Source: Lichtheimia corymbifera B2541
Lineage: Eukaryota; Mucoromycota; Mucoromycetes; Mucorales; Lichtheimiaceae
Reading direction: 5' to 3'
Assembly (NCBI GenBank): GCA_000697475.1
Contig: JNEU01000738.1
Coordinates: 1 to 61,844, forward strand
Length of the DNA: 61,844 nucleotides
In this document: piece after piece, positions 1 through 61,844 of the stretch
Layout: each line of letters starts with the position of its first letter
Numbering within the stretch: the first letter of the stretch is position 1
The notes under the pieces: model-generated
Told to the model about the DNA's origin: nothing
Seen by the model: only the letters and a program-made list of their open reading frames with translations
Database searches by the model: none
Program-made: the position numbers and the translations under genes

Positions 1-1118
1 TTACCCATTTCCGTAACGCCTTGACACCAATCGTTTATGGATCAATAATGACACATCCTCGCTTGTCTTCTTCTCACAAAGCAATGGTGGATCATCAATA
101 ACGTTTTCTTCCTCCAACTTGTAGTCATTGGAAGCACTTTCCTCTTGTCGTCACTCGTGACAATATGAATTTGTGTGTTCCCTATTGCTTATCTCCTCCT
201 CCTAAACCAATGAGGGATCAACAATGACACTTTTTTTGTTTGTACACGCGACCATGTAGGTCGAGGCATACTTTTCGATTCATGTTGTCTCCCGCCTGTC
301 ACTCGTGATGCTCTTGAATTCATGCATTCATCCCCAACAATTATCATTTTTTACCCTTATCTTGTGCTTCTGCGAGGGATCCGGTAGATGCGATAAAGTT
401 GACCCATTGTTTTATTTTTCTGTACCCTCTGATGCTGTGAGGATTGATGCATGAATGACGGGGTGTTTTTTTTCTGGCGCCTTACGCGGGACCGTGCTCA
501 CTGAGAAACGATATATAATATTGAACACGCTCTCTATCTCACGCTCCTTATCTTTCATCTTGGCCACACACACACACACACACATCATCTTCGGGGGTTC
601 GTATTGTTGGCTCATTCAAGTTATGCTTCTTCCATGTACTCATTGCAACCATGTCATTGTAGCTGGCCACCCTTATCAAGCGTCTTCCCGCCATCTCTGG
701 CCCTTGTGCCTTCTGTTGCTGCTCTCAAGTCCCAAGTCCCATGCCATTAGCTTTTGTCACTCGCCTCCGCAACTTCCCCTTTCCCACTCTTATCCACGTA
801 AGCTTATCGTGTTGGTCTCATGTGTCTACTTGGTTATGCTGACATCTTATGTTAGGAGGGATAAAACCTCGGCACAGCCACCACCACCGAAGCCCTCCCC
901 TAACCACGGAGAGGCGACGGATGCAGGGTATACCCCTGCGTTCCCTCGGGGTATGTAATGGTATTTGGGTATTGTGATCTTTCATTGTTGATACTAACAA
1001 CATTCTTTTACTATGGTTCTTTTCCGTGATCTCTTTGGCCTTCGTTTCCTTTTTGGTTATCGTATTCCTTTTATGGATTACTTCATCTTATCAACATTCA
1101 ATTATTTTATAATAAAGA
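1..1118. other. Gene-poor left edge with a diverged repeated motif
   Basis: I see no convincing gene here. The open frames in this stretch have no recognisable domain and run through pyrimidine-rich tracts and a CA microsatellite near 565-584. A short motif of the form GG(n)GGATCA(n)CAATRAYG recurs around 31-53, 81-104 and 209-232, so the first 250 bases may be a decayed tandem or dispersed repeat. The stretch ends where the stop codon of the minus-strand gene at 1119 begins. Confidence 0.4.
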
Positions 1119-2640
1119 TTATGAGGCTTCACTGGTTTGCACTACCTTGGATAATAATCGATCTACGATACTTTTGTCCAAATCCCCCCATTCTACTTCC
1201 CATCGTTCACCATCCTCAAAATTCTCCAGTTCGGCCCATCCATCAAATAAACGGCGTCGATTCAATGGCACCTTGCGTCCTGATGCAGTAGTAATCGATA
1301 AGATCTTTTTGGTCCGGAAGGTGGCAATCACATGGATCTTGTGGGCAAGACTAGCGCCTGTCTCATTGGGAGCAATGTCAATCCATACACGGTGTTCCTC
1401 ATTGATCGATTGCACCGTGATCTGTCGCTTCTCTTTGTTAGCTACATCATTGACTGAACATTAGTAAAGAAGGAAAATCAAGGATGTTTTGCTCCCTATT
1501 TACCAAAAAGACCCATATTTTTCTTTTGTTTGTTGGATGGTGGTGCTGGTTGTTGTTGTTGTTGCGTAGCAGCAGGCGGCGATGGTATAGGTTTGGCAGC
1601 CGTTGTGTTCATTTCAGGTATACTACTACCAACACGATCTACCAAAGTGTCAATTCATCGGAATACAAAAGAAAACAAGCAAACAATGTCCTTACTAGGT
1701 AACGTCTGTGCACCTGATGATGATATTTTAGTGACGGATGGAGGAGGCATGGATCGTCTATGAGAATAAGATGATGATGATGATGATGGTGGTGGTAATG
1801 ATTCAACGAATGAAGATTGCCGTCTCTGGGGTAATGCTGGTGATGGTCTAGGAGGATGATGAGGATAATGATGTTGCTGTTGCTGTGGTGGTGATTGCAC
1901 ATGCGGAGTGTGATAACGAGGTTGTTGCACAATGGGAGGTGGGACTACAAATCCACCAACAAATGGTTGTTGTTGCTGTTGATTGTTGTTATTGCTGCCT
2001 GGTGTTGGTATTCGTGAAGTCATCATACGATAATCCTGTGGAGAAGCAACCATTTGATTCTGTTGCTGTTGCTGTTGTGATGGGAAATAGCTGTTGTTGC
2101 TATGATGATGATAGGATGATGGTTTTGGGGTATAAGCAGGTGTCATTGGTGGTTCAATGATGGATGCACAGGTGGATTGTCGATGTTCAATAAGCGAATC
2201 TGAACAAGTCTTTTCCATTCTACTCGAGGGTCGTCCACTGCTCACTTTCCAATCACTGCTCGTGACAACTGATATTCGTCGTGATCGCTGAGAGTCATGA
2301 ATGCTGCTGCTGGAATAATGGGAAGATGATATCATCGATGCTCTGTTGCTGTTGTAGCTATGATGAACCTGGTTCATATTAAGAGGAGGTGGACGCACAC
2401 CATGTGTACTCTGTGGCCGAGAGAGATGACTGACATTAGCCACCATAATAGTTTTGGCTCTGCTGTGACATGTTTACCATTGATGGTGGATACTGTTCAG
2501 GGATCGGTGTGGCACCAATAAAGGCTATAGTCAAATGTCAGTATACAACAAGGGTGCCATTAGAGACCCATGACAAGTCACTTACAAGCATTGTTGGGTG
2601 GGTGAGAAGAGAGCGATTGCTGGAATGACGACGGGTGCAT
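1119..2640 (-). CDS. Low-complexity protein with an unassigned conserved-looking C-terminal domain
   Basis: Five exons on the minus strand: 2586-2640, 2478-2524, 1696-2410, 1504-1638 and 1119-1453, giving 428 aa in one frame. All introns are GT-AG and 50-67 nt long; the last has a TACTAAT branch-like site. The start at 2640 is chosen because its short first exon splices in frame into the long Gln-rich exon, while the longer frame opening at 2446 lies partly in an intron. Residues 1 to about 300 are rich in Gln, Ser, His, Pro and Asn, including Q5-7 runs, and look disordered. The last 110 residues change character: they are compact, with alternating beta-like segments (VWIDIAP, IHVIATF, ILSIT) and an acidic helix near the end, suggesting a small folded, ubiquitin- or RA-like domain. 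I do not recognise the family; a regulatory or scaffold role is only a guess. Confidence 0.75.
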
Positions 2641-3241
2641 AAAGAGTGAGAGAAAACGAGAGAAGAACCCCTCTTTAAGAGTGACTCCAGTACGGCTTAA
2701 AATTGGACTCAGTCAATTAGCAAGGTAGTAGACAGAAGCTTGGCAAAGGAGCACGCGTGTGTGTGTGTGTGTATATATATAAACCATGGTGAATCACCTG
2801 CTTCGTACTGCTACAATGATGGTGACACCACTTTTTCTTTTGACGCCATCCATCTACCCAGTAAGCGTGAGACAATTTATCTCTTCCCTTAATCTCGGAT
2901 ATGCCAAGACAAATCCAATGCATGATAATAGTAGTAGTAACAACAAGGCTGATGATGATTTGGGATGCACGCATGCAACTCGCCAAACATCCATTTGGGA
3001 CTCAAGAACCACTTTGTTCCTCAAATTACGGTGACAAGCGCGATGCTGCACATCCTGCATAATGCTCACGCATCACACATCACCATTGCATTTAAAAAAA
3101 TCTGTCACTTGATCACATGTCGAATCTATACCTGACTGAGGAAGGTAGCCTGTCTTGGCTGAATCATCTATTGCATCATGATCTGGCTAGAAATGTGCGA
3201 TTTGGAATATTGGAGGGTGTTTATTCTTTAAAAAACTTCAT
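2641..3241. other. Intergenic region with TG/TA microsatellite
   Basis: No gene seen. A (GT)n run followed by TA repeats lies at about 2757-2780, next to the 5' ends of short open frames that I regard as chance. This stretch holds the promoter of the minus-strand gene starting at 2640 and the 3' flank of the reductase that ends at 3242. Confidence 0.5.
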
Positions 3242-4481
3242 TTACATTGGGATGAGGGGTTTGGGAACATAAGGTTCCTCAAGATACTTGATTTCCTCTT
3301 CAGTTAATTTCACCTTGAGAGAAGCAATGGCGTCGTAAAGATGAGCTTCTTTGCTGATACCAACAATGGGAGCAGTGACATAAGGCTTGCTAAGCAACCA
3401 AGCAAGGGAAACCTGCAAAAAGGCAATTCATGAGTTTTCCATAATCTCCTAATGTACCACTTTATACCTCGTACCTGTGCAGAGCTGACACTTTTCTTTT
3501 CAGCAATCTCGCCCACGCGTTCAACAATAATGTTGTCAGCATCAAGCATGCGATTCATGCCTTGGAATACATCAGTTTCGGAACGTTGGGTCTTGGTCTT
3601 TCTGCCAGCGAGTTTGCCCATAGCAAGGGGTGACCATGGAATACCACCAATACCAGCGTCCAACGAGTAAGGGATCACTTCGCGTTCTTCTTCACGGTAC
3701 ACCAAATTGTAAAGGTTTTGCATGCTAACAAACTTGGTCCATCCATTCTTTTCGGCAATGTTATTGGCCTTTTGGAATTCCCAGGCATGCATTGAGCTGG
3801 CACCAATATAGCGAACCTTGCCAGATTTGACCAAGTCATGTAATGCTTCCATGGTCTCTTCAATAGGAGTATTCTAGACGCATATCAATATGAGTTTTGT
3901 TATGTCGCATATATATCAATCGATGAATTATTACCTGATCGAAGCGGTGAATCTGATAAAGATCGATGTAGTCTACATCAAGGCGTTTGAGAGAGGCATC
4001 ACATGCATCGAAAATATGCTTGCGGGAAAGGCCAAAGCGGTTGACGAGTTGAGGATCCTTGGACATAGCTTCTGGGGACAAGTTGACAGGGGTACTTCCT
4101 TCGAGCACTGGGAAGCATACCTTGGTGGCAACGACAATACGATCGCGTGGCATATTGAATTGCTTGATAGCCTTGCCAAGAATCTCCTCGCTTTTACCGT
4201 TGGAGTATACGTCGGCAGTGTCAAAAAAGTTGATTCCAGCGTCATAGGCTTTCTTAATCATAGCAAGCGACTCTTCAGAGTTCAACGCCCAACCATTCCA
4301 TTCCTTGTCACCATATGACATGAAACCCAGACAAATGCGGGAGACCTTTTTTTTTTGTGTAAAGCAATCGTCAGTATATTTGGGTTGGTATAGGATTCTA
4401 TATTCAACTTACGCGAAGACCAGTCTTGCCCAAACGAGCATATTCCATAGCGGTGGTGTCGTTATTATTGTTGTTGCTCAT
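3242..4481 (-). CDS. Aldo/keto reductase
   Basis: NADPH-dependent oxidoreductase of the aldo/keto reductase superfamily, probably cytosolic, reducing aldehydes or ketones; the substrate cannot be read from sequence. Four exons on the minus strand: 4413-4481, 3935-4345, 3475-3873 and 3242-3412, giving 349 aa, the usual length. The N-terminus reads MSNNNNNDTTAMEYARLGKTGLR and continues into VSRICLGFMSYGD. The catalytic tetrad is visible: Asp and Tyr in FFDTADVYSNG, Lys in VVATKVCFP and His in DLYQIHRFD. The cofactor-binding C-terminal part (NLYNLVYREEER, IPWSPLAMGKLAG, and a VGISK segment near the end) is present. The first ATG after the intron-containing frame is internal; the true start lies in the small first exon. 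No intact gene lies directly beside it, so the context gives no pathway. Confidence 0.93.
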
Positions 4482-6032
4482 GATGATGATCTGTTCGAAA
4501 AAGTGTTATGGTATGTTGCAAGTTGAACAGTGATCCTACCCTATGCCCACTTTATATACGAACCCTTGAAAGCCAGGTAGGGTACGTAACTTCTTTTCCA
4601 AACTAGTGTCTGAGTCGTCAGCGTATACCTTTTCAAGGATAATAATAAAGCTGGTCCGATCTCGTTGTTCGATCGAAGGCAGTCTGTACACTAGATTCAT
4701 CCCCCTTACTACATTTTCGGAAGATGCATGCGTAATCATTTACTTTATCCTAGTCCAATGATGAATGAGCGTTCCTCTTTGCAAGGGATATGACAGCAAA
4801 AGTAACACATTTGCTCAATGGCCCGATTTGACCGAATCCCAGCCATCCACTCACAACATGTATTAACACCCCTTTGCTTTTCTTCAGCTGAAAAAGTATC
4901 CTCCGCCTGTATTGTCCTATGGTTGCGAAGATTCTTGAAGACATGTTTACCTTAATTTTCACGCACCCACTTGTTTTAGTGCTTTACGTTTGAAAATACA
5001 CAAGGTGGAGGATATCATCCAACTTTTGGAATCCGCAATACGCATTCAGGCAGCTTAGCGAAATTTCGGCTCTTGATATAAACGAAGATGGTCTAGCAGT
5101 GCAGCTTTTGATATAGTGCTCACAAAATATAATAATAAGTAGTAGCATTGCAGCAATGCGGAAGTCTGTGATTCAGGCTTCATTAGAAAGAATCTTTAAA
5201 GTGAGCATCATTAGATAGCACAACACCCCTTTATCGCTTCAGCTCAAAATGATGTCTTGTATTATGGCAGCACTATTCTAAAGTAATGTTTTGACTGACA
5301 CATGCCGTCACGTTCTTAAAGATACCACTCACGTTATCACAATATAGCTTTTGAAACAAGCTCGAATTCCTGATCTTTGAATGATAGCGTGCCGAGAGAA
5401 AGTTGTCACCCTAGATGTTTTATGCACAAGTACAATGACCCATTCTATGCCATCATTGCCCACGATACGTATATTATACAGATACATACATCCTTCTGAC
5501 TCACTTCGTTGTATTATGCTCGGTCAAAAACCCAATCATGAGGATTACTACGCCCGTGCGATCCTCCAATCGTAGTGGTAAACTATTCGATACTTACACG
5601 CGAAGCGAGAAATTGGAGCCGCTATTAGAACCACCAAAAAGGCTGAAAGCAGTATATATGTAGGGGTGAAGAGGGATATGCGTGCTTGACTATCAATGTA
5701 TTTATTATATCATGTGTAATGCGGATAAAATGAACATAGGAACGTAAGAATACCAGCGCTAGTAGTAATATGGTTGATGATAGAGAAGGGTGAGGAACTT
5801 GTTTGGCTGTGATATTGAGGGTGCCTTGACAGCTTTTTCCTCCCTTAAAGTAAAGTACAGCACATCTTTCTTGCACTGGCTTGTGTAACTGTAAGCAAAA
5901 GCACCAGCAGCAGAGACTTAAGCCAATTTCTTGCCAACTTGAGAAGCAAAATACCAATAGCGAGATGAGTGAACGAAGATACACGGTAGAGACAGAACGA
6001 GATAAAGACCTGCAGAGTTGCAAAGTTGGCTA
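4482..6032. other. Intergenic stretch without a supportable gene
   Basis: About 1.5 kb with only short frames. A minus-strand frame opening at 6081 (Met at 6079-6081, about 78 codons, hydrophobic) overlaps the end of the neighbouring gene in another frame and is more likely chance. A short phrase of the form CACCCCTTT(n)CTTCAGCT appears twice (about 4867-4887 and 5224-5244), suggesting a small old duplication. Promoter elements of the reductase are presumably just above 4482. Confidence 0.4.
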
Positions 6033-6562
6033 TCAAAGTAACCGTTGCCGTTTGTTTGATTTGATCGGGGACCTCGGGCATGGTGATAGTTTTACGCTTG
6101 AATCGTCGAGAAGTGAGTCGTCAACAACAGCACCCACCAGTTCTTTGCGTATGACGGCGTTGTGAGTGTTTTTCACGACGTGTTTCACTTGGTTGATGAG
6201 TGATATCAGTGATCCCATATCATCAGCAAATGAGTCTAAAGAGCTCGGATAAAACATTGGTCTGCATCTTGTCATCCTGCATATATACGGCGCTGGGCGA
6301 TCCATTAAGAGAAGTGTGAGTTTTGTGCCTGTAAAATATGTGAAAGAGAGATTAAGTTATGAAAAAGCACAACTAAATGCCACTAACCCATTATGATAAA
6401 TGCAGGTATTTTCAGGCCAGTTGCCTTTGGAAATGACTTGAAAGGAACACACAACATATCCTTCAACATTCTCGGCGCTCTGCTTCTCGTCGTTCTTTGG
6501 TGCCTTGGCCTCCTTCGTCTTGTCGACCAGCCTCGCAGCACCCAAACTCCCCAGCCGTGCAT
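6033..6562 (-). CDS. Small gene or gene fragment, possibly of a repeated lineage-specific family
   Basis: Two exons, 6388-6562 and 6033-6328, joined by a 59-nt GT-AG intron, give 156 aa. Splicing makes one continuous frame: an Arg-rich N-terminus, a central segment reading FIIMGTKLTLLLMDRPAPYI, then FADDMGSLISLINQVKHVV and a Lys/Arg-rich tail. The central hydrophobic strand followed by a Met-Asp-Arg turn looks like a real fold. Its general look recalls repeated hypothetical proteins of Mucoromycota genomes, but I cannot name the family. It stops 63 bp before the terminal repeat of copy A (6626), so it may be cargo, a truncated neighbour, or a decayed gene beside the insertion. The start ATG at 6562 is preceded by an in-frame stop, so an additional upstream exon cannot be excluded. 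Confidence 0.45.
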
Positions 6563-6625
6563 TTTAGCAGTAGGTCTGCCCTATGTCCATGTAACTTTCG
6601 GTGACCACGAGGCAGACCTAAGTTG

Positions 6626-7408
6626 GGAAGCCGTTAAATCAGCATCATTCTCCTTCTGCCGCCATCGGAAACTGAATAGATTCAACGGGAGGTTGCACCA
6701 TGTCAACTTCAGCACCAGAGGTAGACCATGGTACCGAAACCAACTTTTGCAGATGCTTCACGGAGAGATAGCTATATCGAAAGTAGCATGGTGGCGTGTA
6801 TGAGTAGCGACTCATCAAGCGAAATGATTGAGGTTTACCCTTTTATAAGAATCCAATATCACAGAGCACGACAGCAACAAGAGGAGGCAAACAAAGGAAC
6901 CCTATGAATGACACCGAGGATCAGCGCTTATTCACAGGTTGCAAGATGGGATATACACACAAACCTTGGACATTGGACCTTGTGAGCAATCAAAGAAGTA
7001 TGGCAGTGGAGGGAAGAGATATGTGGTAGAATGATGGGCGGCGACAACATCCTTTTATTATGCATTGTGGGCGTGGGTATTTCTCTCTGTTGGGGATGAT
7101 GCATTGATAAATTGATACAAGAGCTGATAAAGTGATGGGGCGTATGCACCAGGAGAGCCTAGTAGGTGCAATGTTATCTATGCATACATCGGCAGGTGAT
7201 AAGAAATCTACCAAGGAAGGTAATCACCTGTACGCCTAATGCACATCCCCATTATTATAAAGACGACTTACCATGTTATCAATCTACTCTTATATTGGTG
7301 TGCCTGTTCGGTAAGCAGCGACAATGATCGGATCACCTTTGATATCAGCAATCAAGCCTCATCTGGCATTGCGCAACCGCGATTTGAATAGAGGATGGTG
7401 CAAGACTA
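6626..7408 (-). repeat. Dispersed repeat copy A (terminal-inverted-repeat family)
   Basis: This copy lies in the opposite orientation to copies B and C. Its left edge carries GGAAGCCGTTAAATCA (6626-6641), which is the end of copy C read in reverse, followed by TTGCACCATGTC at 6693-6704. The core (about 6930-7260) matches copies B and C at nucleotide level, including the segment around the AATAAAAGGATG-type motif (minus strand) and the GATATCAGCAATCAAGCCTC end. The outer right terminus is lost after about 7408, so the copy is truncated there. Relative to copy C it carries an extra 16-18 bp just inside the left terminus. Confidence 0.75.
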
Positions 7409-7642
7409 CGTATTACCATACGCAAAGCATTATAGAATTGTAAGTATAACCACTACCTCTTCATGAGATTGCCAACCAGAGAAAATTGCATGTCAATAGA
7501 GTAGCTAGAGCTAATAACTCAAGCACAGGTATATTGTATTTGAAAGCAATGCATGGTAATAATTTATTACGTGTTTAAAGGTATGACACATTTTTTCTCT
7601 CTCTTTTTAATCAATGCAGAATGTCCATTTGTTTCTAATGTA

Positions 7643-9646
7643 TCAAACAACAAAAGAATCTAATCCAAGCCCACAAACATTGAACGGCTCCGGGCCATCT
7701 TGTCGGAAAATGATACGGATTGCCCGTATTGAGTCAGCATCTTGTCCGCATTCTAGACCCATACGTAGCCGTGGTGGGACATGGTGCCAACCGGAAGTAG
7801 GCTTCGTTTTACACGTGACCTACAACCAAGCAATAAAAATTAAAACATGGCTCATTCTTCATTGGAGGGCATAAAGCCTACCCAGTCATTGTCGTCTTTG
7901 GACACCTCTACATCGAACAAGCCCTCTGCATGCTGAATATCATTACACGTATAGATTTGCAATAATTCAGGCCGTATGTCTCCCATCAATATCAAGCCAA
8001 AGTAGTCGCCCTTTTTGGGTTCTACAATGGAACTTGTGTTAGCATGTCGACGCAGCGATGAGTTCGCATATTCCCAACTTACTTTCAAAGGTATTCCAGC
8101 AAGTATTAGGATCCTGATCAACAGCCATATGATACGCATGCTCAGCAAAGAATTCGTGGGTGGGTATGTTGCCAATTGTGTCGTATGTCATTTCCCAATC
8201 AGGGATACTGGTCACTTCAGTGCGATTGAATGTCAGGTTACTTGGATCTGGGATAAAGTCCATGTTGGTGATAAACATGCATCGATCATTGGTACACGAT
8301 GCTCTAATAAAGGATATGTTAATTGAAGTACGCTTCAAGATTGTATCGTTAATTTACCTCACATCACGTTCATCTAATGTAGGTACTTCTTCCGACCGTT
8401 CGAAAAAGTCTTTGGGTGCATCTGATAAATCAGCTTCCAGCGTGCGTTGCATACGTCGTGCTGCTTGTAACTTTGGATACAATGTTAGCAGAAGTCCACA
8501 ATGCATATTTCCTTTCCCACTTACGATATTTGAGTATGTACGAGAAGACCATTCTGGTGTCGATCCATCCAAAGTAGTAGTAGCAGCAGCAGCAGAGTGG
8601 ATAGGGTTTGCAAGAATCCAAGGATACTGGTTTGTCCATAATGCAAAGTATATATCTGCCAATCGGATCCTGTCTTTGCCAAGCGAGGATTTACCCATCT
8701 TTGTCAAGAACGTTTGTGCTTCAGTCCTTTGTAAAAATGTGCCATATTGAAGATCAACATAACCCGAATGCATCGAGACCTCTAACAAACAGACGTCCAT
8801 TAGTCGATTGTCGTTTAATAATCAATACTCGTGTTTATACCAGAATTACGGAAGCGTCGACGAACTTGATCCAGATAAAGAGTGGGTGGAGAATGAGCAT
8901 GAACCAAGGTTGGGTATCGAATCATGTTCAAGTATAAGGTGTCCATATTCGGATTGATCCATGTATCATCTTGCATGAAGCATGTGTCGAACGACGCCAT
9001 TGCGCATGTGGTGAACCTTGCAAAGCTCCCAAGATGTTCGTTCTTTTCATCAAAGATTTCAATGTTGATATGTGATGCCTTGTTGATATCCAATGCAAGT
9101 TGCTATGATAATTCAAAGGCAGTTGAGTATACATAGATGATTGATCACACACACACACGTACGCACACATACCTCCACTGTTAGCTTTTGTCTTGTCATG
9201 GGATTATGGATATAGATCTCGCGAATGAATGGATATCGTAATAAATGATGGACGACACGCACAATGTTGTCTGGATCTTGTGATATACGATAGATGACAG
9301 CTGTCACTGCTTTCAAATCGCTATTACGGCTAAGGGCGTCTGTCATAAACATATCAGGTGTAAACGCACTCCGTTGCTGTTCATGGTCATTGTCGAGTGT
9401 GGTAGGCCAAACAGGCAAGTCAATGCGATAGGATGTTGGCTCACGTTGCAAAACAGAGCCTTGCGAATCGGCAGAACGGGAACTATTGCTGGTGGTTGAA
9501 CCGAAGAAAAGAAAGATAAGAATGCCAATACTGATCAAGGCAAGTCGTTTCCGATGATGAAGAAGCCAAGATGTAACATTGGGAGCGGTGGAATTGTCAT
9601 GGTATCGTCGTCGGAAAAGAGGAAGCTGTTTACTGCTATTGTTCAT
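7643..9646 (-). CDS. Type II membrane glycosyltransferase with discoidin-like C-terminal region
   Basis: Seven exons on the minus strand (9173-9646, 8841-9102, 8525-8781, 8358-8470, 8083-8303, 7882-8021, 7643-7819) give 547 aa in frame. A short basic cytosolic N-terminus is followed by one membrane segment (about residues 35-49) and a Ser-rich stem, the topology of Golgi glycosyltransferases. The catalytic region starts near residue 100 with AVIYRISQDPDNIVRVVHHL and carries a QDDTW motif (Asp203-Asp204), a DXD-like metal/nucleotide-sugar site as in GT-A enzymes. The fold and the N-P-x-T layout recall the exostosin/EXTL (GT64-like) group, but assignment is tentative. Residues 430-440 read DQDPNTCWNT, typical of F5/8 (discoidin) or carbohydrate-binding modules, and the C-terminal beta-rich region continues from there. 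The start at 9646 is preferred over an upstream in-frame Met because it puts a typical short tail before the membrane anchor. Confidence 0.8.
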
Positions 9647-9975
9647 GGTGCTTGTCCATATGTGCAAGGAAAAGCTGATATAGATCCCTCCTCCTCGTTT
9701 CCAAGCAAATTCGCTTCCCAAAGCCTTGTGCAACCTGGTCATCAAGAATTAAGTTCAGATTGATTGGTATTCAATGTAGATATGGTGCTATTGCATGATC
9801 TAGTTTCTCTACAATAAACTTTTTCAAGATATCTCTTAAACTATGGCTTGCTGATTCACTTGTTATCTATCATCCAATTCAAGTGGGGCATGGCATCCAG
9901 GACCAAGATCTATGTATAAGCCAAGGCACGAGTATAAGAACATCATTATAAAACTAAACAAAAATCAATGTATGT

Positions 9976-10215
9976 CTACTTGCGTGGATTTCCCATCGGG
10001 TCGTTGATGAGGTTCCAAAAACAAGCGCTGTCATTTCCACACTCTTCTTTTTCGGTATGAGATGCTGCACAACAGGCCTCAGTATTGATGAAATCCTTGT
10101 TCGAGGTGCAATCAACAACACGGTGAGATCCTTTTTGACTGGTCGCCCTTACAGCATTGGACAGCGTTAGAAATACAAGGAATGAGCATATTATAGGTGT
10201 CTGGTTGACTATCAT
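9976..10215 (-). CDS. Small secreted cysteine-rich protein
   Basis: Single-exon frame of 79 aa. The first 24 or so residues form a clear signal peptide (hydrophobic IICSFLVFLTLSNAVRA). The mature part is about 55 residues with Cys in VDCTS, EACCAAS, KEECGN and SACFW, a pattern able to form disulfides. It sits alone between the glycosyltransferase and the PPR gene and is read in the same direction as both. I do not recognise a family. Small secreted Cys-rich proteins in fungi include defence, effector and cell-wall proteins; nothing here decides between them. Confidence 0.65.
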   Translation of the reverse strand: MIVNQTPIICSFLVFLTLSNAVRATSQKGSHRVVDCTSNKDFINTEACCAASHTEKEECGNDSACFWNLINDPMGNPRK

Positions 10216-10607
10216 AGTGTTCGTTGTTTAAAGAGCTAACAGCAGAAGAAAAAAAAGAAGCGACGATAGAATCTGAGGAAGCTTGTTTTGGCTTCCATCA
10301 ACAGTAACGTATAAGGGGTATTATGCAGGGGTGCCCACCTTCACTGCTTTTCATTCGTCTTCAAGTATGTTGAGAAGGAAACACAGCAGACACAAGACCT
10401 CATAAGGGCGTATAGCCACCATCGCCCCTGAGGTTACAGTAACTGGTAATTTCAATATCCACAAAGTTATACTATCCACTAATATTCATCACAGCTGTGG
10501 ATGAGATACGTATATACAAATGTTTATTAAGTAGTAGCGTGTAAAAGGGGAATATTAGGGAATATATACAATCCAATAATGGCAAGAGATGAAACGAAAA
10601 TGTAGAA
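10216..10607. other. Intergenic region between secreted protein and PPR gene
   Basis: No gene seen. This stretch holds the promoter of the small secreted protein, read leftwards from 10215, and the 3' flank of the PPR gene that ends at 10608. An ATATACAA/TTTATT-rich part near 10510-10580 would suit a 3'-end signal for the PPR transcript. Confidence 0.4.
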
Positions 10608-13600
10608 TTAAGGCGAGAGAATGAGAGCAGATACAGCAGCAACAACCTTTTCAGGGAACTGACGACTGGTCATGCGATCAAGAACCGAGCGCGCCTTGTT
10701 AACCATGCCATTATCAACATATGCACGGACCATTGCTTCATAAGTGCTTGGCTCACGTATCACAAGGCTCCCTTTTCGAACTTGATCCTCGCTGTCTGCC
10801 ATGCTGTCGAAAAGCCGTTCAGCCTTGTGCACCAATCCTTTTTCACCATATCCACGTAACAACAAGTTCTCAATGTAAGGCGAGGAGCTCTTGCTGATGC
10901 GACGACTCATTTGAGCATATAACATTTCCGCACGTTCCAGTTGGTCATTGGTGATGAGTGCGTCAAGCATAGCCTGGTATACAGCCTCCATTCCTTCCTG
11001 GTTGTTCTTGCTTGTATGCATCACTTGATCAAACACCTTTTGAGCATTCTTGATATCCTTGAGCACTGTGCCGTATGCATAAATGAGAGTTGCATAATGA
11101 GTGGGTTGCGAATGGATGCCATCGTCCTTGTACATGCTTGTGAGTAAGTCCTGTGCCATATCCATGCGATGTGGAGCCAACATAGCATATGCTTCCATAA
11201 GCAGTTTGTAAGTGTGTACTGATGGATGGATCTTGTACTTGCGTAATTGTTGGAAATAAAACAATGCACGATCCCGGTTGGGTTGCTGACGAACATAAAA
11301 TTGGATCATGTTGTTGAAGGGGCCAATACGTAGCTGACCGCAATGCTCCACCATGTCATCAAAGAAGCGACAAGCATGAGACTCGGATCCAGCTCGCACA
11401 GCAGCAGCAATGACGGCACCATAAGTGATAGTGTTAGGCGTCAAACCGAACAATTGTTGCATCTCGCCAAATAATCGGAGCACCACCTCAAGCTTGCGAG
11501 CCTTGGCCAACTTTGAAATAACGACATTGTAAAAGAACGTGGTAGGTTTGACATGATGTCGCTTGGCTTCTTCATAGATAGTCAATGCATCGGTAGCTTC
11601 ATCCACAGTATTGGTCGTCTTGGCAGCACCCACTAAAAGACTAGCGTACGCGTTGCTGTCCGGGTATTGACCCATGCGCTTGATGTTGTCATAGTAACGC
11701 TTGGCACGGACCATATCACCTTGCTGTGCATATCCAATAAGCATACTGTTGGTAGCCATGTATACACCACGCTCATCACCATGCTTGTCGTATATCGCTT
11801 TACATGTGTCGTAAAGATACTGTGCCAACTGGAGTTGTCCTTGCTTGCCAGCCAAAGCAATAGCATCACGAATAGGCTCAGGGGTAGGTACTTGGCCGAC
11901 ATCCATCAACTCGTCCACCATACACGTGACATTCTGCACTGAGACCCCACGAGTCAATGCACGAAGAACTTGACGAGCCAAGTCGCAACATGCTGATCGC
12001 CATGTCCTTTTAGCCGAGTCGTCCGATAAGCGTGCCAAAACCCGTGTAGACAAGTCGCCATTGACATTGGCAATGATAGTCTTGCTGCCTTGTTGTTGAC
12101 GATGCACCAATGCCACAATCCAATCAGCAAATGCCTTGTCGTCTTGAAGCACCAAAAGAGCAGCCTCGCATAGCAGATGGAATTCCTTGGATGATAAACA
12201 GGAAGGGATGTCTTGCTGATAACTGGCCAAAAGAGGCGACGCCAATGCACGAGTCAAACCCACATCAGATGACGTCAAGCCATGCACCACAGCCACTGCA
12301 GTCGACCACGATGGAGCATGATGAGTGAGCACGTCAATGGACATATCATAAAGACGTGGACAAGCCTTGGTCAAAGAACGGGCCGACATGTGGTTTATCA
12401 CGTGATACAATGCGTCAAATGCAAGACTCCATTGCTGATGCTTGCAAAAGTAATACACAAGCTGTTGAGCAAGGACTGGATCAGGTTCCAAACGAGCCTC
12501 ATGCATATCCCGTTGCACCACAACACTGAATGCCCGATCACCATCACCATGCTTGAGACAAAGTACTGCATAATTGGCCAGATTTCCATATGCCTTGCTA
12601 ACGTCATGCTGCTTAATCAAGGCTTCATAGATAGCTGTTGCTTGATCAAAGTCATTTTGGTGACAGTATGCTGATAAGATGGGACCCAAAGTACTGGCAT
12701 CGGTGGTTTCCATGGTATCCACAAATCGCTTGGCTTGATCCAGTTGACCATGGCTACAATAGTATCGGATCACGGCATTGTTGCTTGGCAAGGCCACTTG
12801 CATGTGCTGTTGAATCAAGTCGATTGCCAAATCCACCTCGTCACACTTCAAGTAGGCATCCACCATGGCTCCATAAACCAGCTGACATTGACCATTGTAT
12901 TCGTGAAATAGTGTGCGTGCTGCTGCAAGATCGCCTGCGCGGCTCAATGCATTGATCAGAGCTTGATATGTGGCGTGGTGATTTCCATGGATGTGTTGCA
13001 TATGCCGGTAAACGAACATGACGGCATCCGTACAATCATTGTGGTGTGAGAGAGCACGTAGCAACACTGTAAAGGTATCAGGATCAATAGCTTCGGGTCC
13101 ATGGATGGCTACTGCTGTGCAAAAGAGCTCGAATGCTTTGCTGTGATTATTTTCCTGCTCCAACTGAGCCATATCATTCTCGAGTTCCTCAATCACGGGC
13201 TTCAAGAAACCGTCATCATCAAATTCAGCTGCTCTTGTTGCTTGACGCTTGAGCATGGCCAATGTCTTGTGTACTTCAGCATCACGTTTGCATAAGGCTT
13301 GTACCATGGTGGAGAATGTAACAGCACTCGCTTGTACATTGGCTGTACTCATGTCTTGGTATACTATGATATGTGGGGTGAGTATATATATGTTATAGGT
13401 ATGATGAAGATGCTTTGCTTACCTTGAAGCATAGATGATAATGGAGATCCTTCACGGCGGTACAATACATGCGCTTCAAGTACAAGATGATAGCATTTTT
13501 CAGACATCATGTTACTTTGTTGTTGTTGCTGTTGTTCGAGAATAGAGGAATATTCATTCATGATAGCCTTAAGGTGACCTTGTTGCTTGGCAGCTGCAAG

Positions 13601-13837
13601 CCGTTCATATGTGCTGTTGTTTTCGTCTTCATCAAGAAGTTGTGGTGTGTTGAGAGGAGAGGGTGGAGGTGTTGGAAGATCAGCAGGTGAATGGTGTGTA
13701 GGAGATGAGGTTGCCTTGGTTAAAAGGTCTTCAGATGAACGGCGTTGACGTCGTGATGATGATGAGGATGAAGATGATGAACGTGTATGGTGATGGCTGT
13801 TACGACGGTAGTTGCTTTTAGTGGCGTTGCGAGGCAT
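10608..13837 (-). CDS. Large pentatricopeptide repeat (PPR) protein
   Basis: Two exons, 13423-13837 and 10608-13363, give 1056 aa. The N-terminus is Arg/Ser-rich with a Ser9 run, a DLPTPPPSPLNTP stretch and a Gln6 run. From about residue 190 to the end the protein is made of helical hairpin repeats about 35 residues long with PPR signatures, for example TYQALINALSRAGDLAAARTL, MLIGYAQQGDMVRAKRYYDN, FYNVVISKLAKARKLEVVLR, TYGAVIAAAVRAGSESHACR and YEAMVRAYVDNGMVNKARSV. PPR proteins bind single-stranded RNA and in fungi usually serve mitochondrial RNA stability, processing or translation; the basic Ser-rich N-terminus could be a targeting region, which is an inference. The start at 13837 is chosen over an in-frame Met at 13891 because TATA-like sequence lies close to the latter. 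Confidence 0.9.
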
Positions 13838-14782
13838 AATGTAATGATGAGAAGGGTGAAAGATGATATAAAGTAAAGGGAAGATGATCATTATATTATC
13901 GACGATGCCTAGCTTTATATATCAACAGATGGCAATTGATGGCATCTTGACTTTGAGGATTTGGCTGTATCGCCGGTAGTGATGCTGTTGTTTTATCTGA
14001 TGGACGTAGTGGATAGATAGGGTATTGAGAAGATAAGCCAATCACGGCTTGGCCCTAAATCAGATCGGTTATCAGATTTCAACTACTGATTGCAGTCCGC
14101 TCTTTAAGCCCCTCCCCCAACTTTACAAATTGGGTCGCTTTTCTTACTCCAATGTTCCTGCGTGCGCATGGGCATGAATATTTATCAGATCGGCTCACGA
14201 AACAGCATGAATCCAAGCATGTGCACGTAACACACACAGAGAGGAAACAAATAACAAACAATTTATTATTTGTAGTAGCTATGTTTCAACCGCAACCCCA
14301 TCTGTGAGCGTCCTTATAACATCAAGTAGCGTAATTGAAGCTGCCATCCTACGTGTTTAAGCGATCCAAGTGATTATCAGATGCATGCTAAGTGGTTAAG
14401 AAACCATTTTGCTAATCGATCCAGTTACACGATCTCCAGTAATTGACTCCAGATCTGATAATCAAGTCGCCTGATTTGAGAACATGATCCACACTATCTG
14501 GTTACTCAGAGAGGTCTTGATTTTGGTATTCATGCGAGGTGTATGTATTCGATGATATTAACACCAGCACATAGCATGCCCCTTGTGTTACCACTCATTC
14601 ATTCCTCTCTTTTCTTCTGCTAATTGCAAAGAGATATTGTATCATGTTCCCATCGAAAACTATCACCATCCCATGCATCCAATTCCCAAATGATGCGACC
14701 AATAAATGCAAAAGAAAGCCGTCAAGGATGCATAAAAACGATGTAATACAGGATGAATGAAAATGTGTCTATAAAAAAGTAT
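13838..14782. other. Intergenic region rich in GATC/CAGAT motifs
   Basis: No gene seen. The sequence contains repeated short motifs such as CAGATCGG and TCAGATC (about 14062-14200 and 14330-14470), possibly leftover regulatory or repeat sequence. TATATA lies near 13916, upstream of the PPR gene. The 3' end of ALG9 is at 14783. Confidence 0.4.
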
Positions 14783-17156
14783 TTAAGCTCTTCGTTTGAG
14801 CAAGCAATAATCTCCCCATGCGAGGCCGCGTGCACCTGGAACGAAAAATGCACGAGAAAGTCGGTTGGAGTTGGCTGTATCCAAAATTGGTTCGCAGTCA
14901 AGGATCTCCCAATTCTTCTCATCTTGGATAAAGCGTGGTTCACGTGGCGACCAGGGTCGCAAAGGAAAGTCAGCATCGACCAAGTAATCGCATTGATCAA
15001 CATCAACCTATCAATCACATACAAAGATTGTCAATGGAATCCCATATACTGATACTCCTGCTTTTGCTTACATAAATCGTAGAATCTTCCTTGTTGTAGC
15101 TATTGAATCCAGGTTGGATGGTACGTGCACCCTTAAAGGCGAATTGACGAGCACGATAAGACATTTGTTTGCCGTCTTCTTCATAGTCGACCGTCTGAAA
15201 ATCAGGCAAGAAATGCTTTGGGAGCATGCCTTCAAAATCGCTCTTGATATATTGCAAACGCACGTCGTTGGGTAAAAAGTAGCTGCTTGGGAAACGATGC
15301 CACTCCTTGCCAACACACAAATTGATATCACCAACGGATGCATCGTAAGGGTAGTTTTCTTGAAGATAGTTGAGATTCACAAGCTGATCAGGAGCACGTT
15401 CCTTCCACAAGGCGCTATATACACGCTGGGGTGCACGGTAGCGGGTAGCCAAAGCAGCAATGCGTGATACTGAGATGAGAGCGTACACAGCCAGAATTGC
15501 CAACGACACATATCGCACCAATGCAGCTCGTACCATGATCTAATCAAATCATCCCTGATCAGCTCATGCGAAATCTTTTTTTTTCCATCCAATACTTACG
15601 CTTGCACCAAGACGACGAGCACCACGGCTTGCCCAACCACGGAACAAAAAGATTGAAATAGAAGCGTTAAGAGCAATGAAAGGGTAAGCGACATACAAAA
15701 AGCGCTCTTCCTTGTGTGGTTGCAGAGTAAAGATAGTGAACCAAATGTAAAATGGTAGTAGCTTGATTGCCAATAGAATGTAAGGCCATGCGGCATCCAA
15801 CTTGCTTGTTCCAGGAAGACGTTCACGGTCAACATAAGCAGCAATTAACTAGAAACGCATGATAAGTTGATATTCTTCTCCACAATTCAATCAATGAGTG
15901 ACTTACGGCAAATGGAGCGGATGCAAGAGCGAGCAAAAAGAGGATGTTGAAGTTGAGGAAGCCATTGAGGATATAATAGTACCAAGGCTCAGTGCCAAAA
16001 ATATCGGGACCTTGACCCACACCACCAAAGACATTATAGAGCACAATGTTGAGAGGCACGAACATGAGACGGCGATAGAACAAGTAATCGATCAACACAA
16101 TTGGCACCGAGATACCGATAGCACACATAGCCATAGTTTTTACGAGACGTAAAACACGTTGCATACGCCAGTTCTTGGGTCGTACCATGGGTGTAGGGCG
16201 ACCTTGAGCATCGACAGTGCCATCTTGACCATAGACCACCAACTCTTCAATAACAAAAGGAACACCAACTACAGCGCTGAAAGGCCAACCAAGCAAAGCG
16301 GCGATACCGAAACACATGACAGCATGGAATACACGTTTGTTGTTGGCTTGAACAGGTGGACGTAAAGTGTACGAGAAGGCGAGGAAAGTCATTAACATGG
16401 CAAACGAAGAGGGTAAAAAGGCTTGAAATAAAATCCATCATTAGTGCCCTTTCTTGTTAATATATTACACCATTTCCCTTACCGGTAGAAGCATTAAACA
16501 TGCCGGCACTGAAAAAGAGAGCAACAAAGACATAGCGGCCCACATGGGGATTGATTTCCTCAGTCACTGTACGATAGAAACGTGCTTCCACATAGGATGA
16601 TGCTGCAGCAAATGCCAAACGGATCAAATAAAACATTTGCATCTAAACCCAATTGTCAGTCTTTATCCTATGCATGATCCAGTTGCCATATTTACCTTGT
16701 GTGTTGCTACCATACTAGCAATCCATCCAGCCACAGCATGTACCATGACATAAGCCCAGCTACGAATACCGAACTCTGGAGAGTATTCCCAAGTCTGCAT
16801 ACCAGTGCCATGGTGGATATAGTGCATAGGTTCCCAGTAGTTGTACACCTCATCGCAATCTTGAATAACACCAAACAATGCCGATGTACAGCGTGCAATC
16901 AATAGCAAACGGAACGCTGAGTTGAGCGAGAAAGTAAACGTGCCAGCTTCAGTCAGCAGATCGCGAGCAGCTCTACCATAATAGTCATACCATTCGATTA
17001 ATAAAAGAACCCATCACAAGTACAGCGATCAACCTACCTTGGACCGTTGACTTTGGGTCGGTTGGCAGCAGCAGCTGCTGCAGCTTCTTGTTTCTTGGCA
17101 GCCTTGTTGGCCTTTTTGTTTGACCTTGAACGCAAGTGCTCCTGGTTGGAGGGCAT
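14783..17156 (-). CDS. ALG9: Alpha-1,2-mannosyltransferase Alg9 (GT22)
   Basis: ER-membrane mannosyltransferase that adds alpha-1,2-linked mannoses from dolichol-phosphate-mannose to the lumenal lipid-linked oligosaccharide during N-glycan assembly. Seven exons on the minus strand: 17038-17156, 16696-16972, 16483-16642, 15907-16421, 15600-15848, 15072-15539 and 14783-15007, giving 670 aa. The family signature is at residues 72-88: FGVIQDCDEVYNYWEPMHYI, with the acidic Asp/Glu pair of GT-C enzymes in the first lumenal loop, then QTWEYSPEFGIRSWAY. Many hydrophobic helices follow, and HKEERFLYVAYPF is the conserved late motif. The C-terminal soluble part (EWHRFPSSYFLP onward) also matches Alg9. 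A Met 39 codons upstream (17273) is in frame; the start at 17156 gives an Ala/Lys-rich cytosolic tail (A7 run) before the first helix. It is divergently arranged with the plus-strand lyase gene at 17987. Confidence 0.92.
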
Positions 17157-17986
17157 AGCGTTGGGTTTATTGGATAACAAAAGAGAGCGAAAGAGGGAAA
17201 AACACAACCACGCGTATGAGTATGGGATACGGCGGAATGGAATTAAGGCATTAACACCGATGGATGATGCCACGCGTGTTGTGTGCGGGGTGGTGGATCC
17301 TCATTTTAACAAGCTTTTTCCCGAGACACTATTGGGTAAACGATGAAACACACGAGGCTTTAAAAATTACAGCATATGAATGCATAGAAATTGATACAAT
17401 AACAAGTTCAAGAGCGCACGACATTTTTTTTTGCTCGTGATATGTCCTTTCAAGCGCTTAAAGATATTTGCTTTTGCATATTATTCGAAGATTGATGATT
17501 ACAGCAAGCATTTTACCGCTGATGCCCTTTAAATTGAATCCCTTTCATCATCTTGTGTTGGCGTCATTGTTAATAAACGTCCTCCCAGCGGCATTAAAAA
17601 ACTTTAACTGATCGAATTTTGCGTAATGATGGGTCCAAGACAAGTATTAGAACGCTGTTAAAGTCTAAAGTACTGCTTCTATTATGCTAAATATATCAAC
17701 GTTTGGTGGGACGTGCTATATGTTTATAGAATGGGGCCTACAAGGAAACATCAATCACGATGACTCAATTTTGAAACGACTGCGATGCATAGTGTTGGTG
17801 AGATGCTTGGAATTACGCTTATCCGCTCATAAGGAACATGAAAAATCATTCCCTTATACGGAGATCCGCAGGACAAATTGTTATTGGCTAGCTTAGTCAT
17901 CCCGCGTAGATTTATAAATGTTACAGCGAAACTCTTTCTTTCTTTCTTGTACTGAACACACATACACAACGCATAAACACATCAAG
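17157..17986. promoter_or_regulatory. Divergent intergenic region between ALG9 and the lyase gene
   Basis: This 830-bp stretch separates two divergently transcribed genes and must hold both promoters. I see no gene in it. A pyrimidine run (TTTCTTTCTTTCTTG) lies just upstream of the lyase start at 17987, as is usual near fungal transcription starts. No specific factor site is claimed. Confidence 0.45.
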
Positions 17987-18871
17987 ATGGCACAGCGATT
18001 CATCCCTTATTCCGTAGCAATGGTGACGCCTTTCACCAAATCGGGCACCTTGGATTTGGCATCAGTTCCTGCTGTTGTCAAGTACTACTTGGATCAAAAC
18101 ATCCCTGGCTTGCTTGTGAGCGGAACGACTGGTGAACAGCACTGCATGACCATTGCTGAACGCAAGCAATTGTATAATGCTGTGGCCACTACAGCTGCTG
18201 GCAAGGTTCAATTGTACGCTGGTGTTGCAGCTTTCAAAACGGAGGACGCCAAGGAACTAGCACAAGCAGCAAGAGATGCGGGATTCAATGGCATCATGCT
18301 TGGTTTCCCACCATATCGGATCCCTTCGCAACAAGAGGCCGAGCAGTATGTGGCACAAGTGGCCGCAACAGTCAAAGAAGTACCAATCTTTTTGTACAAC
18401 AATCCTCGTCGGAACGGCTTCAATGTTGAACCAGAGACATTTGTGCGTATCGCAAAATCGGTTGATAATGTGTTTGGCCAAAAGGAAGCTGGCTACCCTG
18501 AGAATGTCAACAAGATGAAGGCTGCTTTGAATGGTGATATTGCAAAATACAGCTTCCTTTCTGGTGACGATGCAGGTTTTGTTGATGCATACATTAACAA
18601 GGGATATACAAACATCACATCAATCGCAGGCAATGTCTATCCAAGTCAATTTAATAGCATTGTCAACCATCTGCTCAAGAACGAGAATGATCAAGCCAAG
18701 CAGATCATGGATAGTATTGCCCCTGGTATTGCCTTGCTTGGTAAGGCTGGCATGATTCAAAGCATCAAGTACATTTTACGCAAGAAAGGTGTACCTGTTG
18801 GGTATTGCCCACCTCCTATTATGGACGTCAATGAGGAAACCAAGCAAGCATTGGATGAGATTTTCTTTTAA
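17987..18871 (+). CDS. Dihydrodipicolinate synthase/N-acetylneuraminate lyase family aldolase
   Basis: Single-exon class I (Schiff-base) aldolase of 294 aa, the typical family length, forming a TIM barrel. The catalytic features are visible: GTTGE at residues 46-50 (pyruvate binding), Tyr137 in FLYNNP and the Schiff-base Lys166 in VFGQKEAGY. Members condense or cleave pyruvate with an aldehyde: DHDPS, N-acetylneuraminate lyase, 2-keto-3-deoxy sugar-acid aldolases and 4-hydroxy-2-oxoglutarate aldolase. Fungi generally make lysine by the alpha-aminoadipate route, so lysine synthesis is unlikely; a catabolic sugar-acid or hydroxyproline role is more plausible but is inference. The ATG at 17987 is preferred to an in-frame upstream Met because the family N-terminus (FIPYSVAMVTPF) begins just after it. 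It lies convergent with the GNAT gene, 126 bp between stops. Confidence 0.9.
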   Translation: MAQRFIPYSVAMVTPFTKSGTLDLASVPAVVKYYLDQNIPGLLVSGTTGEQHCMTIAERKQLYNAVATTAAGKVQLYAGVAAFKTEDAKELAQAARDAGFNGIMLGFPPYRIPSQQEAEQYVAQVAATVKEVPIFLYNNPRRNGFNVEPETFVRIAKSVDNVFGQKEAGYPENVNKMKAALNGDIAKYSFLSGDDAGFVDAYINKGYTNITSIAGNVYPSQFNSIVNHLLKNENDQAKQIMDSIAPGIALLGKAGMIQSIKYILRKKGVPVGYCPPPIMDVNEETKQALDEIFF

Positions 18872-18997
18872 GACACCGTCCTCTGATATCAATTATTCGA
18901 ATAAACAAACAGCATTTAACCTTGAAATTCCTGTACAGTTACAGTAAGAGTAATACAAATGAGATAATCTACGAGTGATCTATATGATCTATATTAT

Positions 18998-19519
18998 CTA
19001 GAGTGACTTGATCATAATATGATCCGTGTCTAACTTGTTTCCAACCTTGAAAGTATGAGCACCGACTTTGCGGAAACCTTGCTTTTCGTAAAACTTGATG
19101 GCGTTTGGGTTGTGTTCCCATACACCGAGCCACATGGTCTTTTTACCCATCTTGTTTGCTGTAGCGATACATTCTGCTAATAGCTTCTTGCCCACACCCT
19201 TGCCTGCACATCGCTTATCGACATAAATGCGCTGTAACTCGATAGCATCTGGATCGCCTACAAAGTCGTAAACATCCTTGTTCTGACGCAATTGGCAAAA
19301 TGCTACAGGTTGGTTATCCTGATCGAATGCCATGTAGGTTGTGATAGTGGGGTCATTTAATTCCTTGGTTTGAATTTCAGGCTTGTAGGCTGAATCTAGG
19401 TACGACTGAAGATCGTCAGGAGGATTGTCTTCGGCAAACGTATCTGCAAACAAACGAGCACCCAATTTAGAAAGGGTCTCAGCATAGGAAGCATCAGGGT
19501 TTACGATTTTGATATCCAT
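18998..19519 (-). CDS. GNAT-family N-acetyltransferase
   Basis: Acetyl-CoA-dependent N-acetyltransferase of 173 aa in one exon. The acetyl-CoA binding loop is at residues 103-112 (RCAGKGVGKK, matching R/Q-x-x-G-x-G/A), preceded by the beta-strand IELQRIYVD and followed by the motif B helix ending NPNAIKFYEKQGF. The layout resembles small-molecule or amino-acid acetyltransferases such as spermidine or phosphinothricin-type enzymes rather than histone acetyltransferases; the substrate cannot be decided. The start at 19519 is chosen because the fold begins immediately after it; an in-frame Met at 19597 would add 26 residues without domain content. It is convergent with the aldolase gene. Confidence 0.88.
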   Translation of the reverse strand: MDIKIVNPDASYAETLSKLGARLFADTFAEDNPPDDLQSYLDSAYKPEIQTKELNDPTITTYMAFDQDNQPVAFCQLRQNKDVYDFVGDPDAIELQRIYVDKRCAGKGVGKKLLAECIATANKMGKKTMWLGVWEHNPNAIKFYEKQGFRKVGAHTFKVGNKLDTDHIMIKSL

Positions 19520-19877
19520 GGTGTGTGAGAAAGAAGGAGATAAAAGTCGGTAATAGAGATCTGCACAAGATACAAACCTTTCAAATTCTGAATTCATTCC
19601 GCGGCTTTGTTTGATATGTTTACATAAGCTTTACCGGATCAATTGATCCGATCCTGGCAATATTCCTAATAAGGCAACACTTGCCTTGTAAGTAGCAACC
19701 ACATTTATACCGCAGCATTGACATCTCACTAGCACACTAGGTAAGTATGTTTCATGCTGATGACACTTTTAACACATTACAAAGTTGATACTATCGGATC
19801 TACCTAAATAGCAAACAATGTCTTTATATATTATAAAGTTGATAATCTATACATGAAGCATGATATAGATGGCTATG
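19520..19877. other. Intergenic region between GNAT and lipase genes
   Basis: No gene seen. It contains the 5' flank of the GNAT gene and the 3' flank of the lipase gene, which stops at 19878. A short direct duplication of the form TTAYAAAGTTGATA occurs near 19776 and 19830. Confidence 0.4.
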
Positions 19878-22800
19878 CTAGCACGAACTAAAATATCCCT
19901 GTGCCAATTTACGAATGGCGTTCTCGTACATGTTGGGCGCATGATCGGTAAACATCGTTCGTGAAAAGACAATTTCAGAAAAACGTGTCTGCACGTCATC
20001 GCATCGTTCAAAGATGACTTGGTGAGCCCTTTTGTGTTTTCTTTTTGACCCTCTACGGCCTTGTTGTTGCAGTTGTTGATGATGATGATGGCGATGTAAT
20101 TGAGGTGTTGATTCGACGAGATAAACGGTACTGGGAGGATACAACTTGTCCGCTCGCATATCAGCTCTCATCGTTTTAATGAGCGCCCAAAACCATTGTT
20201 CATGATGCTCTTGATCCTCCTCTTCCTCTTTTTTGCCGCTGTATCGACCAATGATGCGTGATAGAATGTCATCAGCCACCGAGCTTTCTTGAGATAAGCT
20301 GACAGCAACGTTCTTGAAATCTCTTAATAAGCCAAGACTGAGACTGGGGACAATGTCGTATCCATGAACCACACTGGTGACTAGACCACGCCCACAATAA
20401 TCGCTCAGCTCGTGTGACATGACGCTAGGCGGGCCATACGTGTAGCAATGAATAGGTCTACCTTGTGGTAATCCACTTGTACTGGATGTGACAAAGGGAA
20501 CCGGATCACGTGCCAATGCCAAGGCTGCACCTGGATGATGGGCTTGATGTGGCTGTCGCTGCTCACTCCAAAGCACGCTGAGTAAACTAGCAACACCTGC
20601 ACCGAGAGAGTGTCCACATAATACCAAACCATAACTTGGATGAAGCGTTAAACCACGCATGACAGCGTCGTACACTTTGCCGCGTTGATGAGCCAATACT
20701 TGGGCAGCTTCGAGCATACCACCGTGTGCCATATACGTGTGACCATGATGATCAAATTCAGCGTATTCACACATCAAATCTGTAAGGACATCACCTAATC
20801 CAAGAGTCCCTCGACACGTGAGCACCACGGCTTGAGCTGCATGATCCACCGTTACATAATGAACAAGAGCATGCAGTTTTGGATGATTGATCAAAGTTCC
20901 TTGATCTGCATAGCTGGAAAGCAAAATATCGTCGACCGAGACGCCTGTGTGATGAGCGAATGCATGATGGTTGGCATGATGCTGTGCTGAATGTGGCAAT
21001 TCTGATGGAATATCACCAATACGTAAGATGCGCATAAACGATTCGCCATAAGCTGCACTTGCATAGCGTGAAAATCGCTCAATGTTGCGTAACAGATGAT
21101 CACGTGGAAAGTTGCGTGGATCAGGTTCACTTTCAAGAGGTGAACGAGGTTTGCGTTTCTTATGCCGATTGGAGGGAAGCGATGGTGAGCGTACCAGGGT
21201 ACGTTGACGACGTTCAACAGGTTGAGGTGGTTGTTGACGATGCAAAAGTGGCGTATTGGTCCGTTTGTTGTTGTTGTTGTTGGATGAAGAAGAAGGTTGT
21301 TGCAAAGTGGAGGTGGATGGAGAAGAAGGAGCTGTTGTAAAAGTTGTTGTGGTTGTAAATGTTTGTGCCATGCTTGACATGCTCGTGATTGAATTGGATC
21401 TTCCTCGACGACCCGAGATAGAAGTATGCGATTCAATGGCTACTGATGATGAATGACTAGGTTGTAAATAAAAGGATCCATTGGTGGTGGTCTGATGCTG
21501 AGGTAAACTGGGTACAGGCGGAGGAGGAGATGATGATGATGATGATGATGATGCTGTTGCTTGCTTCTTGAGTGCTTCAGCTCCTTTCTGAAATAAGCTG
21601 GTGACACTTTTTCTTCTCGATGCTTTAAGCTTCAATCTTCCCCATGACGATTTGCGTTTGATGGTCTTGTCGTCATCTTCCACTGCTGGTGTTGATGGTA
21701 ATGGTTTGCTGGATGCAGCAGGTACTGAATATTGTGCTGCAGTCGATCTTAAGGTGGTGGATGTGCTTTCTGTCATTGTGATATCATTATCATCGATACT
21801 ATCCACTTCATCGATCATATCAATGCTGCCATGGCGTACAAGTCGTCGACTGTTATTATCATGAAAGGTCTGGCGTTCGACTTTTTTGCGCGAAAACGTT
21901 TTCGAGACAGCCGAGAGCATGATTTTCAGACCACGTGATGGCTTTTCTTTCAACTTTGAGAGTGCATTGTTGGTGTTGGCGTTGTTGTTGTTTTCATCAT
22001 TGCCTTGTTCTACTGGATGTTCGATCCATGCACCTGGTAGTGAAGTGTGTTGCTGTTCAATGACGGCCATAAATGATTCTCTATCTTCTTCATCTGTATT
22101 GATGACGACATATTTGGCACGAGGACGTGATCCATCAGCTGCAATGGGCTGAATACGAGTCGTCTGAGTAGTCATTCGTTGGGTGGTAGTGGTGATTTCA
22201 TACATGGGATATTGCTGCCAATTCTCGCGTTGTTCTTCCAATGCAAGCGATAATGAACTATCATTCTCAGGTTGCTGTTGTTGAAGGAGTTCTTCCAGCT
22301 CATGAATAATATCGGTTGATGGTTGCTCGTGATCGTCTCCTGCACATATCATCCGAGTGCCTTGATCATCCTCGTCCTCATCCTCTTCATCATCCACCAC
22401 AAGACCTTTCCACATAAGCGTCATTTTCACCATCTCATGCATCGTCCTCTTGTGTGTCACATTCTGCAACACTGCAAATGCCGTCATAGCCTTCGTGAGT
22501 CCTCCCAAGATCGCCATCTTGCCCTCCTTGGCCAACTCGAACTCGGGATCCTGCATCAACTCTCCATGCACAAGCGTGACAATGGCTGAAATCGCCCGCG
22601 ATGTTTCATTCGACCCGAATATCCCATCAATAACTTGTACGGATTCCTCAGCTGCCTACCCACAGTATGAGAAGGGGGAATGACTATCAAGTGGTGTGAT
22701 TTACCTTGAGACCAGTTTGGATAGTGTTGGACGTAAACTGAAGGCCGGAAAGAGCAAACAACTCTGCGAGTGTGAATGTATGATGAATAAGATAGACTCC

Positions 22801-23226
22801 AAGACTCGTGTACTTGTCCAAGACTTGAAGAAAGCTACCTCTATAGTTGATCTTGCATGTCAGGCAATAAACCGTTATATATCTCGTTTCATACCTTTCA
22901 GCGTCAATTATATCGTCATCATCTTTGGGATACGTTAAGGCATGGACCTTTTTGGCAGTGGATATGGCACTGATTAACGCTTGTCTTGACAGCCCGAATG
23001 AAAATACGGTGCTGTATTTTGCAGCCTCGAATAAGGCTTCCATAAACAAGGCGGAACATCGTAAAGATAATCGAGTTGCTAAGGATACGGCGGTAATAAA
23101 GTTTGCAATATTGCTTGGGAGCAGTGTACTGGTAGTGGTTGTAACATATGTTGCTGGGTTGTATGCGACCACTTTGGAAGAATCATCCTCCGCTGCTGTA
23201 TCTTGTTGGGTGTCAGGCACCACCAT
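19878..23226 (-). CDS. Class 3 (diacylglycerol-lipase-like) serine lipase
   Basis: Three exons, 22895-23226, 22705-22840 and 19878-22655, give 1081 aa. The alpha/beta-hydrolase core is in the last third: nucleophile elbow GHSLGAG near residue 834 (in LVLCGHSLGAGVASLLSVLW), a preceding strand AVVLTCRGTLGLGDVLTDL containing the oxyanion region, a candidate catalytic Asp in VVHGYDIVPSLSLG, and a candidate catalytic His in FTDHAPNMYENAI near the C-terminus. This arrangement matches sn-1-specific diacylglycerol lipases (DAGL-type, Lipase_3), which release 2-acylglycerol at membranes. Residues 200-680 are low complexity and charged, with Ser8, Asn, His and Gln runs, and likely disordered. The N-terminal 150 residues are helical and may associate with membranes. 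The start at 23226 is the first Met of the coding-like part; an in-frame Met at 23340 lies in a CA-rich leader. Confidence 0.85.
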
Positions 23227-23627
23227 GGAGAGAAAATAAGGAAAGGAAAGGAAGAGAATCAATATGTGCTCGTGTGTGCGTGTGCGTGTGGAAGAGAAGG
23301 GTCCTGTTAGCCCCATCCAACACACAAACAATAAACACACATGAGAGAAAGAGAGGGTTCATGGTTGCACATACGAGCATGTGATAACGATGCAGCAATT
23401 GAACTTTCAGGCACAGTTCATTTGATGATTACATTACTAACAGCTAGGTGTCACAAATCATCTCACTTTTGATACTTCAATGCAAAAATGCTTTTAATGT
23501 AGAAATCTGACCCATCCAGGGGGATGCACAATGAATGATCTATATAATAAAATTGGGTTGGTGTCTATGGAATTTTGATGTTACAACAACATGGAATCGA
23601 TCTCTATATGTATATATCTATGCTTGT

Positions 23628-24131
23628 CTAAAGGATGAATGGTATATCATTGTTCCGTGCTGCTTTTCTAGCACGGGCTTGATATCGTCGTGTACGCGCA
23701 GCTGTTGCTGCCGCTACCGCTGCTGGCAAAATGGCTACTGATAAGGCCACTTGATGCTGTGGTCCATGAGAGGAGGGCACCATAGGCTCTTCATCGCTGC
23801 TGCTGATCTCATCCTCATCATCATCTTCTTCATCATCATCATCTTCTTCTTCATCATCCTCGAACGACGTTTCACTGAAACTATCGTCATCATAAAAGGC
23901 ATCAAAGTGGCTGGTAACAGGAGTCAACAACGTATTCTCGGAAATTGTGCTTTGTGAACGTGCACGTGATGATATTGTTGTTGTTGGATGATAGATGGGC
24001 TCTTCGAAAAAGATGGGGTGGTCCTTATGATGATGGGGTGTAAACAATCGTGATAAGCGCTCTTTGATTGTTAAACGCTCCACTGCAATGATACGAGGTT
24101 CTTGGCGGCCGCAATAGTATTGAAAAGACAT
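23628..24131 (-). CDS. Acidic hypothetical protein
   Basis: Single-exon frame of 167 aa. The N-terminal half is basic (VERLTIKERLSRLFTPHHH). The middle (about residues 75-115) is a nearly pure Asp/Glu tract ending DEISSSDEEP, a likely casein-kinase-2 type patch. The C-terminus has an Ala-rich hydrophobic stretch followed by Arg-rich residues. No family is recognised. Composition is biased, so the reading frame is supported mainly by its length, a good ATG and the absence of competing frames. It could be a nuclear or chromatin-associated protein, but that is a guess. Confidence 0.5.
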   Translation of the reverse strand: MSFQYYCGRQEPRIIAVERLTIKERLSRLFTPHHHKDHPIFFEEPIYHPTTTISSRARSQSTISENTLLTPVTSHFDAFYDDDSFSETSFEDDEEEDDDDEEDDDEDEISSSDEEPMVPSSHGPQHQVALSVAILPAAVAAATAARTRRYQARARKAARNNDIPFIL

Positions 24132-25921
24132 GTTGTAGGTGATGGGTGGGTGTGTGGTTTGATTAAACTATTGGTGATGATAGAAGAAAAGAATACCATG
24201 GTGAGTCCCTTTTATATGTAAAACAAATGAGGATTGATCCCACCAGGGGTTTGGGGGGAACGCAGCAGAGAGAAAGAGAAAGAGTGGCAGGAGCGATCAT
24301 CCATAACATAGAAGGTGCGTGTTAATGGTCTTGGCCATTTATTCAAAGGGGGCAAATACATGCATGCATATAAGGCATACGAAAAATCACCATGTAGGGT
24401 AACAAGATGCTTATTGCGGTTGCTGTTCATTGTTCCTTTCTGTGCCCATTATCTTATTTTCTCCTGAGACCAAATCGCGGGGAAGCACCCATAAATAGCA
24501 TACAGCACGGCCTCAGCATTTCCTTTGGGACAACGTGGCGTATATATTCTAATGCTGCTAAACATGCTGCTCTTCATAATCCTTTCACGTAGCCAAGCAC
24601 AGAAAAAATGTGATCTCCATCATGTATATCACGTATTACCTCCTTATTTTTGCTGAACATTGAAAGAGAATGATGCTGCTGCCTGTGTGGATTCCATTGT
24701 CGTTTACCATTCATCATTATATGTATGAGTCAAGCTATGCACTTTATTCCCACTTGCGGTGCTCATAGATATCGGATACTGATTGTGGGATAGGTAGAGC
24801 AACTGCACACACATAAAGGCAAAAGTGGCTGTGCGTAGCCATTTAGATAAAGAAGCATCTACTTTTGGAAACATCCCGGTCATGCCGTTCATGCCGAGAA
24901 AACCGAGAGCATCCATACATATCCCGGGTTTCCTTACAGGGTAAACTACACACATTTCTTTCCCCCCTTGAACCCCTTGGGATCTTCCATCGCATTCAAC
25001 CCCGCCTACTTTTGGTTAAAGGATTCAAGCATATTCACCAAATGAGTGTCGCCCATACAATCAGTGCACTAATTTGGACCATGATCCGTGGAGATGTTAT
25101 TTGTATCTATATACATCCAATGGGCAATAAGTGATTGGATGTCAGATACCGCTTTGAAAGATGGCAGTCATTGTCAAAAACTAATCACAATGGGAGAAAA
25201 CTTGATGTTTGACTTTAGGCGACGTGATGATTACTTAGTACTTAGAATCATCTTGTTGCCCCGAGTTTGTTATTGCTACCTGCCGAGTATACCATGTCAC
25301 AGTGGGTTCTCTTTTATTTCTTTCGGCTGATGCGCTTTCTTTATGCTTCTTCACTGCTCCACTCCATCACATTTTGACATAGCACGTGTCACATGACAAG
25401 GACACCGAATAAAATGAAAGTACGGGAACAATGAAAATCCATGGCTGACCACAAAGATTAATAGATGTATGAGCTCTGTTTTATAGGGTTGAAAAAGGGT
25501 ATCTTTGATACCGATACTACGCATGAGGCGTTTGATGATGCTGTGAGTAATCAATGCCATAGCTTACTATCTGAGGCTGAAAATTCACATTGTGCATTTA
25601 GCAAACCCGCAAAACTCAAGCTCGTTATGAGCGAAATGGGTTTAGAGAGGTGGATAGCATATGGATGTCAAGTCGTCATCTTAGTGAAGGGTGACCACAA
25701 CTACTTTTATTGCTTGAGTTCCAGCGTATAACGAGAACAATAAGGCTCCGTTCGCCCCGCTCTAATTATCTATTGCATCTAGCCCATTTTGCATGTTGGT
25801 GAAAGATCAAAGGGAACAATAGCTCCGCAGTAGAGCTGTTGCCATGGCTACACGAATATCTCCATTATCCGAATAAGGCTGAATACCTCGAGGCTGATCA
25901 CTTTTACTTGCTTCTTTTTCC
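24132..25921. other. Long intergenic region
   Basis: About 1.8 kb without a supportable gene. An open frame at 25465-25731 (88 codons) has no intron signals or recognisable domain and is treated as chance. The region separates the minus-strand acidic protein from the plus-strand Iml2-like gene, so both promoters lie here. No repeat was recognised. Confidence 0.4.
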
Positions 25922-28002
25922 ATGTCAAGCCCTTTACTGAACGATAGCAGTCGATCTTCGTCATGGTCGAGTTTGAAGACGACGACGATTAACCTCGATG
26001 AGCAACAACTGTTTGACGACATGCACGCTGCACGCCATGCGCTCGATCTTTTTTTAAATTCTCGCATTGTGGAAGCCGAAGCTATATTACGACCCGAGCT
26101 ATGCAAAACATCCATGTACTATTCGCTCGGCAAAGCTGTCTTGTTGGCGCTCAAGAGCATGATGACTTTTCAAGCGGCAGATTTTGGGGAAGCCATTGTT
26201 GCATTAAAACAAACAGTGCAGTTGGCTAATACGGTTATCAGCAAGAGCCAATCAGCTGAAAGCAATGGCTGGTTCCTTGATGGATTGACATCTTGGATCA
26301 AGGGTGGATTGACAGTGGAACGATTAGAAAACATGAAACCTATTGCTCGGCATGCTGTAAGCGTTTCCTTATCTATGGCTGTCATCTTGTGGATGATGCT
26401 AATTCATTAGGTATGATTGCAGGAATTAATCCAAGCTGAAGCACATTTACTCAAAGCTATGCTATGCATTGTCCACGATGAGAGTCTCATGTCTTTTCTG
26501 CGTGAAGGTCTCAACATTCGTCAGAGCTACATTGCGTACACTGTACTGGAGTCATTTATTCAACAAACGAAGATACCCCTGGATCCCCATTTTACATCAG
26601 GCGTCTGCTTTGGTATTGGCTCCTTTAAGCTCATGTTATCATTGCTACCCAAGACTGTTTTACGTCTTGTCGAGTTTATCGGATTCTCGGGTGATCGTAC
26701 ACAAGGAATGAAGCTGCTTGAATCCAATGGAGGATGGGACGAGTACAAAAGAACTGGGAATGAACCTGAACTTCAGGGACCGGGTGAAGGATTACGCCGA
26801 CAATTTTCAGACATGATGCTGATCAACTACCATCTGGTTATTGCTAAATTGGTACCTGTCTCAGATGCTGATGAACCTCTCGCTTCTGCAGTTCTTGATT
26901 ACAACCTTAAATTATATCCAAATGGCGTCATATTTTTGTTCTTTCTCGGTCGTAAACTGTTTTGCGAGACAAAACTTGATGAAGCGGATGAAGCGTACAC
27001 TCGAGCAATCAACACACAAAAGGATTGGATACAATTACAGCATATTGGTTACTGGGAACGTGGATGCATCAGCATGGTTCGTGGCGACTGGAAATCAGCG
27101 GTGGATATATATGACATTTTGCACAAGGAGAGCAATTGGTCCAAGGCAGTGTACATGTATTTCAAAGGCGTTGCACTATTCATGCTTGCACAAACTGAAC
27201 AAGATGGAAGCAAACGTAAGGATTTGATATCCCAGGCACATGATATCATGGAAAAGGTCCCTGAATCAAGACAAAAAATCGCTGGCAAATCGATACCACT
27301 TGAGGTAACATGGGTTTTCATATTGTGAGGGGTGGTTAGGGAACGCATCAAGCTAATGCGATGTTGCATCACATGTAGAAGTTCATCGCGCGAAAAGCAC
27401 GCAAATTCATGGACCAAGCCAACTATCTTTTGCTCCCTGATCTCGAAGTATTGAATGCCTTTGGTATCAGCGATTATATCCCTATTCCCTTACTACGAGC
27501 CAATATTCATCGAATCGACCAAGAATTGAACAATGCTCCTCATGCTCCTGCCGATGATGTGTGTCTTGCGTATTATCTTCGCAGTGTTATGGCTCGACGG
27601 CTTTACATCCGGTCCTCTGATAATCAACAACAACAACAGATGCGGGATATTCATCGTCAATCCATACAAAACGTATACAAGCAAGCGCATGACATTGTCC
27701 TGGATCATTATATTTACTATTTCAGTCGTTATGAGGAAGCTCGGATGATGATTTTAGATGGGGACTATGATGGTGCTGAAGCTAGTATCAACGTGATTCT
27801 CAAGGCCAACGAGAAAGGACAATATAATATAGGAAAAGGAGCCAAAGCAAAGAGTAAATACAGCTTGGAGAACAGCCTACTATTTAGGTGCCACAACTGC
27901 CAGACTGAAATCCAGACATTGCGCGCATCTGCCACCAAACTTATAAAGAGCGAACATTCCACCGGTAGTAGCGACTCATTTGCATCCGCAACATCTTCAT
28001 GA
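25922..28002 (+). CDS. Iml2/TTC39-family TPR-like protein
   Basis: Three exons (25922-26356, 26423-27304, 27379-28002) give 646 aa. Family marks: a helical N-terminal region (ARHALDLFLNSRIVEAEAIL, YYSLGKAVLLALKSMMTFQ), the ADFGEAIVALKQT segment, HFTSGVCFGIGSFKLMLSLLP, RLVEFIGFSGDRTQGMKLL, and C-terminal tetratricopeptide-like hairpins including KFIARKARKF. These are the conserved features of Mau2-like/TTC39 proteins and of yeast Iml2, linked to inclusion-body clearance with lipid droplets and located at cytosol, nucleus and mitochondrial outer membrane. The gene has a Gln5 run at about residue 505. Its stop codon lies only 32 bp from the stop of the minus-strand gene beyond, so 3' UTRs must overlap. 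Confidence 0.88.
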
Positions 28003-28034
28003 TAGATAAAGAAAATCATATTTTATTATTATAA

Positions 28035-29085
28035 TCAAGAAAGTTCATTGTTGGGCTGAGACTGCTTGTGGATAGCAAATAAAACATCTTTCCTTGAAAA
28101 CCCTGCCTTTTTCATGACTTGGATCAATTCAATCTGTGTTTGCATTTCTGCTGCTCTGCTAGAGTGATACTTTCTTTCCTCGACGTACAATCTTCTTTTT
28201 TCCGCCAATTGGATTGTTTTCATCATATGATGCATACGCCGACTTTTTCGGCGTAACAGCTTGATGATCCTTTGCAGCTCTGACAAAGATTTCCTGGAAT
28301 CGCTGTGATCATCGTCTTGTTGACGTTGTTCATTTCTGTGATCCATTTCTTGTTCAGATGGTCTCGGTGGTGTCATAGGTGCAGAACGTGAAGATGATGA
28401 TGGTGATGCTAATGGCAGGATGGTTTCGCGGACACAATCACCTTGTCGGTTATGAAGGGGAGTGGAGGATGTTGGATCAGAAGAAGAAATTGGAGTAATT
28501 GTCGTTGGTGAATCGTCCGACAAAATCGGCATGGCTGATGATGCTCGTTGTAGTGGAGGGGACTTTAATCGATTCTGTCGCTGTTGTTGTTGACCAGTAT
28601 CCTTATCACTTGATGTTGTTGCTGTTGCTTGCTTTCTCTCTTCATCTCGTATCTCCATCATCCCTCGCTTTAAACAGGCGACAAAATCATGATAATTCGG
28701 AAAAACCTCGATAATGTCTACTTGTGAACCCCAGTCACTCTTAGTGCCATATCTGACAACTACAACTTATATATCACGTACCATCCTCAGTAGCTCCTTC
28801 TTGTTGCATGCGTTGCCCTAGTTTCAGTAGCTGGTTCCACCTTTGAATACGCTTATAAGTAGCTTCAGAACTACGTGCCGGGCTGCTCGTCCTGTTGACA
28901 TAGCTACGAATGTCTGCAATGAAGTCCATCATTCTCTCGGCCTTGATATTGCCATTCCAGTAACGAATAAAACGAGCAGCATTCCCAGGCTGTTGGAGCC
29001 AATTCAAAATGGCATCATCGCCGCTCGTCCCACCATCTGACTGATCAGACGTTGTCCAAGATCGAAGAGACCGCTCCGTGGTCAT
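28035..29085 (-). CDS. Hypothetical helical protein with Gln/Ser-rich linker and C-terminal coiled coil
   Basis: Two exons, 28782-29085 and 28035-28720, joined by a 61-nt intron, give 329 aa. The acceptor at 28720 is the only one that keeps the frame; nearer AG dinucleotides create stops or very short introns. Residues 20-125 form a compact helical region starting DAILNWLQQPGNAARFIRYW, with an aromatic/basic pattern like a helix-turn-helix or Myb-like DNA-binding fold. Residues 130-225 are a Gln/Ser/Pro-rich linker. Residues 235-315 are strongly basic and coiled-coil (RIIKLLRRKSRRMHHMMKTI). A nuclear, DNA- or RNA-linked role is plausible but not shown. No family name is assigned. Confidence 0.7.
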
Positions 29086-29970
29086 TGTTCAGTGCTCAAC
29101 TGTAGACAAGGTTGTGGTTGTGGAAGGTTGTGTGATAGAAAGCCACGTAACAATACTCTGCAGCTGTGCTTGTATGTAGACTTCATCTGTTTACCTTTCC
29201 ATGTTACACATGTCGCACTTCAATACAGTCAACGTTGCATCAACTACGTATCTCTCTCTTATGCTTGCCTCGCGTGAATCACAATGACACTTTGCGGTAT
29301 CTTTATTAATAAAATCTAGCATGCTGTTCTTCGCATGTTCATATTATGGATTCCGACACAGGTGTCAAAAAACAGCACACGTACCTGCTTTATAGTTTGG
29401 GCGGTTTTGTAGATATCAGCTAGTGATAGTATCCATAGAAACCACTAAGAGCTTCAGCTGTTACCCCATTACCATCCAATAAACGACCAGCGTTCAACAA
29501 TCACCATATGCTCCATCTATACCTGATGATGGTTTGATCCGTGTAGTATCTACCATGATGACAACGGCGTCCTTTATTGGTTGTTAAGAGGACAAAGACA
29601 TTCAAAATAAGAGCCACTACTTTTCTTTGTCTTACTTGATGGAACAGTAGAGATTTCTTTGTATGCAGCACATAGTGGTGGCCATCGATGATGGTGTCGT
29701 GAGTATATGTAGATTCGATAATTAGCTGCTGTTTGCGTGTGGGTGTGCACTGTTCCTTAATACCCAAGAAAAGAGAAATTGGAGAGCCCAGTCGTCATCA
29801 ACCAGGTACAAAATATTGTTCATCTCGATAAATGAAATGATAAATCAGTCCAGAACTTGCAGACGGAAACCGAAGCTGGGTTGTTTGATACCTTTAAATA
29901 GTCAAAGATATCCATCCACCCAAGATCACTTTTTTCTCCTTGTTCTTTCTTTTCTTCACACATCCCGGAC
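29086..29970. other. Divergent intergenic region
   Basis: No gene seen. It separates a minus-strand and a plus-strand gene and must hold both promoters. TTTAAATAG near 29892 is a TATA-like element about 80 bp upstream of the secreted-protein start, followed by the usual pyrimidine-rich leader (TTTTTTCTCCTTGTTCTTTC). Confidence 0.45.
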
Positions 29971-30609
29971 ATGTCTTTGCGACCTACAATCCTTTTCCCA
30001 CTATTTTTGTTCTCCATCCTATTATGTGCATCATTTGCCAGTGCATATACAGCAGATGAGACAATAGAAGAATTACATCGACTCTTTAAACGTGAAGACA
30101 AGCTGCCTTATGATTCGCTGCCCAGCGATAAATGCAACGCTCCCACCGTGTGCTCCAACATTCAATCACCAGTGAACTGCCGTTGTAGCGATATGCTGAC
30201 AGTATGCCAAAACAACAATGGCCAATACTGTTGGGGTTCGCAGCTGCTTAATCAAACGACTGGATGTCCAGCCGTGCCTGAATCGTGCAGTGCACAATTC
30301 AATGGCACAGCGAACTGCCTTTGTAACGGCGATACCGTTTTATGTGTTGACGGCTACAATCATTACTGCTATGGAAATTATCAAGGATCTTCGGCTGCTC
30401 CTGGTAGCTCAGCTGCTAGTAGTGCATCTGTATCTCTCGGCACCATTCCAACCACAGTATCATCCTTGTCAGGCAGTGGTGGTGGTGATGCTAATCAATC
30501 CAACAACCCATCATCTGATTCTGGCGCACAATCACCTATTTCCTCATCTTTGGCTGCCTGGACATTGCTAGCCCTTACTGGATCCACCGCTTACTTTGTT
30601 ACTCTCTAG
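29971..30609 (+). CDS. Secreted, probably GPI-anchored Cys-rich surface protein
   Basis: Single-exon protein of 212 aa. A signal peptide spans about residues 1-25 (ILFPLFLFSILLCASFASA). RLFKRED near residue 40 offers a Kex2-type Lys-Arg cleavage site. The mature domain has two Cys modules in tandem, each of the form C-x(5)-C-x-N-(S/F)...N-C-x-C...C-x(7)-Y-C: one from CNAPTVCSN to GQYCWG, the other from CPAVPESCS to NHYCYG. A Ser/Gly/Ala-rich linker follows, then a C-terminal hydrophobic tail (LAAWTLLALTGSTAYFVTL) after small residues, as expected for a GPI signal. N-glycosylation sequons NQT and NGT are present. It is probably a cell-wall protein; no named family is recognised. Confidence 0.8.
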   Translation: MSLRPTILFPLFLFSILLCASFASAYTADETIEELHRLFKREDKLPYDSLPSDKCNAPTVCSNIQSPVNCRCSDMLTVCQNNNGQYCWGSQLLNQTTGCPAVPESCSAQFNGTANCLCNGDTVLCVDGYNHYCYGNYQGSSAAPGSSAASSASVSLGTIPTTVSSLSGSGGGDANQSNNPSSDSGAQSPISSSLAAWTLLALTGSTAYFVTL

Positions 30610-31491
30610 ACACATACACCCTGCATACGGTTGCTATAGCTCATTATTCTTCATTCCTTATTTTGAACATTTCCCATGCAATACTATCAGTATGAATGGC
30701 TTATATAAACGTACATTGATGCAATGGATGTAACAGTAATTAGCGTAATCATTTACCAAATAAGGTTTGGTATGTGGCAGAAGGATGGTTAACCTAAGTG
30801 TGCTCTGGAATCTCGTTTCACCATTCCATTGGCCAGAACCCGCATTGAGAGCTCGAGACCAAACATATAAGACATATCAGTGATACAAATGGAAATTCAT
30901 AAACCCACCACCCAGCGCGGCTATTCTTCCATGCTACCTTGGTACCGATGAATTCTTTTACATGGTTTATAGAGGAATGGCACTGTTAGTGTATCTCAAC
31001 GAGATGTCGTCGTTGCTGCAATGTCTTTTTTTAGGCAATTCTCAGACAATGGTCTGGACGCCACAGCTAAATGTAAATTTTGTTAGCGCACAATGCTATG
31101 GCTCTAGCGGAGAAGATAACGGCGCCACAATTGGGTCTCCTATGCTCGCAATTCACCATTAAACATGTATCAGATGCTTGATTACAAGCCACTGTTGAAT
31201 AGACATTATCTTTTAAAACGATACATATACTGAAGAAGAATGAAATCATAATTGGAAGCCTGTGCTTCACGCACTTCTATTACCATTGATATAACAATGG
31301 CTCTTGATAAATGGACTTTGGCCGGTTAAGATGTAGCGGGCTAGCACTGTAGGTATTATGGCGGCTGATTCAAGCAGTTCGTTATGGAGATGTCGTGTAG
31401 CCAAACGTCAATCATTAGAGAAAATCAATAAGGTACAGCGTGTATTATTACAATAATCGGGGATACATGGAAAAGTACAAAGAGGCTCGTT
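30610..31491. other. Convergent 3' intergenic region
   Basis: About 880 bp between two convergent genes. Only short frames without domains are present and I call no gene. No repeat was recognised. Confidence 0.4.
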
Positions 31492-32599
31492 TCAAACACT
31501 ATAAAAATGTGTATAAATCCTACTGCAGGGATGTACCACCATTTCATCAAACTTGAAGAGGTTTACTTCATTCTTGATTTCATCCACGTATTCAGGCGTA
31601 AGGCGCATGCAGGAGGATTGTGGATCAGGTGATCGATCGTATTCGTAGGAGGCATAGGTATCTTGTACAAGCACCATCTTGTTGTATCTAACCTTTTTCT
31701 TTTGGAAATCAACTTGTTGCCTATTGGTGCTATTGGCAGAGACGACAGAGATAGCAGATGTAGTGGATGGGCAACTTTCACAAGGCGGTGGTGATGGTCG
31801 GCTGTTATTGTTTTTACCATGTGCTAAAATATAATGACGGATCTTGTTCTTGAGACGTCGCATCGTACTACCACCGGCACCTCCGGACAGTAATGCGTCA
31901 CCATGATCACCATCATCCTTGGTAGTCGAAGGATAACCATCGCTAGCAGCGTGTAATTGCTGTTGCTCTTGGGCTTGTTGATTGCTGGATAATAATGATT
32001 CTGGTGCTCGTTTCTTGAGAATACCTTTGGCTGGTATCATTGGCTTAGTTGAAGCAAATGAAGTTGCTGTGCATCGTTGAGTGACGGTACAAGGGAGAGA
32101 TGGTGGCGGTGGTGGAGGAAGAGCCCTGGAAATAAAAAATGGTCTGCTGCTATCCATTGCTTCTTGTTGACGATAAACGTCATCCGGTGACATCCGCACA
32201 GATCCATAATATGGTTGTAGATGACATTCTGGTTTCCCTGTTGATGTAGAGGGTAAAAATGTGGATGATGTAGTACGTTCCCGTCGCTGTTTCCTTTGTC
32301 GCCGATTGAAAGAGGAACGAGAAGGCAGTGATTTCTCATTAGCCACAAGCTCGTCCAAATCGCTATCATCGTCCTGGGATGATTGATCCAAAGTAATATC
32401 ACTGTAGTAAACATCATCAGGCATGGCCGTTACATCATCGATGCCCGAATCGTGATATAACTTCTTTTCAAACATGGGATGCTCATACTGGGAATATATT
32501 TCAATAAATAAGGTGTTGCTACAGCTGGTGAAAAAACCTTACCGTAAAGATAGAGAAAGAAGAATGGTCCTGAGTTTGGCATGCAACAGGTGCTGGCAT
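31492..32599 (-). CDS. Conserved fungal protein with C-terminal YDRS...THF module
   Basis: Two exons, 32543-32599 and 31492-32487, give 350 aa. The small first exon (MPAPVACQTQDHSSFSIFT) splices in frame to YEHPMFEKK, so the Met at 32475 is internal. Most of the protein is low complexity (acidic patch DQSSQDDDSDLDEL, basic patch NRRQRKQRRER, Pro6). The last 80 residues are ordered: KKKVRYNKMVLVQDTYASYE, then YDRSPDPQSSCMRLTPEYVD, IKNEVNLFKFDEM and SRIYTHFYSV. I recall this layout as a conserved ending of fungal cortical or polarity-related proteins, but cannot name the family with certainty. KVRY resembles a weak PP1-docking (RVxF) motif, with Tyr for Phe. Confidence 0.72.
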
Positions 32600-33370
32600 A
32601 GTACCGCTATCGCAAAATGGTTGATTTCATTATCATGCATAGATGTCTTATATATATCTTGATGAGTGCTAAAGGAGTCCCAATTGTATCGTAAACACAC
32701 GCTTGTTGCAGAGGAGAGAATACTTGATATAGTTGGCATATGTGTAAGGGAGGTCAGGTAGTGAGGAGAGATCTACATGATCTTCTTTTTTCACACACAC
32801 ACGCACACACACACACACACAACGCATTGAGTGACAGCTATTACGCAGTAACAGTACCCACCTCGAGGATGTCATGGAATTTGGAGCAAGTGCTTTGTTT
32901 AATGCATGTGCTATATTTACGCAGCAAGGAGTTAAGGGGATGTTTGGTTAGAAGAAAGGATCTCCTCTGATGACATGGCTGCAAGGTCCAGGTTCTTTAC
33001 TCCGTTGAATAAGTTTCAAGAATAATAATGCATTGGGGAGTTATCTATCTCCTTTCCACTCCTGCTCAGCTCTTCTCCTTTACCGGACCGATAGGATGAA
33101 AAGGTAACATGGTATACGCTTACTCCTGTTTTATGTGGAATCTTCCTTTGTACATCCGGCATTATTCTCTCGTTCCGAATCATACACGCTTGATGAGATA
33201 TTTATTTATTAGATGACATGTCTACTTAAACAACAACAATAGCGACAATGATACAATAAAAAAAATGAAACGTGGGTAGATGAAACACAGCATGACAGTA
33301 GAAGAAAACCCAGTCGCACACAACCACTTTTTTCTCCCCACTTCCTCCACCGGCTGCGTCTTGCAAGAAT
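32600..33370. promoter_or_regulatory. Divergent promoter region with CA microsatellite
   Basis: 770 bp between divergently transcribed genes. It includes a (CA)n tract at about 32793-32822 and no gene. A TATTTATTTATTAG run near 33198-33212 lies about 160 bp upstream of the CTU1 start and may be part of its promoter. Confidence 0.4.
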
Positions 33371-34744
33371 ATGGTCAAGCTCTGTGTACTATGTTCCAAG
33401 AATAGGACCATGATCAAGCGTCCAAAAACTGGCCAGCAGATTTGTCAGGAATGCTTCTTTTATGTCTTTGAGACCGAGATTCATAACACGATCGTCGATG
33501 CCAATCTTTTTCAACGTGGCGAACGAGTGGCGATCGGTGCCAGTGGTGGCAAAGGTGAGAAACCAAGATCGACACCTAGCACGTTGTTGGAATTAACTCT
33601 TTGTAGATTCGACTGTGCTTGCTCATGTGCTCAAGGTTTTGAACGAACGATACGATTATGGGGTTGAACTTTTCTTGCTGTCAGTTGACGAAGGCATTAC
33701 TGGATATCGGGACGATTCACTCGAGACCGTCAAACGAAACCAGCAACAGTACGATCTACCACTTAAGATTGTGTCATATTCAGATCTATATGGTTGGAGC
33801 ATGGATGAGATCGTCAAAGAAGTTGGACGCAAGAACAATTGTACATTTTGTGGTGTATTTCGACGTCAAGCCCTGGATCGTGGATCAGTCATGTTGGGTG
33901 TAGATCATATTGTCACCGGTCATAATGCTGATGATATTGCAGAGACCATCCTTATGAATAGTAAGTAGACATACGACATACATCATATGTGATATAATAT
34001 GCTCACGCTTGCCAAGTTTTCAGAGGCGATATTGCTCGGCTAGGACGATGTACTGAGATTGTGACTCAAGGGGAAAGCAATATTCGAAGATCCAAACCCT
34101 TCAAGTATACTTATGAAAAGGAGATTGTCATGTACGCTTATTTCAAGAAACTCGACTATTTTTCAACGGAGTGTATCTATTCGCCCGATGCTTATCGTGG
34201 ACATGCAAGAACGTTCTTGAAAGATCTCGAATCAATTCGACCAAGTGCTATCATTGGTATGAATAGTTGATCCCACAATGTACACATGTAAGCTGACTGG
34301 TGTTTTTTTAGATATCATTCATTCAGGAGAGGCCTTCCAAATCAAGTCTGACGTCAAGATGCCTACACAAAAGACTTGTCAGCGTTGTGGTTACATGTCT
34401 TCGAATGATATATGCAAAGCATGCGTCTTGTTGGAAGGTCTGAATCGTGGTTTGCCACAATTGGGCATTGGTAAAGGCACACGTGTAGTAAGTCGATCGT
34501 ATTATCATGCTTGGCTTCTCGTTAACAGTTATTTTCATAGCGACGGATGCAGGCGTCCGTAACAGCTGATCAAGCAGCACCAGCCCGCAAAACCGTTCAG
34601 CACTTTTCAGAGATTCAACGAGATACTTCCATCCCGCAAGTGATCAAGCCACGTGATCCAGCAACGGTCAATACACCACCACCCCGAGTACCCACCCATA
34701 TCCTAAACGATGATTCTCCAGCCAAAAAGGATTTGACTTGGTAA
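33371..34744 (+). CDS. NCS6: Cytoplasmic tRNA 2-thiolation protein 1 (Ncs6/Ctu1)
   Basis: Catalytic subunit of the Ncs2-Ncs6 (Ctu2-Ctu1) complex that thiolates wobble uridine 34 of tRNA-Lys, -Glu and -Gln, using sulfur carried by Urm1. Five exons (33371-33554, 33607-33960, 34017-34256, 34312-34487, 34541-34744) give 385 aa. Visible marks: an N-terminal zinc finger (CVLC at 5-8 and CQEC at 25-28), the PP-loop ATPase motif SGGKDST at 58-64, a CTFCG motif (active-site Cys) in the middle, [14 protein letters not shown], the [13 protein letters not shown] segment across an intron, and a C-terminal Cys cluster ([16 protein letters not shown]). The tail after residue 330 is less conserved. The frame closes only with the acceptor at 34017, not with the AG four bases before AGGCG. 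Confidence 0.95.
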
Positions 34745-35238
34745 ATTTAATAATAAAAGTGAATGATTCTTGGGAACCATTTGTAACTAGATATTCTTCA
34801 TGATGGATTGGAACTGTAAAACAACATTTTTTTTTACTTTTTGCATATATATTACTATCTACAGGGCCATAGAGATAGAGAAGGGGAACAAAGGACAGGC
34901 AGGGACATAGATGGTAGCACAAGTGCTGCATAAATCGCAAAAGATACAAAATGATAAATAACAGGGAGAGTAGATAAAAGAATGGTGTACACGTGGAACG
35001 GGATGGGGACAAGAGCTATTTAAAAAGAGGGTAACACGCTTGGGAAATGACGAAAAAGCAAGGGATTCATACAATATAATACGGGATTTTCAGATACGAA
35101 CAAAGAGTGAAAGGGAATATGTAGATAGGTACGTGTGTGTGCGTGTATGTGGTTGCAATAAAAAAGAGGGGAATTGACAAGGTAACAGGTTATGTACAAA
35201 ACAAAAAAGATGGCAAATAGAAATTGGAAATACAAAGT
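34745..35238. other. Convergent intergenic region
   Basis: No gene seen in this 490 bp. It contains a TTTTTTTTTACTTTTTG run near 34828 and the 3' flanks of both neighbours. GTGTGTGCGTGTATGTG near 35132-35149 is a short microsatellite. Confidence 0.4.
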
Positions 35239-36923
35239 TTAGGCTTTTTGAGCAATGGGTCGACGACAACGTTCAATAATGGCTGAGAAAAGAGAGGTTA
35301 ATTACAACAGCTATGGAAATATTCCCATTACTTACATCGACATTTTCTCTGGGCGGATTGGGTATCCACACATTCATGGATCATCAGGCCATCGTGTGCT
35401 CTCACATTGACGTTTATGTCAGGAAGGCTGGCTAAAAATTCAAAGGAACGCCAGAGGCCAAGCGCTGCAGCATAATGAAGTGCTGTCCATCCTACATGAT
35501 ACATGATGTTCATTGTTAACAAGGTTCATAACTGAACACAGCAAGTTACTATACCATCACTATCTTGATGATTCACATCCACATGGTCGGCGAGGTAGTG
35601 GACCAAATGTTCATGACCTCGCATTAACGCAACCTGCAACAGCGATCGATTTCTAATTCCACCAACGCCAGCGATTCGATCTTGACGATCGCAATAGTGC
35701 TTAAGCTCTTGAAGATCCCCACGGATACATGCATCAATCAGTGTTACATGCGGATCAAAGCGGACTTGCTTTATCACGGGTTGCTTGATGGGGTTGGCAG
35801 GAAAACAAGATGGGCGAGTTTCTGGTAGATGCACTTCGTCAATAGATGTCGACACAGGGGATGGTGCTGGTGACCAAGGGTGACCAGCAATGGGAGAAGG
35901 GGGTGGTGTCCAACAATGATCGTCCTTTCCTTCTGTAGATGACAATGAAGAGAATGATGATGACGATGTGGAGCTGGAAAATGTCATGGGAACAAACTTT
36001 GACTCTGTGGTTGTAGATGTGGGGCTGGATGGTGGCGTCACTGGTTTTTGTTGCTGCTGAAAGTACTCAGTTTGCACAGCGGCTACCATTGTTGGTGAGG
36101 GGGTTGTTCCATATGCCAAGAAGCCCCTTTTCTCCGTTGCCTTTTTCAACAACATGGAGGGACGACCAGTGGTACCAGTAGGTGTAGGCGGAGGCGAAGG
36201 AAGAGTAGAAGTAGCACAGAAATTTGTAGCAGCTTTTGCAGTGTTTATGGGTGCTGTTGTCACTGTAGGCACAGATGCTCTTGTTGAACGCTTATTAGGG
36301 GTTAAGAGTGCTAAGACAGATGGCGAAGAACAGCAATCTCGAGGGCTTATCGACCGAGCATTCTTCCGATTGAGTATGGCTGCACCACTGTTGTCCATAT
36401 CGAGCAAAAGTCGTACTAGTCGGGGCAAGTTCCAGAAACACGCCAGATGTAGTGTGGTGTTGCCTTGGCCCCAGATATGATTGACAAACTGATGGCACTC
36501 CATACTTGTGGCATGCTCACGCAGAAAGTTGAGAATCATCATAGCCATTTGGCCGTTATTGTTGTTGTTTTTATCGACATCGATCAGAGCAAGTTGCATC
36601 GCATTCAAGTCTGTGGCTGACTTGCCAAACTTGCGCACGGCCTCCGGACGTACTTGGCGGGGGAATTGCACAACACGCGACTTTTGCGAGGGTGAATACA
36701 TTGCTGGATCATTGGCAATACGAGACGTCAGCAAAACGCGCACAAGAATATCTGTGGGTGTTCGTTTGCAGAGACTTGAAAACTCGTCCTTGGCATCGGT
36801 CTGGATGATGGTTTGCAATGTACGCCAAAGGCGGTGTGGCGAGTTACAGCTGGTTGAGTTGCATTGCCCATTTGCTGTATGAATATGTGGGGCCGTGCTC
36901 GCCTTGAGCGTGGTCGTCATCAT
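35239..36923 (-). CDS. Ankyrin protein resembling a MYPT-type PP1 regulatory subunit
   Basis: Three exons, 35555-36923, 35336-35491 and 35239-35282, give 522 aa. The N-terminal 190 residues contain a separate ankyrin-like pair (NTTLHLACFWNLPRLVRLLL). A long Ser/Pro/Thr-rich linker follows, with several S/T-P sites. At about residue 388 the sequence KQVRFDPHVTLIDACIRGDL begins: a RVxF-type motif (QVRF) directly before the first C-terminal ankyrin repeat. Two more repeats follow (LLQVALMRGHEHLVHYLADH, then DGWTALHYAAALGLWRSFEF). In myosin phosphatase targeting subunits a KVKF motif sits in just this place before ankyrin repeats, so a PP1-targeting role is a reasoned inference. The last exon encodes a short basic tail. 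It could also be a general ankyrin adaptor. Confidence 0.82.
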
Positions 36924-39124
36924 AGTCCTCTAACAGATATATACAGAATGTGTTTTGATATCGACCTTGCGTTGAGTCGTAATAGATATGAACAAGAAAT
37001 CAAAAAGTAGTGGGAAAATAAGTTAACGTTTGCGTGTGTGTGTGTGTGTGAATAAAGCAAAAGAAAGAAAGTAAACGATCCTCAGGACAATAAAATCTTT
37101 TTAGTTGTTTGCATACAATGGACGATTAATCCACCAAAGAAAATGCGCGCTACTAAACCAACACGGACACAGCAGTGGACATGTGGTCTCCCCGAATAAA
37201 TCTCGAGCTCGTTGTCTCTCATCCTTTCCACCGTAAAAGGTTGAAACACCGACAGCAGATCAAGCAAAACATGTAACCTTGAGTAGTCTGGTCAGCCATT
37301 TTTACAACCTCTTTTTTTTTGTTTTATCGGCATGCAATGGCTGTCGCTCTATGCTCTCTATCATACAGTAATGTGTGGATGTGTGGTATGTGCACGCTGT
37401 GTTGCAATCGTTTTCTTCTCAGAGCGGATGCACGGAGAACACGAATGTTCCGGGTTCCGGTGATGAGGTACGCAAACTGTGCAACAACAAATATGAGAAC
37501 GAACTTGGACATTCCGCTTTCTGATTTTTTTCGCAAACGACACGATGTTCTGGTATCGCACATGGCCCTTTCACCATCCATGTCTAACATAGCTTATGAT
37601 AAGCATAACCAATCCTCTGGCCTGAATATATACATTGAGGTGGATGTGTAGGTGGTAAACACTGGGAAGCTGGTGATGGTAGTACGAGTAATGTTAGTCG
37701 ATCGTGTTGTTGTGTGTATGCGACCTTGTTTGTCCCAAGGGGTACAAAGGTGACTAGTGACCCTCCTCTTCTCCCCCAAAGTTTCTACTCGAACGTTTAT
37801 CGTGCGTTTAAGAACAGCATGAAAGTAGGAAAGGAGTCGAGACAACAGCAAAGAAAAATGGCTGTTTGTATTTCATTTTGTTTACTGGGCCCGTGACACC
37901 CAATTTGTCAATAGAGTTACTCTTTGTTGATGAGAAAACCCGATTTGAGAAAGCGAGGTGCAATAATAGAACATCACCACCGCATTATATCATTTTATGC
38001 TACAATAATCGACATCGTGCTTACACCATATCATTATGAGCAGTCTGCAGGATAGCAATCGGCATCCATCAGTGAAGGGTTGTATACAACAAAAAGCGGA
38101 GATAAAAATTATACACCATGCAATGATGATTTGCAATCTGTTGTAGCCCAAACCTTAATGGAAGTCTTCGAAAACTACAATATCCACTCGTATTGTGATA
38201 ACGTCTTGGAGAGACGACAGTATTGTTGAAGTATATAGTATCAAACCCACGCCTTAAATACCATGCCATTTAACCAGAATGCCAATTGCTCAGCACGGTA
38301 TACCAATATACAGCAGCATATGGCAAATGATAACAGGATCGCATGCTAGACTTCAGTAATTGCCCCACACTACTATTTCTTTTCGATGGCAAGTATGTCA
38401 TATCTTTTGACGCTGGTGTAACCTAAACTTCACTTGATATACCCTTTTGGCAGAATCATGCATCATAAAACGACGCACGGACATATATGACACATGAAGC
38501 CATGCATATGTGACAGGAAAGGAGTGCCATTAGTACAGCTGATTGCAATTATGGCGTACACTGAATGACACCTTTTCATCTCTGCACATCAAGCCGAAAA
38601 GCTCGATATGACGCATGATCTTTTAATGTTTCTTCAGATGTATTTGCTCATGGGTAAGGGATCGCGGTCAGCTCAATCATACCACACGTCAAGTGTCACT
38701 ATATGTCATTACCCTACATGGACAAAGCCATTCACAGTTATAAAGGGAAGGCCATGTTTCAATAAGGAAGAAGTATAGTTGCAGGCTTGCATGAATTTTC
38801 TTCATAAAACAGTATGCTTTCAGCTGAATTCGAAAAAAGCAAACCAGGTCCAGGTGATCCCTTTTTCCCTCTGTTCTGCCACTGATGCTTTAAAACAAGA
38901 TTCTTTTTGCCTGTAAAGTAACACAACGAAAACTTATAGCAGTGGGCAACATAATACACGCACAATGATTAGCCCATAATGGACATTAGCATTAAGAAAA
39001 CGTGGTAGTAATAAACTATTGAACAAGAAATGGGCATCAAGCCAAGTAATGTGAAGAAAAAAGTGTGAATAATATTAACAGTACTAGATTTAACAACAAA
39101 GAGACGGAGGACATGGTCGTGGAA
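36924..39124. other. Long gene-poor intergenic region
   Basis: About 2.2 kb with no supportable gene. Frames at 37319-37651 and nearby lack domain content and splice logic. A (GT)n tract lies at 37032-37050. This is among the larger gene-free stretches outside the transposon-rich parts. I recognised no repeat in it. Confidence 0.4.
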
Positions 39125-40643
39125 TTAATCAAGGGAAAGTGTTCGATCGCCTTGGTGCTCAGCAAAAGTTGCTTCGCCTTTATCGCGTAATAAATGGGAT
39201 TTGAGACCCTTGTTGAAGTTGGACCAACATATTGCACCATTGATGATGGTTAATACAATCAAAGCCAAGGATACGCTTGCTAATGAAACACCCGTAAGAA
39301 AAGCCGTCATCCAAGCAAACCAAAATCCATTGAACTTACCGAAAAAGGTCAAAAAGTTCTTGATGTTCTTGTACTTGTCTGCAGGTTGATCAGGATCAAA
39401 AATGCGGTAGATCTTGAAAATAAAGTAGGCACAGCCAGCTGCGAGACCCACAAAGAAGATTGCTACCATCCATTTTGACTCATGGCGCACCTATGACAAG
39501 TATGTCAGGTAAATATACAGGGCTGTGTTGATGAAAGTTACTTACTGCATACACAGCAAGGAATAGGAAAAGACATGTCAGTGGTAAAGCCACAATCGTC
39601 AGCGGAAATTCATAATCATTGTTCTTGAGGACGAGAACGAGGTACTGAATTGAGTATCCCAAGAAGAAGAACATGTCAATCTTGAGGATAGTGAGCAGGA
39701 TCTGATACCATCGATACATGTCTATATATAAATATGGGTGAGTTTATCTTCTCTTATCCTTTGTCAATGAGCTTACTTCTTATTTCGGGATCGGCTCCAA
39801 TCTTTTTATAAATGCGCCAGCTATGATAGATACAGGTTAGCATACACACATTGAATCTTCAATCCATGTAATACTTGCCCGAATTCTTGGTACAGTCGAG
39901 CACCGAGGTAAAGGTAGATAAGCTCGCATATTCCAATAACGACCACATTTGCAATGAGGAGTTTGGTTATTAATGTCCGCAAATAATCAAGGACATCCGA
40001 ATCCGGAATATCATGGCCAATACCAGGATGATCTGCAAGATCATTAAGTGCCTCCGATATCTGTTGGAATTGAAAACCACCATATAGCAGACAGCAAAGG
40101 TTCAAAAGGATAAATGCAATGATTTGAATGGTGTTTTGCATGCGTACCTAAGTCATCCCGTCCCGTCTCACGTTAGTTTTATCCTGACCCCTGAAGTCTT
40201 GTCATTTACTTACTGCATCCCATGCTATCCCTACTTGATAGACTTGGCATATAATGAAGATTATCAAATATACTGGTATTCCTTGGCCGAGAGCTTTGTT
40301 TGCACTATCACATGCACATAATCAATATGAGCGCTACGGTCGTTTGGTGCGCACGCACACACTTACTGATTCTGTACGAATTTAGCAAAGACTACAGACT
40401 CGAGCGCAATCACCACTGCTGCTTCAAATAAAGTTGCAAGGACGAGTATAAGAGAATAGCGTGATCCTGACCAGAACTGGTGGGGGGGAAAAAGGCAGTT
40501 TCAGATTCGTTTGTTTCTGTTGCTTTGTTGCCATGGAGAGTCTAATCGCTTACATGCCACTTTGTCCGTTGTTGCTCGGGTGAATAATCACTTGCTTTCC
40601 GCGAAGGCGGGTCTGAATCAAATGCAAAGCTTTCTGTTGACAT
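39125..40643 (-). CDS. UPF0658-type Golgi membrane protein
   Basis: Seven exons on the minus strand (40554-40643, 40367-40476, 40214-40304, 39879-40147, 39777-39820, 39546-39721, 39125-39490) give 381 aa, close to the fungal UPF0658 Golgi family represented by fission-yeast SPAC23H3.04. The protein is polytopic with about eight to nine helices: SLILVLATLFEAAVVIALES, PVYLIIFIICQVYQVGIAWD, TIQIIAFILLNLCCLLYGGF, LLIANVVVIGICELIYLYLG, then the WRIYKKIGAD loop, further helices, and a C-terminal helix pair ending IVLTIINGAICWSNF. The loop WRIYKKIGADPEIRNMYRWY is characteristic. The intron between exons 4 and 5 starts with GC (GCAAGT), a GC-AG intron; no GT donor there keeps the frame. Function in the family is unknown beyond Golgi location. 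Confidence 0.88.
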
Positions 40644-41389
40644 GGAAACGGTGTTGTTGTGGTGGTGGTTTGGCGAGAAAGAGAGAGGAAATAGTGGACG
40701 AAGGGCAACCGCGACTGACACTAAACATCTGCGTACCAGCTCCTTGTGTCATTTAGTTGAACAGAGATGAAAATCACTTCCCTTTCGTACGAGTACTTTC
40801 TTTGTAAATGCGATTACTACTTGGTCAAATATGTCGACTTTCATAGTACAATAAAAGGGATTCTTTTTCAAGCGGTTCCTTGTCGGATGTAAAAGATTGT
40901 AATATGCTGCTCTTTGTCATTTCACTACTAGGATCCTCGTGTAAAAGTTACACACTCATCTTTTTCGCTACCTTTTGAATTCTTGTCAGGATGATAGTTA
41001 TCATAAACACCATAGTAACCCATATTGTACACTACTCGATCTCTTATTGAATGCCTAAAAGGAAGAAGGAGCCTAAGTGGCGAGTAACTAACTACTACCA
41101 CTAGTGGAGTTGTAATATAAAAAAAACTCGGTTTCCTCACCTCCATTTGAATGGCATTTGCTAAAATATGGAGAGTTTTGTAAGATTGACAAGCAGATGA
41201 CAGAATAAAGAGAATTCGGGCAGATCAATGGAAGAGGCAATCCTGTCATCAATGATTATTTGATTGTCAATCATTTTGAATCTACTCTTTTAAGGGTGCC
41301 AAGGGCACGGATCACGTGCGAGAGTTACCGTCTAAACTACTTATGCCACCTACAAAAAATCATTTTTCAAAGTGGCAAGTGGACTTACC
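40644..41389. other. Intergenic region upstream of the UPF0658 gene
   Basis: No gene seen. It contains the promoter of the minus-strand UPF0658 gene, read leftwards from 40643. Short frames here lack domain content. Repeat E begins at its right end. Confidence 0.4.
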
Positions 41390-41560
41390 AGCTGTGATTT
41401 TCCATCACTTAGTCTCAGTACTCCAAGATGCTTGACCGCTTTATCAGCTGGACCAATCCTCACAACAATTCCCACATCCACTTATATATAAACAAGGTTG
41501 AGCACTATCATACGCCCTTTCTTTCTATTTGCATGCATATCATCAATCGTCTTTGGTAAG
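41390..41560 (+). repeat. Diverged repeat copy E (core module)
   Basis: The segment shares a core with copies A-C and with copy F at 53430-53560: AAGATGCTTGACC, TTTATCA, then ACAATTCCCAC followed by ATAAACAAGG, and further the ATCATACG...CTTTCTTTC part. It resembles the part of copy C at about 56020-56170 (CTTTATCAG, CAATTTATCAATGCACC, CCCACGCCCA, ATAAAAGG). Similarity is patchy, so this is an old copy or a related repeat. No terminal repeats are visible. Confidence 0.45.
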
Positions 41561-42155
41561 TCTCGAGGATATTGTTTTTGTGATTCCCAAAATGATGTAC
41601 TAATGCATTCATCTGTTTTATTTTCATATATGTATCCCACTTCATTGCTTCATCACTTGATGATGTGTTCATTGCTGCCTAATGACATTTAGCTGTGTTC
41701 CTTCTTGATGGAGCCTAGTGTGGTAGGAACTTGGGACACCTTTGTATGTGACATAAGTACATGCTCTTTGCCTCTTTCTCTGTCTGAGATCCTATATATA
41801 TTGTGCCAGTCAGCTATCGTGTAGATGCCAGTTTTACCGTACCGTACCTTAGGAATGATTGACTTTCAACGAAATCGATCACTGGTACGCCCGCCTAAGC
41901 AATTTCCACTAATACAAAAGTGACCTATCATTAGCCTACTCTTAATCATATTTCAAGCAAACAAGGAAAGCAAAAGTCAAAGCATATCATACCTCAAGAC
42001 ACCGAAAGAGTGTTATTGTCAAATTTCTTCGGTAATTCTAAAGAAATGCGCTGCAACGACTGCCCGCGAGTGTGGAATCGGAGACGCGATCTTTTTTTAT
42101 GTCTATAAACCTGTGAGTAAGTCTGAGACACATAAAGTCAAATTACTTACAACAG

Positions 42156-42900
42156 CTAGCATTTTACCAACGAGTCATGAACGATATCCACATATCCCAC
42201 ATCTTCACCTGGGTCATCGTCATTTAAGCTGAACGGTAAAGGTGCCTGATCATGATCGTTTGACTCCACTCTCTCCTCCGTTGTTTCTAGATCAAGAGCA
42301 GGGTGTAAGATGGATAAAGAAGCAAGACCTTCATTGACGAACCTTCTGAAGCTGGAAGAGAGTAGCTCTAAATAAGGATTCAAGGATTAACAACTTCTCA
42401 AAAGTGTTGCTCTGCAGCACATTACCGATCCAATTATCAGCTGATTTATATTCACATCGTCTTGTAACGTTGTTTGAATGAATGGTTGCTGATCACTTCT
42501 CCTCGTCATCCTTCTCAACTCGCCATCCTACTATAGGTTGAGCAGTAGGTATCCAAATCCAGTTTCTTAAAGCACTCTTTCTCACTACTTACAGTAAATG
42601 ACCTTTTTAAATTATTTAACTTTGCCTTGCGGGATTGATCAGCCTCCTTGATGTGGTCCTCTAGTCCTTTCTGATAATGGTGAAGGACATAAGTACATGC
42701 TTGAAATGTCAACTCAGCTCTCTTTCTTCTTTCATGCAGCACCATTGATCCTTGTCGCTGGCAACATTCAATGAATAACCCTGAGGGGTACGATTTCTTC
42801 GAGCGAAGCAACGTATTCGACTTCTTATTTGGAAAACACTCATGGCGAGTACGATAAGACAAAGATTTCAGCAATACGAAGTATCACCAGCAAAGAAGTC
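42156..42900. repeat. Rearranged copy of a repeated coding unit (inverted parts)
   Basis: Two parts of the unit seen collinear at 48.05-48.42 kb occur here in opposite orientation. The minus strand of about 42480-42700 encodes QKGLEDHIKEADQSRKAKLN and then KECFKKLDLDTYCSTYSRM. The plus strand of about 42742-42893 carries the upstream part of the unit, starting at the ATGAATAACC position (MNNPEGYDFFE). A GTAAGT donor-like site interrupts the minus frame at about 42585-42600. Downstream, 42156-42383 has another minus frame (PYLELLSSSFRRFVNEGLAS). I regard it as a decayed, internally inverted element rather than a working gene. Confidence 0.55.
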
Positions 42901-43581
42901 CCAAATTCCCATCAGACTGGGGCTGCCTTCTGCCCACAATGCACAAGGGATCCTTTAAATACCATTTATCAATGCATAAACGAAAGGAACATATAAATGG
43001 TGTTCATACCTACCACAAAGAATCCATCAAAGAGCACAGCCAAATGTAATCAAGCACCAATAATAAGCACTTCAAGTGCATGGTAGAGCAATGGAGTGAG
43101 CTACAGAATAGATGAATGCGTGAATACCCTCATTTTTGAGGACCATATAAATGACTATCCTTGAGACTTACCAAAGATCATCGATAATGATATGGATACG
43201 AGTAGAAAGAACGGGCGTATGATACTGTAGGTGACAACAGCCTTGTTTATATGTGAGTGGGCGTGAGAACAGTTGTCATGATTGGTCAAACTGATAAAGT
43301 GGTCAAGTACCTTGGAGTATTGAGCCGAAATGATCGAAAATCAACACTGATAAATCCACCTGCTGCTTAAGAGGTGATCTTTTGTAGGTGGCATACGTAT
43401 GTCCATGACCGCTCGATCGCACCAACATGGAAGATCATGTAACGCAAAGGTAGTCAAAGTCCCGATTGCGTGATTGGATAGGTGGCATCCTCCGCGTTGT
43501 GACTCTGATCCCCAAAAGATTTTTCTGTGCTCTCCAAGCCCAAACCAGTGCTCGCCCTCTTATTATTTTGACGTAGCCAAC
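42901..43581. other. Intergenic region before eIF4A
   Basis: No gene seen. A fragment near 42897-42925 weakly matches the reverse complement of about 48470-48500, suggesting further pieces of the rearranged repeat. The eIF4A promoter and a pyrimidine-rich leader (CCTCTTATTATTTTGACG) lie at the right end. Confidence 0.4.
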
Positions 43582-45122
43582 ATGAGGTAAGCTTTGGGCC
43601 ACAAGGGTGGATTATACTGGCAAGAAGAATAAGGAAGCTTCTACAAAGAGATGAGATCTTGCATGTTTAGAGTTGGTCATACTAATCTTGGGTTTTGATA
43701 GCAACGAACCTTTGCAAGAAGTCACTGATCACGAAATCGAGGTAAGAGCGTATACAAGCCTACTAGCTTCCAAGTTACTTACTATTATTGTAATTGTTAT
43801 AGTCCAACTGGGAGGAGGTTGTTGACAACTTTGACAACATGAACCTCAAGACCGAGCTCCTTCGTGGTGTATATGCTTATGGGTAAGTCATCGTAAACGT
43901 TGTATGTGGGTATTATCTCAACGTTGTTATGAATAGTTTCGAGCGTCCCTCTGCCATTCAACAACGTGCCATTATGCCTGTTATCAAGGGTCACGATGTG
44001 ATTGCCCAGGCCCAGTCCGGTACCGGTAAAACTGCTACCTTCTCTATCTCTATTTTGCAATCGATCGACACTTCCAAGAAGGAAACTCAGGCCTTGATCT
44101 TGGCTCCTACTCGTGAATTGGCCCTTCAGATCCAAAAGGTTGTGCTTGCTCTTGGTGACTTTATGGGTGTTGAATGCCATGCCTGCATTGGTGGTACCAA
44201 CGTTCGTGAAGATATTGCAAAGCTCCAGGCTGGTTGTCACATTGTCGTCGGTACGCCTGGTCGTGTGTTCGATATGATCCACAATCGTCGCGCATTCAAC
44301 CCTGAAGCAATCAAGATGTTCGTCCTTGACGAAGCTGATGAAATGTTGTCCCGTGGTTTCAAGGATCAAATCTATGATGTCTTCCAACTTTTGCCTGGTA
44401 GCACCCAAGTTGTTCTTTTGTCTGCCACTATGCCATCTGATGTGCTTGAAGTCACTACCAAGTTCATGCGTGAACCTGTGCGCATTCTTGTCAAGCGTGA
44501 TGAATTGACCCTTGAAGGTATCAAGCAGTTCTATATTGCTGTCGACAAGGAAGAATGGAAGCTCGATACCCTCTGCGATTTGTATGAGACCGTCACCATC
44601 ACCCAAGCTGTTATTTTCTGCAACACCCGTAGAAAGGTCGACTGGCTTACTGACAAGCTTCACGCCCGTGAGTTCACTGTTTCTGCCATGCATGGTGATA
44701 TGGATCAAGAACAACGTGATGTTATCATGAAGGAATTCCGTTCTGGTTCTTCCCGTGTCCTCATCACTACCGATTTGTTGGCTCGTGGTATCGATGTTCA
44801 GCAAGTCTCCTTGGTTATCAAGTAAGTCTGCTTCACATATATATTCATGTACAGAGATACTAATTTTTTCATCAGCTATGATCTTCCCTCCAACCGTGAG
44901 AACTACATTCACAGAATCGGTCGTGGTGGTCGTTTCGGTCGTAAGGGTGTCTCTATCAACTTCGTCACCAATGAGGATGTCCGCATGATGAGAGTAAGTA
45001 TAATAGTAGCAAGATGTGGTCGAGTGGTTTATTTACTCAAATTCTTTCTTTTCTAGGATATTGAACAATTCTACAACACCCAGATTGAGGAAATGCCCAT
45101 GAACGTTGCCGACCTTATCTAG
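43582..45122 (+). CDS. TIF1: Translation initiation factor eIF4A (DEAD-box RNA helicase)
   Basis: ATP-dependent RNA helicase of the eIF4F cap-binding complex that unwinds mRNA 5' leaders. Six exons: 43582-43586, 43702-43741, 43803-43882, 43937-44821, 44876-44993 and 45057-45122, giving 397 aa, the expected length. The first coding exon is only 5 nt (ATGAG) and splices to CAACGAACC to read [20 protein letters not shown]. All helicase motifs are present: Q motif ([12 protein letters not shown]), [26 protein letters not shown] in [30 protein letters not shown] and [10 protein letters not shown]. The last residues NVADLI fit eIF4A rather than Fal1/eIF4AIII. Codon use is visibly biased to C/T-ending preferred codons, as expected for a highly expressed gene. 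It is convergent with NF-YC, 183 bp apart. Confidence 0.96.
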
Positions 45123-45305
45123 ACTGCCTTGCATAATTTCATCCCAAACCTGCGTTACCACCCTTGGTGTTCGCATTTGTTGTAAAAGTTTTTTATAGTA
45201 AAAGGAAAAATAGAATGTTGGCTAGTCCGCTTCGATCCACTTTGATTCTACGTAACAATGAAGGAACCGGGTTTGAGAGAGGTTGGGTAGGGGGGATCAA
45301 TGCTA

Positions 45306-46507
45306 CTATTGCTGTTGAGACTCTGATTTTGTAGCGTCCGAATTCGATGGTTGGCCAGGCTGGGCAGAAGAGCCGGGTGCAGATTGACCAGGTGCGTTTT
45401 GCCTAGACTGCATTTGTTGAGCATAAGGATGTTGCTGTGCAGCAAATTGTTGAAGCTGAAGCTGGTACTGTTGCATTTGTTCAGGTGTCAACTATTTTGG
45501 AATGGATTTGTTAGTAGCTATGTTTCAGTTATATTAAATCCTTTGTCTTTACTTGAGATAGCTGTGGATAATATGCAGCAGGATCAATTTGCTATAAAAC
45601 CAATGTTATTTGAATTCTGGTGCTCCACCTCACCTCGATGTTACCTGAGCTGATGTATACTGAGGTACATTTGCACTCTGGTAGTATTGATAGGCGTTTT
45701 GATCGTAGACAGCTGAGCTTGACTATAGCATTGTTTAATATGCATTGGTTTCCAAATATCTCCCAGCTATAAGATATTACCTTTGCAGCTTCCTCGCGTG
45801 GAACAATATCAATCAAGAAATCACACATGTCGGTTTTCGAGATAGCGGTCGCAATATCAGAACGTTGCAATGTACGGCGCTTATTCTCCTCTGCATGCAC
45901 CCTATTCACCATGTCAGTCTACCATGTTCCTCTCCTTCATATCCCCTTTCATCCTTACCATGCGCGTTTTGTCAGCTCAGTAATGAAGATCTCACATCCT
46001 TTGGCAAATAAAATAGGTGCCTAATCACATACATAACATCAGCATCAACATGATACATGATACATGATACATGGTGTGTATATATTCTTTTCAAATACCT
46101 CAGCACTGATCATCTACATGACAACAAAACCCTTCCTTGTTAGTATCATTCACTTATCTAAGTTAGCCCTTATCCTTTACCTTGACGTCCTGATCCGTTT
46201 TCATAACTTTCTTAATGCGTGCCAAGGGTAGTGGGTGGTTCTTAAAGTCTGATTCGAACGATTCAGCGACATGAAGCTGTTCTTGCCAGAACTTTGCGAG
46301 ATCGAAGACAGGATGGGCACCAGGAGCTGTGCCTTGGGCAGCAGCGGCAGCGGCAGCGGCAGCGGCCATGGCAGCGGCGGCAGCAGATTGCGCGTGGTGT
46401 TGTTGAATCATGTTTGACGATTCGCCAGCAGAACCTGACTGTTGCGGTGCTGCAGTGTATTTATCGTTGGAATTGGGCGGTTGTGGTGGTTGCTGTTGAT
46501 GTGACAT
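45306..46507 (-). CDS. HAP5: CCAAT-binding factor subunit NF-YC (Hap5)
   Basis: Histone-fold subunit of the heterotrimeric CCAAT-binding transcription factor, nuclear, pairing with NF-YB (Hap3). Seven exons on the minus strand: 46181-46507, 46099-46113, 45959-46020, 45781-45901, 45645-45722, 45553-45591 and 45306-45491, giving 275 aa. Exon 2 is a 15-nt micro-exon encoding MISAE. The histone fold runs from about residue 77 to 170: [72 protein letters not shown] and [20 protein letters not shown]. The flanks are Gln/Ala-rich (an Ala6 run and an Ala10 run before the fold; Gln/Tyr/Pro-rich after it), typical activation regions. A TGATACA microsatellite lies in the intron near 46050-46075. It is convergent with eIF4A. 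Confidence 0.94.
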
Positions 46508-46907
46508 GGCGATCAAACACGCTTTTAAAAAGAAATAGAAAAGAGAGAATGAGTGAGAGAGCGTGGCATCTTTGCGTCTGTGTTCGCAAACCCCGATTCA
46601 TTACACATAACGTGTGCGCGACTGGAGTTGTAAGGCGTACATACGATTTTGCATTAATAGAAGCTATGACCTGGACTACATCATTATGAGCAAATGGGTA
46701 TTAGTATGCTATAAACTAATGATATTCCCCTCTTTCAATGAGTTGATGTGTCATGCATTGGGTCATCAGGAGAAGACGATATTCAAAAATCTCCTTCGTA
46801 CAAACACCTTTGGTTGGAACGATGCATGTAATCAACTGTGCGAGATGCGGTTTTCCAAAGTCATAATCTCAATAAGCACATACATCTCTCTCTCTCTCTT
46901 TTCCCAA
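46508..46907. other. 5' flank of the NF-YC gene
   Basis: No gene seen. The first part holds the NF-YC promoter. A (CT)n run lies near 46886-46900, directly before repeat copy B. Confidence 0.4.
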
Positions 46908-48034
46908 CGCCCACTTTTCGGGCTTTGCTATTTGCACCATGTCTCTTGCACCATCCTTTATTCAAACCGCAATTGTGGCATACCAGGTGAGGCTTGGTTG
47001 CTGATATAAAAGGTGATCCTATCATACTCGCTGCTTAACGAACACCAATACCGATATTAAGAGTAGGTTGACAACATGGCAAGTTACCCTTATAATAATC
47101 GGGATGTGCATTAGGCGTACGTACAAGTGATTAATTTCCTTGGTAGATTTCTTATCACCTGCCGATGTATGCATAGACGACATTGCACCTAGGCTCTCCT
47201 GGTACATACACCCCATCACATTATCAGCTCATGCATCAATTTATCAATGCATCGTCCCCCAACAGACAAAATACCCACGCTCACAGTGCACAATAAAAGG
47301 ATGTTGTCGCCGCCCATCATTCCATCACACCTCTCTTTCCTCCACTGTCATACTTCTTTGATTGCTTACAAGACCAAATACATCACCTTCAGGTATACAA
47401 CAACGTGCAGCAACCAAAGCTATCTTAGATACTGATATTGTTTTGGATTTTAGCTATCCACAATCAAGACGGCCAAGATGAGCCTATTAGTGGCATCATA
47501 TTATCTCCTTCAGGTATACAACAACATGCATCAACCAAAGCTTGATTGGATATAAATACCGCTTTTGGGTTTTAGCTATCCATGCTCACCACGGAGACAA
47601 CAACGAAGCATTGCCTTTTGCGCCATTCGTATTCGTTGATGATGATACTACTATGCAGCGCAACTATACAACTATGGAGTCTGTACCAGCTTCGTTACCT
47701 GAGCAATAGCCTAGATCGGCTCATCACAATAGCAACAATCGCTCCCTCAATTACAAGGTTTGTGTGTATCACATTTCTCAACCTGTGAATAAGTGCTGGT
47801 CTTTGTGGACATTCATAGTGCTTCTTTGTATTGTAGCCACCACTGTGATACTGGACCCTTATAATGAGGTAAAGCTTGCTCATGTTGTTTGATGAGTCAA
47901 CACTCATACATGCTACCTTGTTGCTTTTGATATAGCTATCTCTCTGTGAAGCATTTGCAAAAGTTGGTTTAGATACCATGGTCTACGCCGGGTGCTGAAA
48001 TTGACATGGTACAAATAGCAAACGTCCACTTTTC
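46908..48034 (+). repeat. Dispersed repeat copy B with an internal insertion
   Basis: Same orientation as copy C. The ends form an imperfect inverted repeat: TTTGCTATTTGCACCATGTC (about 46922-46941) against the reverse complement of 48003-48022, 19 of 20 positions alike. The outer GGAAGCCGTTAAATCACC terminus of copy C is missing on both sides. The core 46930-47375 matches copies A and C. A segment of about 380 bp (47376-47757) interrupts the alignment and itself holds two roughly 80-bp units 120 bp apart, each starting CCTTCAGGTATACAACAAC and ending TTTTAGCTATCCA. After it the match to A and C resumes at TACAAGGTTTGTGTGTAT. Confidence 0.75.
47386..47599 (+). repeat. Tandemly duplicated ~80-bp unit inside copy B
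   Basis: Unit 1 begins near 47386 and unit 2 near 47507. Both open with CCTTCAGGTATACAACAAC, then GC(A/T)(G/T)CAACCAAAGCT-like sequence, a variable middle, and TTTTAGCTATCCA before the end. They differ at several positions, so the duplication is not recent. No similar unit was seen elsewhere in the window. Confidence 0.7.
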
Positions 48035-48049
48035 TGGTTGAACAAATCA

Positions 48050-48420
48050 GCTCCCTTTTTCCAACACCCATTGATCCTTCTCCTGCTATATCGTATGAAT
48101 AACCACGAGGGCTACAACTTCTTTGAGCAAAGCGAGGATCTGGACTTTGAAAGTTATCTTGAAAAGACACATCATAATTACGACAAATCAAAACTATCAG
48201 CCCTACGAAGCATCCTCCACAATTTTCAGAAAGGACTAGAGGACCACATCAAGAAGGCTAACCGATCCCGCAAGGCAAAGTTAAATAATATAAAAAGGTC
48301 ATATTGAGAATGAGTGCTTTAAGAGACTGCATTTGGATACCTACTGCTCAACCTATAGGATGGCGAACTGGAAAGATGACGGAGAAGAGAAGAGGAGACC
48401 AACAACAACCGTTAATTCAA
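48050..48420 (+). pseudogene. Repeated coding unit, collinear copy (decayed)
   Basis: From the ATG at 48095 the plus strand reads MNNHEGYNFFEQSEDLDFES, then SILHNFQKGLEDHIKKANRS, RKAKLNNIKRSY and a stop at 48305. Past the stop and in a shifted frame, ECFKRLHLDTYCSTY follows, matching the 42-kb copy after its candidate intron. A stop and frame change therefore interrupt a unit shared with 42.48-42.90 kb. The charged helical segment with QKGLEDHIK and SRKAKLNN is conserved at protein level between the two copies. It starts just after repeat copy B. Family and function are unknown. Confidence 0.5.
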
Positions 48421-49353
48421 ACAACAGTTCAGGGAAACGTCAACAACTTGTAGTACATTTATCAACAAAAGGCAACACAATCTGATGGGACTCCCTAAGT
48501 ATCCCCCAACGAAAGCATGGCGACCATTCCGACCAGTTGGCTCAAGGGCCATTCAAATGATCAAAGCTTTTGAGTTAATTGCAACTCTTCATGTAAGTTC
48601 CTTGGATATGCCCTCAAACATACATGCTAATATCATAACACGCAGTCTTTAGTTCCTGAGCATGCTAATATCACGGAACAGCTTGAATCTGAAGTGATGG
48701 TGCTGTCGAAGTTGAGGAGTATGACACTGTGTTTCAAAACCTTCAATATGACATCCACACCCATACACAGCAATAGCAGCAGTATCCCTTCCTCCCCATA
48801 CCCATATTATTATCCCAATGAAATTTTAGCATCAGCCCTGATTACAACATTTGTTGAGTAATTTCGATCCGGCGATCAAAGGTCAATGGCTGGGGTGATA
48901 GTGTTAGAGGGGAAAACCTGTCTGTTATTACCAAATGTGCCAGAAAGATTGGTGCTGCAGCAAAGATATCCATTGACGTATTAATAATGATAATAAAATG
49001 TTTATTGACAGAGATGGTTTTACTAAGCTATTGTAATGCGATTGCCGTTTTTTATGGTCCAGAAGATAAAGTATTGTATCACCGTCCGCGTCTGTTTTCG
49101 TGATGTACTGGGTCATTCATGATGAACAATGCACCAAAGCAGCCAAGGTGAACGTCAAAAATTGTCAAGTTGATGACTTAAACGCAAAATGGAAATTCGT
49201 GTTACGCCAAAAGTGAAAAAGACCAAGGTATAATTTAGTTCGGGATGAGTGAGTGGCGCCTGAAGGGAAAGAAGTGCGGTCACGCCTTGGTGGAACACCG
49301 TTGAGGATTCCGTGCAGGGTGTTTTTCGCTTTTGAACTCTTTCATTCCCAAAC
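48421..49353. other. Repeat-derived intergenic region
   Basis: No intact gene seen. The left part probably continues the decayed unit. Open frames around 48928-49116 have no clear domain. The last 150 bp serve as promoter of the GrpE gene. Confidence 0.35.
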
Positions 49354-50122
49354 ATGTTGTCTACACTTCGTAATGCTGCTGTCGCTTCAGTCCGTCAATC
49401 GACTGCCGTGTCTTTGAGAGGCATGAGCTATCCTTTACGTCGTACATATGCGAGCGAGAATAACAACAATGGTGATAACAAAGAAGCGGAAAAAGCCGAC
49501 ACAGCCAACAAGGAAGAGCAACCTGCAGAAAAAGAAACTGAGGATACCAGCAAACTTCTCGCTGAAAAAGAAAAGAAAATTGCCGAGCTTCAAGTAAGTA
49601 TATGAATATTATTGATACGAATGATGGATGACTCATAATGGCGGGTAGGATGCATATATCCGATGCTTGGCTGACCAAGAGAATCTTCGAGAACGTACAC
49701 GCAAGGAGATTGCAGCAGCACATGAATTTGCTATCCAAAAGTTCGCAAAGGATTTATTGGATACAGTGGACGTTTTGGGTATGGCCTTGTCATCTGTCCC
49801 CACCGATTTGCGCTCCAAGGAGACTGCTGTAGCTTCTGAGATTGCCAAGGATACCGCTAAGCTTGCTGATCAACTATCGAACTTGTACACTGGTGTCTCC
49901 ATGACAGAAGTTGAGCTGCTGAAGACTCTCAAACGTCATGGCGTCGAACAAGATAACCCTGAGGGTCAAGCATTCGATCCCAACAAACATCAAGCTTTGT
50001 TTCAAACTGCTATTCCTGACAAGGAGGCTGGCACTGTATTTGTCGTCCAAAAGATGGGCTACACTCTCAAAGGCCGAGTGTTGCGTCCTGCTCAAGTTGG
50101 CGTTGTGGCCGAATCTCAGTAG
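49354..50122 (+). CDS. MGE1: Mitochondrial GrpE nucleotide-exchange factor (Mge1)
   Basis: Nucleotide exchange factor for mitochondrial Hsp70 (Ssc1), needed for matrix import and folding. Two exons, 49354-49593 and 49649-50122, give 237 aa. The N-terminus (LSTLRNAAVASVRQSTAVSL, then RRTYASE) is Arg/Ser/Ala-rich without acids, a typical matrix-targeting presequence. A Lys/Glu-rich linker leads into the long helix (KLLAEKEKKIAELQ / DAYIRCLADQENLRERTRKE). GrpE signatures follow: FAKDLLDTVDVLGMALSS, TGVSMTEVELLKTLKRHG, HQALFQTAIPDKEAGTVFVV and the beta-domain end GYTLKGRVLRPAQVGVVAE. Confidence 0.95.
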
Positions 50123-50399
50123 CAGTACTAGTAGTAGTAGTAGACATATAATTTGCTTCTTCTGTATATATCGAATTCATCATCTCCCCTCTTTTCTCTC
50201 CTCACTGATACGCTATAGAAAATTCACTCTAGACAAAAACAATGTTTACCAATGTGCTTGAGATTCGATACATGCTGTTTTTGTGTTTGTCCGATAAAGG
50301 TCAATGCCTGATATTGGGTCTGCTGAGATATTTCAGCAAATCAGCAGCCATCAGTTCCCATCGGCATTGTTGTTAACCTTTTACCTACGTCGACCGACT

Positions 50400-50726
50400 A
50401 TGGAATGCCATTATTGCCAGACCATCCAACGCAAACTTTACTGTCAAAACTGCTTGCAAGAAAAGTATGTTATTTCGACCTGAATACAACTCATTGTATA
50501 TACTCACAGCTAAGGTGTAGGCTTCATAATCATGTAGTTGAACTGACACCATTGACTACCGATCGAACCAACCTCGTTTCCCAAGCCAACGACTATATAT
50601 CAACAACATCCCATATACGTGGCTTACTCCAGGAGAAAAACAAAAGGATTACAATTATCAAAGAAGCTACCAGCGAATGTAGGCGTATCAATGAAGAATG
50701 CAGTCAAGGCAAGTAGTGCATATGCA

Positions 50727-50762
<36 letters not shown>

Positions 50763-52218
50763 TAGGCTGACCTTTATGTATTGAATATAGCACGACAACG
50801 TATTCAACAACTACGTGCAGAGATCCAGCAGCGCCGCAACAAGATGACAATGATTGAAAAGAGCCACTCGGAAACAGAAATGACTGATTATGCCAAGGAG
50901 ATCCAGCAAACCAAGAGAAAGTGGTACCGTGTGCACAAGATGACTGTATCCGCACGACGAGTATTGGTGCATGAGATTGTCTCACTTTTTGAGTTCAAGC
51001 CTGGTGTCGTTGAGGATCGTTCAGCCGAAGCAGAACGCGGTCAACACAATGCTCCATCTATATCTCCAACAACGATGGCAACCGCTCTGCCATTTGCCCC
51101 TATCAAAGACAAAAGCCAACACTCCGAAGACTTGTACATTTGTGGAGTCACTTTACCAGCAAGAACGATTGATGTATCAAGTAAAGTTCTTTTCTCTTCA
51201 TACAATTTACATGGTGGTACTAATCACCTTTTTATAGAGTACTCAAAAGAAGAGTTGAATGCATCTATCGGGCTCTTGATTCATATACTTGGTTTAATAG
51301 TTCGATATTTGGGCATCAAACTCCCCAATCCCATATTCTATAAATCAGTGCATCCATACGTAAGATACAACTCTGAGAAGCAGCGACATTCCACGTATGT
51401 ATATGATTTACATCGATAATATAACTCATGTTCCTGACTTGACACAATAGCAAGATACCATTGTTCTTGGATGATAAGAATTTTCGCAGATTCACTATTG
51501 GCATGGCCATGCTCAATTACAACATTGCTTATCTTTGCTATACCCAAGGCGTGGAGATCCCATTGTCACAAGTCACAAACGCATTACAAGCGCTTATGGA
51601 GTGTTGCCGTTCACCTCGTATTGGAATGTAAGTAACGTACTCAACCCCAGAAGAATAACGCTAACCATATTTTTACGTAGACGATCACACGTCACTATCT
51701 ACCAAGGCATACCCAGTATGGACGACTTCCCACTTGAATTCCATCAGGTACTTCGGATGACAGCGCTTCGGTATCGCAGTGGATTATCAAGTGAATTAAG
51801 CAAGGAGCTCGTGTTTTATGATCTCTTGAACAATGGAGGGTTCGATTCAACAGGCAAAATGGGATTGACTGATGATTGGTACTTTTATGACGGTCTTTTG
51901 GATAACGATGAAGAGGATGACATTCAAGATGATGAAGTGGTCGACGATCAGGTCGATGAGTCTACAAGTGAGCGCTGGAATTTGGTGGATGTGATGCCAT
52001 CGTTTGGACGACCCAATGGTGAAAGTGAAAGTATCTTCCAGTTTGGTGCCACCATGATTGGTATGATGGAATCGCTAGGCGGACGTACAGTCATGGGGAG
52101 TATCGCTGGAACAACTTCTGAACCCAATGCGTCGGCTTCTCCTTCCTCTTCACAATACCCATCACCACAACGGAGGCAAGATTATCATACAAAACATGGT
52201 GTAAAAAGATATATGTAA
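50400..52218 (+). CDS. ATG14: Atg14-like (Barkor/UVRAG family) autophagy protein
   Basis: Six exons (50400-50464, 50521-50708, 50791-51180, 51238-51394, 51451-51627, 51681-52218) give 504 aa. Atg14 is the subunit that directs PI3-kinase complex I (Vps34-Vps15-Beclin/Atg6) to autophagosome formation sites. The N-terminus carries a Cys motif (CHYCQ ... LYCQNCL) like the conserved Cys repeats of Atg14/Barkor. A coiled coil follows (about residues 55-145). The conserved UVRAG/Atg14 region then appears: DLYICGVTLP, SKEELNASIGLLIHILGLIV, RYLGIKLPNPI, GMAMLNYNIAYLCYTQGVEI and LMECCRSPRIG. The C-terminus has an acidic stretch and a Ser/Pro tail. Intron 2 is GC-AG (GCAAGT) and contains a (GT)n tract at 50729-50759. 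UVRAG/Vps38 is the alternative; the Cys motif favours Atg14. It is convergent with the TMEM242-like gene. Confidence 0.85.
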
Positions 52219-52361
52219 TTCTCATAACGTGTTAAATGAATACATGTTCGTCAATAAGCTGTAACTTTTGGATATTATGGAGATTGATGATACTTTACAA
52301 TGGAAAGGGGTTTCTACATGAATAAGGATGTTTATAACAGGGTAACAAGGCGCACAGGCAT

Positions 52362-52956
52362 TCATTCTTCCGTTTCCAGTGCCCTGTCTAATTCTTCTTT
52401 CTCTCCTGGTTTTAAGACAAATTCAGACCCACCCAACATTCGTCGCAGCCGTCTCGTCTGTACTGGCACTATTTCATGCAGTCTATCGGAAAACTCTTTG
52501 AACTAGACACATGCATATTAACAAACGCTTCATACATATACACTACCATATATCTGTACTTACATTACTCACATCAAGCCACCACCCCACAGCGAGTGAT
52601 AAAGCACCAGCACCGGTCAACGCCAACAACGTTCCATATCCAAGTGCTTTGAAGGCAAAGAATCTCGCTTGTCGCTTTGATACTGCATATTCTTCAGGTG
52701 TCATTGAGGATGGTATCGGTTGCTGGTTTGCGGCTGGTTGTGGTTGAAGTTGTGACGAAACGGTAGATTGTTGTAATGATGGATAAGGGTGTGTAGCAAT
52801 ATTATTGTTCATGGAGGTCGATGCCGCTTCTTTGGCTTGTTTGCGTTTAGTATGCCAAACTGCCCCTCCCAGTCCTGCAACAAAAGCTGCTGCTGCTCCT
52901 GCGAGAAGCCCTCGTGTTTCTATCTTGTTGGGTTCGCTCTGATCTTTGGTAGACAT
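52362..52956 (-). CDS. TMEM242-like mitochondrial inner-membrane protein
   Basis: Two exons, 52564-52956 and 52362-52502, give 177 aa. Two hydrophobic helices are visible: LLAGAAAAFVAGLGGAVW near residue 18 and ALGYGTLLALTGAGALSLAVGWW near residue 106, separated by a Ser/Gln/Pro-rich loop. The second half follows the TMEM242 pattern: AxxALGYGTLLALTGAGxLSLAV, then LDVSNFKEFSDRLHEIVP. TMEM242 in animals is an inner-mitochondrial-membrane factor for ATP synthase and complex I assembly; transfer of that role to this fungal protein is inference. The ATG at 52956 is the first real one; the frame further upstream starts at TTG. Its promoter overlaps repeat fragment D, 50 bp upstream. Confidence 0.8.
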
Positions 52957-52999
52957 TTGGAGTTTTTGAATAACGGAAGACAAAAGGTTCAGGTGGCTT

Positions 53000-53135
53000 A
53001 CTGGAGTTGCACCATGTCAAATGCACCATTTTTATTCAAACTGCGCTTAATTGCTGATATCAATGAATTGGATCGTCATTGCTTGTATTCGAATACGCAG
53101 ACTACACGTATACCATCATTAAGAGTAGTCTGGAA
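53000..53135 (+). repeat. Dispersed repeat copy D (left-end fragment)
   Basis: About 135 bp matching the left end of copies B and C: TTGCACCATGTC at 53007-53018, then AATGCACCATTTTTATTCAAAC, TTGCTGATATCAA, TCATTGCTTGTATTCG and CGTATACCA...AGAGTAG. The rest of the element is missing. It lies directly upstream of the TMEM242-like gene, which is read away from it, so it may now be part of that promoter. Confidence 0.7.
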
Positions 53136-53865
53136 ATGACAAGTCTTTTGTACCGGGAATGTGCTTAGAAGTATAGCGTATTACTATCAACCACAACCTT
53201 GCTCTTATTTTTGCTGATATGATTCTTCTCAGATACGCCAAGTTTCCGCCAGCACTAAAATACTTTTTTGTCTCCAATACTCGTCTGCCTTGAATATCCA
53301 CGTTCATCATAGACACAGGTATCATCATTGTTCGCATAGACGGCTAAAAATGGGAACCTTGCTTGAACTACGTTCGGGATGGGCATACTTACTTTACCTA
53401 TAACCCTCTTTGTCTAGAATGGGTGAGTTGATGTATCAGCTTGTATTCTTAAGATGCTTGACCACTGTATCACTTCAATCCATCAAGGCTTCCTCTAGAA
53501 ACAATTCCCACGCCCAAGCACACATAAACAAGGCTGCCGACGCTGGATCATCCTTGTCTCTAAATTTCTAAGATGCTTGATTACTATCAGTTTCAATTAT
53601 TTTTCTCTTGCATGGCACATTACTCGGTTGATGGCGTGTCAACCCTATCATCTTCGACTTAAGTAATAGTATTTCAGATCGAATATTAAAAGATCACCAT
53701 TTCATTACAAAACGATTAATTACATGTGTTTTTTCATTAGGCGATAGATCCCTGGTATGTTGTCACATGTGCTCATGCCATGCTGAGATATTCACAAGAT
53801 TATGTTGTATTTGTAAATCATAAGGTATGTACAAGACGGAATATTGATAAATCTACTAAAGTATT
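53136..53865. other. Intergenic region holding diverged repeat F
   Basis: No gene seen. At about 53430-53560 the AAGATGCTTGACC, TATCA, ACAATTCCCACGCCCA and ATAAACAAGG motifs of copy E recur (repeat F). AAGATGCTTGA appears once more near 53570, suggesting local duplication. The right end is the 3' flank of the CENP-N/Chl4 gene. Confidence 0.45.
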
Positions 53866-55292
53866 TCACGGTTCCTCATTTTCTATTTCCTCATCATCAA
53901 ATGGATTTTCTTGCAGAACATCATCCTTGGTTACGTATACTTCGTTGATTCCTTGGCTTACAACTTGTTTCATCCAATATGGGATTGGTGGCTCAATAAG
54001 ACCGTGAATCAACATTCGTTTCATGCCGTCCATGACATTCGTACCATAAAAAGAAAGGTCTACCCGTAAATTCTTCTCGTTATCGGATTCTTCAGTGGTG
54101 TCTTCTGGTATGGTGAACATGGGAGGCTTTTTTAACTACAAATGAACAACTTCTATGTCAGATCACCTTCCTTTTTTGAAAAGTCATCAACGAAAGTTCT
54201 TACATGAATATCCAATCTCCGTATCCCTGCAACCACCTGAGGACCGAAGGTATCGCTTGCATCATCCTCCCTACTTTTGATAAGCTGTCTGTTGATTGGT
54301 ATAATACGCCTCTTTTGCTCGCGTGATTTTGCATATTCTTCTCGTTGGGGGCGTTTCAAATTTTTGTGTGAATAATCAAGTGGATTGGAGTCGACTTGAT
54401 TGATACGAAAGCGACTGAATCCTCCTAGTGATCCCTTGTTGTGTAGCAATTCGGAGAGATGGTGTATACTTTTGCTCGATACGTTGTGAAACTTTAGCGC
54501 CTTAGCTTGGAATGTTTTCAAAAGAGCTTCCTCAATGAATAGAGCCACCGTCTTGTTCAAGGCACCACGTACGGCAAGATATGGTGTATCAGGAAATCGT
54601 AGATAGTAAGCGGTCATCTTTGGCATGGGGTATTGCCTATCATGGCGATTCTCAAATAACATGATCCTTATCCAATCTGCAGATTCGTTTGGATCAGGCA
54701 TGGTCATCACATGCTACACGTAAACCAGATTGTTAATATACTCATATCTCTTATCCCATCCGTATCTTACAGCTCTGAAATAATGAGAAAGTGCTTCCTG
54801 AATTCGGTTTCTGGCTGTTTTTGTATCAAGAGTCTTCAAGAGTCGTCCAGGATTATCCGAATCTGTAGATGTTTTTAGTGACAACGCACAACATATATGT
54901 GAAGGTTACTGTTGCCTACTAACCATCCTTTAACTCAATCAGTCTCCAGGATACTGTGGACGATCGCTTGGATAATGCGCTTTTGAGGTCAATGTGAGCA
55001 AGTTGATATGCAGTAAGCCCTTCAGGCTGACATAGAGAATATATTAGAGCTTAAGACAGCATACATTAACCCTTCATACCCAGTCGAACCATAATCGCTC
55101 AGTGATTCTCTGTTTGCTTTGATTGCCTAGGAAACCATTGGCATCCCAGTTTTGCGTGGTCGGACGTAGTTCTTCTTGCTGGTACCATTGCTTAATACAA
55201 TCTATTAAGTCGTCTTTCGATGCTTGACGAATAATGGTCTCAACACGTTCGCTGTAGCTTATACGGTATAAATCAGCTTCGCTCAAGAACAT
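53866..55292 (-). CDS. CHL4: Kinetochore protein CENP-N/Chl4
   Basis: Inner-kinetochore (CCAN) protein that links centromeric nucleosomes to the constitutive kinetochore. Five exons on the minus strand, 55080-55292, 54924-55026, 54771-54862, 54204-54713 and 53866-54135, give 395 aa. The family layout is visible: N-terminal helical region (VETIIRQASKDDLIDCIKQWY; LIDCIKQWY equals the L-x-W-L motif), a basic SKRSSTVSWRLIELKD segment, the central beta strands (WIRIMLFENRHDRQYPMPKM, TAYYLRFPDTPYLAVRG), a helix AKALKFHNVSSKSIHHLSEL, and the C-terminal dimer module FYGTNVMDGMKRMLIHGLIE with PPIPYWMKQ, which matches the family's G-x-N-V-x-x-G-(L/M)-K. It is mostly basic in the middle, as for DNA/nucleosome binders. 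All introns are GT-AG and in frame. Confidence 0.85.
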
Positions 55293-55724
55293 TGTTATTC
55301 ACGTAGTGAGGAAGAGATTTTTCCTTTGTTGGCCTGCAAATGCCGCTTGCATTTGAGCACCGCTTTAGCCCTTCCTTCCATAGCATCATTTTTTTTCCTT
55401 TTCCAGCTACGAAATGATCAGTGGATGATGGATGCTTTGTTGCATTTGTGAATTGTATTCAATGTTGATGGTTGTATGTGTTTGGTAAATTGCACAAAAG
55501 ACAGTGATTGCTGCGATTGAGTAACGTTTAAAAAATTATCCTTATATGTTGTATGGCAACCGGGTCCAAGTATAATCGTTAATCAAAACATCATAAGAAT
55601 ACATACAAGAACCTGATGCTTCGAAACTGCTATGATTAATAGCATGCAAGTATTCGATGAGCATTGACGTTGTAAGAATATAAGAATAAACGCAGTGTAG
55701 TCATTAAAAGACTGGTATTATCAC
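55293..55724. promoter_or_regulatory. 5' flank of the CENP-N/Chl4 gene
   Basis: 430 bp between the CENP-N/Chl4 start and the terminus of repeat copy C. No gene seen. It must contain the CENP-N/Chl4 promoter. Confidence 0.4.
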
Positions 55725-56513
55725 GGAAGCCGTTAAATCACCACCATGGGAGGGCTTACTATTTGCACCATGTCTTTTGCACCGTCCTTCATTCAAGCAG
55801 CCATAACAGGGGAGGCTTGATTGCTGATATCAAATGTGACCCGATCATCCTCATTGCTTATACCGAACACGTATACCAACACCAAGAGTAGGTTGAGATG
55901 TAAGTCACCTTTATAATAATTTGGAGATGTGCATTAGGCGTACAAGTGATGAACGTCCTTGATAGATACTTTATCACCTTCTAATTTGGCAATGTCATGC
56001 ATAGAAAGCATGGCGCTCCACCACTTTATCAGTTCTTGCATCAATTTATCAATGCACCATTCCCAACAGACAGAAATACCCACGCCCACAATGCACAATA
56101 AAAGGATGTTGTCGCCGCCCATCATTCTACCACACGTCTCTTTCCTCCACTGTCATACTTCTTTAATTGCTTACAAGGTCAAATGTCCAAGGTTAGTGTG
56201 TATATCCCATCTTGCAACCTGTAAATAAGCGCTGATCCTTGGGGTCATTGATAGGGTTCCTTTGTTTTCCTGCTCTTGTTGTTGTCATCCTCTGTGATAT
56301 TGGATTCTTATAAAAAGGTAAACCTCGATCATTACGCTTGATGAGTCAATACTCATAAACGCCACCTTGTTACTTTCGACATAGCGATCACTCCGTGAAG
56401 CATCTGCAAAAGTTGGTTTCGGTACCATGGTCTACGTCTGGTGCTGAAGTTGATATGGTGCAACCTCCCGTTCAATCTTTTCAGTTTCCGATGGCGGTGA
56501 TTTAACGGCTTCC
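55725..56513 (+). repeat. Dispersed repeat copy C with perfect terminal inverted repeats
   Basis: 789-bp element bounded by an 18-bp perfect inverted repeat, GGAAGCCGTTAAATCACC, at 55725-55742 and (reverse complement) 56496-56513. Subterminal inverted motifs TTGCACCATGTC (55763-55774) and GATATGGTGCAA (56452-56463) lie inside. No target-site duplication is evident at the present edges (CAC on the left, CTC on the right). No transposase frame is present; only short overlapping frames shared by nucleotide similarity with copies A and B. An AATAAAAGGATG-type motif lies near 56097-56108 and the most conserved block is about 55920-56230. It fits a non-autonomous DNA element (MITE-like), but a degenerate LTR-type origin of the inner block cannot be excluded. 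Confidence 0.8.
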
Positions 56514-57784
56514 CTCTTTCGTTACCGTTGCCATGGCATCAAACTACTTTCTAATAATCGATGTTAACGGTTATCTGTGCGCAAAGCATTTGAGCAACAA
56601 GAAAGGGAGAATCATTTGAAACCTTCAAGGACCCTACTACAGAAATTGAAAGGAGCAATCAACGAAGCTGCAGTATCCACGGAGCCCGAAAGGGCGAATC
56701 CTGCGCGGGCCTTACCGGCCGATTGGAAGGTAAACCACCGTTCATTATTAATACATGTGAGTATTAGCATGCTGACTCCCCGGAAAAAGGGTAAAGTCAG
56801 CAATTGTTTCGAAAAGCCATAAGGAAAGAATAAAACACAAGAAAAAACGGAAAACGCATTGGTTATGCGTAACCAAAGGGGTCGGCAACTGTTGACTACT
56901 ATGATCAACCTGAAGAATCCAGTTCCACTGCATCACCAGCATCTCTTATGGGTAAATGAAGCGGTTACATACATTATGTAAGAAAAAGAGAAAGCTTTAC
57001 CAATGATTTGTAGTTAGTATTAGTTCCCGTGAAGCTACGGTCCAAGAAGATGACAGCTCAGTCCAATCATCGTGGAAGAGCGCTGAAGCACATAAACGAC
57101 GAAAGCTTCTACAACAAAGCCATGTTGATGATGCCTGATTTGTCCTTTTTATCGACCCATTATCGTAAATGAATTCCTCGAGCTGCTGCTAGTGGAATTA
57201 AGAGAAGAGGGAGCTTTGCCAACAGCAACCAGGAGAGCGACATGGTCAAATTGGCTGGTTCTGAAGACCTTTTTCATTTCTTCGTGGATTGCCCACGTAA
57301 ACGTTTATTTTGGATCGATCCTTTAAACCATTGTGGGCTTACGCACATCTTACCAAACCAGCCTGCCATCTGACTCTTACCTTCCGGACTTGGTCTTATG
57401 TCGTATTGCTTATATCCTGGCGATGTATTATAGACAGTGAAGACTGCTTGACCACTCATGCTTTCAATCACCTTACTTCGAATGTTCTCTTTTCTTCCTT
57501 TATCACTAATGATTTATTCCAAATGTTAATAAAGTTCACACTTCAATACAAAAAAAAAAAAAAAAAAGACATGGTCAAATTGGGCAAGGAAATGCAGGTG
57601 AATCAAAACGACTTGCGGAGAATGGCTTCAGGTTGTGCCATCCGCTTGCAGTCGACATCGATACAGTCCACACGCATATGGTACATGACCTCAGTGCTAG
57701 CCTTACAGATCAGGCATTCAGGAGAGGTGATATCCTTGATCTGCCACTTGTATAATTTTGTCTAGTACCCATCACCCACCGAGA
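56514..57784 (+). pseudogene. Decayed gene of an unknown repeated family, split by a LINE insertion
   Basis: The coding-like stretch 56577-56730 reads RKAFEQQERENHLKPSRTLL, then KGAINEAAVSTEPERA, followed by a GTAAAC donor-like site. A second coding-like stretch lies before 57254 and resumes at 57585: NSNQESDMVKLGKEMQVNQN reads across the site once the LINE insertion is set aside. The SDMVKLGKEM motif recalls repeated hypothetical proteins in Mucoromycota, but I cannot name the family. Frame breaks follow, and the frame at 57600-57765 ends without a domain. It is a pseudogene or an inactivated transposon-carried gene. Confidence 0.4.
57239..57584 (+). mobile_element. 5'-truncated LINE insertion with poly(A) tail and target-site duplication
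   Basis: A perfect 16-bp direct repeat, GACATGGTCAAATTGG, lies at 57239-57254 and 57569-57584. Between them is a 314-bp insertion that ends in 19 A residues (57550-57568). The insert encodes, near its start, SEDLFHFFVDCPRKRLFW, the end of a zf-RVT (zinc-binding) region of a LINE ORF, followed by a stop and frame change. Its tail TAATAAAGTTCACACTTCAA is nearly the same as the 3' tail of the longer minus-strand LINE ending at 58722. This is a 5'-truncated copy made by target-primed reverse transcription. The perfect duplication and intact poly(A) indicate a fairly recent insertion. Confidence 0.92.
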
Positions 57785-58099
57785 GTTTCGAGGCCGACTT
57801 GGAACGAGCCAAGATGCGAGATGTCCAGTAAAGACGGCCTTAATTCAGAATACTACAATCAAACGAGGGGTTTTCAATAGAGCAAAGTTGCTCAGCGTGC
57901 CTGAATACACCTACTGTCAAACTTTTAGGTTCGTGATGGGCAATCTTAGATTTTCGCCATGTCGTTATATGGAGGCTTTTGGCCTCATATTTATTTAAGC
58001 GGGAGTATGTCAGGGAGTAATACCCCGCAAGCGGTGTCGTGTATCTTGTTTTGCGTATCGAGAATGCCACACAGGCTAAGTGAGAATAGGCCACACAGG
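57785..58099. other. Gene-poor stretch between repeats
   Basis: Short frame 57840-58094 on the minus strand has no recognised domain. A CACACAGGC motif occurs twice (58070-58078 and 58092-58100), near the edge of the SINE candidate, and might mark an insertion boundary. I call no gene. Confidence 0.3.
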
Positions 58100-58129
58100 C
58101 AAAATAAAGAGAATAGTAGATAGTTCGAT

Positions 58130-58480
58130 AATGTTTATTCTATGTTATATTGGTGTATTTATATGTGAAGGCAAGAATGTAGTAAGGATATGTGAGGTCA
58201 AAAGCAATGTATGCAAAAAGAGAAACTAATCTAAGTGAGGATCCGACAGCGGAACAAGATGGATATAGATACAAATACAATGAAGGTTTTTAACGGGAAA
58301 CAAACAAACGTGATCAGTAAGGCCTAATGCCTTGAAACAAGTAAGGACCTCATGTCCACAGAAGAATCGAACCGACGCCCTCGGGTATGGAAGGAACTTT
58401 CATGGCCACTGCGCCGAGGGGGTTGCCCCCAAATTTTCGCCATGTCGCCATCAGTCCAAAATTTTTATTCGTAGACGTCG
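58130..58480 (-). mobile_element. tRNA-like SINE candidate
   Basis: On the minus strand, GGCGCAGTGG (58406-58415) resembles a Pol III A box and GGTTCGATTC (58364-58373) a B box, 33 nt apart, as in tRNA-derived SINEs. The T-stem and acceptor stem do not pair, so it is not a working tRNA gene. Downstream on the minus strand the sequence becomes AT-rich and has AATAAACATTATCG near 58125-58140. No clear target-site duplication was found, so the outer limits are uncertain. Chance similarity to Pol III boxes remains possible. Confidence 0.4.
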
Positions 58481-58721
58481 AAAAAAAACTCAATGAGGCG
58501 GAGCGGCCATGGGGATTCGGGGGGGGGGTAGTCGATGTAGAGCTTCATGTTCACAGACAAGGACATTTCGAGCACGGAAGGCAATTTTTCTCATAAAGAC
58601 GCGACAATTGATCGCAAAAAGAGGTTTGGGCGATCTCTATGTTTCACCCCTTTGGCAAAAGAAATTGGGAGTGTGGTATGTTGTGTAACGTCAATAGAGT
58701 GTGGTGTGGTTCGATGATTGA

Positions 58722-61466
58722 TTTTTTTTTGTATTGAAAGTGTAGACTTTATTAAACAGTATTGGGAAGTGACGATGGAACAAAAGAAACATACAATAGA
58801 TCGGCTTGTAGCGTACTGAGAGCGGCTGGTGTTGACCACGGCTGGTCATCTATCTTACAACGCCAATGATGCTGCCATAGGATAGCAATAATGCAGCCAA
58901 GGCGGCATAATATGCTGTCATTGAGAGGTCGGTGTTGGTATGAGTCAAAGCTAGTGAGAGCACGCCAAACGAGAGCTTGTGTAGGAAAGAGGTGACGGAG
59001 GTGCAAGAAATCTAATGCTGCGTGCCAAAATTGGCGTTTGCTTGAGCAAGCAGTGAACATGTGCTGTATATCTTCTTCGTCAATTTTGCAGATTGTGCAC
59101 ATATCGCTGTCAATCTGAGGAACGCGAAATCGGTGGAGCTTTTGTTGTGTGCTAATGCAGTGTTGTAATAATCGCCACCATGGTGTGAATGCCTTGTGTG
59201 GTATCGGTAGGCGCCAGAACTGTTTCCAAAAGGAAGGTGGATAAGTAAATGTCAAAGGCGTGGATGTGTTCGTATCGGATGAGCGATCAAGGATGAATTT
59301 CCAGTGTGGATGCCAATAACGGCGTAATTGCGATAACGATAGAGAAGGGATATCACTGGTCTTGTTGGTTGAGACTTGGAGTATCCAATGCTTCAAAGAC
59401 GGGAGAGTAGAATATACTGATTGGGATGTCGCCGAATCCGTTGAGGAACCTGGTGTGCTGTGAGTGATCGGAAAATGAGTATCAGGATATCCTTCGAGGT
59501 GTACTGTGGATGATGTCATGTTCGAGTGGACCACAGTAGACCGAAACTTTAACAAGGTATGCTGTAACTTTTGACTAGGATGAAGTATAAGGCATTCCCG
59601 TTCCAGATCCCAGTAAGCAACGTCAGACAACAGGTAATGCATCCGAGGTTGAGTTGTCAACTCCGTTGGCCCTGAAGATTTGACAAACCGTAATGGTATG
59701 CTAAGTAGCCATTATGCCGACCAATTATTCGTAGGTTTCAATCCAGGCAGTCAACAAAGAAGCTTCCCCAAATACGCCATATGGGGAATCTCTTTCAAAC
59801 AATATTGGAGTTGTTTTGGATAAAGGAACCATGGTAGAAGTGAGGTGTGGCCAGTCAGCATCTGATAATACCTTATGATCCAGGGTGACAGGAAATCGGA
59901 TGAACGAGGTGGTTTACAAAGACGTTGTAGGTAGGTACACGAAATGTAAAGCTTGACTTTGATCCATGACATTTACAATGCCAACACCGCCATATTTACG
60001 TGGTAGACATAGAGTATCCCAAGATGGTTTCGGCCAGAAAGGTGTGAGGAAAGAAAGTACTATGGATTTCATTTCCTTCAACCATTGCTCAGAGACTGGG
60101 GTGACACGAAGGACATGCCACAACCGAGACAATAATATTGAATTGACCACCGTGCTAGCACCTCGAAGTGATAAACGACGTTCCTTGAGGATGTTGGCGT
60201 GCCGGAGTACCTTGATCTTAACGGAAGCCATAAAGAGAGAGAGCTGATCCTCGTTATGATACAGAGGATACCCCAGATATCGTACTGCTTCGGAGCTATG
60301 TGCGTCATGCCATTGTGCCCCAAAGGTATCCGCAAGTTGTTCCCATTCAAGATAGTGCTTTCCAGACAGTGACATCAAAATAGTTTTGTTGAGGTTAACC
60401 TTGGCATTAGATGCCGCACCGTAGCATTGTAGAAGATCCATCAGTATATCCCATTCTCGAGGATGAGAGAGGAAGACTTCTAAGTCATCTGCATAATTCA
60501 AAAGTTTGATCGGAGGCGGTGTGGGAGGGATCCGTTGTCGCATGTCCGTGGTGTATTGAGGTCCAGATTGTAAACGCGGTGGTGCAAGAGTCACTCCTTG
60601 TAGTTGACTGGCCAAGATGGAACGTAACAAAGGTTCAAACATAAGGTTGAACAATAATGGAGAGAGAGGATCCCCTTGTCGTAGTCCTCTGCCTTGTTGA
60701 AACGGTTTGCCCAAGTGCCCATTGATGCTGACATGCACCTGTGTACCGAAAAATAATCGCGATAAACTGGTAATGATGCTTGTGATTGAGTGGAATAAAA
60801 ATGGAATGAGATTGCAAATGAGACAATAATAAGTCAAGTGAGACTGAAAGATATCCTTTATTCAATGAAAGTGTCCACTCTTTTATATCTAAACGATTGA
60901 TCCTGCTATAACCTGATTCTCCCACGCCTTCACACCATGATTACTAACGATGATGGTATTCTCGATATACCCATAATCTTACGTACGTGTGTGTGCCAAT
61001 GTACCTGACAGCCATATAGGATAAGATTCATGCGTGGGAGAATGTATGTGTGACAAACATGAGATGATAGGAGAATTAAATGACAGCTGTGGGAACCAAC
61101 ATATGATGATTGAGCTGTGTCTACGACAATGCTGTCGGGAAATCCAAAATGTGATAGGACGCCACGCAAATATCCAGGATGAACTCTGTCATAAGCTTTC
61201 TCTTGATCGAGAAAAACTGCTACTGCTGGATCGTGCGGTTGGGCCTTGCGATGGTTATGCATCACCACTTGGTTTATCCATCCATTGTCCGAGATCAACC
61301 GATGTGGCATGAAGCCCGTTTGATATGGGCTTATGAGTTTGGGCAAGACTTGGTTGAGACGGTTGGCCAGAAGCTTGGTGAACAACTTGGCATCCGTATT
61401 GATCAATGAAAGCGGTCTCCAGTTGCGTAACAGCTCAGGGTCTCCTTTCTTAAAAAGCAATGAGAT
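58722..61466 (-). mobile_element. LINE-type non-LTR retrotransposon, ORF2 remnant
   Basis: Degenerate minus-strand LINE. From 5' to 3' on the minus strand: ISLLFKKGDPELLRNWRPLS (starting near 61463), AVFLDQEKAYDRV (RT motif A, catalytic Asp), then after a nested insertion FFGTQVHVSINGHLGKPF, QGRGLRQGDPLSPLLFNL and LLNYADDLEVFL (motif C, YADD, near 60490), then thumb-like sequence, and at 58752-59660 a C-terminal zf-RVT region (FWRLPIPHKAFTPWWRLLQH, MCTICKIDEED, HMFTACSSKRQFWH). Frame changes near 59920 and 61100 and a gap near 59660-59750 mean it is no longer coding. The 3' tail is AATAAAGTCTACACTTTCAA followed by poly(A), seen as T9 at 58722-58730. The 5' part is cut off at 61466 by further inserted sequence. 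Confidence 0.88.
60783..61114 (-). mobile_element. Insertion of 316 bp nested in the LINE reverse transcriptase
   Basis: The RT reading is interrupted between FGFPDSIV and the FFGTQVHV segment. The interrupting DNA (60791-61106) is flanked by an 8-bp direct repeat TGATTGAG at 60783-60790 and 61107-61114. Setting it aside brings the two RT parts to within about 14 codons, with one frame change. On the minus strand it holds a TATAAAAG box followed 25 bp later by AATAAA, as in a solo LTR, and starts near TGTTGG. It also has an 11-bp inverted repeat TTCTCCCACGC (60917-60927 and 61032-61042). The ends do not form terminal inverted repeats. Class is undecided: solo LTR or a small DNA element; 8-bp duplications are usual for hAT elements. 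Confidence 0.6.
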
Positions 61467-61478
61467 GTATGTGTGTAT

Positions 61479-61514
<36 letters not shown>

Positions 61515-61844
61515 TAAAAACGTATAACGAACAAGTCTGTGAGATTGCTGTTTACTCTGAAAGTGTATCTGAAAAAGAGACGTCTTCCTAACGATCTACC
61601 TCTGAGTACTATATCTAGGCGGATGCTAAAGAGTAAAGCTTTTCTACCAATAACAAGCTATAACGTAAATGAGTAACGGGCTGAGTTGTGTATGATGATC
61701 CACGCTTGTGTATCATCTCTTATATGCTTATGTGCTTGTCTTTGTATATACAATAATAAGATGAATGATATAAATACATGATGTGTACCTTAACCGACCT
61801 ATATACACGACATTGCCCTCCTCCAGGTTCATGGTACCATTATG
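61467..61844. other. TG microsatellite and unidentified inserted sequence at the right edge
   Basis: A (TG)n tract at 61467-61511 meets the LINE at the point where its RT frame breaks off. The remaining sequence to the window end is AT-rich, has no gene, and includes TATATACA/ATATAAATACATG motifs. It appears to be another element inserted in, or flanking the truncated 5' end of, the LINE and runs out of the window. Confidence 0.4.

Follow-up and report, generated by a model that had tools for sequence, protein, structure and literature searches.

A dispersed, probably Mutator-like family of non-coding elements carrying one core under two nested end types in Lichtheimia corymbifera

The locus and its repeat copies

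The window, by which we mean the whole stretch of 61,844 nucleotides that was analysed, is a single contig (C156) of a 34.98-Mb assembly comprising 432 contigs. Thirty-three open reading frames (ORFs) were listed for it, and seven of the ten that were submitted to Pfam returned a match (PPR, DHDPS, class-3 lipase, Iml2, ankyrin, zf-RVT and ATG14); a scan of the window for tRNAs and Rfam families gave no match. The ORF with the zf-RVT domain (58752-59660; E = 5e-12) probably belongs to a LINE-type retroelement. Positioned between the ORFs are four repeat copies, A to D, whose features are listed here; "type 1" and "type 2" denote the two kinds of element ends described in the following section, and C307 is a transposase-bearing element found elsewhere in the genome.

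55725..56513, + strand: copy C, a complete type-1 non-autonomous element of 789 bp with exact 18-bp inverted ends, at least 44 genome matches, and flanks without a duplication
55725..55751, + strand: left type-1 outer end of copy C, a 27-bp inverted repeat (93%) with 56487-56513
56487..56513, - strand: right type-1 outer end of copy C, the 27-bp inverted repeat partner of 55725..55751, with the exact 18-bp terminus
55752..55774, + strand: inner type-2-like end GGGCTTACTATTTGCACCATGTC, nested within the type-1 end
56452..56463, - strand: inner subterminal motif TTGCACCATATC on the right side of copy C, one mismatch to TTGCACCATGTC
6626..7404, - strand: copy A, a type-1 element that has kept one outer end (6626, terminus with one mismatch) and lost the other; 86% to C over 707 bp
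46920..48026, + strand: copy B, a complete type-2 element whose interior holds about 370 bp of additional sequence; its left 24 bp are the terminus of the C307 MULE
46912..46919, + strand: left flanking duplication of copy B, CACTTTTC
48027..48034, + strand: right flanking duplication of copy B, CACTTTTC
53007..53128, + strand: copy D, probably an old fragment, bearing a type-2-like end on one side; 65% over 153 bp, with a 22-bp exact type-2 match

The first-pass annotation of this DNA ascribed perfect 18-bp terminal inverted repeats (TIRs) to copy C, and the sequence GGAAGCCGTTAAATCACC is indeed present without mismatch at its start and at its end. The inner motif that was placed near both ends is likewise there, exactly on the left (TTGCACCATGTC) and with the single mismatch on the right. 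The outermost bases of copy C read GG...CC in inverted orientation, and its longest ORF comprises 89 amino acids. Three matches to the 18-bp outer terminus were found in the window (two in C, one with a mismatch in A), where shuffling leads one to expect 0.02; this agrees with the earlier observation that the outer terminus is present on both ends of C and on one end of A. A and C are type-1 elements, and B is a type-2 element.

Copy B resembles copy C in two blocks (77-78%). On the left it begins with an exact copy of the 24-bp type-2 end; on the right it is identical to the C307 end at 21 of 22 bases over positions 5-26. When the right end is set one base shorter, the flanking duplication reads CCACTTTTC, and its length is hence given as 8-9 bp. 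Within the extra sequence of copy B, which is absent from the other aligned copies, a stretch like TTCAGGTATACAACAACRTGCA occurs twice (47389-47570). The similarity of copy D to copy C has an E-value of 0.001, and a genome search with this stretch (one candidate) found D itself as the sole match, for which reason D is a weak member of the family. The proposal of at least four copies in the window thus holds for A, B and C, but D is only a faint relic.

A dispersed family with two nested end types

With the DNA of copy C as the query, at least 44 matches were found in the genome (40 of 158 candidates scored), and at least 45 with the type-2 element L029 (40 of 136 candidates scored); the family is therefore dispersed, as had been suggested from the window. 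The two end types that the first reading considered possible do exist: type 1 (GGAAGCCGTTAAATCACCACCAT; copies A and C) and type 2 (GGGCTTTGCTATTTGCACCATGTC; copy B). The 23-bp type-1 pattern, with up to three mismatches, occurs at 41 + 41 = 82 places (reversed control, 0 + 0), and at 54 + 49 places in a looser form; the type-2 terminus occurs at 22 + 20 = 42 places (control, 0 + 0). Chance as the origin of these ends was rejected on the basis of these counts and that for the window. The 26 complete type-1 copies are between 337 and 843 bp long, and similarity is about 65-75% among the more distant relatives that have type-1 ends; the type-1-like end pattern is GGAAGCCGTTA(A/T)ATCACC.

The two end types are more than alternatives, as they are nested together in many of the same elements. 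A type-2-like GCACC motif lies within 125 bp of 54 of the 79 distinct type-1 termini, while shuffling of the same windows gave a mean of 0.6 and a maximum of 3. In the form CTATTTGCACC it accompanies 32 of these termini, 29 of them at an offset of 32-38, which corresponds to a left-end layout of a type-1 end, GGGA, and then a type-2-like end. The form TTGCACCATG is found at 22 further termini, eight of them at an offset of 82-83, a right-end layout; neither form lies within 125 bp of the remaining 25. A full type-2 end sits directly within a type-1 end at some loci (L058, L080, L081, L025), and two elements are mixed, pairing one type-1 with one type-2 end (L025, L084). The outer ends of 23-27 bp and the inner ends of 24 bp have only a loose pattern in common. 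No flanking duplication was seen around the inner ends when the printed ends were inspected by eye. As a separate observation, the element L094 (C145:3900-4900) has a type-2 end and an interior without a match to copy C; the type-2 terminus may thus be common to other families as well.

A tree of the core was built from 40 rows, with L081, L084, L034 and L037 dropped as short or partial, and the type-2 label was given to five rows, including the mixed element L025 and L027, which has lost one end. Type-2 and type-1 rows are intermixed on this tree: three label changes are needed, two of which are forced by well-supported branches, and the clustering of the type-2 rows is no better than that of shuffled labels (161 of 500 were as low). 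The end switch has hence occurred more than once, or was lost again.

Transposase-bearing elements and target duplications

The genome was searched for MULE transposases with a single Pfam model (PF10551; 10 of 10 candidates scored), and nine places were found. The element on contig C307 (C307:8057-12002 = L071:3058-7003; 3946 bp) bears inverted repeats of 92 bp (98%), and its outermost 24 bp are the left end of copy B and the type-2 pattern that was searched genome-wide. It is flanked on both sides by the duplication CGACATTT, or CGACATTTG with a one-base shift (8-9 bp). Its reading frame contains a FAR1 domain (E = 1.1e-7) and a MULE domain (E = 5e-20). The C-terminal part gave weak matches when searched singly (Pfam C65, 0.14; OTUD1, 0.74), and a profile of four MULE C-termini from this genome matched OTUD5 with an E-value of 2e-10 over profile positions 17-141. 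One in-frame stop lies between FAR1 and MULE, and this copy may accordingly be dead in the studied strain; a public protein of 485 amino acids, 99% identical over 60% of the C307 query, has no stop at that place, from which it follows that intact forms exist elsewhere. C307 is single-copy in the genome, its other matches being short TIR-like stretches on contigs C398 and C124, and it has only the end in common with the type-2 elements, its core being different. The autonomous partner predicted by the first-pass annotation was thus found in so far as C307 is a MULE of the autonomous type, but it bears the type-2 ends of copy B and not the outer ends of copy C. The other eight MULE places are the following.

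C213b: end GGGGCGCGCCTATTTGCACC, 171-bp TIR at 96%, duplication of 7-9 bp depending on end placement
C118: GGGCTCGGCTATTTGCACC, 5' end only, the other end lying beyond the contig
C213a: end GAGGATTACTACGGGCACC, duplication AATAATAT of 8-9 bp
C290: a 99% piece of C213a
C157: end GGGAATTACTACGCCCGCACC, no duplication
C388 (L070:1-4365): a 97% relative of C157 with an OTU-like C-terminus, its left end lying beyond the contig
C25: 393-bp TIR at 84%, no duplication
C343 (C343:1396-5089; L068, L088, L089): 324-bp TIR at 99%, 10-bp duplication CCGGAATAGC

Type-1 ends were found at none of the nine places; a single end could be read at C118 and at C388, and C290 is a fragment. The end of the C343 MULE consists of eight bases followed by TTATTTCACC, and its likeness to the type-1 end is suggestive only; as no other sequence in the genome matches its TIR, this element is probably recent. 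The C388 MULE adjoins the right part of a type-1 copy, into which it was apparently inserted. Beside the C213b MULE lies an open frame (L085:1452-1970) that, by eye, resembles a Tc1/mariner transposase.

When a one-base shift was permitted at either side, duplications of 8-11 bp were detected in seven of the 26 complete type-1 copies, while 19, copy C among them, scored zero. Four of the duplications are free of mismatches (L028, 11 bp; L005, 10-11 bp; L014, 10 bp; L007, 9 bp) and three are not (L009, 9/10; L021, 7/8; L039, 9/11). The five clear ones (L028, L005, L014, L007, L009) measure 9-11 bp, and none of 650 permuted pairs scored as high; the two weaker ones were equalled by fractions of 0.0015 (L021) and 0.0046 (L039) of the permuted pairs. 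Among the type-2 elements, duplications were found in copy B (8-9 bp), L029 (8 bp) and C325 (7/8); L026 sits in poly-A, which renders its reading uninformative, and the mixed element L025 has no duplication under the same one-base tolerance. Duplication length as a divider between the types (8 versus 9-11 bp) was dropped, since equal tolerance gives 8-9 bp for type 2 and 8-11 bp for type 1.

The cores of 24 copies diverge from their consensus by 3-11%, a level at which 9-bp repeats should not have vanished from so many copies, and the missing duplications consequently need a cause besides age. A comparison of 79 ends gave no cross-locus flank match that would point to ectopic recombination among the sampled type-1 copies. 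Three of these (L004, L008, L019) have a left flank of 1.4 kb in common, which is 92-94% alike and extends exactly to where the element starts; on the right, L004 and L008 have different flanks. The common left flank is an abundant repeat, R (L004:1-1500, C326:2426-3925, and many other places), with at least 60 matches among 40 of 987 candidates scored. Inverted arms of R are seen at several loci, and some type-1 elements adjoin R at one exact point. Eight other copies of R continue past that same point without a type-1 element, and contig C414 holds a lone type-1 end inside R there. We take the pattern as probable rearrangement at the element ends; a likeness between the type-1 end and the empty R sequence was judged unconvincing (92 of 2000 shuffles score as well).

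Interpretation and relation to known systems

We consider it very probable that the repeats belong to a Mutator-like (MULE) family, non-coding and non-autonomous, with several dozen copies and with one core standing under two nested sets of ends. Their movement would be of the cut-and-paste kind and would depend on the binding of their ends by a MULE transposase encoded at another place. The inner set is that of the FAR1-MULE-OTU transposon C307 and goes with 8-9-bp duplications. The outer set goes with duplications of 8-11 bp; on the left it lies 27 bp outside the inner set, and on the right its distance from the inner motif reaches about 80 bp. It would be used by a MULE not found here or, in trans, by one of the MULEs that are present. 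If only the inner pair is used, a type-2 element such as B would result, whereas the outer pair would yield type-1 elements such as C. The family, the two end types and their nesting, the type-2 ends on an element with transposase domains and the duplications, where present, are observed; that the C307 protein moves type 2 and that a different transposase serves type 1 is inferred, as is any direction of the switch between them. Several findings speak against this explanation: the 19 of 26 complete type-1 copies without a duplication, for which age alone is insufficient; the nine MULE places without type-1 ends; the in-frame stop of C307 and its likeness to type-2 elements in the end only; and L025, which is without a duplication.

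The type-1 ends might instead represent sequence that type-2 elements had entered and that was later spread by recombination and segmental duplication, and thus be no true transposon ends. The missing duplications, the common left flank that stops exactly at the element in L004, L008 and L019, and the lone end of C414 within R would suit such a history. However, five type-1 copies lie at different sites with 9-11-bp duplications that abut the outer end with at most one mismatch, scores not reached by any of the 650 permuted pairs, and no duplication matched across loci among the 79 ends; we regard this reading as improbable. That the blocks are solo long terminal repeats (LTRs) of a retrotransposon, as might be thought of dispersed, non-coding sequences of about 800 bp, is scarcely conceivable. 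Solo LTRs have TG...CA ends and 4-6-bp duplications; the elements studied here have inverted GG...CC ends, duplications of 8-11 bp where these are present, and a type-2 end that is the end of a MULE. Neither of the two findings that the first-pass annotation had named as fatal to its proposal, namely ends confined to copy C or a solo LTR, was thus obtained, as GGAAGCCGTTAAATCACC is common to other copies (82 places).

It is quite possible, even if we rather doubt it, that type 1 is an old, diverged duplicate of the same end, in the fashion of the plant tandem-TIR MULEs, with one transposase binding both. Type-1 variants are closer to the termini of C307, C118 and C213b than shuffled sequences are (fractions 0.000-0.040 in 400 shuffles), the ranges of duplication length for type 1 and type 2 meet at 8-9 bp, and the layout resembles that of the plant elements in the consulted part of their description (PMC3310237). 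Yet the resemblance is slight (scores of 0-5 over 23 bp) and stems from 21 comparisons, type 1 resembles another MULE, C343, about as strongly, and the plant TIR pairs are, in the same part of that source, similar over at least 100 bp, which the ends studied here are not. Returning to the preferred reading of a Mutator-like family, we put forward tentatively, and as somewhat unlikely in its entirety, a scenario in which the two dissimilar nested end sets answer to two MULE transposases, the element has changed masters more than once, shedding or keeping its outer coat, and many copies with outer ends arise without a duplication.

A gene-less transposon coming under a new transposase is rarely caught in the act. 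A single genome here holds the core with outer, inner, both and mixed ends, together with a transposase-bearing element for one set, and this makes end switching traceable and testable. The analysis also yielded a group of MULEs to which an OTU-like protease is fused. Among the papers listed by a literature search, with Repbase and most subscription papers outside its reach, no title or abstract opening describes a MULE family with dissimilar nested ends or a MULE-OTU fusion, which is no proof of absence. The portion of the Ginger paper that was available assigns OTU to Ginger1 and Helitron, and Ulp1 to Mutator (PMC2836005), and the word OTU does not occur in the main text, as available, of a paper on Mutator-like elements (PMC6446971).

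The family is ordinary in kind as a non-autonomous MULE family and unusual in that the same core travels under two dissimilar, nested ends. Mutator-like elements have duplications of 8-11 bp, inverted ends of 14-500 bp and, in some groups, FAR1 and SWIM domains, according to the part of the source that was consulted (PMC6446971); the family has terminal inverted repeats and, for type 2 only, ends in common with an element encoding a MULE transposase. Its members are short, non-coding, multicopy and bounded by inverted ends, as MITEs are, but differ from these by two alternative nested end pairs around one core. As in the coral CMITE/CMITE-IN pair, judged from the accessible part of its description (PMC2872659), the core is better conserved than the ends, and an element within an element forms a new mobile unit; the coral elements, however, are of the piggyBac type with TTAA sites, whereas those of L. 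corymbifera are MULE-type with 8-11-bp duplications, where these are present, and no direct repeats seen around the inner element. The tandem-TIR MULEs of tomato, rice, maize and Arabidopsis, in which the external TIR resembles the internal one for 100 bp or more in the portion of the report available (PMC3310237), agree with the present family in being mostly non-autonomous, in their external and internal end pairs and in having single-TIR relatives; their duplications measure 9-10 bp in that portion, a length within the range of those present here. A likeness of that length was not found between the 23-27-bp outer and the 24-bp inner ends. In contrast to the plant elements as described there, the ends of the L. 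corymbifera family are short and dissimilar, each of them also serves as a terminus by itself, and a transposase-bearing element has the type-2 pair in common with the family.
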